DNA of 64,000 nucleotides, taken from Aedoeadaptatus nemausensis. GTDB taxonomy: Bacteria; Bacillota; Clostridia; Tissierellales; Peptoniphilaceae. Below the pieces are notes generated by a model, which was not told where the DNA came from, did no database searches, and saw only the letters and a list, made by a program, of their open reading frames with translations. The DNA is taken from assembly GCF_903819165.1 (NCBI RefSeq), contig NZ_CAIJCS010000008.1, positions 1-64,000 of the forward strand. The letters run 5' to 3'. Position 1 is the stretch's first letter. Each line of letters opens with the position of its first letter. This document shows positions 1 through 64,000 of the stretch, piece after piece. Made by a program: the position numbers and the translations under genes.

Positions 1-64
1 TTGAGTTTGCTTAGCTCAAACACTGACTGTGTTCCGCTTTAAGCTTATAGATTTGTTATGGTTT
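1..64 (-). other. Probable transcribed leader running off the left edge (rRNA operon leader?)
   Basis: This lies downstream of a tandem minus-strand promoter array, so it should be transcribed leftwards out of the window. No open reading frame with a ribosome-binding site is seen. The arrangement (several TTGACA promoters, then an untranslated leader) is typical of rRNA operons, so a 16S rRNA gene just left of the window is inferred. The rRNA itself is not in view. Confidence 0.4.
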
Positions 65-69
65 ATTCT

Positions 70-398
70 CTTATACCATTTAATTAACTTGGTTCAAGTC
101 GCTGCTCTTTCGAAACAGCTTATTTAGTATATCTCGCGTCGACTGAAATGTCAAGCACTTTTTAAAACTTTGTAAAAGTTTCGTTTGGCTCTCACGAGAC
201 AACTTGTATAGCCTACCTCGAATCGCGTTCGCTGTCAAGAACTTTTTTGAAATTCTTTTTTTTGCGATCCCGCTCTTTCGAAGCGACTTGATCAGTTTAC
301 TATGTGAACCGATCTTTGTCAACCTTATATTAAGCTCGATATATCGACCTGTCTTTAAGGTTCTTTTATAGTATACGCAGATCTTTTTACAATGTCAA
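70..398 (-). promoter_or_regulatory. Array of four (possibly five) tandem sigma-A promoters facing left
   Basis: On the minus strand there are TTGACA boxes at 393-398, 317-322, 233-238 and 149-154. Their -10 boxes are TATACT (370-375), TAAACT (294-299), TAGGCT (210-215) and TATACT (126-131), each with a 17-base spacer. A fifth, weaker pair is TTGAAC (92-97) and TATAAG (70-75) with 16 bases. The four strong -35 boxes are 76-84 bases apart, and A/T-rich UP-like tracts precede several of them. Such arrays normally drive rRNA operons. The transcription direction is away from the neighbouring TPR gene. The rest of 1-428 holds no convincing gene. Confidence 0.75.
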
Positions 399-428
399 GA
401 ATACTTTTACGTATTTCTTATAGGTTTT

Positions 429-1532
429 TTACTCTTCATTTGTGAGCTTTCGTGTCTGCTCGATAAGCTCCCATAATTGACTGTCAGACGCTAAATGGTA
501 GGCCGCTTCGAAATCACAAAGTGCTTCTGAGAAGGCCTCGCTTCTATAATAAAGGATCCCTCGATTCATGTAGGCAGTTCTGTCTTCTTCGTTATTTTCT
601 ATAGTTTCCGTTAATACGCCTATAGCATCTTCTTCGCGTCCGAGGGCTGCCAGGGCGATGGCATAATCATTTAATACGTCGCCGGCTTTTGTGTGGCGAG
701 AAGCTTCTTCCAGATAGTCGACTGCTCTTTCATAATCTCCCAGTCCATAATAGGCCATCCCTTTAATATAGGTACATTTTCCGGGATCGGTATATTGGGA
801 GCTTACTTCATCTAAAGACTTAAGGGCGTCTTCGTAGCGCCCGTAATGTAGATAGGTCTTTGCCCCGTCAATGGCGGCAGGTTCCGTCACGGTTTCGATA
901 GCTCGACGTAATTCCTCTTTAATTCCGTCGTCATCGGATGATTGTAGAGCTTTCTCGTAGTAGAATTTCGCCTTGATCCAATGTTCTCTTGCTTCGTGGA
1001 CTCGCCCCAGTGCCATTAAAGCGTGGGTGTTGTCTGGGTCTTCTTCGAGTATTGCTTCGTAGCGATCCATTATCTCTTTTAACAGATCTTCACTACTCTT
1101 TCCTTCGTCCTCATACCATCTAAGATTATAAATCCCCTCCATAGCATAGGTTGTGTCGAGGCGATCCTCTATGCTGCCCCGCAAGATTTCTTTGGCGTGG
1201 GCGAAGAGGTAAACTCGCTCCGCGTCATCACTTTTAGATGCTGAAAGAATCTTTCCCTCCAGGGCTCGGAGAGTATCTTCCAGATTTTCTTTTAGAAAAG
1301 CGATGTAATCACTTGCATAGGGAAAGTGCTCGTCTAATCCGACAACCACACACATAGCCGTAAAGATATGGTCCACATCGAGGGTTCCTTCTTTCCCGGG
1401 ATTTTTAATTTCGTCGACGATATCTGTTTGAAGCATAGGAATGGGCACGCCGTTTAATATGGCGCCTCCATTTTGTTGTTCCAGAAAACCGATGGCGTCG
1501 TACCAATCGGCCAGATATTTTTTACTGTCCAT
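429..1532 (-). CDS. Tetratricopeptide-repeat protein
   Basis: A soluble protein of 367 residues. The first ~130 residues are not recognised. They are followed by TPR-type helical pairs, visible as runs such as ALMALGRVHEAREHWIKAKFYYEKA, and further pairs with the A-x-YYxxG-DYERAVDYL and AxMNRGILYYRSEAFSEALCDF patterns. No signal peptide or membrane segment is visible, so it is probably a cytoplasmic scaffold or adaptor. I chose the ATG at 1532 because AAAGGA lies six bases upstream; an in-frame ATG at 1547 has no ribosome-binding site. The gene overlaps the end of the upstream DUF4080 radical SAM gene by 11 bases, so the two are translationally coupled. The specific partner is unknown. Confidence 0.8.
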   Translation of the reverse strand: MDSKKYLADWYDAIGFLEQQNGGAILNGVPIPMLQTDIVDEIKNPGKEGTLDVDHIFTAMCVVVGLDEHFPYASDYIAFLKENLEDTLRALEGKILSASKSDDAERVYLFAHAKEILRGSIEDRLDTTYAMEGIYNLRWYEDEGKSSEDLLKEIMDRYEAILEEDPDNTHALMALGRVHEAREHWIKAKFYYEKALQSSDDDGIKEELRRAIETVTEPAAIDGAKTYLHYGRYEDALKSLDEVSSQYTDPGKCTYIKGMAYYGLGDYERAVDYLEEASRHTKAGDVLNDYAIALAALGREEDAIGVLTETIENNEEDRTAYMNRGILYYRSEAFSEALCDFEAAYHLASDSQLWELIEQTRKLTNEE

Positions 1533-3180
1533 TCTTGTTCCTTTCATCGCAATGCACTTGATACTTTCCGTTTTTATAATTGATGTAGCGACAGATATCG
1601 CCGAGTTTGATGCCTCTTACATTTTTCGACGCTTTCAGTGGGTCCTTCGTCTCGATAAAGTCGGAATTCTTTTTTATAAATGCCACCACTTCTTCTCTCC
1701 CGAGTTCCGGATCGTCGAAACCTAATGCTTGGCCGATATAGCGATTTTCCCGACGGTAGAAGTCCCACTTAAATGCATGGTAAAGATCCTCGTCCATATA
1801 GTTCTTCTCTCGCAACTCTTCGTAAAAGAAGCGATACTTGCCGTTTTGTCCCTTCATGGGATTTTCTTCAATGCGTTCCATAACTTTTCCCGCCATTTCA
1901 TAAAACAACCGGGCCAAGGATATTCCCCGCATCCTTATTGCTTCGAGTGTCGAAGCGAAAGCCTCTTCGTCGTAATATGTTTCCACGATTTCGGCAAAGT
2001 ATTTTAATTGCAAGACTTCTCGGGAATTCAATGCGTTCGTTTTTATAACTTCGTAGGGTGGGGCGTCATCGTAGACGATGCCGAATTCTTTTGCCCGCGC
2101 CCTCAGTTCCGTTCCGGGAAGTAATTTTAGGAAGCCGATTTGAATGCGCTTCCCTCCGAGAGGGACGACTTTATCGAATCCGCCGAGAAAGCTATCCAAA
2201 TTCTCTTCCGGCAGCCCGACGATAAGATCCAGATGCACGTGAATTTTATCGCCGTCGATTTTCTTCATGACGGTATGGATTTTTTCAAGTTCGGTCCGCC
2301 TGTGAATCAATTCGTTGACCTCGGGGTTCGTCGACTGGATTCCTGCCTCGATTTGAAAGCGACCTTTCGGCGCACTGTTCATCAAATTTATAAGCTCATC
2401 GGACATATGCTCCAGGTTCATTTCAAAATGTATGCACATATCCTCCGGGGACTCATCTATAAAAAAGTTCAGTATGGATTTCGTTCGCTCCCTATGTATA
2501 TGAAAGGAACGATCTACGAATTTTATAAGTTTTGTACCCGTTTGAAAGATGTGCTCCATATCCGCTTTTATATCTTCAACCGATCGATAGCGCACGAGAT
2601 CATCTTGAGAAGACAGGCAATAGCTGCAATGGTAAGGGCAGCCGCGCATGGATTCATAATAGATGATCCGGTGTTCCATATTCGTCGAGTATTGAACAGA
2701 GGGCAAATAATCCAGGTTTTCGAAGGGAACGGCTATGGGATTTTCCGATATATCATCTTCTGTTCTATAGCATAGCCCGGGAACGGATGACGCCGAAGTT
2801 TTACCGTTTACATAGTCGAGGAAAACATTAAAGCTCAACTCCCCTTCGCCGCAGAGTATCCCTTCGATCCATAAATGGGCATTTAATCGCTCCGGTGCGT
2901 CGAAGCTGACCTCCGGACCGCCTAAAAATTGCCGTATCTCAGGTTTCGCCTTGTGAATATAACTGCCGATAGATTGTATCCTCTCCCAATTCCATATATA
3001 GGTAGAGTACATAATAAAATCCGGCGATTTTTTTGCGATTTTTGCCAGGCATTGCTCTAGGGGCTCGTTAATCGTCATCTCTAAAATTTCAATTTCTCTC
3101 TCCGCCACTGCCTGTAAAAGTCTGACGGCGAGATTGGTATGCACATAGCTTGCATTAAAAGCGACGAGTAATCCTTTCAT
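1522..3180 (-). CDS. B12-binding radical SAM protein, DUF4080 family
   Basis: A protein of 552 residues in the usual DUF4080 layout. An N-terminal cobalamin-binding-like domain (about 1-135, starting MKGLLVAFNASYVHTNLAVR) is followed by a radical SAM domain with the iron-sulfur motif C181-x3-C185-x2-C188 (MRGCPYHCSYC), then a C-terminal DUF4080 region from about residue 400. Family members are thought to be anaerobic methyltransferases or related SAM enzymes; the substrate is unknown. AAAGGAGGGAAG precedes the ATG. It heads a two-gene unit with the TPR protein. No clear promoter is resolvable in the ~90 bases upstream. Confidence 0.88.
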   Translation of the reverse strand: MKGLLVAFNASYVHTNLAVRLLQAVAEREIEILEMTINEPLEQCLAKIAKKSPDFIMYSTYIWNWERIQSIGSYIHKAKPEIRQFLGGPEVSFDAPERLNAHLWIEGILCGEGELSFNVFLDYVNGKTSASSVPGLCYRTEDDISENPIAVPFENLDYLPSVQYSTNMEHRIIYYESMRGCPYHCSYCLSSQDDLVRYRSVEDIKADMEHIFQTGTKLIKFVDRSFHIHRERTKSILNFFIDESPEDMCIHFEMNLEHMSDELINLMNSAPKGRFQIEAGIQSTNPEVNELIHRRTELEKIHTVMKKIDGDKIHVHLDLIVGLPEENLDSFLGGFDKVVPLGGKRIQIGFLKLLPGTELRARAKEFGIVYDDAPPYEVIKTNALNSREVLQLKYFAEIVETYYDEEAFASTLEAIRMRGISLARLFYEMAGKVMERIEENPMKGQNGKYRFFYEELREKNYMDEDLYHAFKWDFYRRENRYIGQALGFDDPELGREEVVAFIKKNSDFIETKDPLKASKNVRGIKLGDICRYINYKNGKYQVHCDERNKNGQ

Positions 3181-3234
3181 ATCTTCCCTCCTTTCGCTTT
3201 TTATAGTTTAACACATCCTATTAGTATGCCAATC

Positions 3235-3264
3235 AAAAACGGACACTCCCGTTCGAGAGGTCCG
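3235..3264 (-). terminator. Rho-independent terminator after argS
   Basis: On the minus strand an imperfect stem CGGACCTCTC / GGGAGTGTCCG with a short GAAC loop is followed by TTTTT. It sits directly after the argS stop and before the DUF4080 gene, so it ends the pheS-to-argS transcript. Confidence 0.7.
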
Positions 3265-3272
3265 CTTTGAGT

Positions 3273-4982
3273 TTACATTTTGCCCGGCGCTTCGATACCC
3301 AGCAAATTTAAACCGATCTTAATCATGTTTTTCACGCCGTAGACCAGAAGAAGGCGAGCATTTTTCACTTCTTCGTCTTCGACGAGAATGGGTGTGTTCG
3401 TATAATACTTGTTAAAAGTCTTGGCGCATTCCGTAATATAACGGGTCACGAGATAGGGCTCGTATTTTTCGTGACTGTCCACGATGACTTGATTGAAGCC
3501 GTAAAGCTGTTGAAGTAATTCTTTTTCGTCGTCTAAGGTCAGCGCCTTTACATCCACCTCTTTCGAAGGATCAAAGTTTCCTTTTTCGAGTAGGGAATGC
3601 ATACGGGCGTGAGTGTATTGAACATAGGGCCCTGTCTCGCCATCGAAACTTAGGGTGCGATCCCAGTCGAATACGTAATCTTTAATGCGCTGATTGAAGA
3701 GCTCTTGGAATTTCACTGCGCCGATGCCCACTTGGCGGGCAAGTTCTTCGCGATTTTCCATGGTATAGCCGTTTTTCTCTTCCCTTTCGCGGAGGATGTC
3801 GTCTACTTTTTCCGTGGCGCGATTCAACACATCTTCCAGGTAGACCACTTTTCCCCTACGGGTGGAAAGGGTGCCTTCCGGCAAGGATACCATGCCGAAG
3901 GGAACGTGAACGCAATCGTCCGCCCAGTCATATCCCATTTCCTTTAAGATAGCCTTTAATTGTTGGAAGTGAAGGTTTTGCTGACTTCCTACGACGTAAA
4001 TATTTTTGTAGAAGTCGTAGGTATCTTTTCTGAAAATCGCCGTGGCGATGTCCCGCGTCAGATAGATGGTAGATCCGTCGCTTTTAATAATGATGGCGGG
4101 AGGCAAGTTATATTTGTCCAGGTTAATAATTTGCGCACCCTGATCTTCGATAAGGAGGCCCTTCTCCTTAATTTCATCGACGGCTTTAAGCATTAAATCG
4201 GAATAATAGGATTCGCCGCGATAGGAGTCGAAGTCCACATCGAGCATGTCGTATACGCGCTTAAATTCATCGAGACTCAGATCTCTAAACCATTGCCAAA
4301 GGGCAACCGCTTCTTCATCGCCGCTTTCCAATTTGCGGAACCACTCTCTGGAATTATCCAAGAGTTCCTTGTTTGTTTCAGCCTCTTGATTGATACGAAC
4401 GTAAAGCTTTACGAGCTCGGGGATGGGATTTTTCTCGATAATGTCATCGTCGCCCCAAAGTTTGTAGGCCTCGATCATCATGCCGAATTGAGTTCCGTAA
4501 TCTCCCAGGTGATTAATGGCTTCTACATTGTAGCCTAAGTGCTTGTAAATTCGCTTAATAGAATCGCCGATAATCGTCGTGCGAATATGACCGATGTGGA
4601 AAGGCTTAGCGATATTCGGCGAAGAATATTCGACGATGGCGGTCTTGCCCTTCCCCAAATCGGAAGATCCGAAGCGATCTCCCTCTTCCAACACGGCTTT
4701 CAGCACATTTTCGGCGAGAGCGGTTGTGTCGATGAAAAAGTTAAGATAGGGACCGGCCACGGCGATTTCGCGAATGCCTTCCACGTCGCTTAATTTATCT
4801 TTAAGTTCCTGAGCGATAACCGCCGGATTTTTCCGCATGGTCTTCGCCAGTGTAAAGGTCGGGAAGGCATAATCGCCCATTTTTCGATCCGGCGGCGTCT
4901 CAATTTTATAAAGTAAGTCTTTGGCGTCCAAGCCCGTTTCCCGAGCGAGGCCCTCTGCGATCTGTTCTTTAAAATTTATCAT
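3273..4982 (-). CDS. argS: Arginine--tRNA ligase
   Basis: Class I aminoacyl-tRNA synthetase of 569 residues that charges tRNA-Arg in the cytoplasm. The HIGH-type motif is seen in SSPNIAKPFHIGHIRTT (about 120-136). The loop LSTRRGKVVYLEDVL replaces the classical KMSK as in other ArgRS. The arginine-specific N-terminal Add-1 domain and C-terminal DALR anticodon domain (YVQYTHARMHSLL onward) are present, so it is full length. TAGGAG precedes the ATG. The gene starts 8 bases after mutS2 ends and is closed by a terminator at 3235-3264. No T-box leader is present. Confidence 0.97.
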   Translation of the reverse strand: MINFKEQIAEGLARETGLDAKDLLYKIETPPDRKMGDYAFPTFTLAKTMRKNPAVIAQELKDKLSDVEGIREIAVAGPYLNFFIDTTALAENVLKAVLEEGDRFGSSDLGKGKTAIVEYSSPNIAKPFHIGHIRTTIIGDSIKRIYKHLGYNVEAINHLGDYGTQFGMMIEAYKLWGDDDIIEKNPIPELVKLYVRINQEAETNKELLDNSREWFRKLESGDEEAVALWQWFRDLSLDEFKRVYDMLDVDFDSYRGESYYSDLMLKAVDEIKEKGLLIEDQGAQIINLDKYNLPPAIIIKSDGSTIYLTRDIATAIFRKDTYDFYKNIYVVGSQQNLHFQQLKAILKEMGYDWADDCVHVPFGMVSLPEGTLSTRRGKVVYLEDVLNRATEKVDDILREREEKNGYTMENREELARQVGIGAVKFQELFNQRIKDYVFDWDRTLSFDGETGPYVQYTHARMHSLLEKGNFDPSKEVDVKALTLDDEKELLQQLYGFNQVIVDSHEKYEPYLVTRYITECAKTFNKYYTNTPILVEDEEVKNARLLLVYGVKNMIKIGLNLLGIEAPGKM

Positions 4983-4990
4983 CGTAACTC

Positions 4991-7366
4991 CTATCTTAAA
5001 TATGCAATGGTCACGCCGCTGCCACCGTCACCGGGCTCGGCGTCTTCGTATTTTTTTATCGAGGCGTGGGTACGCAAATATTCCTTCACTTTTTTCCGAA
5101 GCATGCCCGTTCCCTTGCCGTGAATAATGCGTATATGGTCGAGAGAAGCCAGATAAGCGTCGTCGAGCGCCTTTTCTAAAATAGGCTCCGCCTCTTCAAA
5201 GGTCTTTCCTCGAATATCAAATTCTACTTTAGCATTTTTTGATTTTTTCTGCGACACTTTTCCCGTATTGGCCTTTTGACGATGATTATCCTGCACCTGC
5301 CGCTTTACCAAAGTATTCGCGGGGAGGGTCATTTTCATAAGGCCCGCCTGAACGAGTACATTGTTCTTTCCGTCGGGTTTTTCCAGGACAGTCGCCTCCA
5401 CTCCCAAACTTTCGGCATACACCGTGTCGCCGGGCTTCAGCTTTTTAGCGGGATTCTTCGCTTTTTTAACCACGAGACCTCTATCGCCGTCGCGGAATTT
5501 CTTATTGCCTTCTCGCAAAACATCTTGCGCTTCCTGAAGGGTCTTTGCTTCATCGCTTTCCAGATGTTGCTTCAATTCCTTGATTTCCGACACGGCGAGA
5601 TCCGCATCTTCTTTCGCCGATTTCAATACGCGGCGCGCTTCGTCGCGAGCTTTTTCTAATATACGATCCCGCTCTTTTTCTATTACTTCCGCCTTGCGCT
5701 TGGCCTGTTGCATTTCCCTTTGATATTCGCCCTTTAGTTGAACGAGCTCCGCTTCCCGCTTTTCAAGACGGCTTCTCTCCGCCTCGAGGGTTTTCAATAC
5801 ATCTTCAAAGGCGATGTCTTTTCGTTCCAAAAAGCCTTCGGCCCCGTTTAAAATTTCGGGAGACAGCCCGAGGCGGGAAGAAATTTCAAATGCATTACTT
5901 TTTCCCGGCACGCCCACATGTAGTTTGTAAGTTGGCGTCAAGGTTTCGATGTCGAATTCCATAGAAGCATTTTGCACGCCGTCTCGTGTCAAAGCGTAGA
6001 GCTTAAGTTGAGTGTAGTGAGTCGTCGCCATAAAGGTAATGCCCGTGGCGATGCAGTGTTCGATAATGCTCAGGGCAAGAGCGGCCCCTTCCGTGGGATC
6101 GGTACCGGCGCCGAGCTCGTCGAAGATTACCAGGCTGTTTTCCCCGGCACGATCCAAGATGTCGATAATGTTCATCATATGGCCGCTGAAAGTAGAAAGG
6201 GATTGCTCGATGCTCTGCTCGTCGCCGATATCGGCGTAGACGCCGTCGTAAATCCCGATGACCGTTCCCTTGTCTGCCGGAATATGAAGACCATGTTGGG
6301 TCATCAATACCATGAGCCCCAAAGTTTTCAAGCTTACGGTTTTACCGCCGGTATTGGGTCCGGTTATAATGAGGCCTCCCGCTTCCCCGCCCAATTCTAA
6401 ACTCAAGGGCACGACTTTGTCCGCCGGAATTAAAGGGTGCCGGGCATTGAGAAGCTTCGTGGTTTTATTTTTCGAGAGTTTCGGTGATATTGCGTTCTGA
6501 TCCGAGGCCAATTTCGCCTTGGCGAAAATAAAGTCCAGATCGGCAAAGAGGATCTCATTGCTCGCAAAGGCCTCCGCATCTTCCCCGATAATGGCGGAAA
6601 GTTCTTCTAAAATTCGCTGGATCTCTTCCCTTTCTTTAAGCTCCAATTCGCGAATATCGTTGTTGATTTCCACGACCGCCATTGGTTCGATATAGACGGT
6701 CTGTCCGGAAGCACTCATGTCGTGAACGAGACCTTTTACTTTACTTCTCGCATCGTGGCGTACGGGCACGACGTAGCGGCCCTGACGCATGGTGACCAGA
6801 GAATCCTGAAGAGATTCCTGTAGATCCGCCGAATTTAAAATACCCTGAAGTTTCTCCCGCACCTGATCTTTCTTCCGCGCGAGGGAGCGACGAATCCGTA
6901 AAAGCTCCGGCGTAGCGTCGTCGTAAATACTCTCTTCACTTTCGATGGTGGACTCGATCCTTTCTCTGAGATCGCCTCGGGTCCAAAGACCGAAGACCAT
7001 TGCGCGAATGAGGGGATAAGGATCTTCCGCCATTTCATCGGTTTCCGCTATATAGCGCTGCATCCTGGAGACGCCGCGAAGGGAATCGCCGATTTCGAGA
7101 ACTTCCGCAATGCTCAGCGTTCCGCCTCGAGAAGCGTAATGGGCGCTTTTCGCCACGGGACGGGCGCCGCTTAATGGCGGAGCGGATCGCGTAACGAGGA
7201 GTTGGAAAGCCTCTTCTGTCTCTTGCTGCATCCGTAGAATTTCTTCTCTATTCGAGGTAAATGCCATAGCATCTACCCGTTCTTTTCCGATGCTCGAAAC
7301 GGTAAGTTCTTTTAATCGGTCGATAATGTCGTAAAATTCAAGAATCGCTTCAATTTTATGCGCCAT
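4991..7366 (-). CDS. mutS2: Endonuclease MutS2 / ribosome-collision rescue ATPase
   Basis: 791 residues, the normal length for MutS2. A MutS-like core carries Walker A GPNTGGKT (336-343) and Walker B VIFDELGAGTDPTEG. A long charged coiled coil spans about 515-640. A KOW-like stretch precedes a C-terminal Smr nuclease domain (about 715-791, FDIRGKTFEEAEPILEKAL, HGKGTGMLRKKV). The family lacks the mismatch-recognition domain. It is linked to suppression of recombination and, in B. subtilis, to splitting collided ribosomes. AGGAGGAGAT precedes the ATG. It lies between the U32 peptidase gene (12-base gap) and argS. Confidence 0.96.
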   Translation of the reverse strand: MAHKIEAILEFYDIIDRLKELTVSSIGKERVDAMAFTSNREEILRMQQETEEAFQLLVTRSAPPLSGARPVAKSAHYASRGGTLSIAEVLEIGDSLRGVSRMQRYIAETDEMAEDPYPLIRAMVFGLWTRGDLRERIESTIESEESIYDDATPELLRIRRSLARKKDQVREKLQGILNSADLQESLQDSLVTMRQGRYVVPVRHDARSKVKGLVHDMSASGQTVYIEPMAVVEINNDIRELELKEREEIQRILEELSAIIGEDAEAFASNEILFADLDFIFAKAKLASDQNAISPKLSKNKTTKLLNARHPLIPADKVVPLSLELGGEAGGLIITGPNTGGKTVSLKTLGLMVLMTQHGLHIPADKGTVIGIYDGVYADIGDEQSIEQSLSTFSGHMMNIIDILDRAGENSLVIFDELGAGTDPTEGAALALSIIEHCIATGITFMATTHYTQLKLYALTRDGVQNASMEFDIETLTPTYKLHVGVPGKSNAFEISSRLGLSPEILNGAEGFLERKDIAFEDVLKTLEAERSRLEKREAELVQLKGEYQREMQQAKRKAEVIEKERDRILEKARDEARRVLKSAKEDADLAVSEIKELKQHLESDEAKTLQEAQDVLREGNKKFRDGDRGLVVKKAKNPAKKLKPGDTVYAESLGVEATVLEKPDGKNNVLVQAGLMKMTLPANTLVKRQVQDNHRQKANTGKVSQKKSKNAKVEFDIRGKTFEEAEPILEKALDDAYLASLDHIRIIHGKGTGMLRKKVKEYLRTHASIKKYEDAEPGDGGSGVTIAYLR

Positions 7367-7378
7367 ATCTCCTCCTCT

Positions 7379-9637
7379 TTATCCTAAAATGCCGCGCATC
7401 CAATGGCCTCGCGTAAATTCCTTAAGAACCGGCTCGTTTATTTTTTCGCCGTCGATAAGGCGTCGAGCCTCTTTAATAATATCGGTTATGTCTTCCCCTA
7501 TTCGGCTTCGAATTTTAAGAGCCGCGGGCTTGAGTGCCATAAGCTGATCTCCTTTGTCGCCGAGGTAAATAGGAAGGCTATTGTAAATCTCCGTCATATC
7601 CCCGACGCGTCTAAAGGGAAAGGCCACATTCTTTTCATCCCGCAAGTAAAAGCCTCGTCTTAGATTGCAAGTCGGGCAGTTTCTATCTTTTCCGCAGCCC
7701 TTGATTAAGCTCATAGGGCAGTGACGCATGGTCAAGGAACGAGGATAGCCGTAGTAAAGGACTTCGCCGCAGGTTCCGAAGCGCCGCGTCATTCCCTGCA
7801 ATTGTTCCCGTTTACATTCGAAAGAAGGCATGACACTTCCCTTCTCAGCAAAATGGCGAAAACTGTAACTGTTAAAAATGTTCATGCCCTCGCCGAAGAC
7901 GATATCTCCCTCGGCACCAGCGATTTGACCGAGGTTTTGTACGACGACACCGTCGAAGTAATCTTTTACCTCGGCGTAACCCTCGGGGGTTTCGTAAGGA
8001 AGGCTCAAATAGACCGGCACGGATAGAGTGCTTAAAAAGTCCATGGCCTCTCGCGACGGAAGGAAGTAAAGTTCTAATCGATCGATTAAATCGTAGGGCA
8101 GATCTTGTAACATTTCCTCGTCGGCTATTTCCACGGTGAGCAGAGTCTTGTTTGTCTTGAGCTTTTCAAAACGCTCGTAAAACTCGATGGGCTCGAGACT
8201 CCTCTCTTCCCCGGCCTCATACTTGGAAAGAGCTTCACGCCTGAGAGCATTCACGAGGGAGATGGGAAGAAATACATCTTCGTCTACATCAAGCTCGATG
8301 TCTTCCAGGCGGTAGGCGGAAGTATCGAATTTTGAAAGATTCGTTCGGATGCGCTCTTCGTTCAATTTCGCCGATCGGGCTTTTTCCAAAACATCTTCGC
8401 CTACAACCTCCGATTTACGGGAGCCTTCCAAACGAAAGATGGGACGCTCCCCTACGCGGGCAATAAAAGTGCCTCGCAGGCCTTCCGTTCCCATTACATC
8501 TTCGGGGTTTACTTTCAGCCTCGATTCTAAAAGGGCGGATGTTAGGCGAACAATGTCTGTCCCTTTATCGGGCGTGAGGGAAATGTTTCCGTCGTAAGTT
8601 TCTCTCTCCGTCTCTCCCTTTACGGTCCATTCCAATAAATCTCCGGAATCGGGCGCGGTATTCCATCGGATCTTCCCTTTTTCGTCGACTCGTCCGATAA
8701 CGAGCCCCCTGTGATTGGGACGCTTCGTGCTGACGAATTCGTGGCCGAACTCGCCGAAGCCCAAGCCCTTCGTGTAAGAGCGGTTAAACATCTGGGCCAT
8801 TTCGTCCTGATCGTATTTTTTCCCGCCGAGAGCCAAATCGTAATTCCGCGTAACGGCGGCGACATATTCGGGAGACTTCATGCGCCCCTCGAGCTTAAAG
8901 GAATAGACCCCGGCATCTGCCAATTCCTCGACGGAATCTATCGTTCGAAGATCCCTGGGGCTCAGTAAATAGCCCCTCTCGAGCAGATTATTTCCCTTTT
9001 CACCTTCGATAGCGTAGCGTTTTCTGCAAGGCTGAGCACAGCTTCCCCTATTGCCACTTCTGCCGCCGATAAAGGAGCTCATTTCGCATTGGCCGCTTAT
9101 GGAGACGCAGAGAGCGCCGTGACAAAAGGCCTCAATTTCCATGGTTGTATTTTCGTAAATCCTTCGAATTTCATCGACGGTAATTTCTCGTCCCACGACG
9201 ACACGGCTGAAGCCCATGTCCTCGATATAGCGGGCGCCTTCCAAGTCCATAATACTCATTTGCGTCGATCCGTGGCGTTCAAAATCCGGTAAATAATGCG
9301 CCAATAAATCGGCAACGCCTATGTCTTGAAGGATCACCCCGTCGATGCCCGTTCGGTAGAGATCGGCGGCATATTCCACCGCACGCTTACATTCTTCGTC
9401 CGACAGTAATATGTTTAAAGTGACATACACTTTTTTACCCCTAACATGGGCATAGGAGACGGCACGGGCCATCTCCTCCAAAGTAAAATTCTGTGCACTT
9501 GCCCTGGCGGAAAATTCTTTCCCGCCTAAATAGACCGCGTCGGCCCCGTTTTCGATGGCGGCGTAAAAAGACGCCATATTGCCTGCCGGCGCTAAAAGTT
9601 CTATATTATTTCTCTTCATGATCACCGCGGAGCACAT
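7379..9637 (-). CDS. Peptidase U32 family protein with DUF3656 region (RlhA-like RNA hydroxylase)
   Basis: 752 residues. The N-terminal half is a U32 TIM-barrel (IELLAPAGNMASFYAAIENG, YLGGKEFSARASAQNF) with the family's cysteine-rich signature (FCHGALCVSISGQC, SGNRGSCAQPCRK). The rest resembles the DUF3656 extension of E. coli RlhA, which 5-hydroxylates a cytidine of 23S rRNA; other U32 proteins hydroxylate tRNA uridines. More cysteines appear near the C-terminus (HCPMSLIKGCGKDRNCPTC). The exact RNA target is inferred. The ATG at 9637 has AAGGAG five bases upstream but overlaps zapA by 32 bases. An internal ATG at 9619, with GGTGAT upstream, gives the more usual family N-terminus. Both remain possible. 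Confidence 0.87.
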   Translation of the reverse strand: MCSAVIMKRNNIELLAPAGNMASFYAAIENGADAVYLGGKEFSARASAQNFTLEEMARAVSYAHVRGKKVYVTLNILLSDEECKRAVEYAADLYRTGIDGVILQDIGVADLLAHYLPDFERHGSTQMSIMDLEGARYIEDMGFSRVVVGREITVDEIRRIYENTTMEIEAFCHGALCVSISGQCEMSSFIGGRSGNRGSCAQPCRKRYAIEGEKGNNLLERGYLLSPRDLRTIDSVEELADAGVYSFKLEGRMKSPEYVAAVTRNYDLALGGKKYDQDEMAQMFNRSYTKGLGFGEFGHEFVSTKRPNHRGLVIGRVDEKGKIRWNTAPDSGDLLEWTVKGETERETYDGNISLTPDKGTDIVRLTSALLESRLKVNPEDVMGTEGLRGTFIARVGERPIFRLEGSRKSEVVGEDVLEKARSAKLNEERIRTNLSKFDTSAYRLEDIELDVDEDVFLPISLVNALRREALSKYEAGEERSLEPIEFYERFEKLKTNKTLLTVEIADEEMLQDLPYDLIDRLELYFLPSREAMDFLSTLSVPVYLSLPYETPEGYAEVKDYFDGVVVQNLGQIAGAEGDIVFGEGMNIFNSYSFRHFAEKGSVMPSFECKREQLQGMTRRFGTCGEVLYYGYPRSLTMRHCPMSLIKGCGKDRNCPTCNLRRGFYLRDEKNVAFPFRRVGDMTEIYNSLPIYLGDKGDQLMALKPAALKIRSRIGEDITDIIKEARRLIDGEKINEPVLKEFTRGHWMRGILG

Positions 9638-10163
9638 AGATCTCCTTGTTCAAATCGATTAAACGCATTTGAGATTCGTAATTTTTATCTTCCAGTTCTT
9701 GAATCGTTTCGTCCTTCGATTTGATCTCCTCGTCGAATTCTTCTCTCTTACGCTTAAGTTCATCGATTTCTTTTTGAAGAGATTTTTCACTCTCATCTTT
9801 TTCTTTCAAATCCGATTTTAAGCTTTCATAGCGCTTGTTAAAGCCTTCGATCCGTTCATCTTTTTCGGCAATTTGCTTTTTAAGGGTTTCGATCTCCAAA
9901 AGCTTTTCTTTCATAGCTTCCGTATCGCCTGCAAGAGCACTGGCCTCTTTATCGGAGCGCTCCATTTTGTGCATGTCGTCTAAAGCATTTAACAAGCTCA
10001 AAAGGTACAATTGTACGTCATTTAGGCGATAATTATTCTTTTCAACGTCTCCGATGCGGCGATTAGCCTCATCAGCTAAACTTCTCACATAATCGGCATC
10101 GTCTTCACCTACGACGTGGAATGTCATGCCGGCAATTTCAACTTGTACACGCTTAGATCCCAT
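9606..10163 (-). CDS. zapA: ZapA-family cell-division protein with long coiled coil
   Basis: 185 residues, about twice the size of a minimal ZapA. Residues 1-75 match the ZapA fold (KRVQVEIAGMTFHVVGEDDADYVRSLADEAN). Residues ~75-175 are a strongly charged heptad-type coiled coil (LLEIETLKKQIAEKDERIE and onward). ZapA binds FtsZ and bundles protofilaments at midcell. The pheT-zapA-U32-mutS2 order is common in Clostridia. AGAGGTGCAAA precedes the ATG, and the gap to pheT is 10 bases. Confidence 0.87.
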   Translation of the reverse strand: MGSKRVQVEIAGMTFHVVGEDDADYVRSLADEANRRIGDVEKNNYRLNDVQLYLLSLLNALDDMHKMERSDKEASALAGDTEAMKEKLLEIETLKKQIAEKDERIEGFNKRYESLKSDLKEKDESEKSLQKEIDELKRKREEFDEEIKSKDETIQELEDKNYESQMRLIDLNKEIYVLRGDHEEK

Positions 10164-10173
10164 TTTGCACCTC

Positions 10174-12570
10174 TTATTTCGATCGCAATTGTCCTTGGAA
10201 TTTTGTCTCGATGCCTTCGATCAGATCGTCGACGGTAGGGACAATTTCCTTTTCCTTTAACGTGCGCTCTTTGTGGCGGAAGGCCAGCTTAAGAGCGATA
10301 CTCTTCTTGCCCTCTTCAATTCCCTTGCCGAAGTAGACGTCGAAGACTTCTACACTTTCCAGGAATTCTCCGCCGTTTTCTTCTACATAATCCAGTAAGT
10401 CTTGAGCCGGAAGTTTCTTGTCCACGACGAAAGCCAAGTCCCGCTCCATGGAGGGGAATCGTGCGATAGGCTTGTAGGTTACATTGTCCTTCGCGTAGTC
10501 TACGATTTTAGAAAAATCGAGCTCGGCGAGGTAAACTTCTTGCTTTAAGCCCAAATCATCTTGTGCCTTCGGGTGAACGCAACCGAAGATGCCGATGAGG
10601 TCGTCGTGAATATAAACTTCCGCCTGGCGACCCTTGTGGAATAAGGGGAAATCTTGAACTTGTACGAAGCGAAGGCCGTCGATGCCCAGTCTGGACAGCA
10701 CAGTTTCCACAGTCTTTTTCAGGTAATAGAAATCTTCTTCGCCGTAAAAACCGATGGCGAGCTTCATAAATTCCTTGGGAAGGCCTTCGTCGTCCGTGTC
10801 CACGGCAAAGACATTGCCGAATTCAAATCCGTAAGCCGAAGGATTTTTGTAACTCATATTCTTTACGAAAATATCCAACATATTGGGTAGAAGCGTCGTA
10901 CGCATAATGGAATATTCCTCGCCGAGAGGATTGGAAATCTTGACGGCTCGGCGCAAGGGATCTCCTTCGGGGAGTCGAATGCGGTCGAATGCCGAGGGGC
11001 CCATAAAGGAATAGGTCATAAATTCATTAAAGCCCGCGGCCAATAATACGTCCTGTGCTTTCTTTTCGATTTGGCGATACAAGCTCTTGCCGCCGCGAGT
11101 GAGGGTTCCTTTTAAAGGAAGGGGCGTAATATTGCCGAAGCCGTAAATACGGCCCACTTCTTCCGCTAAATCTTCCCAAATATGGAGATCGCCGCGGGCA
11201 GTGGGAATGGTGGCGTGAAGAGTATCCCCTTCGAGGGTTGTTTCGATGAGAAGGGACTCTAAAATGCGCACCATTTCTTCGCCGGTGATGGAGGTTCCGA
11301 GAAGGCCGTTAATGCGATCTACGCTCGCATCCACCGTCCAAGGTTTTAATTCTTCCGGATAGTGATCGAAAGATCCCTTGGCTACTTTTGCCGCGCCGAT
11401 TTCAACGGCCAATTCGCAAACGCGATCCACTGCCATCTTCGCAGTATTGGGATCGAGGCCCTTTTCAAAACGAGTAGACGCTTCGGAGCGCAGGCCTAAG
11501 CGCTTGGATGTCTTGCGGATATGGCCGGCTTCAAAATTGGCTCCTTCCAAAATGACCGTGTGGGTGCCTTCGGAAACGCCGGAAATCGCACCGCCCATAA
11601 CGCCTGCAAGGCCGATAATGCCACTTTCATCGCAAATGACAATATCATCCGCCGTCAAACTACGTTCCACTTCGTCTAATGTGGTCATGGTTTCCCCGTC
11701 TTTTGCCAGGCGCACATGAATTTCAGGTCCTTTAAGGGAGTCCATGTCGTATGCGTGAAGGGGTTGGCCGTATTCCAACATGACGTAGTTCGTCAAGTCG
11801 ACGATATTATTAATGGGACGCACGCCCGAAGCCATTAAGTCATTTTGAAGCCATTGGGGAGAGGGCGCCACTTTTACATCGGTTAACATGCGAAGGTAGA
11901 AGCGGGGAGCAAATTCCGTTTCCACATGAAGGCCGTTAAACTTGTCTTCCATGGAAACGTCACTCGTCTCTTTCACAACGGGGTCTTTCATAGAAAGTTC
12001 GCTGCCCGTAGATGCCGCCGTTTCCACGGCCATGCCGCGAATGCTCAAACAGTCCGGACGATTGGGCGTGATCTCGAGCTCGATCACTTCTTTGTCCAGC
12101 TCTAAAAGCTTTAAGTAGTCGGTGCCCGGCTCTACATCCGATTCTAAAATGTGGATGCCGTCTTTTGCGGATTTCGGAATGACCGAACCGTCCATGCCTA
12201 CTTCTTCCAAAGAGCACATCATGCCGAGGCTGGGAAGGCCGCGCATTTCCGTATCGTGAATTTCCATACCGTCGGCAAGCTTCGCCCCGTCTAATGCCAC
12301 GGGAACGAGGGCGCCTTCAAATACATTCTTTGCGGCGGTTAAAATTTGCTTCACTTCTCCGCCGATATCGACTTGGCAGACCACGAGCTTATCGGCATTG
12401 GGATGAGGTTTGATTTCTAAAATTTTTCCCACGACGATGCCGCTTAAATCTTTGCTGCGCAATAGGATGGATTCTACGTGATTGCCCGTCGCCGTAATTT
12501 CGTCGGCTATGGCGCGCCTATCACCATTAAGTGTTACATATTTTTCTAGCCATGATTTAGGTAATAACAT
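10174..12570 (-). CDS. pheT: Phenylalanine--tRNA ligase beta subunit
   Basis: 798 residues, the standard bacterial length. It holds the N-terminal EMAP-like tRNA-binding domain (about 40-150, VVGKILEIKPHPNADKLVVCQVD), the B3/B4 editing region, B5 (TPNRPDCLSIRGMAVE lies before it), a catalytic-like core and a C-terminal anticodon-binding fold (FPSMERDLAFVVDKKLPAQDLL). It pairs with PheS as an alpha2-beta2 enzyme. AGGAGGAATT precedes the ATG; it begins 8 bases after pheS ends. Confidence 0.97.
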   Translation of the reverse strand: MLLPKSWLEKYVTLNGDRRAIADEITATGNHVESILLRSKDLSGIVVGKILEIKPHPNADKLVVCQVDIGGEVKQILTAAKNVFEGALVPVALDGAKLADGMEIHDTEMRGLPSLGMMCSLEEVGMDGSVIPKSAKDGIHILESDVEPGTDYLKLLELDKEVIELEITPNRPDCLSIRGMAVETAASTGSELSMKDPVVKETSDVSMEDKFNGLHVETEFAPRFYLRMLTDVKVAPSPQWLQNDLMASGVRPINNIVDLTNYVMLEYGQPLHAYDMDSLKGPEIHVRLAKDGETMTTLDEVERSLTADDIVICDESGIIGLAGVMGGAISGVSEGTHTVILEGANFEAGHIRKTSKRLGLRSEASTRFEKGLDPNTAKMAVDRVCELAVEIGAAKVAKGSFDHYPEELKPWTVDASVDRINGLLGTSITGEEMVRILESLLIETTLEGDTLHATIPTARGDLHIWEDLAEEVGRIYGFGNITPLPLKGTLTRGGKSLYRQIEKKAQDVLLAAGFNEFMTYSFMGPSAFDRIRLPEGDPLRRAVKISNPLGEEYSIMRTTLLPNMLDIFVKNMSYKNPSAYGFEFGNVFAVDTDDEGLPKEFMKLAIGFYGEEDFYYLKKTVETVLSRLGIDGLRFVQVQDFPLFHKGRQAEVYIHDDLIGIFGCVHPKAQDDLGLKQEVYLAELDFSKIVDYAKDNVTYKPIARFPSMERDLAFVVDKKLPAQDLLDYVEENGGEFLESVEVFDVYFGKGIEEGKKSIALKLAFRHKERTLKEKEIVPTVDDLIEGIETKFQGQLRSK

Positions 12571-12578
12571 AATTCCTC

Positions 12579-13601
12579 CTAGAATTGAGATAAGAAGCGG
12601 TCGTCGTTTTCAAACATAAGGCGAATATTGTCGATGCCGTATTTTACCATGGCGATGCGATCGATCCCCATGCCGAAGGCAAAGCCGCTGTAAACATCGG
12701 GGTCGATTCCGCAGTTTCTTAAAACATTGGGATGCACCACGCCGGCGCCTAAAAGTTCCATACTCCAGCCCGTCTCGTGACATGCCGGACAACCTTCACC
12801 GTGACAGACCAGGCAGGTTACATCGACTTCCGTGGAAGGTTCCGTAAAGGGGAAATTGTGAGGACGGTAGCGAATTTGCATATCGTCTCCGAACATTTCT
12901 TTTACGAATACATTCAGCGTGTCGATTAAATTGGCGAGGCTTACACCTTTATCCACTACGAGACCTTCAAATTGATGGAACATAGGCGAGTGGGTATCGT
13001 CTACATCGTCGAAACGGAACACACGGCCGGAACTTACGATGCGAAGTGGCGCGCCGTATTCTTTCATGGCGCGGATTTGCATAGGAGACGTGTGGGTTCT
13101 TAACAGCGTGTTGTCGTCGATATAGAAAGTGTCGCTCTTGTCGCGGGACGGATGGTTTTTTGGCGAATTGAGAGCGTCGAAGTTATTGGCCACGCTTTCG
13201 ATCTCCGGTCCGTCGACGACGGTAAAGCCCATTTCCACGAAGAGATCTTCCAATTCTTCCTTCGTCTTTAAAAGCGGATGGCGGTGACCTACGCGAAGTT
13301 TCGCGGGATTTAGAGTAACATCTAAGTACTCTTCTTCCATGCGCACGTCATAGGCCGCTTCTTTTATATCGGTTTTTTTCTTATCTAATTCTATTTGAAC
13401 TTCTTCACGTACTTCATTGGCATAAGAACCCATTACCGGGCGCTCCTCTTTCGGCAAACCGCCCAGGCCCTTTAGGATTTGGGTAAGTTCACCTTTTTTG
13501 CCGAAGTATTGAAGACGAATTTTTTCCAATTCTTCAATTGTCTTTGCGTTTTCGATAGCAGCGAGTGCATTCGATTCAAGTTGTTGAAGCTGCTCTTTCA
13601 T
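12579..13601 (-). CDS. pheS: Phenylalanine--tRNA ligase alpha subunit
   Basis: 340 residues, class II catalytic subunit. Motif 2 region FRFDDVDDTHSPMFHQFEGLVVDKG and motif 3 AFGMGIDRIAMVKYGI are clear. An N-terminal coiled coil (1-85) contacts tRNA. The cysteines in VTCLVCHGEGCPACHETGW suggest a small zinc site, seen in many Firmicute PheS. It heads the pheS-pheT-zapA-U32-mutS2-argS operon. GGGGGTACTT precedes the ATG. The leader is only about 30 bases, so no T-box is present. Confidence 0.97.
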   Translation of the reverse strand: MKEQLQQLESNALAAIENAKTIEELEKIRLQYFGKKGELTQILKGLGGLPKEERPVMGSYANEVREEVQIELDKKKTDIKEAAYDVRMEEEYLDVTLNPAKLRVGHRHPLLKTKEELEDLFVEMGFTVVDGPEIESVANNFDALNSPKNHPSRDKSDTFYIDDNTLLRTHTSPMQIRAMKEYGAPLRIVSSGRVFRFDDVDDTHSPMFHQFEGLVVDKGVSLANLIDTLNVFVKEMFGDDMQIRYRPHNFPFTEPSTEVDVTCLVCHGEGCPACHETGWSMELLGAGVVHPNVLRNCGIDPDVYSGFAFGMGIDRIAMVKYGIDNIRLMFENDDRFLSQF

Positions 13602-13639
13602 AAGTACCCCCTTCGGATAGTGCTATTATCTAATGGTTC

Positions 13640-13645
13640 ATTATA
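13640..13645 (-). promoter_or_regulatory. Extended -10 promoter for pheS operon
   Basis: The minus strand reads TGATATAAT, a consensus -10 with an extended TG. The -35 region is poor. The start would lie about 30 bases upstream of the pheS ATG. Confidence 0.55.
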
Positions 13646-13712
13646 TCACAGATTTTTTTGCGATCCTATTGCTCGCCGTAATAATCAGTATAAGTTTGCA
13701 CAAAGTCTAGGC

Positions 13713-13741
13713 TTGCTTAAATAAAAAGCCTATGTTATACT
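13713..13741 (+). promoter_or_regulatory. Promoter of tRNA-Cys
   Basis: TTGCTT at 13713-13718, a 17-base spacer and TATACT at 13736-13741. This would start transcription about 12 bases before the tRNA. Confidence 0.65.
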
Positions 13742-13759
13742 TAACAAGTAATGAGTTGC

Positions 13760-13833
13760 GGCGACATAGCCAAGTGGTAAGGCGCGGGTCTGCAACACCC
13801 TTATCCCCGGTTCAAGTCCGGGTGTCGCCTCCA
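13760..13833 (+). tRNA. trnC: tRNA-Cys (anticodon GCA)
   Basis: A 7-bp acceptor stem GGCGACA/TGTCGCC, discriminator T and encoded CCA. The anticodon loop reads TCTGCAACA, giving GCA, and the T-arm contains GGTTCAAGTCC. It is a single-gene plus-strand unit with its own promoter and terminator, lying upstream of and divergent from pheS. Confidence 0.96.
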
Positions 13834-13834
13834 A

Positions 13835-13864
13835 AACCGTCGAGAAACCTCGGCGGTTTTTTTT
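13835..13864 (+). terminator. Terminator after tRNA-Cys
   Basis: The stem AACCGTCGAG/CTCGGCGGTT with an AAAC loop is followed by eight T residues. Confidence 0.85.
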
Positions 13865-13874
13865 ATTGCAAATG

Positions 13875-13934
13875 AAAGGCTCTTAACTGTCCGTTGGAGA
13901 TGTGTTCCCAGCAGGATAGTTTTGAGCCTTTTTT
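13875..13934 (+). other. Long three-part hairpin ending in a T tract (possible small RNA or second terminator)
   Basis: AAAGGCTC (13875-13882) pairs with GAGCCTTT (13924-13931). After a 2x2 internal loop AACTGTCC (13885-13892) pairs with GGATAGTT (13914-13921). GTTGG (13893-13897) pairs with CCAGC (13908-13912), leaving a ~10-base loop. Six T residues end the element. It lies 10 bases after the tRNA-Cys terminator. No gene is seen from here to 14026. Confidence 0.5.
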
Positions 13935-14026
13935 GTTAAACAGATAAATGCTTTTACTTAAACTTCTTCCATTCGTTTAAAGTCGATGCGAAAGTCCGGT
14001 TATTTTAAAAAACTAAAAAAGAGTAT

Positions 14027-14051
14027 AAAAAAAGCCCGGTAAAAACCGAGC
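14027..14051 (-). terminator. Terminator after the tRNA-Phe/tRNA-Gly unit
   Basis: On the minus strand GCTCGGT / ACCGGGC with a TTTT loop is followed by seven T residues, just after the tRNA-Gly 3' end. Confidence 0.85.
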
Positions 14052-14053
14052 TA

Positions 14054-14128
14054 TGGAGCGGAAGACGAGATTCGAACTCGCGACCCTCGCCTTGGCAAGG
14101 CGATGCTCTACCACTGAGCCACTTCCGC
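14054..14128 (-). tRNA. trnG: tRNA-Gly (anticodon GCC)
   Basis: Acceptor stem GCGGAAG/CTTCCGC, discriminator T and encoded CCA. The anticodon loop reads TTGCCAA. The T-arm GAGTTCGAACTC is intact. It is the second gene of a two-tRNA transcript. Confidence 0.96.
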
Positions 14129-14130
14129 AC

Positions 14131-14206
14131 TGGTGCCCGGAGCCGGAATCGAACCAGCGACACGCAGATTTTCAGTCTGCTGCTCTACCGACTGAGCTAT
14201 CCGGGC
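14131..14206 (-). tRNA. trnF: tRNA-Phe (anticodon GAA)
   Basis: Acceptor stem GCCCGGA/TCCGGGC, discriminator A and encoded CCA. The anticodon loop reads CTGAAAA. The T-arm contains GGTTCGATTCC. It is the first tRNA of the Phe-Gly transcript, two bases before tRNA-Gly, and lies near pheST. Confidence 0.96.
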
Positions 14207-14225
14207 AAGGTTGTTTAACAACCTT
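14207..14225 (-). repeat. Perfect inverted repeat in tRNA-Phe leader
   Basis: AAGGTTGTT and AACAACCTT are separated by one base, directly adjoining the tRNA-Phe 5' end and downstream of the promoter. It could act as an RNA-processing stem or an operator. Function is not established. Confidence 0.6.
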
Positions 14226-14230
14226 TGTCT

Positions 14231-14259
14231 ATATTACAGAAATTTCATGAAGCTGTCAA
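14231..14259 (-). promoter_or_regulatory. Promoter of tRNA-Phe/tRNA-Gly
   Basis: On the minus strand TTGACA (14254-14259), a 17-base spacer and TAATAT (14231-14236). Confidence 0.8.
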
Positions 14260-14283
14260 GCCCCAATTAAAAATCTGCAAAGC

Positions 14284-15171
14284 TTATTCTTTATCCGCCG
14301 ATAACATACTTTCCAGTTCCTCTTCGCTAAATTCGTAGCGACGATTACAGAAATGGCAAACGGCTTCGGCTCCGTGATCCTCTTCCATCATTTCCCGAAT
14401 GTCGCTGTCGGGTAATGCGGCGATGGAATCGGCCACTTTATCTTTCGAACACTCGCAGACGAAGGCTACGGGTGCTTCGCTTAAAATCTTCAGGTCTAAA
14501 TTAGGCAAGATAGCATTCATTAAACCTTTTGCATCGAGACCTTCTTCCAAGAGCTCCGTAACGGACTTCACTTCTTTAAGCATGGCCTCCAATTCCGAGA
14601 TTTCTTCGTTTGTTGCGCCGGGCATAATTTCCACAATAAAGCCGCCGGCTTTTTTTACACTTAAATCTGTATCCACGGAAACGCCGAGACCTACTGCCGA
14701 AGGGATTTGTTCCGATTGAAATAAATAAGCCGCCACATCGTCACCGATTTCTCCCGTAGCCAGAGATACTTTCCCCGTATAGGGCTGACGCATACCCAGA
14801 TCCATCGTCACGGTCAAAGTTCCCGGAAGGCCGACGATGCCGCTGACGTCGAGCTTGCCGTCAGTTCCCCTCGTAGGAAGGTCCACCATGGGGTGATCTA
14901 CATAACCTTTGACATGCCCGTCGTTTTTACCCGTCACCACGATGCGTCCGAGAGGTCCTCCCCCGTCGATGATCATCGTAAGAGAATCATTGTCGTTCTT
15001 TAATTTATTGCGTAGCAAAATGCCGGCGATTAAACTGCGACCTAAAGCCGCCGTGGCCGTCGCCGATGTCTGGTGGGTAATGTGCGCCGTCTCCACGAGG
15101 GCCGTGGCCGTTACGACACTTACCTTAATGGTGCCTGTTTCATTAATCGCACGAATACAAATATCTTTCAC
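14284..15171 (-). CDS. hslO: Hsp33 redox-regulated chaperone
   Basis: 295 residues. Hsp33 is a cytoplasmic holdase that unfolds on oxidation when its zinc site is lost. The zinc ligands are the C-terminal C-E-C (FVCECSKDK) and C-H-F-C (AVCHFCNRR) pairs. The N-terminal domain (IRAINETGTIKVSVVTATALV) is typical. I chose the GTG at 15171 (product starts MKDICIRAIN) because AGGAG lies six bases upstream; a longer reading to 15207 would overlap the upstream methyltransferase. The stop is about 75 bases from the tRNA-Phe/Gly promoter. Confidence 0.95.
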   Translation of the reverse strand: MKDICIRAINETGTIKVSVVTATALVETAHITHQTSATATAALGRSLIAGILLRNKLKNDNDSLTMIIDGGGPLGRIVVTGKNDGHVKGYVDHPMVDLPTRGTDGKLDVSGIVGLPGTLTVTMDLGMRQPYTGKVSLATGEIGDDVAAYLFQSEQIPSAVGLGVSVDTDLSVKKAGGFIVEIMPGATNEEISELEAMLKEVKSVTELLEEGLDAKGLMNAILPNLDLKILSEAPVAFVCECSKDKVADSIAALPDSDIREMMEEDHGAEAVCHFCNRRYEFSEEELESMLSADKE

Positions 15172-15182
15172 ATATACTCCTT

Positions 15183-15905
15183 TTAATTTTTCTCTACCAC
15201 ATAACAAATCCGTTCCGTTTTGTCGTGGGCTTTTCTATCCGTATAGCCGTCGTATGCTTCTATGAGCTTCAGACCCGCCTCCCTTAAGAGGGATTCCACT
15301 TGTTGTCGGTCAAAAGCCCGCTCCTCGTGGATCTCTCGATAGCGGTCGTATTTTCCATCTTTATCTCGAACAAACATGGTAATGCAATACTCGTTCACGG
15401 GAGGATCGTAGTCATTTTCCCAGATCAGGGTAAAATTATCTTCCTCTCGCATTTCCGTAAAGTTTCCGTAATCTGAAAAGCGCACATGAGTGTTCATATC
15501 GAATACGAAAAGTCCGCCTTTTTTTAAGTGCTTTTCCACTCTCAAAAAACTTTGGAGAAGTTCTTCATCACTCTTTAAATAATTCATACCGTCACAGAGA
15601 CAAAGTATGCAATCGTAGGTTTTATTTATGTCGAAGGTCCTTAAATCCAATTGAAGAAGGGGAACGCCTCTCCCCCTTAAGCGCTCCTCGGCCAATGCAA
15701 GCATATCGGCTGAATAGTCGAATCCCGTCACCTTTCCGATGTCGGCAAGTTTTTCCGTTAACCTTCCGGTACCCATAGCCATTTCGAGGATCTCTAATTC
15801 CCTTTTTTCCGGCATAAGGGATTTCAACCATTGAAAAACTCGGTCATAGTCGTAATTGTCCATCACCGAGTCATAAATCTGACTGAATGTCGTGTAGCTA
15901 TTCAT
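15183..15905 (-). CDS. Class I SAM-dependent methyltransferase
   Basis: 240 residues. Motif I is present in a slightly unusual form (ILEMAMGTGRLTEKLADIG, where MAMG replaces the common LGCG). It is followed by GFDYSADMLALA and the post-motif KTYDCILCLCDGMNYL, as in small-molecule or ubiquinone-type methyltransferases. The substrate is unknown. It overlaps the upstream sirtuin gene by 8 bases and precedes hslO by 11, so these form one transcript. Confidence 0.85.
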   Translation of the reverse strand: MNSYTTFSQIYDSVMDNYDYDRVFQWLKSLMPEKRELEILEMAMGTGRLTEKLADIGKVTGFDYSADMLALAEERLRGRGVPLLQLDLRTFDINKTYDCILCLCDGMNYLKSDEELLQSFLRVEKHLKKGGLFVFDMNTHVRFSDYGNFTEMREEDNFTLIWENDYDPPVNEYCITMFVRDKDGKYDRYREIHEERAFDRQQVESLLREAGLKLIEAYDGYTDRKAHDKTERICYVVEKN

Positions 15906-16629
15906 TTAAGCGCTTCTCCAGCTCCACGAGTACGTCCGCCGCACTTCCCTTGAAGATGACATCCGCTTGGTGATCGTAGGGAGTGGAGCCTTGATTGACG
16001 ATAATTAAATGTTCGGCAAGGCGGGGCAAATACGCAACGGGCATGACCTGGAGGGAACTTCCCACGACGAGCATAAGATCCGCCTTTTCAGCAGCCTTTA
16101 CCGCCGCATCAAATGCCGGCGGCATGGCGTCGCCGAACAAAACCACATTGGTGCGCATATCGTGTCCGCATTCCGGGCATTTCGGCGGAATATTTCCCGC
16201 CTTCACCTGCTTGTCGAATTCGGCAAAATTCGTATGATAATGGCAATACTCACAACGGGCAGTGGACGCGTCGCCGTGCACCTGAAGCACATTTTTCGCG
16301 CCACCTCGCTGATGGAGATCGTCGATGTTTTGCGTAACAATTTCGTGTAAAAAGCCTTTCTCCTGCATGGCCGCCAGTGCCTTGTGACCGGGATTCGGTT
16401 CTTTTCCCTCGAGGTCTTTTAAAATCGTGTAGCCTTCGCTGTAAAAACGCTTGGGATCCGATTCCATAACCCCGACAGAAAGGGCGTCTTCCGGGATGAA
16501 ATTGGTGTAATAACCTCGATTGCTTCGAAAATCCGGAATACCCGACTCCGTGGAAATGCCTGCGCCTGTCAGGCAAATGGCATATTTAGCTTCTTTGAAT
16601 AGTTTAACCGCTTGATCAAAACCGTCCAT
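15898..16629 (-). CDS. cobB: NAD-dependent protein deacylase (sirtuin)
   Basis: 243 residues, Sir2 family. The GAGISTESGIPDFRS motif (22-36) binds NAD. QNID (100-103) and catalytic H119 (QVHGD) follow. Zinc is held by C126, C129, C151 and C154. It removes acyl groups from lysines using NAD in the cytoplasm. TAGGAGGTAGTA precedes the ATG. It lies 9 bases after the CPBP gene. The symbol follows the family name. Confidence 0.93.
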   Translation of the reverse strand: MDGFDQAVKLFKEAKYAICLTGAGISTESGIPDFRSNRGYYTNFIPEDALSVGVMESDPKRFYSEGYTILKDLEGKEPNPGHKALAAMQEKGFLHEIVTQNIDDLHQRGGAKNVLQVHGDASTARCEYCHYHTNFAEFDKQVKAGNIPPKCPECGHDMRTNVVLFGDAMPPAFDAAVKAAEKADLMLVVGSSLQVMPVAYLPRLAEHLIIVNQGSTPYDHQADVIFKGSAADVLVELEKRLNE

Positions 16630-16638
16630 TACTACCTC

Positions 16639-17517
16639 CTATGCGAAAGTTTTAATTACGTAGACGAGCACGAGGGCCGCCACGGGGATCCATTCCTTCC
16701 CGCGAACAACGGCGCCTCCCTTAGGTAAGGGGCGCTTAGAAGATTTTCGTAGAATAATAAAAATTCCCAGGGCGCTCCCCGCGAGGAGCACGAGGGTCAT
16801 AAAATTTTTCACGCCGCCCATTCCCCTCACCAGGGCGAGATCGCCTAATGTTTTCATCCAGGATTCGCTGAAAGAGCGAACGAACAAAATGGAGCAGAAA
16901 TTATATAGAAAATGTGAAAAAACCGATGCTTTCAATCCGCCGTAAAGGTAAATATATCCGAGGGCCAGGCCGAATAAAAAAGGCGCCATACTGTTTTGCC
17001 ACTGAAAGTGGAATAGAGCGAAGAGAATCGCCGAAAACAATACGCTCCCCATGGGGCTTCGCCTTGCAAATTGCTCGCAAATGACGGATCGGAAGAAGAG
17101 CTCTTCGAAAAACGCGGGGATAATTGCCAAAGTAATGAGCTGCTTTATCAGTGATCCATTGGACTTTATAATGTCCAAATTTTGATTTTCCAGGGGCAAT
17201 AATTGATTGAGTCCTTCGAGAAAAAGTCCGTTGATCACGAGGATGACCGGGAAAAGAGCCACGGTTAAAATAGCCGCCTCTTTTAAGCTCATAGCCTTTC
17301 GCTCTTTTGTGCGAAACCGCTTCCGACAATAAATCGCCGGCAACCCGATGGCGATGAATTCCGTCAACACCACGCCCCAGAGAGGATCCCTTCGTGAAAG
17401 TAGGGGCCCCAAGGCTAAAAATAAAACAGCCGCTCCTAAGACGCCGTAAAGTAATACTAAAAAATTAGTCTTCTTCGTAGGTGTAGATATAGGGTTTGTT
17501 TCTGTAATAGGGACCAT
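16639..17517 (-). CDS. CPBP-family intramembrane glutamic protease
   Basis: 292 residues with about eight hydrophobic segments. The CPBP/Abi motifs are present: EELFFRS (motif 1, catalytic glutamates), ALFHFQW (motif 2) and FSHFLYNF (motif 3). Bacterial members cleave or process membrane substrates; bacteriocin self-immunity is one documented role, but none is suggested here. The start overlaps hpt by 53 bases, which is longer than usual, and a later start cannot be excluded. A single hydrophobic segment closes the C-terminus. Confidence 0.85.
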   Translation of the reverse strand: MVPITETNPISTPTKKTNFLVLLYGVLGAAVLFLALGPLLSRRDPLWGVVLTEFIAIGLPAIYCRKRFRTKERKAMSLKEAAILTVALFPVILVINGLFLEGLNQLLPLENQNLDIIKSNGSLIKQLITLAIIPAFFEELFFRSVICEQFARRSPMGSVLFSAILFALFHFQWQNSMAPFLFGLALGYIYLYGGLKASVFSHFLYNFCSILFVRSFSESWMKTLGDLALVRGMGGVKNFMTLVLLAGSALGIFIILRKSSKRPLPKGGAVVRGKEWIPVAALVLVYVIKTFA

Positions 17518-17989
17518 AATTCAATCCATATCCTACGATAAATACATCGTCGATTGTAAAGCCCGTAAAGTCTGCGGCATAATCCACTTCCCGTCTCGAT
17601 GGCTTATCGAGCATAACCGCCGTCTTTACAGAAGCAGGTTCCATGGCGCTAATGGATTTTACCACCGTCTCCAAAGTGTGGCCCGTGTCGATAATATCGT
17701 CGACGATCAGCACATCTCTTCCCTTTACATCGGCGCGCAAATCGCTGAAAAGCTTTACTTCGCCGGATGAAGAAAATTCATCTTCATAACTGGAAGTGGT
17801 CATAAAATCCACTTCCATCTTACTTTCCATGGCGCGAACCAGGTCCGAGCAAAAGACGAAACATCCACGGAGCAGGCCGATGACGAGAATTTCCTTTCCG
17901 TCATAATACTCGTCGATTGTCTTCGCCATTTCGGCGACGCGGCTTTTGATCACTTCTTCCGAATATAAAACGCGTTCTTTTCCTTTCAT
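17465..17989 (-). CDS. hpt: Hypoxanthine phosphoribosyltransferase
   Basis: 174 residues; purine salvage enzyme converting hypoxanthine or guanine plus PRPP to IMP or GMP. The PRPP loop DVLIVDDIIDTGHTL is perfect, and RGCFVFCSDLVR and DFMTTSSYEDE match the family. AAAGGAGGACAAT precedes the ATG. It heads the hpt-CPBP-cobB-methyltransferase-hslO unit, divergent from the DUF4364 gene. Confidence 0.96.
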   Translation of the reverse strand: MKGKERVLYSEEVIKSRVAEMAKTIDEYYDGKEILVIGLLRGCFVFCSDLVRAMESKMEVDFMTTSSYEDEFSSSGEVKLFSDLRADVKGRDVLIVDDIIDTGHTLETVVKSISAMEPASVKTAVMLDKPSRREVDYAADFTGFTIDDVFIVGYGLNYGPYYRNKPYIYTYEED

Positions 17990-18015
17990 ATTGTCCTCCT
18001 TATAGCTATTAACTC

Positions 18016-18060
18016 ATTATAACAGAATCACGCGCTTGATTCTCCGATCAATGGTATAAT
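18016..18060. promoter_or_regulatory. Divergent -10 boxes for hpt and the DUF4364 gene
   Basis: A TATAAT on the minus strand (18016-18021) faces hpt and a TATAAT on the plus strand (18055-18060) faces the DUF4364 gene. Neither has a good -35 at 17 bases. Confidence 0.45.
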
Positions 18061-18076
18061 TCTTGTAGGTGATAAT

Positions 18077-18538
18077 ATGAAGAGTGTACCCATCCATACA
18101 TTGGCATCGGATAAACTGTATATCTTGGCATCCATTAAACAGGGTGGCGGCAAAATGACACGACGCGCCCTCCAAGACGCTATCCTTTCCGAGGGTCGGA
18201 TGAATTATTTTTTTCTGTGCCAGTATATTCTGGAGCTTATCGAGGCCGATTTCCTCGTAGAACGAGACGAAACATTAATTCTTACTCAAGAAGGCGAAGA
18301 AGCTTTCGCTATGTTTTCCGATCAATTAAATGACGACGATGTTAAGGTATTGCATGTAGAAAATGTGGATTACCGCATAACCCACGAAGAAGACCACACG
18401 ACGTACGAAAAAAGAATCGATGGGGAGATGGTATTTTCTCTATCGATCCTAAATTCTATGGCGACGGTTACAGATGAAGAGCATAAAGAGGCCATCATCG
18501 AAAACTTAATTCAATGCATCAAAAAAGCGAGCATCTAG
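18077..18538 (+). CDS. DUF4364 family winged-helix protein
   Basis: 153 residues. The N-terminal half resembles a winged helix (KLYILASIKQGGGKMTRRALQDAIL ... ELIEADFLVERDETLILTQEG), and the C-terminal half is acidic. The family is confined mostly to Clostridia; a regulatory role is inferred from the fold only. AGGTGATAAT precedes the ATG. Its TAG stop lies in the loop of a bidirectional terminator shared with the convergent asp23 gene. Confidence 0.82.
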   Translation: MKSVPIHTLASDKLYILASIKQGGGKMTRRALQDAILSEGRMNYFFLCQYILELIEADFLVERDETLILTQEGEEAFAMFSDQLNDDDVKVLHVENVDYRITHEEDHTTYEKRIDGEMVFSLSILNSMATVTDEEHKEAIIENLIQCIKKASI

Positions 18539-18551
18539 TGCTCGCTTTTTT
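18521..18551. terminator. Bidirectional terminator between DUF4364 and asp23
   Basis: AAAAAAGCGAGCA / TGCTCGCTTTTTT forms a perfect stem with A and T tracts on both sides. The DUF4364 stop codon is in the loop. Confidence 0.85.
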
Positions 18552-18556
18552 GATGA

Positions 18557-19072
18557 TTACCATTGGCTATCGTAATTTCCCTTGTTTACATTGCCGGCTG
18601 CATTACTGCCTAATTGATTGGCTCTGTTCTTTTGTTTCTTTTCTTCGAAATCTTTACGAGTTAAAACATCGACAACTTCGACGTTTAATTCTACAAGATT
18701 TAAGCCGGTCATAAGTTTTAATTGTTGGGAAGCGTATTGTTTCAATTCGTCAAAAATGCGGGGAGCGGATTGGCCGAACTCGAGAAGCATTTTTACATCC
18801 AATACGACATCTTTGTCGTTAATAGTGGCGTCTACGCCCTTGGTGGAATCGGAACCGCCGAAACTTTCGGTAATGCCGGAGATTAAGCCGCCCTTAAGAT
18901 CGAGAACGCCTTTGATTTCTCTCGCTGCGAGGGAAACGATCTTTTCTACGACGGAATCGTTGAATACTAAGGAATCGCGGTGATCTTCTTCTACTGCTTC
19001 TTCGCCCGGTACTTCCGGTACATCTTTTAATTCTTCTTTAATGTCTTTTTTGTTGTCATAATTGTTAGCCAT
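18557..19072 (-). CDS. Asp23/Gls24 family envelope stress protein
   Basis: 171 residues. The Asp23 core runs about residues 32-140 (VFNDSVVEKIVSLAAREIKGVLDLKGG ... VLDVKMLLEFGQSAPRIFDEL), with charged tails. In staphylococci Asp23 coats the inner face of the membrane through the anchor AmaP. Here it is the last gene of the amaP-DUF2273-asp23 unit, so the same partnership is likely. A run of glutamates in the N-terminal tail is notable. Confidence 0.88.
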   Translation of the reverse strand: MANNYDNKKDIKEELKDVPEVPGEEAVEEDHRDSLVFNDSVVEKIVSLAAREIKGVLDLKGGLISGITESFGGSDSTKGVDATINDKDVVLDVKMLLEFGQSAPRIFDELKQYASQQLKLMTGLNLVELNVEVVDVLTRKDFEEKKQKNRANQLGSNAAGNVNKGNYDSQW

Positions 19073-19087
19073 TATAAACTTCCTTTC

Positions 19088-19411
19088 TTAGCCCAGGTTC
19101 TTTAAAAACTTCATAACGATTGGATTACGGTCAAAGAAACCGCCCACGACAAAACCGACGCCGATTAATATGGCGAGTAATAAGGTTTTGAAAAATCCAA
19201 TGGTAATAAACAATATACCCACAATCAGCCCGATCACCATACCGATGGTGGTCTTTTTATAGCGATTGAAGAAGCGTTTCGTACTTCCCGCCATCGCATT
19301 CCCCGACATGGGGCTACCGCTACGGCCGTCGATCAATTGTCCCGACGGTGCGATATCGTAATCGCCGATATAGTTGAATTGATTTTCAGAATTTTGCGTA
19401 AATAGTCTCAT
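19088..19411 (-). CDS. DUF2273 small membrane protein of the Asp23 system
   Basis: 107 residues. A ~50-residue charged N-terminal region precedes RFFNRYKKTTIGMVIG and two hydrophobic segments (GMVIGLIVGILFITIGFF, LLLAILIGVGFVVGGFF), the DUF2273 hallmark. I chose the ATG at 19411 because GGGGTG lies just upstream and it starts four bases after the amaP TGA. It links AmaP and Asp23 in the operon. Confidence 0.84.
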   Translation of the reverse strand: MRLFTQNSENQFNYIGDYDIAPSGQLIDGRSGSPMSGNAMAGSTKRFFNRYKKTTIGMVIGLIVGILFITIGFFKTLLLAILIGVGFVVGGFFDRNPIVMKFLKNLG

Positions 19412-19415
19412 CTCA

Positions 19416-19976
19416 TCACCCCGCGACCTTTTCTGTTTCAGGTTCATCAGGATCCGTAAATGTTACTTCCACATCGCCTACGGGAAATCCGACATAGGTT
19501 TCCAGGTCTTGGCGCACGCGCGATTGAATGTTTTGCGCGAGAGTTTGGAGATCTTCCTCTTCTCTCACCCTACAGGCAACCTTAGAGCGCACCGTCGGAT
19601 TTTTTCCGCCGTGAATGCTTACTTCCACTTCAGGTCTGGAGACTTGGTGGAAACTGCGCACCGAATAATCCACAACCGATTCCACGGAAGATTCCGTGAG
19701 GTAGACTTCACCGTCGGCATTTTTCATTCGAATGCTGCGTTCCCTTGTCTTCGTAATTAGAGCACGAAGAAAGAGGAACAGGCCGTAGGCCGCAGTAATC
19801 GACGCTAAAACGGCCAAGGTGTAAAAGCCCCACTCTTGATTCAAAGCCGAGAGCAGACTCTGTTGCGCCGAATCCATGCCGATTAAATTGCCATAGATCG
19901 AAAAGAAACAAATACAGGCAAAGACGAGAAGAATGATGGCTACTATAATGTCAAGCGCCTTTTTTCCTTTTCTCAT
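19416..19976 (-). CDS. amaP: Alkaline-shock membrane anchor protein AmaP
   Basis: 186 residues. Two N-terminal transmembrane segments (about 9-30 and 55-80) are followed by a soluble domain with Asp23-like features (VVDYSVRSFHQVSRPEVEVSIHGGKNP). AmaP tethers Asp23 to the membrane. The ATG at 19976 is chosen for its strong GGGAGG; a longer frame to 19997 has no such site. A TTACATTGTAA palindrome lies at 20011-20021 in the upstream region. Confidence 0.85.
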   Translation of the reverse strand: MRKGKKALDIIVAIILLVFACICFFSIYGNLIGMDSAQQSLLSALNQEWGFYTLAVLASITAAYGLFLFLRALITKTRERSIRMKNADGEVYLTESSVESVVDYSVRSFHQVSRPEVEVSIHGGKNPTVRSKVACRVREEEDLQTLAQNIQSRVRQDLETYVGFPVGDVEVTFTDPDEPETEKVAG

Positions 19977-20086
19977 GTTAGCCTCCCAAATATACAATAC
20001 TGCTTTTCGTTTACATTGTAAGTTTACCCATTGCTTGATGAAATATGCAAAAAAGATGAGAGTTTTTGTAAAAAGGCGCTTTTATC

Positions 20087-22750
20087 TTATTTATCGATCT
20101 GTGATTGTACGAACGCCATGCGCTCTTGTAAGTTCGAAAGATTATTTTTATGGTTTTGAAGTTTTTCTCTTTCTTTATCTACAACCTCCGGTTTCGCTTT
20201 GTTGACGAAATTTTCGTTGGCAAGTTTTTTATCCGCCCGTTCAATTTCAGATTTCGTCTTCTCGATATCCCGTGCCAAGCGTTCCGCTTCTTTTGCATAA
20301 TCTACAAGATCTTTCATGGGTAGGAAAAGTTCCGCCTTTTCCGTCACGACGGAAATAACATCGTCCGATACGTCTTGGCGATTGTCGATTAGTTCGATTT
20401 CGGTAATATTGGCAAGGTTTACGAAATGACCTTCCATTTCTTTATAAAGAGCCTTTCGATCCTCGTCGCCCGTTAAAACGTAGAGCTTGCTCTTGCGATG
20501 GGGCTCGATGTCCATTTCAGCCTTGGCGTTGCGGATGCCGCGAATGGCTTCCCGAACCACCGCAATACTTTGAACATCTTGGTCAAAGGCATAGACGCCG
20601 GATTCGGGCCACTGGGCGCTGATTAATTCCCCTTCGGTGCCGGGAAGGAAGGAATAAATCTCTTCCGTAATGAAGGGCATAAAGGGATGAAGCATAATAA
20701 GGATCTTTTCGAGCACATCGAGGAGAACCCCATAGACCACTTCCCTGTCATCGATATCGTCGCCGTAAAGGCGGGGTTTTACCATCTCAATATACCAGTC
20801 GCAGTATTCGTCCCAAATAAAATCGTGGACCGCTTCGGCGGCGAGGCCGATGTCGTATTTTTCGATCTTCGCCTCCACATCGGCTACAGTTTCATCGAGA
20901 CGGGTTAAGATCCAACGATCTTCGCCTCGAAGTTTATCTTTTTGTACCTTGGAATATTTGAAGTCTTCGGGGAGATTCATGAGCACAAAGCGGGATGCAT
21001 TCCATAGCTTATTGCAGAAATTACGGTTGTTTTCCACACGTTTATAGCTGAAGCGCATATCATTGCCCGGCGTGGTGCCCGTCACGAGGGTAAAGCGCAA
21101 AGCGTCGGCGCCGTACTCGGCGATAACATCCAAGGGGTCGATACCGTTGCCTAAGCTCTTGCTCATTTTGCGGCCCTGTTCATCGCGAACGAGGCCCGTC
21201 AAATAAACATCCGTGAAGGGAAGTTCGTCCGTAAGTTCGAGGGCGGAGAAGACCATGCGGATGACCCAGAAGAAAATAATATCGTAGCCCGTGACGAGAA
21301 CGTCAGTGGGATAGTAGTATTTTAAATCTTCCGTGTTTTCGGGCCAGCCCATAGTGGAGAAAGCCCAAAGAGCGGAACTGAACCAGGTGTCCAGGGTATC
21401 CTCGTCTTGGCGTATATTATGGCTGTGGCAAGAGGTACACTCTTCTACATTCTCTCTCGATACTATGACCTCGCCGCAATCGTCGCAGTAATAGACGGGC
21501 AGGCGATGGCCCCACCAAAGTTGTCTGGAAATGCACCAGTCGCGGATATTTTCGAGCCAGTGGGTGTAGATCTTGCCGAAGCGATCGGGCACAAAGTGGA
21601 GATCGCCCTTTTTATAGGCTTCCAGGGCGGGTTTCGCCAGTTTTTCCATGGCGACAAACCACTGATTGCTGAGCATAGGCTCGATAACGGTCTTACAGCG
21701 CTCGCAGTGGCCGACGGCGTGGTGATGATCTTCGATTTTTACGAGATAACCCTCGGCATCCATATCGGCGACGATGGCTTTTCGAGCTTCCGAGCGTTCC
21801 ATTCCCGCGTATTTCCCTGCGTTTTCATTAAGGTGCGCCGTTTCGTCCATAATGAGGAACTGACCTAAATCGTGACGCTCCCCGACGCCGAAGTCGTTAG
21901 GGTCGTGGGACGGGGTAATTTTAACCGCGCCCGTACCGAATTCGGAATCGACATAATCGTCGGCGACGATGGGGATCGTACGATCGAACAAAGGCAGGTG
22001 GACGTGCTTGCCGACCAAATCTTTATAGCGATCGTCTTCCGGATTGACGGCCACCGCCAAGTCCCCGGGAATGGTCTCCGGACGGGTAGTGGAAATTAAA
22101 ATCTCTCCCTCTTCCCCTTCGATGGGATAGCGGAAAGTCCACATTTTGCCGTCTTCATCCTCGTGTTCCACTTCCGCGTCGGATAGGGCAGTCTTGTCGT
22201 GGGGACACCAGTTGATAATGCGATTGCCTCTGTAAATTAAATCTTTTTCATAGAGGCGGAAGAAAAATTCTTCGACGGCTTTCGAAAGACCTTCATCTAA
22301 TGTGAAGCGATCTCTGGACCAGTCGCAGGACACGCCCAGCTTTTTCAACTGATTCTTAATATTGCCGCCGTATTCTTCCGTCCATGCCCACGCTTCTTCC
22401 AGAAACTTTTCACGTCCCAGACTTTCCTTTGTCTTTCCCTGTTCGCGAAGACGTTCCACAACTTTTACTTCCGTGGAGATCGACGCGTGGTCGGTGCCGG
22501 GAATCCAAAGGGCACTGTAACCTTTCAGGCGCTTAAAGCGAATTAAAATATCCTGCAACGTATTGTTCATGGCGTGGCCCATGTGGAGATTACCCGTTAC
22601 ATTTGGCGGCGGCATGACGATGGTAAAGGTTTTTTTGCCTTCTGCCTGATCTTTTTCTCTGTCCGGTGTAAAGGCGCCGTGATCCATCCACGCCTTATAA
22701 ATTCTCTCTTCAAAATCTTTCGGATCATATGTTTTTTGCATATCGTTCAT
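20087..22750 (-). CDS. valS: Valine--tRNA ligase
   Basis: 887 residues, class I. The HIGH-type motif is in PPPNVTGNLHMGHAM and the KMSKS motif in GRKMSKSLGNGIDP. The CP1 editing domain (STTRPETIPGDLAVAVNPED) and a C-terminal coiled-coil arm (AERLARDIEKTKSEIERADKKLA) are present. A CERCKTV / CDDCGEV ... CTSC set suggests zinc binding in inserted regions. I chose the ATG at 22750 because AGGAGG lies four bases upstream. Expression is under a T-box leader. Confidence 0.97.
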   Translation of the reverse strand: MNDMQKTYDPKDFEERIYKAWMDHGAFTPDREKDQAEGKKTFTIVMPPPNVTGNLHMGHAMNNTLQDILIRFKRLKGYSALWIPGTDHASISTEVKVVERLREQGKTKESLGREKFLEEAWAWTEEYGGNIKNQLKKLGVSCDWSRDRFTLDEGLSKAVEEFFFRLYEKDLIYRGNRIINWCPHDKTALSDAEVEHEDEDGKMWTFRYPIEGEEGEILISTTRPETIPGDLAVAVNPEDDRYKDLVGKHVHLPLFDRTIPIVADDYVDSEFGTGAVKITPSHDPNDFGVGERHDLGQFLIMDETAHLNENAGKYAGMERSEARKAIVADMDAEGYLVKIEDHHHAVGHCERCKTVIEPMLSNQWFVAMEKLAKPALEAYKKGDLHFVPDRFGKIYTHWLENIRDWCISRQLWWGHRLPVYYCDDCGEVIVSRENVEECTSCHSHNIRQDEDTLDTWFSSALWAFSTMGWPENTEDLKYYYPTDVLVTGYDIIFFWVIRMVFSALELTDELPFTDVYLTGLVRDEQGRKMSKSLGNGIDPLDVIAEYGADALRFTLVTGTTPGNDMRFSYKRVENNRNFCNKLWNASRFVLMNLPEDFKYSKVQKDKLRGEDRWILTRLDETVADVEAKIEKYDIGLAAEAVHDFIWDEYCDWYIEMVKPRLYGDDIDDREVVYGVLLDVLEKILIMLHPFMPFITEEIYSFLPGTEGELISAQWPESGVYAFDQDVQSIAVVREAIRGIRNAKAEMDIEPHRKSKLYVLTGDEDRKALYKEMEGHFVNLANITEIELIDNRQDVSDDVISVVTEKAELFLPMKDLVDYAKEAERLARDIEKTKSEIERADKKLANENFVNKAKPEVVDKEREKLQNHKNNLSNLQERMAFVQSQIDK

Positions 22751-22766
22751 AAATCCTCCTCTCAAT

Positions 22767-22960
22767 AGAAAAAACCCCATCCTTAAAAGGACGGGGTTTC
22801 CGCGGTACCACCTTTGTTCCGCAAAATGCGGCGCTCAAACTCTATAACGGCGAGTACCGTTGCCTTCGCAAATGTCGTAAGGGCGACCTTCAGTCGTTTT
22901 CGCAATTGCTCACACCACACGCAATCTCTCTTGAGCGAAAATGGGACCTACTCCTCCCCT
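22767..22960 (-). promoter_or_regulatory. T-box leader (tRNA-Val sensing) of valS
   Basis: The conserved T-box AAAGGTGGTACCGCG is at 22801-22815 on the minus strand. It is followed by a terminator stem ACCCCGTCC / GGATGGGGT with six T residues (22769-22799). Upstream is stem I with AGTA, AGAGAG and GTGTGAG-type motifs. A candidate specifier codon GTC (Val), preceded by GAAG, is at 22885-22887. Uncharged tRNA-Val would stabilise the antiterminator. Confidence 0.9.
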
Positions 22961-22977
22961 ACCAAATAGTTACATTC

Positions 22978-23006
22978 ATTATAGAAACTTTCCCGACGTG
23001 CGTCAA
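22978..23006 (-). promoter_or_regulatory. Promoter of the valS T-box transcript
   Basis: On the minus strand TTGACG (23001-23006), a 17-base spacer and TATAAT (22978-22983), just downstream of the trpS stop. valS can therefore be transcribed independently of trpS. Confidence 0.8.
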
Positions 23007-23013
23007 GGAATGT

Positions 23014-24003
23014 TTAAAACTGCGCAAACCCTACCTTGCGATAGACTTTTCGAAGGGTCCGTTGTGCCAAGCGAGAAGCTTTTTCAGCGCCGGTTCTGCA
23101 AATCGATTCGAGCATTTCCTTATCTTCGCGAATTTCTTTATAACGTGCCTGAACCGGAGCGAGCCCTTCCACTACGGCTTCCGCCACGGCTTCTTTTAAT
23201 TCGCCGTAATTCGCTTGGGCAAACTCTTTTTCCGCCTCTTCGGGGGTAATGTGTTTAAAGGAGCAGTAAATGTCCAGGAGATTTTTTACCCCCGGCTGCT
23301 CGTCGGTGTAGTGAACTTCGCCGACAGAGTCCGTAACGGCCCGTTTAATCTTGCGGCGAATGACATCGGGTTCGTCCAAAATTAAAATATAGGCATTTTC
23401 GTCCACATCGGATTTGCTCATTTTAGACGTAGGATCTTGAAGACTCATGATCCGTGCCCCAACCTTCGGCGCTAAAATGTCCGGCACGGTGAACGTCGGC
23501 GAATAGCGCGTGTTGAACCGCTCGGCAATATCGCGAGTGAGCTCGATATGTTGACGTTGGTCTTCCCCCACGGGCACGAAAGAGGTTTGGTATAGCAAAA
23601 TATCCGCTACCATGAGCACCGGGTAGTTTAAGAGACCGGCATAGATCTCTTTCTGTTTTTGGGATTTATCCTTAAATTGGGTCATGCGATTTAATTGGCC
23701 CACGGAGGTAATAGTGTTCAGAACCCAGGCGAGCTCCGCATGCTCCGGAACTTGGGATTGAATGTAGAGAATGCTTTCTTCGGGATCGATGCCGCAGGCT
23801 ACGTAAAGGGCGATCAGATCCAATGTGCGGCGTCGTAAATCCGCCGGCTTTTGAGGCACGGTAATGGCGTGCATATCGGCGACGCAGTAGAGACAGTTAT
23901 AATCCTTTTGCAGATCGGCAAAATTGCTGAGAGCTCCCAAATAATTGCCGATGGTTAAGCTCCCGGAAGGTTGAATGGCCGAAAATACTATTTTTTTATC
24001 CAT
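23014..24003 (-). CDS. trpS: Tryptophan--tRNA ligase
   Basis: 329 residues, class I. PSGSLTIGNYLGAL is the TrpRS form of the HIGH motif and SKMSKSD the KMSKS motif. YCVADMHAIT, GEDQRQHIELTRDIA and related TrpRS signatures are clear. AAAAGGAGATCTTT precedes the ATG. It lies 16 bases after the amidohydrolase gene with no T-box, so it seems cotranscribed with it. Confidence 0.97.
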   Translation of the reverse strand: MDKKIVFSAIQPSGSLTIGNYLGALSNFADLQKDYNCLYCVADMHAITVPQKPADLRRRTLDLIALYVACGIDPEESILYIQSQVPEHAELAWVLNTITSVGQLNRMTQFKDKSQKQKEIYAGLLNYPVLMVADILLYQTSFVPVGEDQRQHIELTRDIAERFNTRYSPTFTVPDILAPKVGARIMSLQDPTSKMSKSDVDENAYILILDEPDVIRRKIKRAVTDSVGEVHYTDEQPGVKNLLDIYCSFKHITPEEAEKEFAQANYGELKEAVAEAVVEGLAPVQARYKEIREDKEMLESICRTGAEKASRLAQRTLRKVYRKVGFAQF

Positions 24004-24019
24004 AAAGATCTCCTTTTAG

Positions 24020-25330
24020 TTAGGCTCTTTCATTTTCTTTTTGGGCTTTACGCTCGAGGAGCGCTTGGAACTTTTCTTCAACTTGGCGGCGAATCTCATC
24101 GAGATCCACGCGGGTAAACTGTCTGTCCCGCATAACGAACTCCCCGTCGATCATAACGTGCTTCACATCTTCCGATTGAGCGGAATAGCAAAGGGCGCTG
24201 ATTAAATTGTTAATGGGCGTAAAGCTCGGCGAATTTAAATCGAAGCAGGCGATGTCCGCCTTCTTTCCCTCTTCGATGGAGCCGATTTCATCTTCACGTC
24301 CGAGGGCGTAGGCGCCGTTAATGGTGGCCATGCGAATGACATCCGCCGCAGAAACTGCCTCTGGATCCATGGTGACCGCCTTATTGACGATGCTCGCAAT
24401 GTGCATTTCTTCGAGCATGTTCTGATTATTATTGGAGCTGTCGCCGTCGGTGCCCAAGGCCACGCGGAAGCCCTTCTCGAGGAATGTTTGCACCGGCGTA
24501 AAACCGCTGGCCAATTTTAAATTACTGGAGGGATTGTACACCGGGAAGAATTTCGATTTATCTACAAGATCCATTTCCTCTTCCGTCATGTGGACACAGT
24601 GAGCGGCGATCGTATGCACCTCGCCGAGGCCGAGGCCCATCATATAATCTACGGGCGTCTTGCCGTAATTTGCCACACTGTCTTCTACTTCTTTTTTCGT
24701 TTCCGAAGCGTGAAGATGTAAAAGTCCGTCCATTTCTTTGGCGAGTGAAATAATATCCTGAATGTACTCGCCGCTACAGGTATAAATGGCGTGAGGTGCA
24801 GGCGCCACGCGAACTAGATCGTTCCCCTTGCCGTGGCAGGAAGCGTACAGCATGCGAGTCTCTTCCAGTTTCTCCTCGCCGCTGCCGTCGATATCCGTCA
24901 GACCGCGGGTTAAAAGACCTCGCATGCCGATCTCCACAGCGGCATCGGCGACGCGATCCAGTTCATAATACATATCGCAGAAAGTCGTGGCGCCGGAACG
25001 AATGCCCTCGGCCATGGAGAGGAGGCTCGCCCAGTAAATATCGTCCGGCGTTAAATGAGCCTCCAAAGGCCAGATCGCCGTCGTAAGCCAAGTATTTAAA
25101 TCCATATCGTCGGCATAGTTTCTGAAATAACTCATACCGAGATGGGTGTGGGCGTTGACGAAGCCGGGCACGAGGAGAAGATGGGATCCGTCGATTTCCT
25201 CTCCGACTTTTAAGCTTCCGCCCTCGGCAATGGTCATAATCTTGCCGTCTTTTATTTCGATGTCTTTGTTCTCTCTCACGACGCCCTCGATGACGTCGAT
25301 AAAACGCGTGTTTTTAAAAATAGTATGCAT
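24020..25330 (-). CDS. mtaD: Amidohydrolase, MTA/SAH deaminase-like
   Basis: 436 residues, metal-dependent amidohydrolase. Metal ligands are seen in VNAHTHLGMSYFRN, LLHLHASET, AAHCVHMT and the aspartate of GTDGDSSNNNQNM. The sequence fits the MtaD/ATZ-TRZ branch, which deaminates methylthioadenosine, S-adenosylhomocysteine or related nucleosides. The precise substrate is inferred. AAAGAGGTGGAAC precedes the ATG. A TATACT -10 box lies at 25358-25363 upstream. It is divergent from rpsD. Confidence 0.84.
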   Translation of the reverse strand: MHTIFKNTRFIDVIEGVVRENKDIEIKDGKIMTIAEGGSLKVGEEIDGSHLLLVPGFVNAHTHLGMSYFRNYADDMDLNTWLTTAIWPLEAHLTPDDIYWASLLSMAEGIRSGATTFCDMYYELDRVADAAVEIGMRGLLTRGLTDIDGSGEEKLEETRMLYASCHGKGNDLVRVAPAPHAIYTCSGEYIQDIISLAKEMDGLLHLHASETKKEVEDSVANYGKTPVDYMMGLGLGEVHTIAAHCVHMTEEEMDLVDKSKFFPVYNPSSNLKLASGFTPVQTFLEKGFRVALGTDGDSSNNNQNMLEEMHIASIVNKAVTMDPEAVSAADVIRMATINGAYALGREDEIGSIEEGKKADIACFDLNSPSFTPINNLISALCYSAQSEDVKHVMIDGEFVMRDRQFTRVDLDEIRRQVEEKFQALLERKAQKENERA

Positions 25331-25400
25331 GTTCCACCTCTTTTTTCTCTTATGGGTAGTATAACATAAGGAAAAGTCCTCATGTTAAGGGAATAAGCCC

Positions 25401-25429
25401 TTTACATACGGAAATCTATCTTATATAAT
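25401..25429 (+). promoter_or_regulatory. Promoter of rpsD
   Basis: TTTACA at 25401-25406, a 17-base spacer and TATAAT at 25424-25429. Confidence 0.85.
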
Positions 25430-25439
25430 AATTGAGGTT

Positions 25440-25468
25440 CTAAATTATCGCGGCAAATAATAATTTAG
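25440..25468 (+). promoter_or_regulatory. Leader hairpin overlapping the rpsD ribosome-binding site
   Basis: CTAAATTAT (25440-25448) is the perfect complement of ATAATTTAG (25460-25468), with loop CGCGGCAAATA. The 3' arm runs into the AGGAG Shine-Dalgarno. The stem starts almost at the predicted transcription start. It may be an S4 autoregulation site, which is inference. Confidence 0.5.
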
Positions 25469-25480
25469 GAGTGAAAGATA

Positions 25481-26074
25481 ATGGCAAAAATGATGGGACC
25501 TAGATTTAAACAATCCAGAAGATTAGGTCTTAACGTATGTGGACACCCGAAAGCAATGAACAGAGCAGGTAGAGGTACCGCTCGTTCCGATAAGAAGTTA
25601 ACCGAATACGGTAAACAATTATTGGAAAAACAAAGACTTAGAGCATACTACGGCGTCATGGAAAAACAATTTTTCCGCTATGTTACAGAAGCTCAAAAAG
25701 CCGAAGAAGAAACCGGTCCCGCACTGGTTAAGCGCTTAGAAGTCCGCTTAGATAATTTAACGTATCGTATGGGATTTGCATCCTCCATTCGTCAAGCTAG
25801 ACAAATGGTAACCCACGGTCACATTCACGTTAACGGACAAAAAGTCAACATCCCCTCCTACCGTGTAGAAGTCGGCGATGTTATTTCCTTAAGTGAACGT
25901 GGACGTAAAGTTGACATGTTCAAAGAAAACTTTGAAAACAACTTCGTCAACAGCTATCCCTATATCACGAAGGAAAAGAACAATAAGGCAACCTTAAGTT
26001 CCGAACCCGCTCGTGAAGATATTCCCATTGAAATCGAAGATCAACTGATCGTCGAGTTCTATTCCGGAAAATAA
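25481..26074 (+). CDS. rpsD: 30S ribosomal protein S4
   Basis: 197 residues. It carries the uS4 N-terminal region and the S4 RNA-binding domain ([51 protein letters not shown]). S4 nucleates 30S assembly and often represses its own synthesis. Codon choice is biased as in highly expressed genes. It is a single-gene unit with its own promoter and a terminator at 26077-26106, outside the usual alpha operon. Confidence 0.97.
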
Positions 26075-26076
26075 TG

Positions 26077-26106
26077 AAATTGCGGATTTTTCCGCAATTT
26101 TTTTAT
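26077..26106 (+). terminator. Terminator after rpsD
   Basis: AAATTGCGGA / TCCGCAATTT with a TTTT loop and T tract. Confidence 0.88.
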
Positions 26107-26144
26107 TACATTCTTTAAACACAAACTAAGGAAGCGAGGAAAAT

Positions 26145-27545
26145 ATGTTTCAGTTTGAATTTGGTACGGACCACTACCACCACATTCACTTTATCGGCAT
26201 CGGTGGCATCAGTATGTCCGGCTTGGCGGCATTAATGCTTTCAAAAGGTTATAGCATTTCCGGCAGCGATCAGAAAACCTCCTCCATTACCGATCATCTT
26301 AAAGAGCTCGGCATTACCGTCTATGAAGGCCACGATCCTTCTCAAATCGAAGGCGCCGATCTCATCGTCTATACAGACGCCATCCACATGGACAATCCCG
26401 AATATCGTGCGGCGGTTCAGCAAAAGATCGACATCGTGGACCGTGCCACTTTTTTAGGCTCCGTAATGCGAAACTTTCATGTTTCTGTCGCCGTATCGGG
26501 TACTCACGGCAAGACGACCACCACGTCCATGATCGCCACCGCCATTAAAGACGCCCCCTTTTCCCCTACCATTATGGTGGGCGGAAACCTCGGCGAAATC
26601 AGCGGCAATGTGCGTATCGGCACCGGCGATTTCTTCCTCACGGAGGCCTGCGAATATCGTGCCAATGTATTGAAGTATTTCCCCTCCACGGCGATTATCT
26701 TAAATATCGACGAGGACCACCTGGATTTCTTCGATAATATCGATCATATCTTAGATACTTTCAGGCAATACGCCGGCAATTTAGGCAAGGGCGATACATT
26801 AATCTTAAATAAGGACGACGAAAGAGCCTACAGCATGCGAAATGCCACCGAGGCCGACATCGTCACCATCAGTATTAAGAGCGATGCGGATTACATGGCG
26901 AAAAACCTCGACGTCGATCCCATAACCGGCCATATACGCTACGAACTTTACATTCGCGGGAAGAACTGCGGAGAAGTGGCCATGAACACCATGGGGCTGC
27001 ACAATGTTACCAATTCCCTGGCGGCCATTGCGGCCTGCGTCGAAAACGGAATCGCCATCGAAGAGGCCGTGGCAGGTGTGCAGAAATACCACGGCGTCGG
27101 GAGACGCTTAGAGTTTAAAGGCGTCGTCGACGATGTTCGCGTCATCGACGATTACGCACATCACCCGACGGAAATCGCCTCAACTCTCCACGCCTTAAAA
27201 CCCACGGTCACCAATCGTCTGATCTGTATTTTCCAACCCCACACCTATACGCGCACGAAGCTGCTCTTGGACAGCTTCAGCCATAGCTTTAAGGAATCGG
27301 ATATTACGATCATTGCCGATATTTACGCGGCGAGAGAAAAAGATTACGGCGATATTCACTCGAAAACATTAGTGGATGCGGTAAAAGCCAATCACGACCA
27401 GGCCCTCTATATCGGCGAGCAAGACGATATTTTGGATTATATTATGGAAAAATCCAGACCGGGAGACGTGATCCTTACCATGGGCGCCGGCGATATTTAT
27501 CGCGTAGGCGAACGCTTCTTGGAAAATTGCAAAACTCAAAAGTAA
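26145..27545 (+). CDS. murC: UDP-N-acetylmuramate--L-alanine ligase
   Basis: 466 residues, Mur ligase adding L-Ala to UDP-MurNAc in cytoplasmic peptidoglycan precursor synthesis. The N-terminal Rossmann motif HFIGIGGISMSGLAALM, the ATP loop GTHGKTTTTSMIA and the C-terminal IDDYAHHPTEI block are clear. GGAAGCGAGGAAAAT precedes the ATG. It is a single plus-strand gene ended by a terminator at 27559-27587, apart from other mur genes. Confidence 0.97.
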   Translation: MFQFEFGTDHYHHIHFIGIGGISMSGLAALMLSKGYSISGSDQKTSSITDHLKELGITVYEGHDPSQIEGADLIVYTDAIHMDNPEYRAAVQQKIDIVDRATFLGSVMRNFHVSVAVSGTHGKTTTTSMIATAIKDAPFSPTIMVGGNLGEISGNVRIGTGDFFLTEACEYRANVLKYFPSTAIILNIDEDHLDFFDNIDHILDTFRQYAGNLGKGDTLILNKDDERAYSMRNATEADIVTISIKSDADYMAKNLDVDPITGHIRYELYIRGKNCGEVAMNTMGLHNVTNSLAAIAACVENGIAIEEAVAGVQKYHGVGRRLEFKGVVDDVRVIDDYAHHPTEIASTLHALKPTVTNRLICIFQPHTYTRTKLLLDSFSHSFKESDITIIADIYAAREKDYGDIHSKTLVDAVKANHDQALYIGEQDDILDYIMEKSRPGDVILTMGAGDIYRVGERFLENCKTQK

Positions 27546-27558
27546 AAACTCCCATTTT

Positions 27559-27587
27559 AGAGCTCGGTATCGCCGGGCTCTTTTTTT
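27559..27587 (+). terminator. Terminator after murC
   Basis: AGAGCTCGG / CCGGGCTCT with a TATCG loop and seven T residues. Confidence 0.85.
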
Positions 27588-27614
27588 GCGAAACTTCGAC
27601 TGAAATCTCTCCAA

Positions 27615-27662
27615 TAAAAAAGGTTCTCTGTCGACTATAATCGTCGATTGAGAACCTTTTAT
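27615..27662 (-). terminator. Terminator after the DUF1002 gene
   Basis: AAAGGTTCTC / GAGAACCTTT with an inner TGTCGAC-type pairing and T tracts on both strands; convergent to the murC terminator. Confidence 0.8.
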
Positions 27663-27665
27663 TCA

Positions 27666-28544
27666 TTATCTGAATAGAGAAGCGATCCAGTCGATAAAAC
27701 GACCGATGGCGCTTTTAATGGACATGAGCATGCTTTGTCCTTCTTCGCTACCGAGATATTCTTTCGCCTGGCCGGCGGCACCTTTCGCCTTTTCGGCGAT
27801 GCCGTTCCAGTCGATGTCGGTTTTTCTTAAGCGATCGAAGAAGTCCGTCAAATCTTCCTTTTGTTGTTCGGAAAGATTAATGTTAAATTCGTTGGAAATG
27901 TTCACGATAATGGACTGTACTTCTTCCCGGGATTTCGGCGCATTGGCGGCTACCTGTTCCTTTACTTCCTTTATGAAGCCGGCGGCCTTTTCCGCACCGA
28001 CATCATTAGCGAGGTCCGATGTGACGACCATCTCTTCATTGGCGGCCTTCTTCACATCGTCGCTGATCTTCTTGCCGCTGGTAACCTCATAAGCTTTCAT
28101 GATTCCCGTAAGAGCCGCCGTTCCCGAAACATTCACCGGCGCATCCACGGTAATATTGGCGTCCTTAACCCCTGCAGTTTCCAAAGCTTGGCGGTACATA
28201 TCGTCGGTAATGAATTTGATGCGCTCGGAAGTTTCCACGTGAATGCCGCTTCCGGGCTTCGTATACTCGATTTTGGCACTGGAGATAGCCTTGGAACCGA
28301 TCTTCGCCTCGGGTACAAACTCGCCGAGATACTTATGCTCTTCTTCATTGGTAACCTCGATGATTTGGTCCCCTTCTTTGGCGCCGAATCGTTCTTTAAG
28401 TTCCTCCCTCTGAGCGTCCGTTAAATTTTGTCCGAGAGATAAAATAACATCTCCCTCCACCGCATCGGCAAATACCGGCACGGCGGCAATGGCCACCATG
28501 GCCACCGCAAGGGCGGTCGTCGCCCAACGTTTTATTTTATTCAT
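27666..28544 (-). CDS. Exported DUF1002 family protein
   Basis: 292 residues. The N-terminus (MNKIKRWATTALAVAMVAIAAVPVFADA) is a signal peptide with probable cleavage after AFA/DA. The body matches DUF1002 (SLGQNLTDAQREELKERFGAK, IKFITDDMYRQALETAGVKDANI, ALTGIMKAYE), an extracytoplasmic clostridial family of unknown function. A hydrophobic C-terminal end (AIGRFIDWIASLF) may contact the membrane. It is monocistronic, with a TATAAT -10 at 28584-28589 and a strong terminator. Confidence 0.85.
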   Translation of the reverse strand: MNKIKRWATTALAVAMVAIAAVPVFADAVEGDVILSLGQNLTDAQREELKERFGAKEGDQIIEVTNEEEHKYLGEFVPEAKIGSKAISSAKIEYTKPGSGIHVETSERIKFITDDMYRQALETAGVKDANITVDAPVNVSGTAALTGIMKAYEVTSGKKISDDVKKAANEEMVVTSDLANDVGAEKAAGFIKEVKEQVAANAPKSREEVQSIIVNISNEFNINLSEQQKEDLTDFFDRLRKTDIDWNGIAEKAKGAAGQAKEYLGSEEGQSMLMSIKSAIGRFIDWIASLFR

Positions 28545-28583
28545 AATTTCCTCCCAATTAATTTACACTTTTTTACGGACCTT

Positions 28584-28589
28584 ATTATA
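28584..28589 (-). promoter_or_regulatory. -10 box of the DUF1002 gene
   Basis: TATAAT on the minus strand, about 40 bases upstream of the ATG. The -35 at 17 bases is weak (TTAAGG-like). Confidence 0.5.
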
Positions 28590-28664
28590 CCATAGGCCCG
28601 TCTGTCCTTAAGGCCCGGGGATCAGATTTAAAAGAGGCTTAGAAAAGAATTGGCAATTGGATTG

Positions 28665-28940
28665 TTATAGCGAGAAAAAATTTTGTAATTTGGAGATAAA
28701 CATAATAATGAGCCCCGCGACAATAATTCCACGTCCCGTATTTTCATAAAAAGTCCTCTCACTCAAAGAAGATTTAAAGCGGTACACCTCTGAACCGAGT
28801 AAGCCGCATAGGAATATAAGATCCAATTGCGTACTCTCAATCTTTTTATAAATTGCAACAAGCTTCAAAATTATATAGCCGGCGCCAATACATCCGACGG
28901 CCACATCGGAGGAACTGATTCTCTTTCCATTTTTAATCAT
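28665..28940 (-). CDS. Small membrane protein of unknown function
   Basis: 91 residues with three hydrophobic segments (about 14-30, 39-54 and 69-87) and short charged loops. No family is recognised. AGGAG lies nine bases before the ATG, and the gene starts 14 bases after the SLH carboxypeptidase gene on the same strand, so it is probably cotranscribed. It shows no catalytic motif. A role with the surface protein upstream is only inference. Confidence 0.62.
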   Translation of the reverse strand: MIKNGKRISSSDVAVGCIGAGYIILKLVAIYKKIESTQLDLIFLCGLLGSEVYRFKSSLSERTFYENTGRGIIVAGLIIMFISKLQNFFSL

Positions 28941-28953
28941 CTTTATTCGCTCC

Positions 28954-30291
28954 TCACTGTAACTGATCTTTAAGATTCAGCATCATAAGTGTCGCTTCCT
29001 CTCGACTCGCCGTTCCCTTGGGATCGAAGATTCCGCCGCTGCGTCCGTGTAAAATTTTTCGAGCCGTTAAACCCGCCACGGCTTTACGGTGCACGGGATG
29101 AATCTTGTCTCGATCTTTAAAGGGAAGTCGAGCCCCGGAATCGTCGTATTTCATGGCGACGTAGACGATGCGGGCCATTTCTTCTCGTGTAATGAGCTGA
29201 TCCGGTCGGAAGCTGCCGTCGCCGTATCCGTCGATAAGGCCCGCCCTTTTCGCCGCAACTATGGCGTTTTTGTAATAGACCTCATCCGAAATATCGTCAA
29301 ATCCCGTATCTCCGTCGACCAAGGGAAGCTTCATAGCGAGGGCCATCAAGAGAGTAAACTCTCCTCGGCTCATAGCCTCTCTCCCCTGGAAACTGGTAAG
29401 GTTTCTGTAAGCCGCCGTATTCATTCCCTCACGGTCCGCTAGGGCAGGCACCTTATTCGCCCAATTAGAGGTGGAATAAAAGCTCATAGCATAATTTAAA
29501 ATCGCCATGGTGTCGTGGTAGCGTCGATCCTTCCCCGTGGATCCCATGACAACGGAAATCAATCGGCGTCCCTTTTTCGTGTAGGTCGCCGTCAGGCATT
29601 GCCCTGCATAAGATGCCGTGCCCGTTTTAAATCCGTTGATCCCTTTGAAATATCGAAAATCTCTATAAAACTTATTAGTGGAGCGATACACCTGCTCTTT
29701 ATAGAGCGTCTCGTGCTTGGAGGTCGTATTCAAAATGTCCGGATAATCGTGAATTATGGCGCGAGTTAAAAGAGCCTGGGCCCGAGGCGTGACGCGATTG
29801 GGCTTGAGCCCGTTGGCCTCTGTATAGCGGGCGTCAATGCCGAGATCTCTCGCTTTTTCATTCATCCTTTCTGCAAAAACCGCTTCAGAACCGCCTCCCA
29901 AGTATTCCGCCATAGCGATTCCCATCTGATTATTGCTTCTAATAAGATAAGGCTCGAACAAGTCGCCCAGTCGTTCCTCGTCGGAAAAATTTGTTTTATC
30001 CCAGGGAGATTTGTTGCGAGCATTTTCGGAAATGGGAATTAGGGTATCCCAGCTTATTTCGCCGGACTTGATACTGTCTAAAATTAAATAGGCGGTCATG
30101 ACCTTGGTCATGGACGCTGCCGAAAAAACTTTATCTGCATTTTTTTCGTAAAGTACTTGCCCCGTATCGTAATCCATAACGATAGCACCGCGGGCGCTGA
30201 TCTGCGGCTCTTTCTCTGCAAAGGCCGTCGCCGGCGTCAGCAAGATGATAAAGGCGAGGAAAAAAGCCACAAACTGATTTGATCGTTTCAT
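28954..30291 (-). CDS. dacF: D-alanyl-D-alanine carboxypeptidase with C-terminal SLH repeats
   Basis: 445 residues. A signal peptide (about 1-26, ending TAFA/EK) is followed by a class A low-molecular-weight penicillin-binding protein fold: S60-M-T-K63 with catalytic serine, S119-N-N121 and K222-T-G224. It trims the terminal D-Ala of peptidoglycan peptides. Instead of the usual amphipathic anchor, residues ~305-445 hold S-layer homology repeats (AIVAAKRAGLIDGYGDGSFRPDQLITREEMARI; AVAGLTARKILHGRSGGIFDPKGTASREEA). AAAGGAGAATGA precedes the ATG. The symbol follows the catalytic family. Confidence 0.9.
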   Translation of the reverse strand: MKRSNQFVAFFLAFIILLTPATAFAEKEPQISARGAIVMDYDTGQVLYEKNADKVFSAASMTKVMTAYLILDSIKSGEISWDTLIPISENARNKSPWDKTNFSDEERLGDLFEPYLIRSNNQMGIAMAEYLGGGSEAVFAERMNEKARDLGIDARYTEANGLKPNRVTPRAQALLTRAIIHDYPDILNTTSKHETLYKEQVYRSTNKFYRDFRYFKGINGFKTGTASYAGQCLTATYTKKGRRLISVVMGSTGKDRRYHDTMAILNYAMSFYSTSNWANKVPALADREGMNTAAYRNLTSFQGREAMSRGEFTLLMALAMKLPLVDGDTGFDDISDEVYYKNAIVAAKRAGLIDGYGDGSFRPDQLITREEMARIVYVAMKYDDSGARLPFKDRDKIHPVHRKAVAGLTARKILHGRSGGIFDPKGTASREEATLMMLNLKDQLQ

Positions 30292-30337
30292 TCATTCTCC
30301 TTTCTGATATACCTTATCTATTTTAACAAAATCTCAT

Positions 30338-30367
30338 GAAAAATCCCCGCAGTTTTCCGCGGGGATC
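30338..30367 (-). terminator. Terminator after the SLH-glutaredoxin gene
   Basis: ATCCCCGC / GCGGGGAT with a GGAAAACT loop and a T tract on the minus strand. Confidence 0.85.
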
Positions 30368-30373
30368 CTCTTA

Positions 30374-31318
30374 TTATTCCTGTTCAAAAACACTCATAAG
30401 CTTAAAGGGGCTAAAGCCTTCCAGCACTACATCGTCCACTTCGATCATGGGGACGGAGTGATAGCCTTTCGATTGAAATTCTTCCAAGGCCTTTTCATCG
30501 GTTTCTACGTTTTTTTCTACATAAGATGTTTTCAGAGTGTCAGTTAAAAATACCTTCGCCATATTGCAGTAACGGCAATCGTCGCGGGTATAGATAACGA
30601 CCTTACGCTCCTTGCGTGCAGGGGGCGTATAATCGTTGGCCGCTTTTGTAATTCTCGCCATTTCGCTTCTGCGAATGGGGCGATCTCCTTCAAATTTTCC
30701 GTCGCTTCCCTCCGGCGCGAGAACATTAATCTTAACGAGAGCCGCCACATATTCCGCCACGGGAACCGGCTGATCGAACTGATCGCCAATAGTACCCAGT
30801 GAATCCAGGTCGGCCAGCTTCAAGATGCTGAGATCTCCATTGCGGGGCACGCGAAGGGCCCGAGCATAATAGGATGCGATTTCCCGTCTCGTCGGGTAAC
30901 TCTTTCTCGGACGCTCGAAGGCTCCTGCCTTGCCCGCATCCATTATTTGCTTCTCCGTAATGACACGTTGTTCCAAAGCATAGGCTGCCGCTTCATAAGC
31001 CCAATCCTCGACACCGGCGCGGCGTGCCATATTTCCGTAGGAAAGGACGGCTTGACGCAACTCCGCTTTCGTCGGATTCTTGATTCCCTTGATTAGGGAG
31101 AAAGTTTCGGACAGGGATACCGGATCATTCGGTTTAAAAGTCCCGTCGGGGAATCCCTTTAATACGCCGGCGGAGCTCAACTCTTCAATATAGGGACGGG
31201 CCCAGTGAGTGTCCGAAACATCAGTGAAAGACGATGCATAGGCGATTTGTGTTAGACCGGTTGCGAGAGCTAAAGCACAAAGTGCAATGCCTGACAATTT
31301 ATTTTTCTTCATGTTCAT
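30374..31318 (-). CDS. Secreted SLH-domain protein with C-terminal glutaredoxin domain
   Basis: 314 residues. A signal peptide runs about 1-28 (ends AYA/SS). SLH repeat 1 spans about 31-75 (FTDVSDTHWARPYIEELSSAGVLKGFPDGTFKPN). Two degenerate SLH-like repeats follow at ~100-150 and ~185-228 (ending RPIRRSEMARI). Residues ~237-312 form a glutaredoxin-like thioredoxin fold: VVIYTRDDCRYCNMAK with C248-R-Y-C251, cis-proline at V289-P290, and a GF near 301. The enzyme would act in thiol-disulfide exchange outside the membrane. No other SLH-glutaredoxin fusion comes to mind. The start overlaps capA by 20 bases; an ATG at 31312 also fits the GGAAGGGA site. Confidence 0.85.
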   Translation of the reverse strand: MNMKKNKLSGIALCALALATGLTQIAYASSFTDVSDTHWARPYIEELSSAGVLKGFPDGTFKPNDPVSLSETFSLIKGIKNPTKAELRQAVLSYGNMARRAGVEDWAYEAAAYALEQRVITEKQIMDAGKAGAFERPRKSYPTRREIASYYARALRVPRNGDLSILKLADLDSLGTIGDQFDQPVPVAEYVAALVKINVLAPEGSDGKFEGDRPIRRSEMARITKAANDYTPPARKERKVVIYTRDDCRYCNMAKVFLTDTLKTSYVEKNVETDEKALEEFQSKGYHSVPMIEVDDVVLEGFSPFKLMSVFEQE

Positions 31319-32456
31319 TCCCTTCCTTTTTCATTTGAATGACTAAATTCGGATCTACACGCTTTCCGTGTTCCTCTTCCGCCGCTTCTAAACGGCCGCG
31401 AACAGATTCCATTCGCTCTACGGGTATCTCTCCCGTAAGAGCTTCTCGCACGGGGATAACTTCAAAGTGAAGACCGCCTGCACTGTATTTATCTACATAG
31501 GTCGCTAAAGGTTCGAAGCTTTCCACGCGCGTTCCCTTTTCGTCCTTTACAATGGATGCGCGTACCATTTGTCCCGTCTCCACATCGCGGCGGTTCATGT
31601 ATTCCCGCCTTTGATTGGAAACGAAATTTCCCATGGAATAGGCGACAAAGGTCTTACCCTCATCAGTCAACAGATTGTCTACTCCCTGAGGAACGTGGGG
31701 GTGAGATCCCAGTATAAGGGACACGCCGCGATCGGCTAAAAAACGAGCCTGAGCTTTTTGCTGATCCGTAGGCTCCTTGCGATACTCTTCACCCCAGTGT
31801 ATAAAACAAATTATAGCATCTACGCCGTTTTCTTTTAAGTAGCGAATATCATTTTCCGCCTTCTCTTCGGAAAAAATATTCACGGCGAAAGGCTTGTCGC
31901 TGTTTCTTAAAATATCATCGAATCCGTTGAGCCCGTAAGTATAACAGATAAAACCCAACTTCATTCCGTTGACCTCTTTTATTAAAGGCGGCGCATCTTC
32001 TACCTGAGTGCCCATTACATCGAGACCGGCTTCTTTTAAATAGTTGTATGTGCTTTCCACCCCGGGGCCTAGTTTATCGTAACTGTGATTATTGGCGGTG
32101 GAGATAATATGGAATCCGACTTCTTTAAAATCGCGGGCCACTTCTTTTGGAGAAGAAAATACAGGATAGGTTGTATAGCCCTTTGAACCGTCCGTAAGTG
32201 TGGTTTCCAGATTGATCATGGCGATATCCGCTTCCTGAATATAAGGTGTTAGATAGCGAAATATGGGCTTAAAATCGTATCCCTCGCCGGATTGCGCCGC
32301 GCGGAGCTGAGGTCTGTGTAGCATGAAATCGCCGAATGCCACAATCTCCACACGTTTCGGCGGTTCCGGTTCCGGCTTTTGCGGTGGTGTTTGATCTAAA
32401 GTTGCGCAACCCGTTAATACGGAGATCAGCCCCAAGGTAATGAGTATTTTTTTCAT
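31299..32456 (-). CDS. CapA-family lipoprotein (PGA capsule-type metallophosphatase fold)
   Basis: 385 residues. A lipoprotein signal ends at LTG-C17. A proline-rich linker (PPQKPEPEPPKR) precedes the CapA domain (IVAFGDFMLHRPQLR, MINLETTLTD, STANNHSYDKLGPGV, CFIHWGEEYRKEPTDQQKAQARFLAD, LGSHPHVPQG). CapA proteins take part in poly-gamma-glutamate capsule work or act as surface phosphodiesterase-like enzymes; no capBC genes are near, so a capsule is not implied. AAAGGAGCGTAAG precedes the ATG. Only 24 bases separate it from the rnpB terminator. Confidence 0.88.
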   Translation of the reverse strand: MKKILITLGLISVLTGCATLDQTPPQKPEPEPPKRVEIVAFGDFMLHRPQLRAAQSGEGYDFKPIFRYLTPYIQEADIAMINLETTLTDGSKGYTTYPVFSSPKEVARDFKEVGFHIISTANNHSYDKLGPGVESTYNYLKEAGLDVMGTQVEDAPPLIKEVNGMKLGFICYTYGLNGFDDILRNSDKPFAVNIFSEEKAENDIRYLKENGVDAIICFIHWGEEYRKEPTDQQKAQARFLADRGVSLILGSHPHVPQGVDNLLTDEGKTFVAYSMGNFVSNQRREYMNRRDVETGQMVRASIVKDEKGTRVESFEPLATYVDKYSAGGLHFEVIPVREALTGEIPVERMESVRGRLEAAEEEHGKRVDPNLVIQMKKEGNEHEEK

Positions 32457-32480
32457 CTTACGCTCCTTTGAAGTATGTAC

Positions 32481-32504
32481 AAAAAAAGCGGAGAAACCTC
32501 CGCT
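32481..32504 (-). terminator. Terminator after rnpB
   Basis: AGCGGAG / CTCCGCT with a four-base loop and seven T residues on the minus strand. Confidence 0.85.
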
Positions 32505-32506
32505 CT

Positions 32507-32836
32507 TGTCGACTACGTCTATAAGCCGTGTTTTGTATTCGTTAACTATCTGTCTGGTCCTTCCGTCACCGGAAGGCTCTAGCGACCTACCTAACCGGAG
32601 GCGACGAGTAATCGCCTTTAATCCACTTCGGTCTTGCTTCGAATGGGGTTTACATAGCCGTATAGTCGCCTATACGCTGGTGAGCTCTTACCTCACCTTT
32701 CCACCCTTACCTTTGCAGGCGGTATATCTCTGTTGCACTAGCCTTGGGGTCGCCCCCACCGGACGTTATCCGGCATCCTTACTCTGTGAAGCACGGACTT
32801 TCCTCGCATACGCGCAGTTAACCGACGTACTCGACT
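32507..32836 (-). ncRNA. rnpB: RNase P RNA
   Basis: Conserved RNase P blocks are read on the minus strand: GAGGAAAGTCCGTGCTT near the 5' end, AGGGTGGAAAGGTGAGGTAAGAG in the middle, and GACAGATAGTTAAC and ACAAAACACGGCTTATAG near the 3' end. P1 is formed by 12-base arms at 32824-32835 and 32508-32519 with one mismatch. It is the catalytic RNA that trims tRNA 5' leaders. It has its own promoter and terminator. Ends are estimated within a few bases. Confidence 0.95.
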
Positions 32837-32840
32837 TCTT

Positions 32841-32869
32841 ATTTTACCATAGGATTCTTTAAATATCAA
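32841..32869 (-). promoter_or_regulatory. Promoter of rnpB
   Basis: On the minus strand TTGATA (32864-32869), a 17-base spacer and TAAAAT (32841-32846). The -35 lies inside the last codons of the nif3-like gene. Confidence 0.75.
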
Positions 32870-33614
32870 AGACAAAGGGACTGTTCATTACTACATGAGC
32901 GGCTGCATCGGAAACCTCTTCCACCCAATAGGCCATGGTTTCAAGAATCGCCTTTTCACTGTGGAAGTGGCCTATGTCCAAGACCATAAGGCCGATTTCG
33001 TAGGCCCGTTGACCGTCGTGGTGCTTTACATCGCCTGTAATTAAAACATCCGCTCCTTTAAGTGCAGCTTCGTCGATATAATCGGCGCCGCTTCCCCCGA
33101 CAAAGGCGACGGTCTCCACCTGTTCTTTTCTCCGCCCGTAACAACGCACGCCGGTAATGGCTTCTCTTTCGAAGATATTTTTAAAATCCGCAAGATCTAA
33201 TGAAGCCGTCCCCATAATGCCCAGCTCGTCTTCATCGCTTAAAGTCCTTACACTTTGAAGCCCGAGTTTTTCAATCCACTGATCATTGACGCCGCCCTTG
33301 GCTTTATCCATGGACGTGTGAGATGAATAGACGGAGATATTATGACGAATAAGATCGCACACCATTTTCCCTCTAAGGCTTACATCGTCCACATATTCGA
33401 GAGGAGAGAAAATAAAGGGGTGATGAGTGAGGATCAGCTCCGCACCCTTTTCAATGGCAAGATCTACTACATCTCGGGTAACATCCATGGCCACCACTAC
33501 ATTCTTCACTTCCCGCTCTTCCAGTCGCAATTGCCAGCCCGTTTTATCCCAGGGCTCTTGTAGTTCTTCCGGTGCCCAGGCCCGTAGCTTATCGACAAGT
33601 TCTACTGTATTCAA
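32859..33614 (-). CDS. Nif3-like dinuclear metal-center protein
   Basis: 251 residues. The NIF3/YbgI metal ligands are visible in LILTHHPFIFSPLEYVDD, SSHTSMDKAKGGVND and DIGHFHSEKAI. The family forms toroidal hexamers with two metals; GTP cyclohydrolase I type 2-like chemistry has been suggested but the role is open. I prefer the TTG at 33614 (GGGAGG six bases upstream). A longer frame to 33638 is possible. It overlaps trmK by 26 bases, the same neighbour as in B. subtilis (yqfN-yqfO). Confidence 0.88.
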   Translation of the reverse strand: MNTVELVDKLRAWAPEELQEPWDKTGWQLRLEEREVKNVVVAMDVTRDVVDLAIEKGAELILTHHPFIFSPLEYVDDVSLRGKMVCDLIRHNISVYSSHTSMDKAKGGVNDQWIEKLGLQSVRTLSDEDELGIMGTASLDLADFKNIFEREAITGVRCYGRRKEQVETVAFVGGSGADYIDEAALKGADVLITGDVKHHDGQRAYEIGLMVLDIGHFHSEKAILETMAYWVEEVSDAAAHVVMNSPFVFDI

Positions 33615-34260
33615 GATAATCCTCCCATCGCTTGACATCCGATTCCGCTTTTTCGATTATATCCGCTCTCCCGCTTTTTTCCACGGCGCGGCGCACATCT
33701 CGAAGTCTCTCCAGTTCTTTTTCCGCCATGGGAATAAAATCTCCGTAATGGGCAAAACTTTTCCAGTCTATGAACGTGTTCTCGCCTTTTTTAACGAGGA
33801 GAATGGGATAAAATTTTTCTCTCTCCTCCACGAGATCCGATTGTACTAAGGCGAATCCGGATCTGTTTAAATAATCGAAGAGATCTTCCGCACCCTGCAT
33901 AGGCTGCAGGATCATATAATCTAAAGCCTCTACTTTTTCCCTGTCATTTTGTAAAATATCGGCGATCAATCGTCCGCCCATACCCATAATAATGGCGGCG
34001 TTTAATTCGCCCGACTCCATGGGTTTAAAACCGTCTCCCACTCTTATGTCATAATATTCCTCGGGAAATGTCGAGGACAAAAGACCCCGTGCTTTTTCCA
34101 GACTGGGCGCCGAAATATCGCTTGCGATTACTTTTTTTACACGATTCTCCTCTAAAAGAGCATAGGAGATATAGCCGTGATCACAACCTATATCTCCTAT
34201 GCACTCCACGGGTTCTACCAGTTCAAGCACCCGTTTAAGGCGTTTTGATTCCGGCATCAT
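33589..34260 (-). CDS. trmK: tRNA (adenine(22)-N1)-methyltransferase
   Basis: 223 residues. The SAM motif [17 protein letters not shown] (about 20-36), [13 protein letters not shown] and the family-specific [12 protein letters not shown] match TrmK, which makes m1A22 in tRNA. The ATG overlaps the sigA stop by four bases. The sigA-trmK-nif3 order is conserved in Firmicutes. Confidence 0.93.
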
Positions 34261-35366
34261 TCGAGGAAATCCTTTAATTTTTTACTGCGGCTCGGGTGGC
34301 GCAATTTTCGAAGAGCCTTTGCTTCGATTTGGCGAATCCGCTCCCGAGTAACGTCAAACTCCTTGCCTACTTCCTCCAGAGTACGTGCACGGCCGTCCTC
34401 TAAGCCGAAGCGAAGAGTCAAGACCTGCTTTTCTCTCTCTGTAAGGGTCGTAAGCACATCCCCTAACTGCTCTTTTAAAAGAGTAAAGGTCGCCGCCTCT
34501 TGCGGAGATAAAATATCGTCGTCGGGAATGAAATCGCCTAAATGGGAATCTTCCTCTTCTCCGATGGGCGTTTCCAAACTGACAGGCTCTTGAGCGATTT
34601 TTTGGATTTCACGCACTTTTTCAACGGTAATGCCCATTTCCTCGGCGATTTCCTCGGGCTGAGGATCTCGACCTAAATCCTGCACTAATTGACGTTGAAC
34701 TCGCACAAGTTTATTGATGGTCTCCACCATATGCACGGGAATACGAATGGTTCGCGCTTGATCGGCGATAGCGCGGGTAATGGCCTGACGAATCCACCAG
34801 GTAGCGTACGTGGAGAACTTAAAACCTTTTTTATAGTCGAATTTGTCGACGGCCTTCATGAGACCGAGGTTACCCTCTTGAATTAAATCTAAAAAGCTCA
34901 TGCCGCGGCCTACATAGCGCTTGGCGATACTGACTACAAGACGCAAATTCGCTTCGGCCAGTTCCTGCTTGGCAAATTCATCTCCCGCTTCCATACGCTT
35001 TGCGATGGCCACTTCTTCGTCCGCTTCCAGTAGGGGAATCTTTCCGATCTCTTTTAAATACATACGCACCGGATCGTCTACATTGCCGCTGCGCACGGGA
35101 TTTTCTTTTTTCTTTTTATCCGAGGCCTTCACCTTTTTTTCTTCGTGATCCTCGTCCTTTAAAATATCTACGTCTAAATCTTCGAACTCGGCGTAAATAT
35201 CGTCCATTTCGTCGCTGGTAAGATCCACATCTTCCAGGGCGTCGACGACCTCTTTCGCCGTCAAACTTCCCTTTTGAACACCTTTTTTAAACAGTTTTTC
35301 TATGGCCGGATCTTTCTCCATTATATGTTCATCAAATTCGTGAATTTGACTATTGCTCTTTGTCAT
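34257..35366 (-). CDS. sigA: RNA polymerase primary sigma factor
   Basis: 369 residues. Region 1.1 (acidic, 1-90) and region 1.2 ([32 protein letters not shown]) are followed by region 2 ([57 protein letters not shown]), regions 3 and 4 ([28 protein letters not shown]). It directs the promoters described throughout this window. It starts directly after dnaG (adjacent codons). Confidence 0.97.
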
Positions 35367-37145
35367 CTAAGCAAAATCCCCCTTCTCCATATCGTGTAAT
35401 CGCGTATTTATTTCATTTAATTCATGTAATCTTTGATTTAAAGTTTCGGGATCCAGTCCGTCTCCTTCGCCACTTTTTTCAATGGCTTCGATATTTTTTA
35501 AAAGCTGATCGCGACGCGTCTTGAGCCCTTCTTCATAAATACGATCAATAAGCTCGTTGACAATCGCTTCTCCCTGTATTAGATCCATACCCTTTGTCAG
35601 CTCGGAAAAACCTTCAATTAATTCAGGATACATATCGAAAAAACGCTGCTTCCGCTTCTCTGCCCCGAGATCCTCTCCATAGAGATCTCCCAAGCGCCGG
35701 AATAGCTCCCCTTCTTTTTCGCTCAAAACATATTTCCACTGCTCTCTCTTAAGCAAAATGGCGTAAAAATCCTCTTCCTCTAAAGCATACTGCAGTAAGC
35801 GAATCCACAGTCCTCCATGAGAACTGTCTTGACTATTCATTTCTTTCTCCCTTTTTTTAGGGCTTACATGCTGCGCTTTTATTTGTGCCTGAAAAGATTC
35901 GGGGCGTATTCCGTAGGTCTCCGCATATTTCGTCGCGAAGACATCCCGCTCCACCGGGCTCTTTATTTTTTCTAAAACGGTGCTCACCCGATTTAAAAAC
36001 TCCGAAAGTGACGATGCATCGTGTAGGTCATATTCCTTTTCGAGCATACCCACTTCATAATCGGTGGCGGAGAGCCCTTGGGTCAATTTACTTTCAAAGG
36101 CTATCTTCCCGTAGGTTCTAATGTAGTCGTCCGGGTCATGGCCACCGTCCAAAACGACGATGCGGGGACGCATGTCTTCCTCCATTAAAATATCGATGGC
36201 GCGCATAGTTGCCCGTTGACCTGCGCTGTCACCGTCGTAGCAGATATAGACCTGTTTGCCGTAGCGTTTCATCGTACGGGCCTGTTCCCGGGTAAGGGCT
36301 GTGCCCAGACTGGCTACTGCATAGCCTATACCTTGGGCGTGGAGAGAAATGACATCCATATAGCCTTCCACTAACAAAATCCGCTCCCGATTACTTACTT
36401 TCATCAGGCGATTCAAACCGTATAATTCTCTGCTTTTTTTATAAAGAGGCGTATCCGACGAATTTAAATATTTGGGCATGGAATCGTCCAGTACTCTTCC
36501 ACCAAAACCTACGACGCGGGATTTCGTGTCGATAATGGGAAAGATAATGCGATTGCGAAAGCGATCGTAGTACTGCTTACGCTTTTCGTTAAAAGATACG
36601 AGATTAGCCTCGTACATTTCCTCTTCTTTATATCCTCGCTCTAAAAGATGCTTTAAAATCTGATCGCCGCCTGCCGGAGCAAATCCCAGGCCGAAAGCGA
36701 TGATCATTTCTTTTCCGATGCCTCTATTCTCCAAATAGCGGAGGGCATAGGGATTTCGACTGAGGATGCCCATGTAATAAAGGGCCGCCTCTCTGTTCAT
36801 GGCGGCGATGCGCTCACGCTTTTGAGTCATTTTGTCGTTTCGATAGGCAGGCTTTAAATCAATATTCAATTCTTCGGCCAGCTTCTCGACCGCTTGAATA
36901 AAACCCAATCCTTCTTTTTCCATGAGGAATTTAATGACGTCGCCGCCGACGCCACAGCCGAAGCAGTGGTAATAACCTTTTTCCCCTTGCACAGAAAAAG
37001 AGGGCGTCTTTTCTCCATGGAAAGGGCAGAGCCCCATATAGCTCCGTCCCTTTTTTTGAAGTTTTGTATAACGCCCTATGACCTCGACGATATCCGTTTC
37101 GCTTTTTACTCGTTCGATGATCTCGTCGTCGATGATCGATGCCAT
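35367..37145 (-). CDS. dnaG: DNA primase
   Basis: 592 residues. The CHC2 zinc-binding domain (LCPFHGEKTPSFSVQGEKGYYHCFGCGVGGD, about 39-70), a TOPRIM core (LLVEGYMDVISLHAQG, ICYDGDSAGQRA) and a C-terminal helicase-binding region are present. It makes RNA primers at the fork. It lies between dgt (15-base gap upstream) and sigA, the classic macromolecular-synthesis operon arrangement with rpsU displaced 12 kb away. Confidence 0.97.
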   Translation of the reverse strand: MASIIDDEIIERVKSETDIVEVIGRYTKLQKKGRSYMGLCPFHGEKTPSFSVQGEKGYYHCFGCGVGGDVIKFLMEKEGLGFIQAVEKLAEELNIDLKPAYRNDKMTQKRERIAAMNREAALYYMGILSRNPYALRYLENRGIGKEMIIAFGLGFAPAGGDQILKHLLERGYKEEEMYEANLVSFNEKRKQYYDRFRNRIIFPIIDTKSRVVGFGGRVLDDSMPKYLNSSDTPLYKKSRELYGLNRLMKVSNRERILLVEGYMDVISLHAQGIGYAVASLGTALTREQARTMKRYGKQVYICYDGDSAGQRATMRAIDILMEEDMRPRIVVLDGGHDPDDYIRTYGKIAFESKLTQGLSATDYEVGMLEKEYDLHDASSLSEFLNRVSTVLEKIKSPVERDVFATKYAETYGIRPESFQAQIKAQHVSPKKREKEMNSQDSSHGGLWIRLLQYALEEEDFYAILLKREQWKYVLSEKEGELFRRLGDLYGEDLGAEKRKQRFFDMYPELIEGFSELTKGMDLIQGEAIVNELIDRIYEEGLKTRRDQLLKNIEAIEKSGEGDGLDPETLNQRLHELNEINTRLHDMEKGDFA

Positions 37146-37160
37146 TTCCTCACCTCGCTT

Positions 37161-38186
37161 TTAAAGCGTATGCCAATCTTTTGGTACGAACAGTTCTTTC
37201 CAGAGATTTATGGCGAAGCGATCGGTCATACCGGCGATGTAGTCGGTAACCGTATCGTCGTCGCTTACGCCGTGTTTTTCCGCGAATATAAGATGCTCTT
37301 TCGGGATCGCTTCCCGATGCTCCATAAAGTAAGAATAGAGATCTTTTATGAGTCTTTCTACTTTGCCGTCTTCACTCTTTACCTTTTCATTGAAATATAC
37401 ATTTTGGAACATAAACTTCCGCAAAGAAATCATGGCTCCGTAAATGTCCGCCCCCATTCCGATAGCATCCTCCTCGATTCCGTAGTCGATGACGCTTTTT
37501 ACGAGGGCGGTAATCCTCTCGGAATGGCTCGTCCCTAGAATCTCCACTACTTCTTTCGGAATTTCATCCAATGTAAGAACACCGGCTCGAATGGAGTCGT
37601 CGATGTCGTGGTTTAAATAAGCGATGCGGTCGGCGAATTTTATAATTTGACCTTCCAAGGTATGGGCCGGATTGGCGCTCTGCTCCTTGGAGTGATGTAA
37701 AATTCCGTCTCGCACTTCCCAGGTCAGATTAAGTCCCTCTCGATCGGGCTTGGATTCCAGCAGGTCTACGACGCGCAAACTGTGCCTTGCGTGATCGAAA
37801 CCTTTCGGATTCAGATCGTTCAACACCGCTTCTCCGGAGTGACCGAAGGGCGTGTGCCCCAAGTCGTGACCGAGGGCGATGGCCTCGACGAGATCCTCAT
37901 TTAAGCGAAGACCTCGCGCAATGGTCCGCCCGATTTGCGCCACCTCGAGAGTATGGGTCAAACGCGTGCGGTAGTGATCTCCTTCCGGAGCGATAAAAAC
38001 GTGGGTCTTGTGCTTTAAGCGGCGAAAAGCTTTGGAGTGGATAATGCGATCTCGATCCCTCTGATAGCAAGTTCTCAATTCACAGGGCTCCTCCTTTTGA
38101 AGACGCCCCTTGGAATCCGCGGCATGGGCCGCCTTTTCAGAAAGGATAGCCTCCTCGATCTGTTCCCAGCGTTCCCTTAAGAGCAT
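37161..38186 (-). CDS. dgt: Deoxyguanosinetriphosphate triphosphohydrolase-like HD protein
   Basis: 341 residues. The HD-domain ligands are in HKTHVFIAPEGDHYRTRLTHTLEVAQIGRTIARGL, ALGHDLGHTPFGHSGE and FADRIAYLNHDIDD. The family hydrolyses dNTPs to deoxynucleoside and triphosphate, shaping dNTP pools. In Clostridia dgt commonly sits just before dnaG, as here. AGGTGATCTT precedes the ATG. Confidence 0.93.
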   Translation of the reverse strand: MLLRERWEQIEEAILSEKAAHAADSKGRLQKEEPCELRTCYQRDRDRIIHSKAFRRLKHKTHVFIAPEGDHYRTRLTHTLEVAQIGRTIARGLRLNEDLVEAIALGHDLGHTPFGHSGEAVLNDLNPKGFDHARHSLRVVDLLESKPDREGLNLTWEVRDGILHHSKEQSANPAHTLEGQIIKFADRIAYLNHDIDDSIRAGVLTLDEIPKEVVEILGTSHSERITALVKSVIDYGIEEDAIGMGADIYGAMISLRKFMFQNVYFNEKVKSEDGKVERLIKDLYSYFMEHREAIPKEHLIFAEKHGVSDDDTVTDYIAGMTDRFAINLWKELFVPKDWHTL

Positions 38187-38194
38187 AAGATCAC

Positions 38195-39028
38195 CTAAAA
38201 TCTTTCTCGCATATAGTCGTTAATTATTTCCGCCGTCTCTTCTATAGCCTTGTTGGATACGTCGATAATAGTGCATCCGATGTCGCGCATAATGCGAACG
38301 GAATAATCCACTTCCTCCTCGATGCGATCTACATTGGCATATTTCGCAGAGGAATTGAGCCCGAGAGCGCGGAGACGCTCTTCGCGAATGGTGTAGAGCT
38401 TTTCGGAATTTGCCACAAGCCCGAACAGGCGACGGTTGTCTTTTTTATAAACTTCTTTCGGTACAGGCACTTCCGGCACTAAGGGCACATTGGCAACCTT
38501 ATACAGCTTGTTGGCCAAGTACATGGAAAGAGGCGTCTTCGATGTGCGGCTGACGCCCACGAGGACGATATCCGCCTTTACAATGCCCCTCGGATCTTTT
38601 CCGTCGTCATATTGTACGGCAAACTCAATGGCTTCTACTTTTTTAAAGTAGTTATCGTCTAAACGGCGAATAAGCCCGGGCTGACGCATAGGTTCGTAAC
38701 CTAAGATCGACTCCAACTGATCCATAGGCGGGCCCATAACATCTACCGTATGAAGATGGAGTTCTTTCTCTTTGCGCTTAATATACGCTCTGGTATCGGC
38801 GTCCACATTGGTATAGACAACGAGACACTTTTTATATTGTGCCGCCTCTTCCAACAGCGGCTTTATTTGGTCCACCGTGTTGGTATAGGGGAATCGCTTG
38901 ATCATAAAATCCGAGGTATCAAATTGCTTCACCGACGCCTTGGCAATAAGTTCTCCGGTTTCGCCGATGCTGTCGCTAATAACATAAACCATTAATATAT
39001 TGTCTTGATCCGGCTGATTACTGTTCAT
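38195..39028 (-). CDS. Pyruvate phosphate dikinase / PEP synthase regulatory kinase-phosphorylase
   Basis: 277 residues, DUF299/PpsR-PDRP family. The P-loop GVSRTSKTPLSMYLANK and N-terminal VYVISDSIGETGELIAKASVKQF are diagnostic. It phosphorylates and dephosphorylates a threonine of pyruvate phosphate dikinase or PEP synthase in an ADP- and Pi-dependent cycle. It overlaps the CcpN-like regulator by 11 bases, the same pairing as ccpN-yqfL in B. subtilis. Confidence 0.93.
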   Translation of the reverse strand: MNSNQPDQDNILMVYVISDSIGETGELIAKASVKQFDTSDFMIKRFPYTNTVDQIKPLLEEAAQYKKCLVVYTNVDADTRAYIKRKEKELHLHTVDVMGPPMDQLESILGYEPMRQPGLIRRLDDNYFKKVEAIEFAVQYDDGKDPRGIVKADIVLVGVSRTSKTPLSMYLANKLYKVANVPLVPEVPVPKEVYKKDNRRLFGLVANSEKLYTIREERLRALGLNSSAKYANVDRIEEEVDYSVRIMRDIGCTIIDVSNKAIEETAEIINDYMRERF

Positions 39029-39641
39029 CGTCTCCCCCTAAATCTACCATTAAACGGTTAATATTAGTCTTTGTGATGCGTCCCACTACTTTTAAATCTT
39101 TCTCGCTCGAAATTACGGGCAATGCATCGATTTCACCTTGCTCGATTTTAATGCAGGCCTCGTAAATAGAATCTTCGGGCCCTACACTGATAATATTGGG
39201 CATACGCGTCATGATCATGGAAATCGGCGTCTTTTCCAGGTCCACCGTACCTATAGCGGAGCGAAGTAAGTCTTTTCGCGAAACACAGCCCACTAATTCC
39301 CCGTCGCGGGTAATAAAGACCGTGCCGATATTCTCCAAAAAGATCGTGCAGATCACGTCGTAGACGCTTGCCTTTTCGTCTTGAACTACGGGTACACTCA
39401 TAATTTCTTCCACTTTTATGGATTCCAGAACATCTCGTATACGCACGAGTTCCGGTTTACCTTTATAGTAGTAACCGACTTTCGGCCGAGCGTCTAAATA
39501 ACCGAGCATGGTCAAGACACTGAGATCGTTTCGTATGGTACCTCTGGCAAGATCCAAACTTCCGGCAATATCATCGCCGATAATCGGTCCTCGCTCTTTT
39601 ACGATGGCGATAATTTCCTCTTGCCGCTCCGTCAGTTTCAT
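39018..39641 (-). CDS. ccpN: CcpN-like helix-turn-helix regulator with CBS domains
   Basis: 207 residues. An N-terminal helix-turn-helix (LTERQEEIIAIVKERGPIIGDDIAGSLDLARGTIRNDLSVL) precedes two CBS motifs (VPVVQDEKASVYDVICTIFLENIGTVFITRDGELVGCVSRKDLL; PNIISVGPEDSIYEACIKIEQGEIDALPVI). CcpN represses gluconeogenic genes and senses nucleotides via CBS in B. subtilis. Coupling to the PPDK regulator supports a role in PEP metabolism. It follows glyS by 7 bases. Confidence 0.9.
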   Translation of the reverse strand: MKLTERQEEIIAIVKERGPIIGDDIAGSLDLARGTIRNDLSVLTMLGYLDARPKVGYYYKGKPELVRIRDVLESIKVEEIMSVPVVQDEKASVYDVICTIFLENIGTVFITRDGELVGCVSRKDLLRSAIGTVDLEKTPISMIMTRMPNIISVGPEDSIYEACIKIEQGEIDALPVISSEKDLKVVGRITKTNINRLMVDLGGDDEQ

Positions 39642-39648
39642 TTAGCAC

Positions 39649-41742
39649 CTAACTTTCGACAATTTGTTTTCCGTTAAATTCCCTTTGTACTAAAGAATTG
39701 ATTTTTTGCACGAGTTTCAAGCGGTTAATCTTGAGCTCTTCCTCTTCCGCCATGACCATAACATCGTCAAAGTACTTATGAATAAGTTCGGTTAAGGTAG
39801 CTAAAAGCTCCAAATATTCTAAATCTTTTCGCTTGCCATAGAGTTCGCTCAAGTCGTCTTCGATACTTAAAACGCCACGATAAAGGGCGAATTCCGTCTC
39901 CGTCATTAGAGATTCGTCGATGGCGCCTTCTAATGTTTCTGCTTTCGACGCCAGATTTTCTACACGGGTAACGGCCTCGAGGAAGGATTTGCGATCTCCT
40001 TCGCTGAAGAAAGTTTGCAGAGCAGTTGCCTTTTCAAAAATGCGAAGGCTGTCTTCTCCGGGGATGTCGTTAAGGGCTTCGACGATGTCGTAGCGAATAC
40101 CCTCTTCGTCGAGCATGGTGGTAATACGGCCGCGGAAAAATTCCAAGATTTGGCGGCTCACTTCTTCCACATCGAAGACAAGGCCCATTGAATCTACAAA
40201 ACCGAATAAAGATGCGTCGATACATTCGCTCAGGGGAAGTTCCCAACGCTTTTCGTTGATCATGCGTAAGATACCGATGGCCTTACGACGAAGAGCAAAG
40301 GGGTCCTGGCTTCCCGTCGGGATTTGACCGATAGCGAAGAGACCGCAGATCGTGTCGAATTTTTCCGCTAAAGATACGATCGTACCCGTCGTCGTTTCGG
40401 GAAGTTCGGCGCCGCTCGCAACGGGCATGTACTGCTCTTTAATGGCGGAGCAGACAATATCTTCTTCCCCGTCGAGCTTGGCATAAATGCTTCCGATAAT
40501 GCCCTCAAGCTCTGTAAATTCCTGAACCATATTGGTGGTCAGGTCGGCCTTGGAAAGATAGCAGGCTCTTTGTGCCGATTCGACGGTCTTTTCATTGACT
40601 GCTAAAATTTCGCCGATGCGCACGACGAGATTGGACATGCGCTTAGATTTGTCCGCCATGGTTCCCAGTTTTTCTTGGAAGACGATACCGTTAAGGGCGG
40701 GCACATACTCTTCCAGTGGACGAGAGCGGTCGTTTTCGAAGAAGAAACGAGCATCTTCCAAACGAGCTTCCAATACTTTTTCGTTGCCTTTGGCTACGAT
40801 ATCTTTATGTTCCTCGTTGCCGTTACGAATGGTAATAAAGTATGGAAGAAGGTCGCCTTCCGGACTGTACACCGGCGTAAAACGCAAATGTTCACGCATA
40901 GGTGTGGTGATGACAACTGCAGGTAGTGCCAAGTATTTTTCCTGAACATTGCCGAGAACCGCCGTGGGATATTCCACGATAAAAGTAAGTTCTTCTAAAA
41001 GATCGTCGTCTGTATGAATTTCTCCACCATTGGATTTGGCCATGTGGCGAATCTGATAGAGTATATTTTCTTTGCGCTTCTCGTGATCTAAAATGACGTA
41101 ATTCTTTTCAAGAAGCTCTTCGTAATGGGCCACGTGATCGATTTCAATGGCGCTACTTCCTAAAAAGCGATGGCCTCTCGTAATATTTCCCAAATCGATT
41201 CCCTCTAAATCGAAGGGTACAACTTTTTCATCGAGCATGGAGACGAGCCAGCGAATGGGACGTGCGAAACGAATATTCTTACCGCCCCAGCGCATATTCT
41301 TCGGGAAGGGAATATGGTGAATGGCATCGGGGATAATTTCAGCCAAAATAGCTTCGGCCGACTGACCTTTTTTATGAATATGTGCGTAGACATAATCATT
41401 GCCCTTCAGTTCTCGCACTTCAAGATCATCTTCCGTAACGCCCTGGCTCTTCATAAAGCCCATGAGCGGTTTGTTGATCGATCCGTCTTCTAAATAGGCA
41501 ATTTTTTTAGCCGGACCCTTGACCCAGTCTTCAATATCTTCTTGGGATTCCGCTATGCCGTGAATCATAAGGCTTAGACGGCGAGGTGTAGCGTAAGCTT
41601 CGATGTGATCAAAAGCTAATTTGTTTTCATCTAACCGCTTTTCTACATCGGCGCGAAAAGCATTTAATGCGTTGCGCACGTAGGAAGATGGCAACTCTTC
41701 CACGCCGACTTCGATTAAATAAATGGTTTCCGGATTACTCAT
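39649..41742 (-). CDS. glyS: Glycine--tRNA ligase beta subunit
   Basis: 697 residues, the tRNA-binding subunit of the bacterial alpha2-beta2 Gly[19 protein letters not shown] and [13 protein letters not shown] start the family pattern; the HD-like centre and a C-terminal anticodon domain ([20 protein letters not shown]) end it. I chose the ATG at 41742, since GGAGG is six bases upstream; an in-frame ATG at 41748 abuts that site. It overlaps the glyQ end by 8 bases. Confidence 0.96.
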
Positions 41743-42622
41743 GATCATCCTCCGCTTTCTCTATAAGAGGGAAGCCCATAGCTTCTCTCTGTTCAATGTA
41801 TTTTTGTGCAACGAGTCTTGCAAGATTACGAACTCTTGAAATGTAGGAGGCCCGTTGAGATACGGAAATAGCGCCTCTCGCATCGAGTACGTTAAAGGTG
41901 TGGGAACATTTTAAAACATAATCGTATCCCGGTAACACGAGATCTAATTCCAGTACGCGACTCGCTTCTTTTTCGTAGATATCAAATAGGTTTCTGAGCA
42001 TATCCATATCCGCTACTTCGAAACTATACTTGGAGTGCTCGTACTCCGCCTTTTTAAAGATATCGCCGTATTTAATGTGGCCGTTCCAATCGATATCGTA
42101 AACAGTCTCTACATTTTGAAGATACATGGCGATACGCTCGAGCCCGTAGGTAAGCTCCGCACTTTCAAGATCGCAGTTAATACCGCCTACTTGTTGGAAA
42201 TAAGTAAATTGTGTAATCTCCATACCGTCGAGCCAAACTTCCCAACCGAGGCCCCAGGCGCCGAGAGTCGGGGACTCCCAGTTATCCTCTACAAAGCGAA
42301 TGTCGTGCTTCAAAGGATCGATGCCCAATGCCTCTAGGCTCTTCAGGTAAAGCTCCTGAACATTTTCAGGGGACGGTTTCAAGATAACTTGTAACTGGTG
42401 ATGTTGGTAAAGACGGTTCGGATTGTCCCCGTAACGTCCGTCCGCCGGACGTCTCGACGGTTCAACATAAACCGTACGCCAGGGCTCGGGACCGAGGGTT
42501 CTTAAAAAGGTGTGGGGACTCATGGTACCGGCACCTTTTTCCGTATCGTAGGCTTCTAAAACCGTACATCCCTGTTCATTCCAATAGTTTTGTAATTTCT
42601 GCATCATGGCTTGAAAATGCAT
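41735..42622 (-). CDS. glyQ: Glycine--tRNA ligase alpha subunit
   Basis: 295 residues, class II catalytic subunit. [46 protein letters not shown] and [12 protein letters not shown] are characteristic. GGAGGAAACA precedes the ATG. It follows recO by 13 bases, inside the era-recO-glyQ-glyS run. No T-box is present in that gap. Confidence 0.97.
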
Positions 42623-42635
42623 TGTTTCCTCCCCC

Positions 42636-43346
42636 CTACATCCTTAATTGTAGAGATTGAATCTTATCCAGGTCTAAATTAACTTTCAAATAACGGATTA
42701 ACAGGCCGTAGCAGTTTTCTAAGGTCCGTTCTTCCATCATATCTAAATTTATCTTATCTAATGAAGTATATAGCAAATGACGAAATGTGTAAATATCCGC
42801 AGGATCGACGGCAACACCGCCGGGAATATACTCCCCTTCGACAATGCCTCTATCCGGCAAAAAATAGGCTTCCTCTCCGTCCGCGATTGGAATCAAAGGG
42901 CGATAACCCATAAAGGAAACATATTTAATCACGAAGCCTAAAAATAAAGGTAAAGGCTCTTTTTCAGTGCTGAGTTCGTGAAGCGTTTTTCGCAAAAGAG
43001 AAAAAATACGGGGCGTCCCCTCCCCCTCCATACTGCTTCTGTCGACAATTTCCACGATGGCCGAAGCGTATATGAGGCGGTCATATGACGATCTGAGACC
43101 CAAATTGGTCTGCAAGATTTTGCCGCTGTTGAGATAGTAAAAGGAACGTCCACGACTCAAGCGATATAGACCGAAGGTGAAGACCTCGCTCAGGGGCAGG
43201 AAACGGGAACGTCTCGATTTTGCACCCTTTACAATGACCGATACTTTTCCCTTCCGCTCCGTATAGAGCCTGAGAATACGGTCGCTTTCGCCGTAAACCG
43301 TCTCGCTCAAAACGACGCCCTGACACTCAATCCGTTCGGTAGCCAA
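42636..43346 (-). CDS. recO: DNA repair protein RecO
   Basis: 236 residues. The N-terminal OB fold ([37 protein letters not shown]) and helical C-terminal part match RecO, which loads RecA on SSB-coated DNA. The cysteines of the RecO zinc finger are absent. The start is TTG at 43346, with AAAGGTGA upstream, and overlaps era by 20 bases. Confidence 0.93.
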
Positions 43347-44223
43347 AAGCTTTCACCTTTTCGGCTTTTTCTCGCCAGTTCTTGCTGACTTTTACCCAAA
43401 GCTGAAGATTGACCGGGCTATCGAGAAATACCTCGATTTCTTTACGAGCTTCCATACCGATGCGCTTCAACATCTGGCCGCCCTTCCCGATAATAATACC
43501 CTTGTGAGAATCTCGCTCCACGTAAATTGTGGCCTGAAGATCCATCATATCCTTGTCCTCATAGGGGCGCATGCGGTCGATGGATACGGCGACTCCGTGA
43601 GGAACCTCCTCGTGTAAATAGAATAGGGCTTTTTCACGAATAATTTCCGAGACGATAAATTTTTCCGGCTGATCGGTGATCATGTCCTCGGGATAATATT
43701 GCGGCCCCTCGCTTAAATAAGAGAAGATCGTGTCGATCAGGTGTTCGATATTTTCATCTTTTAAGGCGGAAACGGGAACGATATCGTCGAAAATATCCAT
43801 TTCCGAGAAACGGGCGATGATGGGAAGTACTTCATCCCTCGGCGCCGTATCCACTTTATTAATGACGAGAATAGCGGGTACGTCCTTGGCCAATTTTTCG
43901 ATGGATTCCAAAATCATTTTGTCCTTGGAACCGAGGTAATCGCTCATGTCCACGACCATGATCACTACGTCCACTCCCTCTAGGGAAGACTCACTGGCTT
44001 TAAGCATGTAGTCTCCCAGCTTATTGCGCGGCGATTGAATCCCCGGCGTATCTGAAAAGACGATCTGTCCGCGGTCGTCGGAGTAAATCATGGTGATCTT
44101 GTTCCGAGTCGTCTGGGCCTTATTCGATGTTATGGATATTTTTTCTTTTAATATACGGTTCAGCAGAGTGCTCTTCCCTACATTAGGTCGACCTACCACG
44201 CTGACAAAACCTGATTTATACAT
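43327..44223 (-). CDS. era: GTPase Era
   Basis: 298 residues. G1 GRPNVGKSTLL, G3 DTPG, G4 NKVD and G5-like SAL are present, with a C-terminal KH domain (IYVERDSHKGIIIGKGGQMLKRIG). Era binds 16S rRNA and aids 30S maturation. GGAGAATAAT precedes the ATG. It lies between cdd and recO in the conserved order. Confidence 0.97.
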   Translation of the reverse strand: MYKSGFVSVVGRPNVGKSTLLNRILKEKISITSNKAQTTRNKITMIYSDDRGQIVFSDTPGIQSPRNKLGDYMLKASESSLEGVDVVIMVVDMSDYLGSKDKMILESIEKLAKDVPAILVINKVDTAPRDEVLPIIARFSEMDIFDDIVPVSALKDENIEHLIDTIFSYLSEGPQYYPEDMITDQPEKFIVSEIIREKALFYLHEEVPHGVAVSIDRMRPYEDKDMMDLQATIYVERDSHKGIIIGKGGQMLKRIGMEARKEIEVFLDSPVNLQLWVKVSKNWREKAEKVKAFGYRTD

Positions 44224-44224
44224 A

Positions 44225-44632
44225 TTATTCTCCTTTAAGACTTTCCGGCCCGAAACTATGGGGCAATAAATCGTCGAGGCGATAAGTAGCGTATTCTTCC
44301 GTATTGCGTGCGATTATAATCTCTGCATCTTTTCCGAATTCGCGAATCACCTGACGGCACACGCCACAGGGATAGCCCATATCTTCTCCCGCCACGACGG
44401 CGATTCTTTTGATACTTTTCGCCCCTTCACTTACGGCTTTAAAAATAGCCACTCGTTCGGCACATACCGTGGGAGAAAAGGCAGCGTTTTCAATATTACA
44501 GCCTTCATAAATATTCCCGTCGTCGGCAATTAGCGCGGCACCTACTGAATAATTGGAATAGGGCACATAGGCTCTTTTTTGAGCCGCCATGGCGCGCTCG
44601 ATCAGTTCTTTTGTCTCTATTTCTCTATTCAT
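44225..44632 (-). CDS. cdd: Cytidine deaminase
   Basis: 135 residues. The zinc site is C-A-E-R (TVCAERVAIFKA) with PCGVCRQV, and the proton shuttle glutamate follows the first cysteine. It converts cytidine and deoxycytidine to uridines. I chose the ATG at 44632, which begins just after the TGA of the upstream fusion gene; a TTG at 44650 would extend it. It sits 1 base from era. Confidence 0.95.
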   Translation of the reverse strand: MNREIETKELIERAMAAQKRAYVPYSNYSVGAALIADDGNIYEGCNIENAAFSPTVCAERVAIFKAVSEGAKSIKRIAVVAGEDMGYPCGVCRQVIREFGKDAEIIIARNTEEYATYRLDDLLPHSFGPESLKGE

Positions 44633-44633
44633 A

Positions 44634-45341
44634 TCAACCCATCCAAACAAAAATTATAACGGCGATGGCGATACCTAATATGGCTCCCGCTACCGTCTCC
44701 ATCGGCTTGTGTATTTCCCCTTCGATTCGGCTTTCAGCCACTAGAAAAGCCAGGCCGAATGCCAAGGCGGCGATAAATCCGTTCATGGAAATGAAAGCGA
44801 TGGAAGCCGCCATACAAAAGGCCAGTGCGGAGTGACCGCTGACGGCCCCTCCTTGAAAATAGCTTCCCCCGTTTTTCCGATGATACAGAAGTTTAAAGCC
44901 TACGGTTAAAATCAATACGATCACGATAGCCACAAAGGTTAAGTGGGGTCCGGAGTTCTTAATTCTTACGAGGACCACATCGGAAAAACTCATAATGCGA
45001 TCAAAAAATAAAAGATAGCCCGTTACGGCGGCATTTATTCCCGCTAGAAGTACGGCGCCGGCACTGATATCTTTTACGAGCTTGGCGATAGGGTGGTATT
45101 CCTGTGTCACCATGTCCACCAATCGCTCGATGGCCGTATTAAAAAGTTCCGACACAATAACGAAAGTGACGGCGAAAAGCAGTGAAATAAATTCAATACG
45201 GGACAAATTAAAGAGCAGACTAAAGGCGATGACGCCGAGGGCTGCCAAATAATGAAACTTCATATTTCGTTCCGTATGGATGGAACTGATAATGCCTTGA
45301 ACGGCAAAATTAAATGATTTTATAAAATTACCGCGCTTCAT
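44634..45341 (-). CDS. Undecaprenol/diacylglycerol kinase fused to a PAP2-type phosphatase domain
   Basis: 235 residues. Residues 1-115 are a DgkA/UdpK membrane kinase (KSFNFAVQGI, SELFNTAIERLVDMV with E65 and E72, and KLVKDISAGAVLLA). Residues ~125-235 are a PAP2-like membrane phosphatase domain: S168-G-H170 and S204-R205-x5-H211, but E215 stands where the family has aspartate, and the upstream K-x6-RP motif is not found. The two halves would have opposed activities on lipid-phosphate carriers. The ATG at 45341 overlaps ybeY by 14 bases; a longer frame to 45386 exists. Confidence 0.87.
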   Translation of the reverse strand: MKRGNFIKSFNFAVQGIISSIHTERNMKFHYLAALGVIAFSLLFNLSRIEFISLLFAVTFVIVSELFNTAIERLVDMVTQEYHPIAKLVKDISAGAVLLAGINAAVTGYLLFFDRIMSFSDVVLVRIKNSGPHLTFVAIVIVLILTVGFKLLYHRKNGGSYFQGGAVSGHSALAFCMAASIAFISMNGFIAALAFGLAFLVAESRIEGEIHKPMETVAGAILGIAIAVIIFVWMG

Positions 45342-45792
45342 CTTCTTCCCTTTCAAAAGCGGCGAGGAGCTCCTCTTCTCTTTCACGCATGATCCGCTTT
45401 TCTTCCTCTTCCATATGATCGTAACCTACCAGATGGAGCAAACTGTGGACGGTAAGATAGGTGAGTTCTCTTCGGTAAGAGTGGCCGAATTCCTCCGCCT
45501 GCTCCTTTACTTTTTCCGTATTGATGATCACATCACCGAGATTGCGATAATCGTCGAAAGCCATGTCCATAGGAAAGCTCAAGACATCGGTGACTCGATC
45601 GACTCCTCTATAATCTCGATTGAGTTCTCGAATTTCCTCGCCGTCTACAAAGCTTACGGAAACTTCTACTGTGTCTTCATCGCAGATTTTATCCGCTACG
45701 AAGGCGATCAACCGCCGAATCAGATCCCGATCTTCCTCTGCCAGAGAAAGGGACTTTTGGCGATCGTCGATTAAAAGATCAAGATGGCGCAT
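45328..45792 (-). CDS. ybeY: Endoribonuclease YbeY (rRNA maturation)
   Basis: 154 residues. The zinc motif H-x3-H-x5-H is perfect (VHSLLHLVGYDHMEEEE). VSFVDGEEIRELNRDYRGVDRVTDVLSFPMD is typical. It acts in 16S 3'-end maturation and ribosome quality control. The ATG at 45792 is preferred; a GTG three codons earlier is possible. It overlaps phoH by 14 bases. In other Firmicutes the HD phosphodiesterase pgpH lies between phoH and ybeY; here it is missing. Confidence 0.95.
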   Translation of the reverse strand: MRHLDLLIDDRQKSLSLAEEDRDLIRRLIAFVADKICDEDTVEVSVSFVDGEEIRELNRDYRGVDRVTDVLSFPMDMAFDDYRNLGDVIINTEKVKEQAEEFGHSYRRELTYLTVHSLLHLVGYDHMEEEEKRIMREREEELLAAFEREEDEAR

Positions 45793-46795
45793 TTTCCTCA
45801 CCTTTATTCCGATCTTTCTTCTCTTTCGCCTGTTTTTCCATCTCTTTATCGTGACGTTCGTAAGCCTCGATAATTCTTTGAACCAGAGGATGGCGCACGA
45901 TGTCCGTCCGTCCCAGGCGAATAATGTCCACGCCCTTTACCCCGTCTAAAATACGGAGAACCGTCTTCAGGCCCGACTGCTTTCCTCGAGGAAGGTCGAT
46001 TTGGGTAATGTCTCCCGTAATAATGGCTTTGGATCCGTAGCCTAAACGGGTTAAGAACATTTTCATCTGCTCGTTCGTCGTATTTTGCGCTTCGTCTAAA
46101 ATAACATAGGCATTGTCCAGTGTACGGCCACGCATATAGGCTAAGGGCGCCACCTCGATGAGTCCTTTTTCCAAATATTTTCCGAAGGCGTCTTGCCCCA
46201 AAATCTCAAACAAGGCGTCGTAAAGAGGACGCAAATAAGGGTCTACCTTCATTTGTAAATCTCCTGGCAGGAAGCCCAGATTTTCACCGGCTTCCACTGC
46301 AGGACGGGTAAGAATAATGCGATTCACTTCTTTTTCTTTAAAGGCCTTCACCGCATTGGCCATGGCGATATAAGTCTTTCCCGTACCCGCCGGGCCGATG
46401 CCGAAGACCACATCATTGCTTCGAATAGCGTCGAGATAGCGCTTTTGCCCCAATGTTTTTGGACGAAGAGGCCGACCCATTTCCGTATAGACGATGACAT
46501 CGTCTAATAGGGTGTTGATACTCTCTTCGACGCCGTCATTGACGAGATCGATGCTGTAACGCACATCTCGTTTGTCGATCTTCTTTTGCCTTTGAATGGC
46601 TTCCAGTAGATTATGAAGCACGATTTGGGCCTTGCGGCACCCTTCTTCCTCGCCTTGTACCTTGAGCCCGCTACTGTCTTGCGCGACGGTAACCTCAAAG
46701 GCTTTTTCGATCATTTTAATGTTTTCATCTAAATAGCCGAACAGCTCTTTTAACATGCGAGGTTCGTTAATTCCTATTTCAAAAGTCTCTTGCAA
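45779..46795 (-). CDS. phoH: PhoH family ATPase
   Basis: 338 residues. The Walker A FGIGPAGTGKTYIAMA, Walker B VILDEAQNTT and a PhoH N-terminal KH-like part are clear. The family is linked with RNA metabolism together with YbeY. The start is TTG, with AAAGGAG seven bases upstream. The C-terminal 25 residues are highly charged. Confidence 0.94.
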   Translation of the reverse strand: MQETFEIGINEPRMLKELFGYLDENIKMIEKAFEVTVAQDSSGLKVQGEEEGCRKAQIVLHNLLEAIQRQKKIDKRDVRYSIDLVNDGVEESINTLLDDVIVYTEMGRPLRPKTLGQKRYLDAIRSNDVVFGIGPAGTGKTYIAMANAVKAFKEKEVNRIILTRPAVEAGENLGFLPGDLQMKVDPYLRPLYDALFEILGQDAFGKYLEKGLIEVAPLAYMRGRTLDNAYVILDEAQNTTNEQMKMFLTRLGYGSKAIITGDITQIDLPRGKQSGLKTVLRILDGVKGVDIIRLGRTDIVRHPLVQRIIEAYERHDKEMEKQAKEKKDRNKGEENAPS

Positions 46796-46806
46796 GAACT
46801 TCTCCT

Positions 46807-47229
46807 TTACTTCCGTTTACACTTAGGTTGACTTAAAATTTCCTGATACATTACCGGGCGCACCGCCGGGTCGTAGCTTTCCACAAAATCAAGAGGATGG
46901 CTTTCTTTTTCCGGAACTGATTTTATCTCCCGTTCCTCGTCCTGAACAATATCGAGGATCTTCCTATCCACCTCTTTTTTACGTTCTGTCAACTCTTCTT
47001 TATTATTTTTTTCTTTATTCTTATTATCGCCGAAGGCTGTCGATTCAAGTGATGATTTCGGCGGGGTCTTGCCTCGGGCAATGGCCCGCTGCACTTCAAT
47101 AGGGACGCCTTGGAAATCTTTTTTCAGGATGTCTTTCTCCCTCATCTTACCGTTCTGCTCGTCGGCAACTTTTTTCACGTTCCGATAAATGGCAAAGCCC
47201 AGTATGAGCAGCCCTAAGAGAGAACTCAT
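46807..47229 (-). CDS. Membrane-anchored charged protein of unknown function
   Basis: 140 residues. One N-terminal hydrophobic segment ([14 protein letters not shown]) is followed by a long polar region rich in lysine and glutamate (about 20-140), probably cytoplasmic and partly disordered. No family is recognised. The ATG overlaps the floA TGA by four bases (ATGA), and phoH follows after 11 bases. In B. subtilis this spot holds yqfB, yqfC and yqfD, none of which it resembles. Confidence 0.7.
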
Positions 47230-48221
47230 ACTCGATCGCCGCCGGAGGCGTTTTTATCTCCACTCTTGGCGATGGCTTCGCGCATGGAGGTGTCGCTCTT
47301 CATGTTTTCAAGCTCGTAATAATCGTTGACGCTCATAGAGCCGTTTTTGAGGGCCTCCGCCAATGCCTTGGGTACTTCCGATTGAGCTTCTACGACGCGG
47401 GCATGCATGGCTTCCACTTCCGCACGCATTTCCTGTTCACGAGCGATCGCCATGGAACGGCGTTCGCTGGCCTTCGCCTCGGCGATACGCTTATCCGCTT
47501 CCGCCTGATCGGTTTGCAGTCTCGCGCCGATATTGCGGGCCACATCCACATCGGCGATGTCGATGGAGAGAATTTCATAGGCCGTGCCGGAGTCCAAACC
47601 CTTTTCCAGTACCACCCTGGAAATATTGTCCGGATTTTCCAATACCCCTTTATAGGTTTTCGAGGAACCGACGGTGGTGACGATCCCTTCCCCGACTCTG
47701 GCGATAATGGTTTCTTCGCCGGCACCGCCGACGAGGCGATCGATATTGGCACGTACAGTTACTTTCGCAATGACGATCACCTCGATGCCGTCTTGTGCCA
47801 CGGCGGAAATTTTCGGTGTTTCAATAACCTTCGGGTTGACGCTGACTTGTACCGCTTCGAGAACGTCGCGGCCCGCCAAGTCGATGGCCGCCGCTTCTTC
47901 AAAGTTCAGCTCGATATCCGCCCGTTGAGCGGCTATCAAGGCATCGACGACGGCGTCCACATTCCCACCTGCCAGGGAGTGGCCTTCTAAAGCGCCGATA
48001 TTGAGTTCCATGCCCGCCTTGGTCGCCTTAATCATAGGATTTACGATCCGGCGAGGTTTTACGCGACGCAAACGCATACCGATAAGATCGCTCAGGCGTA
48101 CTTTCACGCCCGAGAAAAACGCCGTAACCCATAGCCCTACGGGGACCATAGTAAGAATGACAAAGACGGCGACAATAATCAAAAAGATCAACAGTCCCCC
48201 TAAAATTTTTCCGATTACCAT
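47226..48221 (-). CDS. floA: Flotillin-like protein FloA
   Basis: 331 residues. A short N-terminal hydrophobic hairpin ([33 protein letters not shown]) precedes a PHB/SPFH-like domain and a coiled coil rich in A, E and R ([45 protein letters not shown]). FloA organises membrane microdomains. AAAGGAGGTTTCCTAAT precedes the ATG; nfeD is adjacent upstream, as usual. Confidence 0.95.
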
Positions 48222-48222
48222 A

Positions 48223-48903
48223 TTAGGAAACCTCCTTTACATAAACAGATTTTCCGCGAATAGCTACGATAACTACATCGCTGCCCTTTTCAATAAAAGA
48301 GCCTTCCGATTGTACCGTAAGTTTTTTTCCGTTAAACTCGCCGATGCCCGTGGGCCTAAGGGTCGTTACGGCGACGCCTTTTTCTCCGAGACTTCGGTCG
48401 AGCATTTTTTGAGGATGAGCCACTTCATTCGATATAAAGGGCTTAAGTAAAGTGATCTCATCGCCCCTTTGGACAAAGTTTTTTATCATCAGAGCGACTA
48501 TAATGGCGGCCACGATAAACGTGACTGCGGCCTGAGCGCCGCCGCCCATGGAAAGGGCGATCGATATAAGAAACAGAAGTATGCCGCTGATCCCCGCCAC
48601 GCCGAAGCCCGGGAGGATGAGCTCGAGAAAAAAGAGAGCTCCGCTGATTAAAAAAAGTAAAAAGGTAAGAGACGATGTAATCCCCACTCCGATGCCCAAA
48701 ACAAAATAAAGACACATGGCGCCCAGGCCGAAGATCCAGCTCTTGGAGCCGCTCCTGGAAAAGAGAGCATTTACGAGGGCCACCAGGGCGAGGATCACCA
48801 ATACCGAACGTAGAAAATGAACTCCCGTGAGCATATGGCTCGGGATTTTTTCGCTTAGGGCGGTCGATAAAAAGCGGTCCATTATTTTAAAAGGCACATT
48901 CAT
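48223..48903 (-). CDS. NfeD-family membrane protein
   Basis: 226 residues. Several membrane segments span about 25-135 and a C-terminal OB-fold NfeD domain follows ([45 protein letters not shown]). It partners with FloA. The ATG at 48903 has AGGAGG seven bases upstream; ATGs at 48909 and 48936 are less well placed. Confidence 0.9.
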
Positions 48904-48956
48904 ATCCATTCCTCCTAATGGATTTATACCCGTCAATTTACCCTATAATCGAAAGT

Positions 48957-48981
48957 AACCCGGAGAACAATTCCCCGGGTT
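48957..48981 (-). terminator. Terminator-like hairpin after the rpsU-yqeY unit
   Basis: AACCCGG / CCGGGTT with an 11-base loop. The following tract is ACTTT rather than pure T, so termination may be partial and allow readthrough into nfeD-floA. Confidence 0.55.
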
Positions 48982-48984
48982 ATC

Positions 48985-49428
48985 TTAATTTAGAATGCGA
49001 TTTACAATTGCATTAACTGCCTTACCGTCGGCACGTCCTTGAACCTTCGGCATGATATTTTTCATCAGAAGACCCATCTGTTTCTTCTCGGTAATGTTGT
49101 TTTCTTCCATTACCTTACGAATCATCGCTTCGAGTTCTTCCTCCGATAATTGTTCAGGCATATAATTTAAAAGAACATCAATTTCCGCCTTGGTGGAATC
49201 GATAAGGTCATCCCGTCCAGCTTTTTGAAATTCTTCGATGCTTCCGCGTCGTTCTTTAATTTCCTTAGCTATGATTTGAATGACATCGTCGTCATTTAGT
49301 TCGACGTGATCGTCCACTTCTTTTTGTTTGATGGCGGCCCGTACCATGGTAATGGTATCTTTCGTTCTTTTATCCTTATTTTTCATTGCAGTTTTAAGAT
49401 CCTGCATTAAGGTTTCTTTTAAAGACAA
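48985..49428 (-). CDS. GatB/YqeY domain protein
   Basis: 147 residues. The YqeY pattern (LKTAMKNKDKRTKDTITMVRAAIKQKEVD ... VLLNYMPEQLSEEELEAMIRKVMEE ... VQGRADGKAVNAIVNRIL) is complete. It resembles the tRNA-binding tail of GatB; the role is uncertain. The start is TTG with GAAGGTG upstream. It follows rpsU by 19 bases. Confidence 0.93.
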   Translation of the reverse strand: MSLKETLMQDLKTAMKNKDKRTKDTITMVRAAIKQKEVDDHVELNDDDVIQIIAKEIKERRGSIEEFQKAGRDDLIDSTKAEIDVLLNYMPEQLSEEELEAMIRKVMEENNITEKKQMGLLMKNIMPKVQGRADGKAVNAIVNRILN

Positions 49429-49447
49429 AACAACACCTTCTCAACGA

Positions 49448-49627
49448 TTAGTATTTACGTTTTTTTCTACGTGCTTCTTCCGATTTTTTCTTACGCTTTA
49501 CACTGGGTTTTTCATAATGTTCGCGCTTGCGAACTTCCTTTAAAACACCACTGGAAGCACATTGTCTCTTGAATCGTTTTAAAGCAGATTCTAAAGACTC
49601 GTTTTCTCCAACGCGGATTTCCGACAT
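49448..49627 (-). CDS. rpsU: 30S ribosomal protein S21
   Basis: 59 residues, starting [20 protein letters not shown] and ending in a basic tail ([11 protein letters not shown]). It is a complete bS21, short but typical for Firmicutes. GGGAGGGAAAATC precedes the ATG. S21 aids initiation on the 30S subunit. It heads the rpsU-yqeY transcript from the promoter at 49686-49714. Confidence 0.96.
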
Positions 49628-49640
49628 GATTTTCCCTCCC

Positions 49641-49675
49641 CTCTTTAGAAAAGAGTGATTAGTCTTTTCGACTAA
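49641..49675 (-). promoter_or_regulatory. Two small hairpins in the rpsU leader
   Basis: On the minus strand TTAGTC / GACTAA (49659-49675) and CTCTT / AAGAG (49641-49655) form small stems just before the ribosome-binding site. A regulatory role is not known. Confidence 0.35.
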
Positions 49676-49685
49676 ATTCTTAACT

Positions 49686-49714
49686 ATTATACACGTTTAG
49701 GGAGTTGAATTCAA
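49686..49714 (-). promoter_or_regulatory. Promoter of rpsU-yqeY
   Basis: On the minus strand TTGAAT (49709-49714), a 17-base spacer and TATAAT (49686-49691). Confidence 0.8.
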
Positions 49715-49736
49715 CAAAAGCTGTCGTCTAAATAAT

Positions 49737-50075
49737 TTAACCCGGAGGCCATTGTAAACTTCTGCCACCTAATACGTGGAAATGTATGTGTTTTACCGAC
49801 TGACCGCCGTCCTCGCCGATATTATTTACGACGCGGTAACCTGCGGACAGATTTTCCTTTTTCGCCAAATCGCGAATTTTCGTAAAGATATAACCGATCA
49901 ATTCGCTATCCTCATCTTCAAGGGCATCGAGGGAATCGATATGTTTTTTGGGAATCACCAAAAAATGAGTGGGCGCTTGAGGTTCGATATCGCGAAAGAC
50001 GAAGATCTTATCGTCTTCGTAGAGACAATCCGATGGGATCTCGCCGGCAATAATTTTACAAAACAGACAATCCAT
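49737..50075 (-). CDS. HIT-family nucleotide hydrolase
   Basis: 112 residues. The histidine triad is HIHFHVLGG (VKHIHFHVLGGRSLQWPPG). DCLFCKIIAGEIPSDCLYEDD starts it, with paired cysteines. The family cleaves adenosine phosphoramidates and related nucleotides. I chose the ATG at 50075 since GGAG lies seven bases upstream. It overlaps mtaB by 20 bases. Confidence 0.94.
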   Translation of the reverse strand: MDCLFCKIIAGEIPSDCLYEDDKIFVFRDIEPQAPTHFLVIPKKHIDSLDALEDEDSELIGYIFTKIRDLAKKENLSAGYRVVNNIGEDGGQSVKHIHFHVLGGRSLQWPPG

Positions 50076-51378
50076 GCTCATTCTCCTTTCCGATGCGGCC
50101 CCTTAATTGGCCTCCATCTTCTCCCTCAATTGTAACATATTCCAGGAGATTCTGAAGATTTTTATCACTTTTCACGGCGACACGCAAATAATTTGGAGTA
50201 TAACCGAAATAGAGATCGTCTTTTTCTTCTTCAAAGAGCACGGGATAGCTTTCACCTGCAAGTTTTTCAATAAACTCCCGGTGCATTTCTCTTCCCAGCT
50301 CGATCATTTCCCGGGCACGCTCTTTTTTCACATCCCCGTGAATCTGATCTTTTCGCTTGGCCGCCGGCGTATTTTTTCTACGACTGTAGGGGAATACATG
50401 GAGATCGCTGAAGGCCATTTCCCTTACAAACTCATAACTCTCTTTGAAATCTTCGTCACTTTCTCCCGGAAAACCTACGATCACATCGGTGGTAATCCCC
50501 GCATCGGGATAATACTTTCGGATGCGCTTTACCGCCTCCCGGTATTCGTCGGGGGTGTAATTGCGGTTCATGTCCTTTAAAGTTTGGGCGGCGCCGCTTT
50601 GAAGAGAAAGGTGGAAGTGTGGCATAAAACTCTTTAAATCCTTCACCCGTTTTAAAAACTCGTCGGTTATGGTCATGGGCTCTACAGAAGAGAGGCGAAT
50701 TCTCTCGATTCCCTCCACCTCGTCGATGGCTTCGATTAAATCCACGAGGGAAAGTTCTTCTTCCAAATCTTTTCCGTAACTTCCGATGTGGATCCCCGTG
50801 AGCACCACTTCCCGGAAGCCGTTTTTCCCGAGGCGTTCAGCCTCTTTGACGGTGTCTTCTATGTCTCTTGAGCGGATAAAGCCGCGGGCGTAGGGAATAA
50901 TGCAATAAGAGCAATATTGATTGCAGCCGTCCTGCACTTTCATATAGGCTCTCGTACGGCCTTCTACTTCTTTGATGGCGAGGTTTTCAAAAGGATCTCC
51001 CTGAGCGTGTTTTTCCACATCGACGATCTGATCCGCACCCTTAAACAATTCTTCTAAATGGCGAGGAAGTTCTCCGCGATTTTTCGTGCCGAGAACTAAA
51101 TCCACGCCTTCGATTTTCGCCACTTCCTCTTGGGAAACCTGGGCGTAACACCCGAAGACCACCACTTTACAATGGGGGTTTTTCCGCTTGTGGCGGCGAA
51201 TGATTTGCCGACTCTTCCGATCGCTTTCGTTGGTTACGGTGCAGGTGTTAATGAGCACCACATCGGCGTCCTCTTCTGTATCGAGGACATAGCCTTCTGC
51301 TTCGAGCATTTCCTCCACGGCTTCGGTTTCGTATTGATTCACTTTGCATCCCAATGTGTAAATTTTAAAGCGTCTCAA
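50056..51378 (-). CDS. mtaB: tRNA t6A37 methylthiotransferase
   Basis: 440 residues. The N-terminal UPF0004 domain has C-bearing motifs (IYTLGCKVNQYETEA, NTCTVTNESDRKSRQ), the radical SAM motif C-x3-C-x2-C is in DGCNQYCSYCIIPYARG, and a C-terminal TRAM domain follows. It makes ms2t6A in tRNAs reading ANN codons. The start is TTG at 51378, overlapping the TGA of rsmE (TTGA), with AAAGGGGAAGAGA upstream. Confidence 0.95.
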   Translation of the reverse strand: MRRFKIYTLGCKVNQYETEAVEEMLEAEGYVLDTEEDADVVLINTCTVTNESDRKSRQIIRRHKRKNPHCKVVVFGCYAQVSQEEVAKIEGVDLVLGTKNRGELPRHLEELFKGADQIVDVEKHAQGDPFENLAIKEVEGRTRAYMKVQDGCNQYCSYCIIPYARGFIRSRDIEDTVKEAERLGKNGFREVVLTGIHIGSYGKDLEEELSLVDLIEAIDEVEGIERIRLSSVEPMTITDEFLKRVKDLKSFMPHFHLSLQSGAAQTLKDMNRNYTPDEYREAVKRIRKYYPDAGITTDVIVGFPGESDEDFKESYEFVREMAFSDLHVFPYSRRKNTPAAKRKDQIHGDVKKERAREMIELGREMHREFIEKLAGESYPVLFEEEKDDLYFGYTPNYLRVAVKSDKNLQNLLEYVTIEGEDGGQLRGRIGKENEHGLSVL

Positions 51379-52097
51379 TCTCTTCCCCTTTCCATTAAAC
51401 GGCGTAAAACATAGGAGGCGACGATGCCCGCCGTCTCCGTTCGTAAAATCGAATCTCCCATGGTGACGAAAATTGCCCTGTCCTCGAGAAGATCCACTTC
51501 CCTGGGGGATAAGCCACCTTCCGCACCGATCAGAAGATAGACGGTACCCGTTCCGTCGAAGGAAAGGTCCAGTATGTCCCTTTCCTCTTCCCCTTCGTAA
51601 CAGACGACGAGGACGTCCTCTTCTCCCAGATTTTCTACGAGATCATCTATCGTCCAGAGGTCGCCTATATCGGGAATAAGGCTTCTATTGGATTGTTTGG
51701 CTGCTTCTTCTGCGATTTTTTCAAATCGCTTTCGCTTGACCTCGTATTTCTTCGAAAGATTGGAGACGGAACGATCGGTTTGAACGGGAATGAAGCCGTC
51801 GATGCCGCATTCCGTGGCGTGCTTTAATACAAGCTCCGTCTTCTGGTTCTTCCCCACACCTTGGCAAAGGACGAGGCGGCCCCGATTCTCTTCTTCTCGA
51901 ATCTGCTCCTCCACCATCACAAAGGCTTCGTCTTCTATAATGTGAAGCTTACCGAGATACTGAACTCCCTCGTGGGCGAGGAGAATCTCCGCCCCGTCTT
52001 CTTTTCGGAGCACGCGAAGAAGATGGAAACTGTCTTCTCCATCTAATCGCGCATAATGTCCGACAACAGGTTTTTCCTGTACAAAAAATTGTCTCAA
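51375..52097 (-). CDS. rsmE: 16S rRNA (uracil(1498)-N3)-methyltransferase
   Basis: 240 residues, SPOUT/PUA fold. Motifs are LLIGAEGGLSPREVDLL and MGDSILRTETAGIVASYVL. It methylates U1498. I prefer the TTG at 52097, which overlaps the prmA TGA (TTGA), with GAGG eight bases upstream. A longer frame to 52127 would run inside prmA. Confidence 0.93.
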   Translation of the reverse strand: MRQFFVQEKPVVGHYARLDGEDSFHLLRVLRKEDGAEILLAHEGVQYLGKLHIIEDEAFVMVEEQIREEENRGRLVLCQGVGKNQKTELVLKHATECGIDGFIPVQTDRSVSNLSKKYEVKRKRFEKIAEEAAKQSNRSLIPDIGDLWTIDDLVENLGEEDVLVVCYEGEEERDILDLSFDGTGTVYLLIGAEGGLSPREVDLLEDRAIFVTMGDSILRTETAGIVASYVLRRLMERGRD

Positions 52098-53005
52098 TCT
52101 AATCGCCTCGCTGCCACCGCCGACCAATCGCCGTCGGTCTTATCGTCGAGAAGTTCGAAGCCTTCTCTTTCAAGAGCGTCCTTCACATCTTGCAGCTTTT
52201 CTTTTAAAATCCCCGATGCGATGTAAATCCCGTCGAGCTTGACGTGGCCCTTCACATCGTGGAGCATGCCGATGATCACCTCGGCGAAAATATTGCTCAC
52301 CACCACATCGGCGGATTCCTTCACTACGCTGAAAAGATCCCCTTCACGAATGTCGATAGAATCGAGCATGTTATTTTTTATGGCATTTTCTTCCGTGGCG
52401 ATCATACATTGGGGATCTAAATCCACGGCGATCACTTTCTCCGCGCCGCTTTTCACGGCGACGAGGGATAGAATGCCGCTTCCGCAACCGATATCGATGA
52501 CGGTGTCCCCGGGCTTAATATATTCTCTTAAATAACGGGAGCAAAGATAACTCGTGGCGTGATTGCCGCTACCGAAGGCCATGCCCGGATCCAAAATAAT
52601 AATCTCTTCTCCTTCTTTAGGCTCGTGATCTTCCCAAGAAGGCACGATCGTAAGGCCCTCGTCGATGGAGATGGGATGGAAATAGGATTTCCAGTCGTTG
52701 GCCCAATCCTGATCGGGCACATCTCCCTCTTCTACCTCAAAGCCCATTTCCTCTGCTCGTCTTTTAATGGCGAGCCTTTCCTCCTCTTGAGAGGAATCGA
52801 AATAAGCTTTTAACTCGAAGCGATTGACGTCGACCTCCAGCACATCTTCGTCGATGGCGTCCCAAATAAAGCCGCCCTCTTTTAAATTGTCGATGGCATC
52901 TCCCGAGATTACCTCGTAACTGAGGACGCCCTGTTCCTGAAGAAAAAGTTCCCCTTCTTCTTGGCGACGATGATCGCCCTTAATGATGAGCATTTTATAT
53001 TGCAT
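52094..53005 (-). CDS. prmA: Ribosomal protein L11 methyltransferase
   Basis: 303 residues. The N-terminal substrate domain precedes a SAM core (ILDPGMAFGSGNHATSYLC, GDTVIDIGCGSGILSLVAVKSGAEKVIAVDLDP, ADVVVSNIFAEVI). It trimethylates L11. The ATG overlaps the dnaJ TAA (TAATG), indicating coupling. The dnaJ-prmA-rsmE-mtaB order is conserved in Firmicutes. Confidence 0.95.
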   Translation of the reverse strand: MQYKMLIIKGDHRRQEEGELFLQEQGVLSYEVISGDAIDNLKEGGFIWDAIDEDVLEVDVNRFELKAYFDSSQEEERLAIKRRAEEMGFEVEEGDVPDQDWANDWKSYFHPISIDEGLTIVPSWEDHEPKEGEEIIILDPGMAFGSGNHATSYLCSRYLREYIKPGDTVIDIGCGSGILSLVAVKSGAEKVIAVDLDPQCMIATEENAIKNNMLDSIDIREGDLFSVVKESADVVVSNIFAEVIIGMLHDVKGHVKLDGIYIASGILKEKLQDVKDALEREGFELLDDKTDGDWSAVAARRLD

Positions 53006-54135
53006 TAGTCAAAAAAGTCCTTTATTTTTTGTATAAATCCCTTTTCCTGCTCGGTCTTAGTCTCGCCCTTTTTGTTGCGAAGTTCTTCAAGCAGCTCCCG
53101 CTCTTCGGCAGAAACTTTCGTCGGCACGAGAATTTTTACGGTAAAGAGCAAATCTCCTGCCCCTTCCCGTCGCAGGAAGGGAACCCCTTCACCTTTTATT
53201 TTAAAAGTCTCGCCGCTTTGGGTGCCGGCGGGAATATCGTAATCGATGATTTCTTTTAAAGTAGGCACTTGAATGGTGCCGCCTAAGACGGCGTCCTCAT
53301 AGCGAATGGGAATGTCCACATGGAGATCATTGCCTTCACGACTGAACACGGCATCCTCTTCAATATGAAGATAAATGTACACCGTGCCCGCCTGTCCTCC
53401 GTTTTCTCCGGCGTGGCCTTCTCCCGACATGGTGATCACACTGCGGCTGTCTACCCCGGCGGGAATACGAATATGGAGCTTTCTGTTAACCGTCTCCCGT
53501 CCGCTGCCGTGACAATGCTTACAGGGCTTTTCAATGACGGTCCCTGTTCCGCCGCAATCGTCGCAAGGCACGACGCGCATAAAGCGTCCGAAAGCCGAGG
53601 AGGTAGCTTGGCGCACCTGTCCGCTTCCGCCGCAGGTTTCACAGGTGTGGATGCTCTCATCGTCTTCCGCGCCGCTGCCATGACAGCGGGAACATTCTTC
53701 GGTTCGGCGAATTTGAATGTCTTTTTCCGTGCCGAAAACCGCCTCTTTAAACGTAAGGTTCAAGTCATAGCGAATATGGGCACCGTCGCGGGGCGCTTTC
53801 GCCGTGTTGCCGCCGGAAAAATTGGCGCCGAAACCGCCGCCGAACATATCGAAGATGTCGCCGAAAATATCGCCAAAGCCGCCGAAGTCTCCGCCGCCGG
53901 ATGCTCCGAAATCATTCTTCAGTCCTTCTTCTCCGTACACATCGTAAGTTCTCTTTTTCGTTTCGTCGGAAAGCACTTCGTAGGCGAAATTTACCTCTTT
54001 AAATTTCGTCTCCGCCTCCTCGTCTCCCGGATGAAGGTCCGGGTGATACTGTTTGGCTTTTTTACGATATGCTTTTTTTATTTCAGAAGATGTGGCCGTG
54101 CGCTCGATCTCCAAAATCTCGTATAAGTCTCTCAT
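53005..54135 (-). CDS. dnaJ: Chaperone DnaJ
   Basis: 376 residues. The J domain with HPD (QYHPDLHPGDEEAE), a Gly/Phe-rich stretch (FGGFGDIFGDIFDMFGGGFG), four CxxCxGxG zinc motifs (CSRCHGSG, CETCGGSG, CDDCGGTG, CKHCHGSG) and the C-terminal substrate domain are complete. I chose the ATG at 54135 giving MRDLYEIL. A terminator-like hairpin at 54211-54232 separates it from dnaK. Confidence 0.96.
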   Translation of the reverse strand: MRDLYEILEIERTATSSEIKKAYRKKAKQYHPDLHPGDEEAETKFKEVNFAYEVLSDETKKRTYDVYGEEGLKNDFGASGGGDFGGFGDIFGDIFDMFGGGFGANFSGGNTAKAPRDGAHIRYDLNLTFKEAVFGTEKDIQIRRTEECSRCHGSGAEDDESIHTCETCGGSGQVRQATSSAFGRFMRVVPCDDCGGTGTVIEKPCKHCHGSGRETVNRKLHIRIPAGVDSRSVITMSGEGHAGENGGQAGTVYIYLHIEEDAVFSREGNDLHVDIPIRYEDAVLGGTIQVPTLKEIIDYDIPAGTQSGETFKIKGEGVPFLRREGAGDLLFTVKILVPTKVSAEERELLEELRNKKGETKTEQEKGFIQKIKDFFD

Positions 54136-54210
54136 AAACACCATCACTTTCTAATCGCTCAAATAGTGTTATCATACCCTAAAAACGGCTGCTAGGGAAG
54201 ATATAAACTA

Positions 54211-54232
54211 AAAAAGGGCACTTTCGTGCCCC
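54211..54232 (-). terminator. Terminator between dnaK and dnaJ
   Basis: GGGCACGAAAGTGCCC followed by TTTTT on the minus strand. It would reduce dnaJ expression relative to dnaK. A weak TATGAT box lies beyond it toward dnaJ. Confidence 0.75.
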
Positions 54233-54245
54233 TTATTAGTTTGTT

Positions 54246-56078
<1,833 letters not shown>

Positions 56079-56128
56079 ATTAAATCCTCCTGATTTAAAC
56101 TTTATTTTTTACTTTTAATCTATATTAA

Positions 56129-56668
56129 TTATTTTGAGACCTTGACCATGCTGGGTCGAATGACGCGGTCGCCGAGTCGATAGCCTTTTTGCAACACGTC
56201 GATGACGGTGTTTTCCTCAACCCCTTCTTTTTCTTCCATAACCACCGCATGGTGTAAATTGGGATCGAAGGCTTGGTTTAAGGCGTCGATTTCCACGATG
56301 TCGTTTTTAGCAAGTTCGCTGCGGAACTGATCGGCGATCATTTCCATGCCCTTGTAAAAATTTTCATCCTGTACGTCGTCTACCATAAGGGCTCGCTCGA
56401 AATTATCGAGAACGGGAAGAATGTCCATGGCCAGTTTTTCCATACCCATGGCGTGCATTCTCGCCTTTTCCTCCGTGCTCCGTCTGCGGAAATTACTGTA
56501 ATCCGCCTGGAGGCGAAGGTATCGGTCTTCCAATTCCTTGTACTTGTTTTCGTCTTCGTTTTCCACGACCTCTTCTTCTTCGACTGTCGTCTCCGTGGTC
56601 GCCTCTTCATCTAATGTCGTATGTTCTTGTTCGTCGATCGTTTCCTGATCTTTATTTTCTACTACCAC
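56129..56668 (-). CDS. grpE: Nucleotide exchange factor GrpE
   Basis: 179 residues. An acidic N-terminal tail (1-45, rich in E and T) is followed by a coiled coil (YKELEDRYLRLQADYSNFRRRSTEEKARM) and the C-terminal beta domain (NLHHAVVMEEKEGVEENTVIDVLQKGYRLGDRVIRPSMVKVSK). It releases ADP from DnaK. The start is GTG with GAGGTGA close upstream. It follows hrcA by 8 bases. Confidence 0.95.
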   Translation of the reverse strand: MVVENKDQETIDEQEHTTLDEEATTETTVEEEEVVENEDENKYKELEDRYLRLQADYSNFRRRSTEEKARMHAMGMEKLAMDILPVLDNFERALMVDDVQDENFYKGMEMIADQFRSELAKNDIVEIDALNQAFDPNLHHAVVMEEKEGVEENTVIDVLQKGYRLGDRVIRPSMVKVSK

Positions 56669-56676
56669 TTCTCACC

Positions 56677-57702
56677 TCAACGTTCCTTCCCAAGGCGCCG
56701 GCTCAAGGCATCCGTAAACGCCACCAGCGCATTTGCCGATTTCCTATAATCCATGCGAACCGGTGCGATCAAGGCCACTTTTCCGAATTTAGAAGAGCTT
56801 AAAGGATACACCCTTCCCAACAAACTGTTGCCCTGCATCACATCGGCGTCGTTTTCACTACCGATTTTAAACTCCACATCGGAGGATGTGGAAAGTTCGT
56901 TAAACAGCCGTAGGAGATTATCCTTTTCCTCCACATAGCGCAAAAGCGACTGCACTCTGGATACATCTTTAAATTCTTCGTACCTGAAAAGATTTCCCAC
57001 GCTACTAATCGCCACTTCCATATCGTCCACATTGCCTGCAATTTGAGAAAGCAAGCTCGTAATGTGAAGGACGAAAGATTCGTAGCGAACCAATTTGCCG
57101 GATAAAACAAATTTTACGCCGTCGATGGCATCGAAGGATGTTCCCACAAATGCCCTTGAAAGAACCTGAGAAATATATTCCAGATCCCCTTCGTCGACGG
57201 AAAATTCCATGGGAATCATTCGTTTTACCACGACGCCGCGGTCGCCGACGACCAGCAACATGACGAAGTAATCCGAAACCGGAATTAAATCGAGGTACTT
57301 GATCTTTCGATCGCCTCCTTTGGGCATCATCATCAGCGCCAAACTGTCGGTTTCATGGGCCAGCGCCTCTACAGCTCGACGATAAAATTCGTCGGTGCCG
57401 AGCAAATGCTCGGGCATGGCTTCCACAAAACGTTCGACGAGGGAATCTTCACGATTGATCTCGGGAATTAATTCGTCTACATAAAATCTATAAGCATCTT
57501 CCGAGGGGATCCTCCCGGCGGAAGTGTGGGGCTTCATTAAAAGGCCCAACGCCTCCAAATCGCTCATTTCGTTTCGAATGGTAGCCGATGAAACGGCGAG
57601 ACCCGATTCCTTTGAAAGTGTGCGACTGCCGATGGGAACAGGCGATGCGATATAAGACTCGATAATTCGATTAAGAATATCTAATTTTCTCTCATCTAAC
57701 AT
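56677..57702 (-). CDS. hrcA: Heat-inducible transcription repressor HrcA
   Basis: 341 residues. An N-terminal winged helix (ERKLDILNRIIESYIASPVPIGSRTLSKESGLAVSSATIRNEMSDLEALGLL) and the GAF-like HrcA core are present. It binds CIRCE elements and is kept active by GroEL. I chose the ATG at 57702 (GGGAGGAGCGATAAG upstream); a longer frame to 57774 would start inside the promoter. It heads hrcA-grpE-dnaK(-dnaJ). Confidence 0.96.
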   Translation of the reverse strand: MLDERKLDILNRIIESYIASPVPIGSRTLSKESGLAVSSATIRNEMSDLEALGLLMKPHTSAGRIPSEDAYRFYVDELIPEINREDSLVERFVEAMPEHLLGTDEFYRRAVEALAHETDSLALMMMPKGGDRKIKYLDLIPVSDYFVMLLVVGDRGVVVKRMIPMEFSVDEGDLEYISQVLSRAFVGTSFDAIDGVKFVLSGKLVRYESFVLHITSLLSQIAGNVDDMEVAISSVGNLFRYEEFKDVSRVQSLLRYVEEKDNLLRLFNELSTSSDVEFKIGSENDADVMQGNSLLGRVYPLSSSKFGKVALIAPVRMDYRKSANALVAFTDALSRRLGKER

Positions 57703-57724
57703 CTTATCGCTCCTCCCTTCTCTG

Positions 57725-57751
57725 TTAGCACTCTTTTTAGTTGAGTGCCAA
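57725..57751 (-). promoter_or_regulatory. CIRCE operator in the hrcA leader
   Basis: TTAGCACTC-N9-GAGTGCCAA, one mismatch to the consensus inverted repeat. It lies downstream of the -10. Confidence 0.9.
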
Positions 57752-57765
57752 TTGCTTATGGTCTT

Positions 57766-57794
57766 AGTATACACGGGCTTTTAGCACTTGTCAA
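57766..57794 (-). promoter_or_regulatory. Promoter of the hrcA operon
   Basis: On the minus strand TTGACA (57789-57794), a 17-base spacer and TATACT (57766-57771). The -35 is inside the second CIRCE-like element. Confidence 0.85.
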
Positions 57795-57807
57795 GCTTGA
57801 ATGCTAA
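57781..57807 (-). promoter_or_regulatory. Second CIRCE-like operator overlapping the -35
   Basis: TTAGCACTT-N9-GAATGCTAA, one mismatch in each half to the CIRCE consensus. It covers the -35 box. Confidence 0.75.
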
Positions 57808-57811
57808 AAAT

Positions 57812-57839
57812 AAAAAATCGCCCGGCTTTTCCGAGCGAT
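57812..57839 (-). terminator. Terminator after hemW
   Basis: ATCGCTCGG / CCGGGCGAT with an AAAAG loop and a T tract, on the minus strand between hemW and the hrcA promoter. Confidence 0.8.
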
Positions 57840-57859
57840 CTGAAAATGATGCAATTATT

Positions 57860-58996
57860 TTATTCCTCTTCTAATTGAAAGAGATCCACTTCCACCTGAT
57901 TGGAAAGATCCCTTCCCCGTTCCGTCAGTACGATATGATGTTTGCAGATTTTTAAAAGTCCGCTCTCCACATTGCGTTCGATACCAATTCCGTAGCGATC
58001 TTTAAAGGGGATACCGGAAGGGAGCTTTTCGTTTAAATTAATTCCCTCGTTCAGTCGAATTCCGAGCATCATGAACTCATTGTCACGATCGAGGGGTGAC
58101 AGCTCCTCAGAGTAAGCGACGGGTTTTTTACCTTCCTCAATGGAAGAAATGTATTCTCCTAAACTCGCCATATTGGTGTGGCGAGTATGGCGAAGAAAAC
58201 CGCTGGCAGTCGGACCCAAACCGATATAGCGGCCCAATTCCCAGTAGTGGAGATTGTGTCGACACTTATAGCCCGGCTTGGAGAAGTTGGAGAGCTCGTA
58301 CTGTTCATAACCCATGGCGCCGAGCATTTTTTCGTAGCGGTGAACGTGGCGCCGATCTTCCGTATCGTTTTCAGGCATATGGCCGTAGCGCGTAAAGAAG
58401 GGAGTGCCCTCTTCCAAGATCAAGCTGTACACGCTGACGTGCTCCGGGTTCAACTGATTTATAAGAGAAATACTCTTTTCAATATCTTCGTCTGATTCTG
58501 TAGGGACAGACGAAATAAAATCCAGATTAATGTTTTTCGCGCCGCCTTCTCTTAAATGGCGAAAGGCTTTTATTCCCTCATCGACATTGTGAATTCGACC
58601 CATTATGGTTAGGAGGCGATCGCTTCCGCTTTGAATCCCCATGCTGAAGCGATTGACTCCCGCCGCCATTAGCTTTTCAATGTTCAACGCCACCACGCTT
58701 TCGGGATTACACTCCAGGGTAATCTCGCCGCTTTTTTCCACATAGGGTGCGACTCGGGTTAAAATTCTGAGTAATCTTTCCGTTCCGAGCATGGAAGGGG
58801 TTCCGCCGCCGAGGAACAGGGAGCTTATTTCCTGCCCCCGAAGTTCACCCTCGTAAAGCTCCCATTCCCGCAATAAATTATCCACATAGTCGTCCATGAC
58901 CTCCTCGCTTTTGGGCAAAAAGGAATAAAAATCGCAATAGCCGCACTTTTTCTCGCAAAAAGGCACGTGAATATAAATAGCAAGAGATCGGTTCAT
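57860..58996 (-). CDS. hemW: HemW-family radical SAM protein
   Basis: 378 residues. C14-x3-C18-x2-C21 (HVPFCEKKCGYCDFYSF) binds the iron-sulfur cluster. LFLGGGTPSML, GITLECNPESV-type sequence (GEITLECNPES) and RFSMGIQSG fit HemW. Members insert heme or were mis-annotated as coproporphyrinogen III oxidase; no heme genes are near. The ATG at 58996 has GGAGG six bases upstream. Confidence 0.92.
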   Translation of the reverse strand: MNRSLAIYIHVPFCEKKCGYCDFYSFLPKSEEVMDDYVDNLLREWELYEGELRGQEISSLFLGGGTPSMLGTERLLRILTRVAPYVEKSGEITLECNPESVVALNIEKLMAAGVNRFSMGIQSGSDRLLTIMGRIHNVDEGIKAFRHLREGGAKNINLDFISSVPTESDEDIEKSISLINQLNPEHVSVYSLILEEGTPFFTRYGHMPENDTEDRRHVHRYEKMLGAMGYEQYELSNFSKPGYKCRHNLHYWELGRYIGLGPTASGFLRHTRHTNMASLGEYISSIEEGKKPVAYSEELSPLDRDNEFMMLGIRLNEGINLNEKLPSGIPFKDRYGIGIERNVESGLLKICKHHIVLTERGRDLSNQVEVDLFQLEEE

Positions 58997-59006
58997 TTTT
59001 TCCTCC

Positions 59007-59031
59007 AAAAAAACGGACCCTCCCGGATCCG
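59007..59031 (-). terminator. Terminator after lepA
   Basis: CGGATCC / GGGTCCG (one mismatch) with a GGGA loop and seven T residues on the minus strand. Its T tract abuts the hemW ribosome-binding site. Confidence 0.7.
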
Positions 59032-59036
59032 CTCTC

Positions 59037-60842
59037 TTAATCTTCGTCGTATTTCAATACGGCGAGGAAGGCCTCTTGAGGCACTTCTACGCTGCCGATA
59101 TTGCGCATACGCTTTTTACCTTCTTTTTGTTTTTCAAGGAGCTTCCGCTTTCTCGAAATATCGCCGCCGTAACACTTCGCAAGTACGTCTTTGCGAAGGG
59201 CGCGAATTGTTTCCCGGGCGATAATCTTCGAGCCGATGGCCGCTTGAATGGGCACGGCAAATTGATGGCGCGGGATAACGTCGGTAAGACGTTCGCAAAT
59301 TTTTCTTCCCCGCTCGTAAGCTTTTTCGCGGTGTACGATAAGGGAGAAGGCATCGACCAGTTCGCTATTGATGAGCACGTCCATTTTCACGAGATCGCCC
59401 TCTTCGTAACCGATAAGCTCGTAATCGTAGGATGCGTATCCCCTCGTCTTGGATTTCAGCGCGTCGAAGAAATCGTAAATAACTTCGTTTAATGGAAGTT
59501 CGTAAACAATATTGACACGCGTCTCTTCCAGATAATCCATATTAATGAAACGGCCTCTCCGCTCTTGGCAAAGTTCCATAACCGTTCCTACATAATCCGT
59601 AGGCGACATGATCTCCGCTTTTACGAAAGGTTCTTCCATATAATCGATGGTGGTGGGATCGGGAAGATTGGTCGGGTTTTGAATCTCCAACATCTCCCCT
59701 TCTAAAGTGTGTACGCGGTAAATAACAGATGGTGCCGTCGTAATAATATCCAGATCAAATTCCCGCTCCAAACGTTCCTGAATAATTTCCATATGGAGCA
59801 GGCCTAAGAAGCCGCAACGGAAACCGAAGCCCAGGGCCACGGAAGTTTCCGCATCAAATACGAGGGCCGCATCGTTAACCTGCAGCTTCTCAAGAGCGTC
59901 CCGCACATCGGTGTAGGATTCGCCTTCCGCAGGATAAATACCGGAGTAGACCATGGGCACGACTTTTTTGTAGCCGGGAAGAGGTTCCGCCGGAGGATTT
60001 TTAGGATCGTAAATTGTATCCCCGACACGAGCCTCTTTTACATTTTTAATGCTCGCCGTAATATAGCCTACATCCCCTGCGCTGAGTTCCGCCAAGGGGA
60101 TAGTGCCGTTGGCATTGACGCCCACTTCCACTACTTCAAATTCCTTACCGGTTGCCCACATTTTAATCTTGTCTCCGGCCTTTACTTTGCCGTCGACGAT
60201 ACGCACATAGCAAACGACGCCGCGGTAACTGTCGTAGATGGAGTCGAAAATAAGAGCCTTCAGTGGAGCCTTCTCGTCGCCACTCGGCGCGGGAACCTGC
60301 TCGATAATGGCGTCTAAAACATCTTCGATGCCGATGCCGTTTTTCGCACTGATAAGAGGGGCTTCTTCCGTATCCAGGCCGATAATATCTTCAATTTCTT
60401 TTTTCACCTCGTCGGCGCGGGACGAGGGAAGGTCGATTTTATTGAGAATGGGTACGAGTTCCAAATCCTGATCCAGTGCCAGGTAAACATTGGCGAGAGT
60501 CTGTGCCTCAACACCTTGGGTAGAATCCACGACCAGGAGTGCACCTTCGCAGGCCGCCAAGGATCGGGAAACTTCGTAATTAAAGTCCACGTGGCCCGGA
60601 GTATCGATAAGGTTTAAAATATATTCTTCGCCGTCGCGCTCGTGAACCAGGCGAACGGCTTTTAATTTAATGGTAATGCCCCGTTCCTTTTCAAGGGCCA
60701 TGGAATCGAGAACTTGCGCATTCATTTCCCGTTCCGTGAGCATACCCGTCTTTTCGATGAGGCGATCGGCCAAGGTACTCTTACCGTGGTCGATATGGGC
60801 AATAATTGAGAAATTGCGAATGTTCTGTTGACGATTGCTCAT
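59037..60842 (-). CDS. lepA: Elongation factor 4
   Basis: 601 residues. The GTPase domain ([28 protein letters not shown]) is followed by EF-G-like domains and the LepA-specific C-terminal domain ([44 protein letters not shown]). AGGAGGAACA precedes the ATG. It follows lepB by 9 bases, the classic pair. Confidence 0.97.
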
Positions 60843-60851
60843 TGTTCCTCC

Positions 60852-61403
60852 TTATTCATTCTGTCCGTGGAATACTGTAAATTTTGAGAAAGGAAAATAA
60901 CGGAGCGCCGCTCGCGAGCGAATATGTTCCTTTTCTACGGGACCGAAATAACGGCTGTCGATGGACATGCCCTCGTTGCGATTATCTCCCATGACGAAAA
61001 ATTCGTCGGGCCCGAGTGTCCACTCGTCGCCCTGATAAGTACCGGTTTCGACACCCGGATGGATGTAGTCTTCTTCAATATGGACGCCGTTGACATAAAC
61101 TTCTCCCGATTGAATGGCCACCTGATCTCCCGGGGTCCCAATAACCCGCTTAACATACTCCTTGCCCGATCCGTCCGGCGCATCGATAATCACGATGTCT
61201 CCCCGCTCCGGATCGGAGAAATACTTGGGAAAGACCAGGCAGATCATGCGTTCATTTTGATGAAGAGTCGGCTCCATGCTCTGACCGATGACCATGGTCG
61301 TATTAAAAATAAAATGACGAATTAAAACGGCGAGCACCACAGCGGTGGCGACTAATTTTATAACTTCAATCGCCATATTCGACGACTTTTCTTTTGATTT
61401 CAA
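60852..61403 (-). CDS. lepB: Signal peptidase I
   Basis: 183 residues. One N-terminal membrane segment (EVIKLVATAVVLAVLIRHFIF) precedes the catalytic serine (IGQSMEPTL) and the lysine box (GKEYVKRVIGTPGD), then GDNRNEGMSIDSRYFGPV. It cleaves signal peptides, including those of the SLH and DUF1002 proteins here. The start is TTG with AAGGGGAT upstream. A TAAAAT -10 lies at 61434-61439. Confidence 0.95.
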   Translation of the reverse strand: MKSKEKSSNMAIEVIKLVATAVVLAVLIRHFIFNTTMVIGQSMEPTLHQNERMICLVFPKYFSDPERGDIVIIDAPDGSGKEYVKRVIGTPGDQVAIQSGEVYVNGVHIEEDYIHPGVETGTYQGDEWTLGPDEFFVMGDNRNEGMSIDSRYFGPVEKEHIRSRAALRYFPFSKFTVFHGQNE

Positions 61404-61477
61404 AATCTATCCCCTTTCTTCGCTTAGCAATTCATTTTACCACAAAAGGAAGTTTCTCACACACTTCCCTTAGATTC

Positions 61478-61506
61478 TTGCAAATTCTACGGGTCTGTGA
61501 TAGAAT
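61478..61506 (+). promoter_or_regulatory. Promoter of rpsT
   Basis: TTGCAA (61478-61483), a 17-base spacer and TAGAAT (61501-61506). A short repeat TATCC-CAAG-GGATA at 61521-61534 follows in the leader. Confidence 0.65.
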
Positions 61507-61556
61507 TCTACAAGTTAAGGTATCCCAAGGGATAAAATTATAATCGGAGGTGAACC

Positions 61557-61820
61557 ATGGCAAATATTAAATCCGCGATTAAACGTATCGGCACGACCAA
61601 AAAAGAAACCTTGCGCAATAAAGCCGTCAAAACAAATGTTAAGACTACGATCCGCAAGTTTGAAACCGCGCTCGATAAGGGCAATATTGATGAAGCGAGA
61701 GAACTTCTCCAAGACGTCGACAAAACTTTAAAGAAAGCTGCGTCGAAAAACGTTATTCATAAAAATGCTGCTTCACGCCGATTAAGCCGCTTAAACAAGA
61801 AATTAAATAATGCAAAATAA
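61557..61820 (+). CDS. rpsT: 30S ribosomal protein S20
   Basis: 87 residues, fully basic bS20 (ANIKSAIKRIGTTKKETLRNKAVKTNVKT ... NVIHKNAASRRLSRLNKKLNNAK). It binds 16S rRNA. CGGAGGTGAACC precedes the ATG. It lies between holA and lepB but on the opposite strand; in B. subtilis gpr and spoIIP follow it. Confidence 0.97.
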   Translation: MANIKSAIKRIGTTKKETLRNKAVKTNVKTTIRKFETALDKGNIDEARELLQDVDKTLKKAASKNVIHKNAASRRLSRLNKKLNNAK

Positions 61821-61822
61821 AT

Positions 61823-61856
61823 AAAAAACTGAAAACGCATGTTTTCAGTTTTTTTA
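61823..61856. terminator. Bidirectional terminator between rpsT and holA
   Basis: ACTGAAAAC / GTTTTCAGT with a GCAT loop and A and T tracts on both sides. Confidence 0.85.
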
Positions 61857-62837
61857 TTGCCCTGCGATCATTTGAAGCACCAAGGTCTCCAATACTTCCC
61901 TGTCGCTTACCGATGTGGATTTCATGGCGAGTTCCGCCTCGAGTAGGAGTTCATAATGATGCTCCAGGGTCTCCTCTCTATACAGTCCGCTTTGTGCGGC
62001 TATTTTTTTGCCCTCATAAGGCTTGACGCCCATAAATTTGAAAATATCTCCGTCCCGGGAGTAGATCTTTTTCATGGTCTTATAAAACAAAAGATTTCGC
62101 GTCTGCCTGCCGATCATATAGAGAATCCTCGGAGCCGGCTCTTCCTTGGCGTCGAATTCTCTCAAGAGCCTGATCACATCCCGCGCTCTTTTTTTTGCAA
62201 TGGCGTCGAGGAGATCGAAAATAGTCTCCGTCTGGAAGGGATCGAGGAAAGTATCCACGGCCTCCGCACTTACTTCTTCGCCGGAAATACTGGCGATTTG
62301 ATCCAAAGTCGTTATTAGGGACTCCAGATCTCCCTCGTAGCGACGATCGCCGTAGCCGGAAAGGCGAATAAAATGCTCCAACACTTCGGGCTTAATGCGA
62401 CGATTCATCTTGCCGAGATAGCCCGCCAAGTACGAACGCAGGGCCCTTCCCGTGAGCCGCTCCATTTCTACAAGCCTCCCGGCTTTTTTAAAGCGGGTAT
62501 AGAGCTTCTGATTTTTCTTGATCGCCGTTTCCGTCTCCATTAAAAGAAGAATAGTGGACTCGGGAATAGAAAAGACTTCTTCTAAAAAATAATCCAGTTT
62601 TCCGTCGCCACTTAAAAGGCCCGCGTCCTTTACGATCACCATGCGCTTTTCCGACATAAAGGGCAGGGTGTTCGCCTTGGCTAAAATCTCCCCTACATCT
62701 TCCGAAGCCACATCGTAATTTAAATCCCGCATCTCGGGAGCGATATACTGTTGTTCTATTTGACGCCGCTTCTGCTCCATGCCGTATTTTTCCGGCCCGT
62801 GGAGTAAATAGGCGCCGCCGAAATCCATTGGTTCCAT
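61854..62837 (-). CDS. holA: DNA polymerase III delta subunit
   Basis: 327 residues. AYLLHGPEKYGMEQKRRQIEQQY opens the AAA-like clamp-loader domain; LRSYLAGYLGKMNRRIKPEVLEHFIRLSGYGDRRYEGDLESLITTLDQIA is the delta signature. It opens the beta clamp. I chose the ATG at 62837 giving MEPMDFGGAYLLHG; an earlier one at 62906 would add residues that do not fit the family. The ribosome-binding site is weak. It overlaps the comEC end by ~80 bases. Confidence 0.9.
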   Translation of the reverse strand: MEPMDFGGAYLLHGPEKYGMEQKRRQIEQQYIAPEMRDLNYDVASEDVGEILAKANTLPFMSEKRMVIVKDAGLLSGDGKLDYFLEEVFSIPESTILLLMETETAIKKNQKLYTRFKKAGRLVEMERLTGRALRSYLAGYLGKMNRRIKPEVLEHFIRLSGYGDRRYEGDLESLITTLDQIASISGEEVSAEAVDTFLDPFQTETIFDLLDAIAKKRARDVIRLLREFDAKEEPAPRILYMIGRQTRNLLFYKTMKKIYSRDGDIFKFMGVKPYEGKKIAAQSGLYREETLEHHYELLLEAELAMKSTSVSDREVLETLVLQMIAGQ

Positions 62838-64000
62838 ATTGTCTTTCTTTCTTTTAAATAGTTCGCAAGCATCCATGCTGACGCAAATAAGAATATCATG
62901 TTCCAAATAAAAAAGATAGCGTCGCCGCGGCTCTTAGCCTGTTCGTCATAAACGGATACTTTTATTTTTCCGTCGCGAAACGCCAGGCGAATGGCGCCGT
63001 CTTTCGTCTGCAGGTAGGGGATCTTATTTTTCTTTAAGCGATCCAATACTTCTTTGTGGGGATGACCGTAACGATTTCTCGCGCCGGCGGAAATAAGTGC
63101 CAACTTGGGACGGACGGCTTCCAGTATTTCGTCGGAGCTCGAAGTCTTGGAGCCGTGGTGTGCCAATTTTAAAACCGTCGATTTCGGCTCTAATCCCACG
63201 AGGATTTTTTCTTCCGCTGCCGGAAGATCCCCCAAATACAATGCGTGAGCACCTTTGGAAGAAAGCTCCATAACCATGGAAAGGGCATTGCCCTCTTTCC
63301 CGAGAGGCGGATATATCTTTATGTCCCCTCCTCTTAGGGGAAAAGTTCCCTCGACGGAACGCACACTTCCCACTTCCTCCTCGATTTTATCCCGCATCGC
63401 TTTATCTTCTTCTCCCGAAGCCTCGGGTCCGTAAATACTTCCTATAGGGATCTCTTTTGAAATGGTGAAAATACCGCCCACATGGTCCACGTCATAATGG
63501 GAGAGAAAGACCGCATCCAGAGCGCGGATATTTCGCTCCCTCAAATAAGGCACGATATAAAACGCCGTTGGGTCTTTTCCGAAGCCGCTTCCTCCCGTAT
63601 CGATCAGGGCCTTTAAGTCGCGAAACTCTACGAGGGCACAGTCCCCTTGCCCCACATAGAGCTGGGTAATGTGAAGATCGTCGGCGGGAGCTTTAAAACA
63701 TAATAAAGCCGCAAAAGTACTTAATAGGGTGTAAGCCATTAAAAAGTAGCCGCTCTTCTTGGACAAGCATCTGTATGGAAAGTAAAAACCTATGATGAGC
63801 ACGGCAATATAGAGGAAGCCATCGTAAACATTAAAGCTCGGCAAGGGTACGCTTGCGTTTATACCTGCAAAAAACTCGGTGACAGTATTGAAAAGAGTCA
63901 GTACCATTTCGAGCAAAAGGGAAATTCCTCCGGCAACGGCAGGAAAAAACAGGTGACATAAACTCACGGCGACGCCGCCGTAAAGTAAGAGGGATGCCAA
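62756..64000 (-). CDS. comEC: ComEC/Rec2 family DNA-uptake protein, C-terminal part (cut by window edge)
   Basis: At least 414 residues; the start lies beyond the right edge. Several membrane segments (about 1-105 of the visible part) are followed by a metallo-beta-lactamase-like domain: LIDTGGSGFGKDP, VFLSHYDVDHVGGIFT and VLKLAHHGSKTSSSDEIL with GHPHKEVLDRL. ComEC forms the inner channel for transforming DNA, the lactamase-like domain perhaps degrading one strand. After the domain there is an unusual tail of about 65 residues with one more membrane segment (FFIWNMIFLFASAWMLANYL). It overlaps holA. Confidence 0.9.
   Translation of the reverse strand: MASLLLYGGVAVSLCHLFFPAVAGGISLLLEMVLTLFNTVTEFFAGINASVPLPSFNVYDGFLYIAVLIIGFYFPYRCLSKKSGYFLMAYTLLSTFAALLCFKAPADDLHITQLYVGQGDCALVEFRDLKALIDTGGSGFGKDPTAFYIVPYLRERNIRALDAVFLSHYDVDHVGGIFTISKEIPIGSIYGPEASGEEDKAMRDKIEEEVGSVRSVEGTFPLRGGDIKIYPPLGKEGNALSMVMELSSKGAHALYLGDLPAAEEKILVGLEPKSTVLKLAHHGSKTSSSDEILEAVRPKLALISAGARNRYGHPHKEVLDRLKKNKIPYLQTKDGAIRLAFRDGKIKVSVYDEQAKSRGDAIFFIWNMIFLFASAWMLANYLKERKTIWNQWISAAPIYSTGRKNTAWSRSGVK

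Follow-up and report, generated by a model that had tools for sequence, protein, structure and literature searches.

A predicted SLH-anchored architecture carrying a glutaredoxin domain, encoded beside capA in Aedoeadaptatus genomes

Seven of the eight Aedoeadaptatus genomes in our genus set (G000–G007, G000 being the source genome of the window, i.e., of the whole 64,000-nucleotide stretch of DNA analysed here) encode a full-length protein in which a putative signal peptide and a predicted SLH trimer are followed by a predicted glutaredoxin fold, in a gene located directly downstream of capA; G007 is the genome that does not have it. Glutaredoxins are thiol-handling enzymes that are normally intracellular, and, to our knowledge, little is known of the thiol chemistry that takes place outside the membrane of Gram-positive anaerobes. 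What the protein does we infer tentatively, with slightly less than even confidence: as a wall-anchored enzyme, it would reduce thiols or carry out repair, and the CapA-like lipoprotein would be its lead client. A conserved, putatively wall-anchored glutaredoxin is found in a genus where the standard electron conduit was not detected, and both a candidate client cysteine and a candidate electron source can be named, which makes extracytoplasmic thiol management in such cells directly testable. New here are a NapH–TlpA pair in genomes where neither DsbD/CcdA nor exported DsbA was found, a CapA cysteine (C217) that tracks the fusion, and a recombination event confined to the glutaredoxin domain in one species pair.

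The reading frame lies exactly where the earlier note had placed it, on the minus strand, which that note had not given. Its features are as follows.

30374–31318, minus strand: CDS of the SLH–glutaredoxin fusion, 314 aa (ORF list, Pfam, and homologues)
31235–31318, minus strand: putative signal peptide, residues 1–28 (translation inspected; presumed cleavage after AYA)
30620–31234, minus strand: predicted SLH module of three repeats, residues 29–233 (Pfam SLH; model compared with 3pyw and 6bt4)
30383–30604, minus strand: predicted glutaredoxin domain (NrdH/YruB-like), residues 239–312 (PF00462; model compared with 7c10 and 4hs1)
30566–30577, minus strand: active-site motif C248-R-Y-C251 (sequence; both Cys invariant in 7/7)

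There is a single ATG start candidate, with AGGAAGGGA ahead of it. The putative signal peptide, recognised by inspection, reads MNMKKNKLSGIALCALALATGLTQIAYA, with cleavage then SS, and Ala28 is invariant in the seven aligned fusion proteins. Pfam detected SLH in two stretches (E-value 1.2e-17, 64 bits for a cut-off of 20.8) and Glutaredoxin at residues 240–297 (E-value 7.9e-10, 39.2 bits for a cut-off of 22.9), and found neither a TlpA/ResA-like (Redoxin) domain nor a DSBA domain (PF01323) in the protein. The TRRE and RRSE stretches resemble the TRAE motif. The exported, SLH-anchored architecture proposed in the earlier note is supported by the pyruvyl transferase family PF04230 (CsaB family), present once per genome in all eight genomes of the genus: the fusion would be secreted by Sec, and its SLH trimer would hold it on the pyruvylated secondary cell-wall polymer.

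The fusion was modelled with AlphaFold from an input of 43 rows (7 fusions, 30 N-terminal SLH modules, and 6 stand-alone glutaredoxins), which gave a mean pLDDT of 92.1 and 10-residue means of 93 or more over residues 241–310. This run replaced a 7-row run whose SLH part was poor (mean pLDDT 56.7), good modelling being limited to the C-terminal domain and a portion of the SLH region. The model was compared with solved structures, also by Foldseek. Residues 29–233 matched the Sap SLH trimer 3pyw (Z 18.8, rmsd 2.8, 177 residues aligned of 178), as well as two complexes with pyruvylated polymer, 6bt4 (Z 17.5) and 7sv5 (Z 16.9); on this model, the SLH module looks complete, with three repeats that are not degenerate, and the description of one SLH repeat plus two degenerate ones given in the earlier note does not hold for the structure. 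Its other half fared better, since residues 237–312 matched the dithiol cGrx1 7c10 (Z 14.2, rmsd 1.1) and the NrdH structures 4hs1 (Z 12.9) and 1h75 (Z 12.4), in agreement with the complete glutaredoxin fold that had been claimed at the C-terminus, and the refuting result named in that note, a C-terminal region that does not fold in a thioredoxin-like way, did not arise; C248-R-Y-C251 and Pro290 had also been placed correctly, and Cys248, Cys251, and Pro290 are invariant across the seven aligned homologues, the window protein included.

Like Sap of Bacillus anthracis and SpaA, both SLH-anchored, the fusion has a putative signal peptide (by inspection) and a predicted N-terminal SLH trimer, with the structural matches given above and a gene family for polymer pyruvylation in the genome; unlike them, its cargo is a small thiol oxidoreductase. 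Pfam found no glutaredoxin-type domain in 14 scanned SLH proteins encoded by this genome, nor in the neighbouring SLH carboxypeptidase described below; the Pfam domains of these 14 proteins are subtilase, LRR, CAP, 5'-nucleotidase, Ig-like, and similar ones, and no cysteine enzyme family was detected among them by Pfam, so that the idea of a Cys-dependent SLH enzyme as client was dropped.

Among NCBIfam models, the best scores of the fusion were those of the YruB family (TIGR02196, 53.9 bits, below the cut-off of 88.55) and then NrdH (TIGR02194, 49.6 bits, below 85.75), and the Glutaredoxin 3 equivalog (TIGR02181) reached 37.7 bits, below its cut-off of 90. By inspection, the C-terminal stretch reads EGFSPFKL, VGYKPDEI, or similar in the seven homologues, and its GFSPFKL/GYKPDEI part resembles the NrdH motif. 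Glutaredoxins of the NrdH/YruB type are reduced by protein partners and not by glutathione, and the glutathione-dependent ones carry a glutathione-binding C-terminal stretch of the GG-D-D type. The nearest solved structures to the domain are YruB/NrdH-type glutaredoxins and cGrx1, with which it shares the fold, the CxxC, the cis-proline, and a GF-type C-terminal stretch. It differs from YruB/NrdH in being, as predicted, exported and wall-anchored, in its CRYC, CNYC, CKYC, or CRFC motif, in forming a separate branch, and in scoring below the NCBIfam cut-offs.

The six other fusion proteins are 48–87% identical to that of the window, the value of 87% being for A. coxii DNF00729 (G001, L038); the window comes from a near relative of A. 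coxii within Aedoeadaptatus. We searched 130 genomes of the family Peptoniphilaceae (including the eight of the genus), scoring at most the best 17 candidates per genome, and there was no further uninterrupted match over both halves among the matches listed. Matches in G072, G142, and G095 that begin close to the end of SLH and reach the glutaredoxin part cross stop codons and were excluded from the fusion count. In a class sample of 391 genomes drawn evenly, some of them from the same family, at most the best five candidates per genome were scored, and a spanning match in G350 (model positions 4–295) turned out to be a 463-aa SLH protein with zero Cys. Five named loci with mostly long query coverage (L100, L059, L092, L049, and L103) were also discarded, their ORF being without CxxC. 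A glutaredoxin-family search of the 130 family genomes listed frames of at most 159 aa, except the G004 fusion (319 aa), and, among 80 named loci, a glutaredoxin match falls inside an SLH ORF in A. coxii L038 only. In a phage collection, 66 records matched, none over at least 80% of the query, and the 20 matches listed covered either the SLH part or the glutaredoxin part, never both; in a viral collection, five loci matched, all by the SLH part alone. The architecture is, thus, not common, which would have been a refuting result for the earlier note, being present in 7/8 genomes of the genus and nowhere else among the matches listed. In the rest of the family, the SLH half is found at the N-terminal end of proteins measuring around 650 aa or 330–400 aa, and also by itself, at 231–237 aa. 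In three genomes of genus g51, we observed a stand-alone SLH module with no apparent cargo (L169 3259–3972, L170 2982–3695, and L171 448–1143). Both halves are of known kinds; the SLH–glutaredoxin combination was not found in the CC-licensed PMC papers that were searched.

The fused glutaredoxin domains form a single branch (seven rows, support 100/100) with respect to 33 stand-alone rows, in a tree of 75 columns only whose deep forks are weak; judging from these alignments, this is consistent with a single origin of the fusion. The residue pair between the active-site cysteines is RY, NY, NY, RF, KY, KY, and KY in the seven fusions. Among 36 stand-alone rows (two of which repeat a locus and one more a sequence), 29 read CPYC and the other seven CPHC, CVFC, CRYC, CQYC, or CPFC, so that a position without proline (CVFC, CRYC, or CQYC) is also found outside the fusion. 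With CRYC, CNYC, CKYC, or CRFC in place of CPYC, the redox potential may be moved up or down, a reservation about the reading as a reductase. NG86 dN/dS values of the glutaredoxin part, which are rough as dS exceeds 1 in three of the pairs, were 0.064, 0.164, 0.133, and 0.225 in four of five pairs, the fifth being undefined by saturation; those of the SLH part were 0.033, 0.165, 0.307, and 0.119. As far as these ratios tell, the fusion is under purifying selection, and full-length homologues in 7/8 genomes together with the low glutaredoxin values in four of five pairs argue that it is more than a chance junction.

In 150-column windows over the locus, identity between G006 and G004 is 81–98%, but it falls to 68% in the glutaredoxin part, in which G006 shares 83% identity with G002 and G005. 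Out of 503 informative sites, 370 agree with G004 and the other 133 with G002/G005; in a single run of 41 sites, corresponding to codons 235–303, 38 agree with G002/G005, and 0 of 20,000 shuffles gave a segment as strong. The glutaredoxin head was, thus, exchanged at the domain boundary, or nearly so (L125 of G004, 6673–6877, and the matching stretch of L127 of G006). In the close species pair G004/G006, the glutaredoxin domain alone was exchanged by recombination, in one direction or the other.

The neighbourhood of the gene in the window comprises the following features.

31299–32456, minus strand: CDS of a CapA-like (PGA_cap) lipoprotein, 385 aa (PF09587, 8.9e-66; lipobox Cys17 by inspection)
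31806–31808, minus strand: CapA Cys217 codon (the conserved HWG begins three residues further on)
30339–30366, minus strand: terminator-like hairpin with T-run, 3' of the fusion gene (inspection)
28954–30291, minus strand: CDS of an SLH-carrying D-alanyl-D-alanine carboxypeptidase (PF00768, 8e-54; SLH, 8.3e-22)
32506–32833, minus strand: rnpB (class A RNase P RNA, 263.5 bits), flanked by capA and NIF3

Coupling of the fusion to a CapA lipoprotein, which the earlier note had seen in the window, extends to all seven fusion loci when synteny is compared: capA is directly upstream in 7/7, overlapping the fusion gene by 20 nt in G000 (the window) and G001 and by 4 nt in G002 and G005, or separated from it by 1 nt in G003 and 2 nt in G004 and G006 (fusion starts in G002 and G006 being set at 314 aa). 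To judge by this spacing, the fusion is translationally coupled to capA in 7/7. The carboxypeptidase mentioned in the same note is indeed adjacent and SLH-carrying, but a hairpin lies between the two genes, and, although it follows the fusion in 6/7 loci, it is not beside it in G003, so that it is probably a mere neighbour, independent of the fusion. Similar hairpins were seen by inspection after several fusion homologues. Ahead of the fusion in the window are dnaG and rpoD (both identified by inspection), then trmK, NIF3, rnpB, and capA, and G007 retains the dnaG-to-capA stretch without a fusion there. A 140-aa plus-strand ORF (32440–32862) over rnpB is probably a shadow and no gene.

The case for CapA as lead client comes from its Cys217, which is Cys in the 7/7 genomes with the fusion and in 0/16 of those aligned without it, where S, A, L, or V is found, in a 23-row alignment of match ranges and not of whole proteins (G116, which has no CapA match, was excluded). 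Among 307 scored columns, C217 and Q236 are the only ones fixed in and private to the seven fusion genomes. C217 lies three residues before the H of HWG (20/23 rows; HFG, HYG, or HGG in the others) and is the sole Cys of the mature part conserved in all seven. Compared with G007 alone, CapA has 22 contrasting columns, one of which is a Cys, plus one where G007 has Cys; the neighbours NIF3, TrmK, RpoD, and DnaG have 95 such columns and 0 Cys. By sequence, the nearest solved relative of CapA is the "poly-gamma-glutamate synthesis protein" 8gq9, a weak match (E-value 0.0016 at best). The C217 pattern fits a client relationship, but a coincidence within one lineage may also explain it: the gain of C217 and that of the fusion may have been single events on the same branch, so that the match effectively amounts to one coincidence, the chance of which we estimate at about 1% (twice the CapA Cys fraction of 0.0048), CapA being one of three Cys-bearing surface proteins examined for a Cys tracking the fusion. 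Another of them, C111 of an SLH paralogue, occurs in all five of the fused genomes that were compared, but not in G007 (six genus genomes; G001 and G006 excluded), and was rejected as fusion-specific, as it also occurs in five paralogues of other genera. Cys232 of the carboxypeptidase is present in the 6/6 fused genomes that have this neighbour, a comparison made within fused genomes only. One has to keep in mind that the SLH proteins of this genome are Cys-poor, with 33 Cys in 14,403 aa (0.229%; 17 proteins beyond residue 35, fusion counted) vs. 0.919% in 44 other window ORFs of more than 180 aa, mechanically chosen; 15 of the 17 have 0–3 Cys and the other two 6 and 10, which leaves few clients for a wall-anchored reductase.

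The earlier note had reasoned that a glutaredoxin outside the membrane needs another electron source or else acts as an oxidase or isomerase, and the problem it raised is supported, as the usual conduits were not found. DsbD/CcdA (PF02683) was found in 0/8 genomes of the genus and in 3/21 of the genomes tested, by a profile that matches in 10/14 controls, and no exported DsbA was found in the genus: the search for PF01323 gave nothing in 6/8 genomes and no match above the cut-off in G000–G006. A match below the cut-off in G003 falls on its small glutaredoxin, and that of G007, above the cut-off, is a FrnE-like protein in which inspection shows no signal peptide, so that it does not count as an exported DsbA. 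In all eight genomes, a NapH-like Fe-S membrane protein (Fer4_5, 295–333 aa, 18–20 Cys) adjoins a TlpA/ResA-like protein in which a lipobox is seen on inspection; the pair was identified by domain scan in G000 and G005 and by sequence similarity and position in the other genomes (L250 3914–5405 in G000; counterparts in L272, L273, L274, L254, L253, L275, and L276). In G004, the TlpA-like lipoprotein gene is apparently present twice in tandem. We regard this pair as a candidate electron route for the fusion, against which stand its presence in the fusion-less G007 and, in G000, its location on another contig than the fusion.

In the mechanism that we propose, the fusion is an exported dithiol oxidoreductase of the cell wall, and its NrdH/YruB-like domain would keep extracytoplasmic thiols reduced or repair oxidised ones outside the membrane, with the upstream-encoded CapA-like lipoprotein, whose Cys217 beside HWG is found only alongside the fusion, as its lead client. 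Electrons would arrive through the NapH-like iron-sulfur protein and the neighbouring TlpA/ResA-like lipoprotein and not through CcdA/DsbD, or else directly from environmental thiols (cysteine, sulfide, or host glutathione). The nearest working analogue is the pneumococcal Etrx1/Etrx2–CcdA–MsrAB2 system, in which TlpA-like lipoproteins are fed by CcdA and which likewise has a thioredoxin-fold oxidoreductase outside a Gram-positive membrane (PMC3914529). It differs from the present case, where a glutaredoxin domain would sit on an SLH anchor and DsbD/CcdA is found in 0/8 genomes of the genus. Eser et al. (2009) reportedly exported Glutaredoxin 3 to the E. coli periplasm by engineering. Periplasmic Glutaredoxin 3, as cited in PMC12453122, is also a glutaredoxin acting outside the cytoplasm, but a soluble and glutathione-linked one, unlike the fusion, which is natural and, as predicted, anchored.

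Other roles were weighed against that of reductase or repair enzyme. An extracellular glutaredoxin could instead work as an oxidase or isomerase that makes disulfides with environmental glutathione disulfide or cystine, replacing the missing exported DsbA, a role that we consider possible though unlikely; the dithiol CxxC and the lack of any PF01323 protein above the cut-off in G000–G006 speak for it, as does periplasmic Glutaredoxin 3 of E. coli, cited in PMC12453122 as forming disulfides with glutathione. On the other hand, 15 of the 17 SLH proteins have 0–3 Cys and, hence, few disulfides to form, and C217 is the one Cys of the mature part of CapA that all seven conserve. Neither was the glutathione-binding GG-D-D type of C-terminus seen by inspection, and the fusion-less G007 is also without a detected exported DsbA, so that neither protein seems needed. 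A relay that copes with external oxidants by passing electrons to a peroxiredoxin or methionine sulfoxide reductase outside the cell, as in pneumococcal Etrx–MsrAB2, is quite improbable in our opinion: surface thioredoxin lipoproteins do so in Streptococcus pneumoniae (PMC3914529), and AhpC-TSA-family and MsrB genes are present in the 8/8 genomes, but an exported MsrAB fusion would be longer than the MsrB frames (146–173 aa), the AhpC ORF of G000 shows no signal peptide on inspection and is next to an AhpF-like reductase, and, among the annotated ORFs of the seven loci, none immediately flanking the fusion was recognised as an Msr or peroxidase gene.

The domain could also be non-catalytic and serve a structural surface protein as a passive binder of thiols or metals, or as a redox sensor. 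That modules like the SLH half are widespread in the family on other surface proteins, and that the inter-Cys pair differs from PY in 7/7, would fit; both Cys, the cis-proline, and the glutaredoxin fold are, however, retained under purifying selection, and the domain alone was exchanged between lineages with its active site kept, all of which makes us rate this role as no less doubtful than the relay. As for an annotation or assembly chimera, or a protein staying in the cytoplasm, we give it hardly any credence: the signal peptide was recognised by inspection, no other supporting point was found, and the same fusion occurs in seven different genomes, A. coxii DNF00729 included, with the divergence given above. 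Starting from the reductase or repair enzyme that we prefer, one could go as far as imagining an undescribed cell-wall redox circuit, independent of CcdA/DsbD and fed by Fe-S (NapH-like and TlpA-like proteins), ending in an SLH-anchored glutaredoxin that would switch or protect a newly acquired Cys beside the CapA active site and whose head would be exchanged between species as a cassette; taken as a whole, this picture is rather improbable.

Two further observations were made along the way. MsrB (PF01641) lies about 2.3–5.5 kb from a stand-alone glutaredoxin in 7/8 genomes (G001–G007), for example at G006:C1:94615 and G006:C1:97238, and on a different contig from it in G000. The window also contains a T-box leader upstream of a large tRNA-synthetase-like ORF (20087–22780, named by inspection).

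22784–22970, minus strand: T-box leader (95.2 bits for a gathering score of 93)
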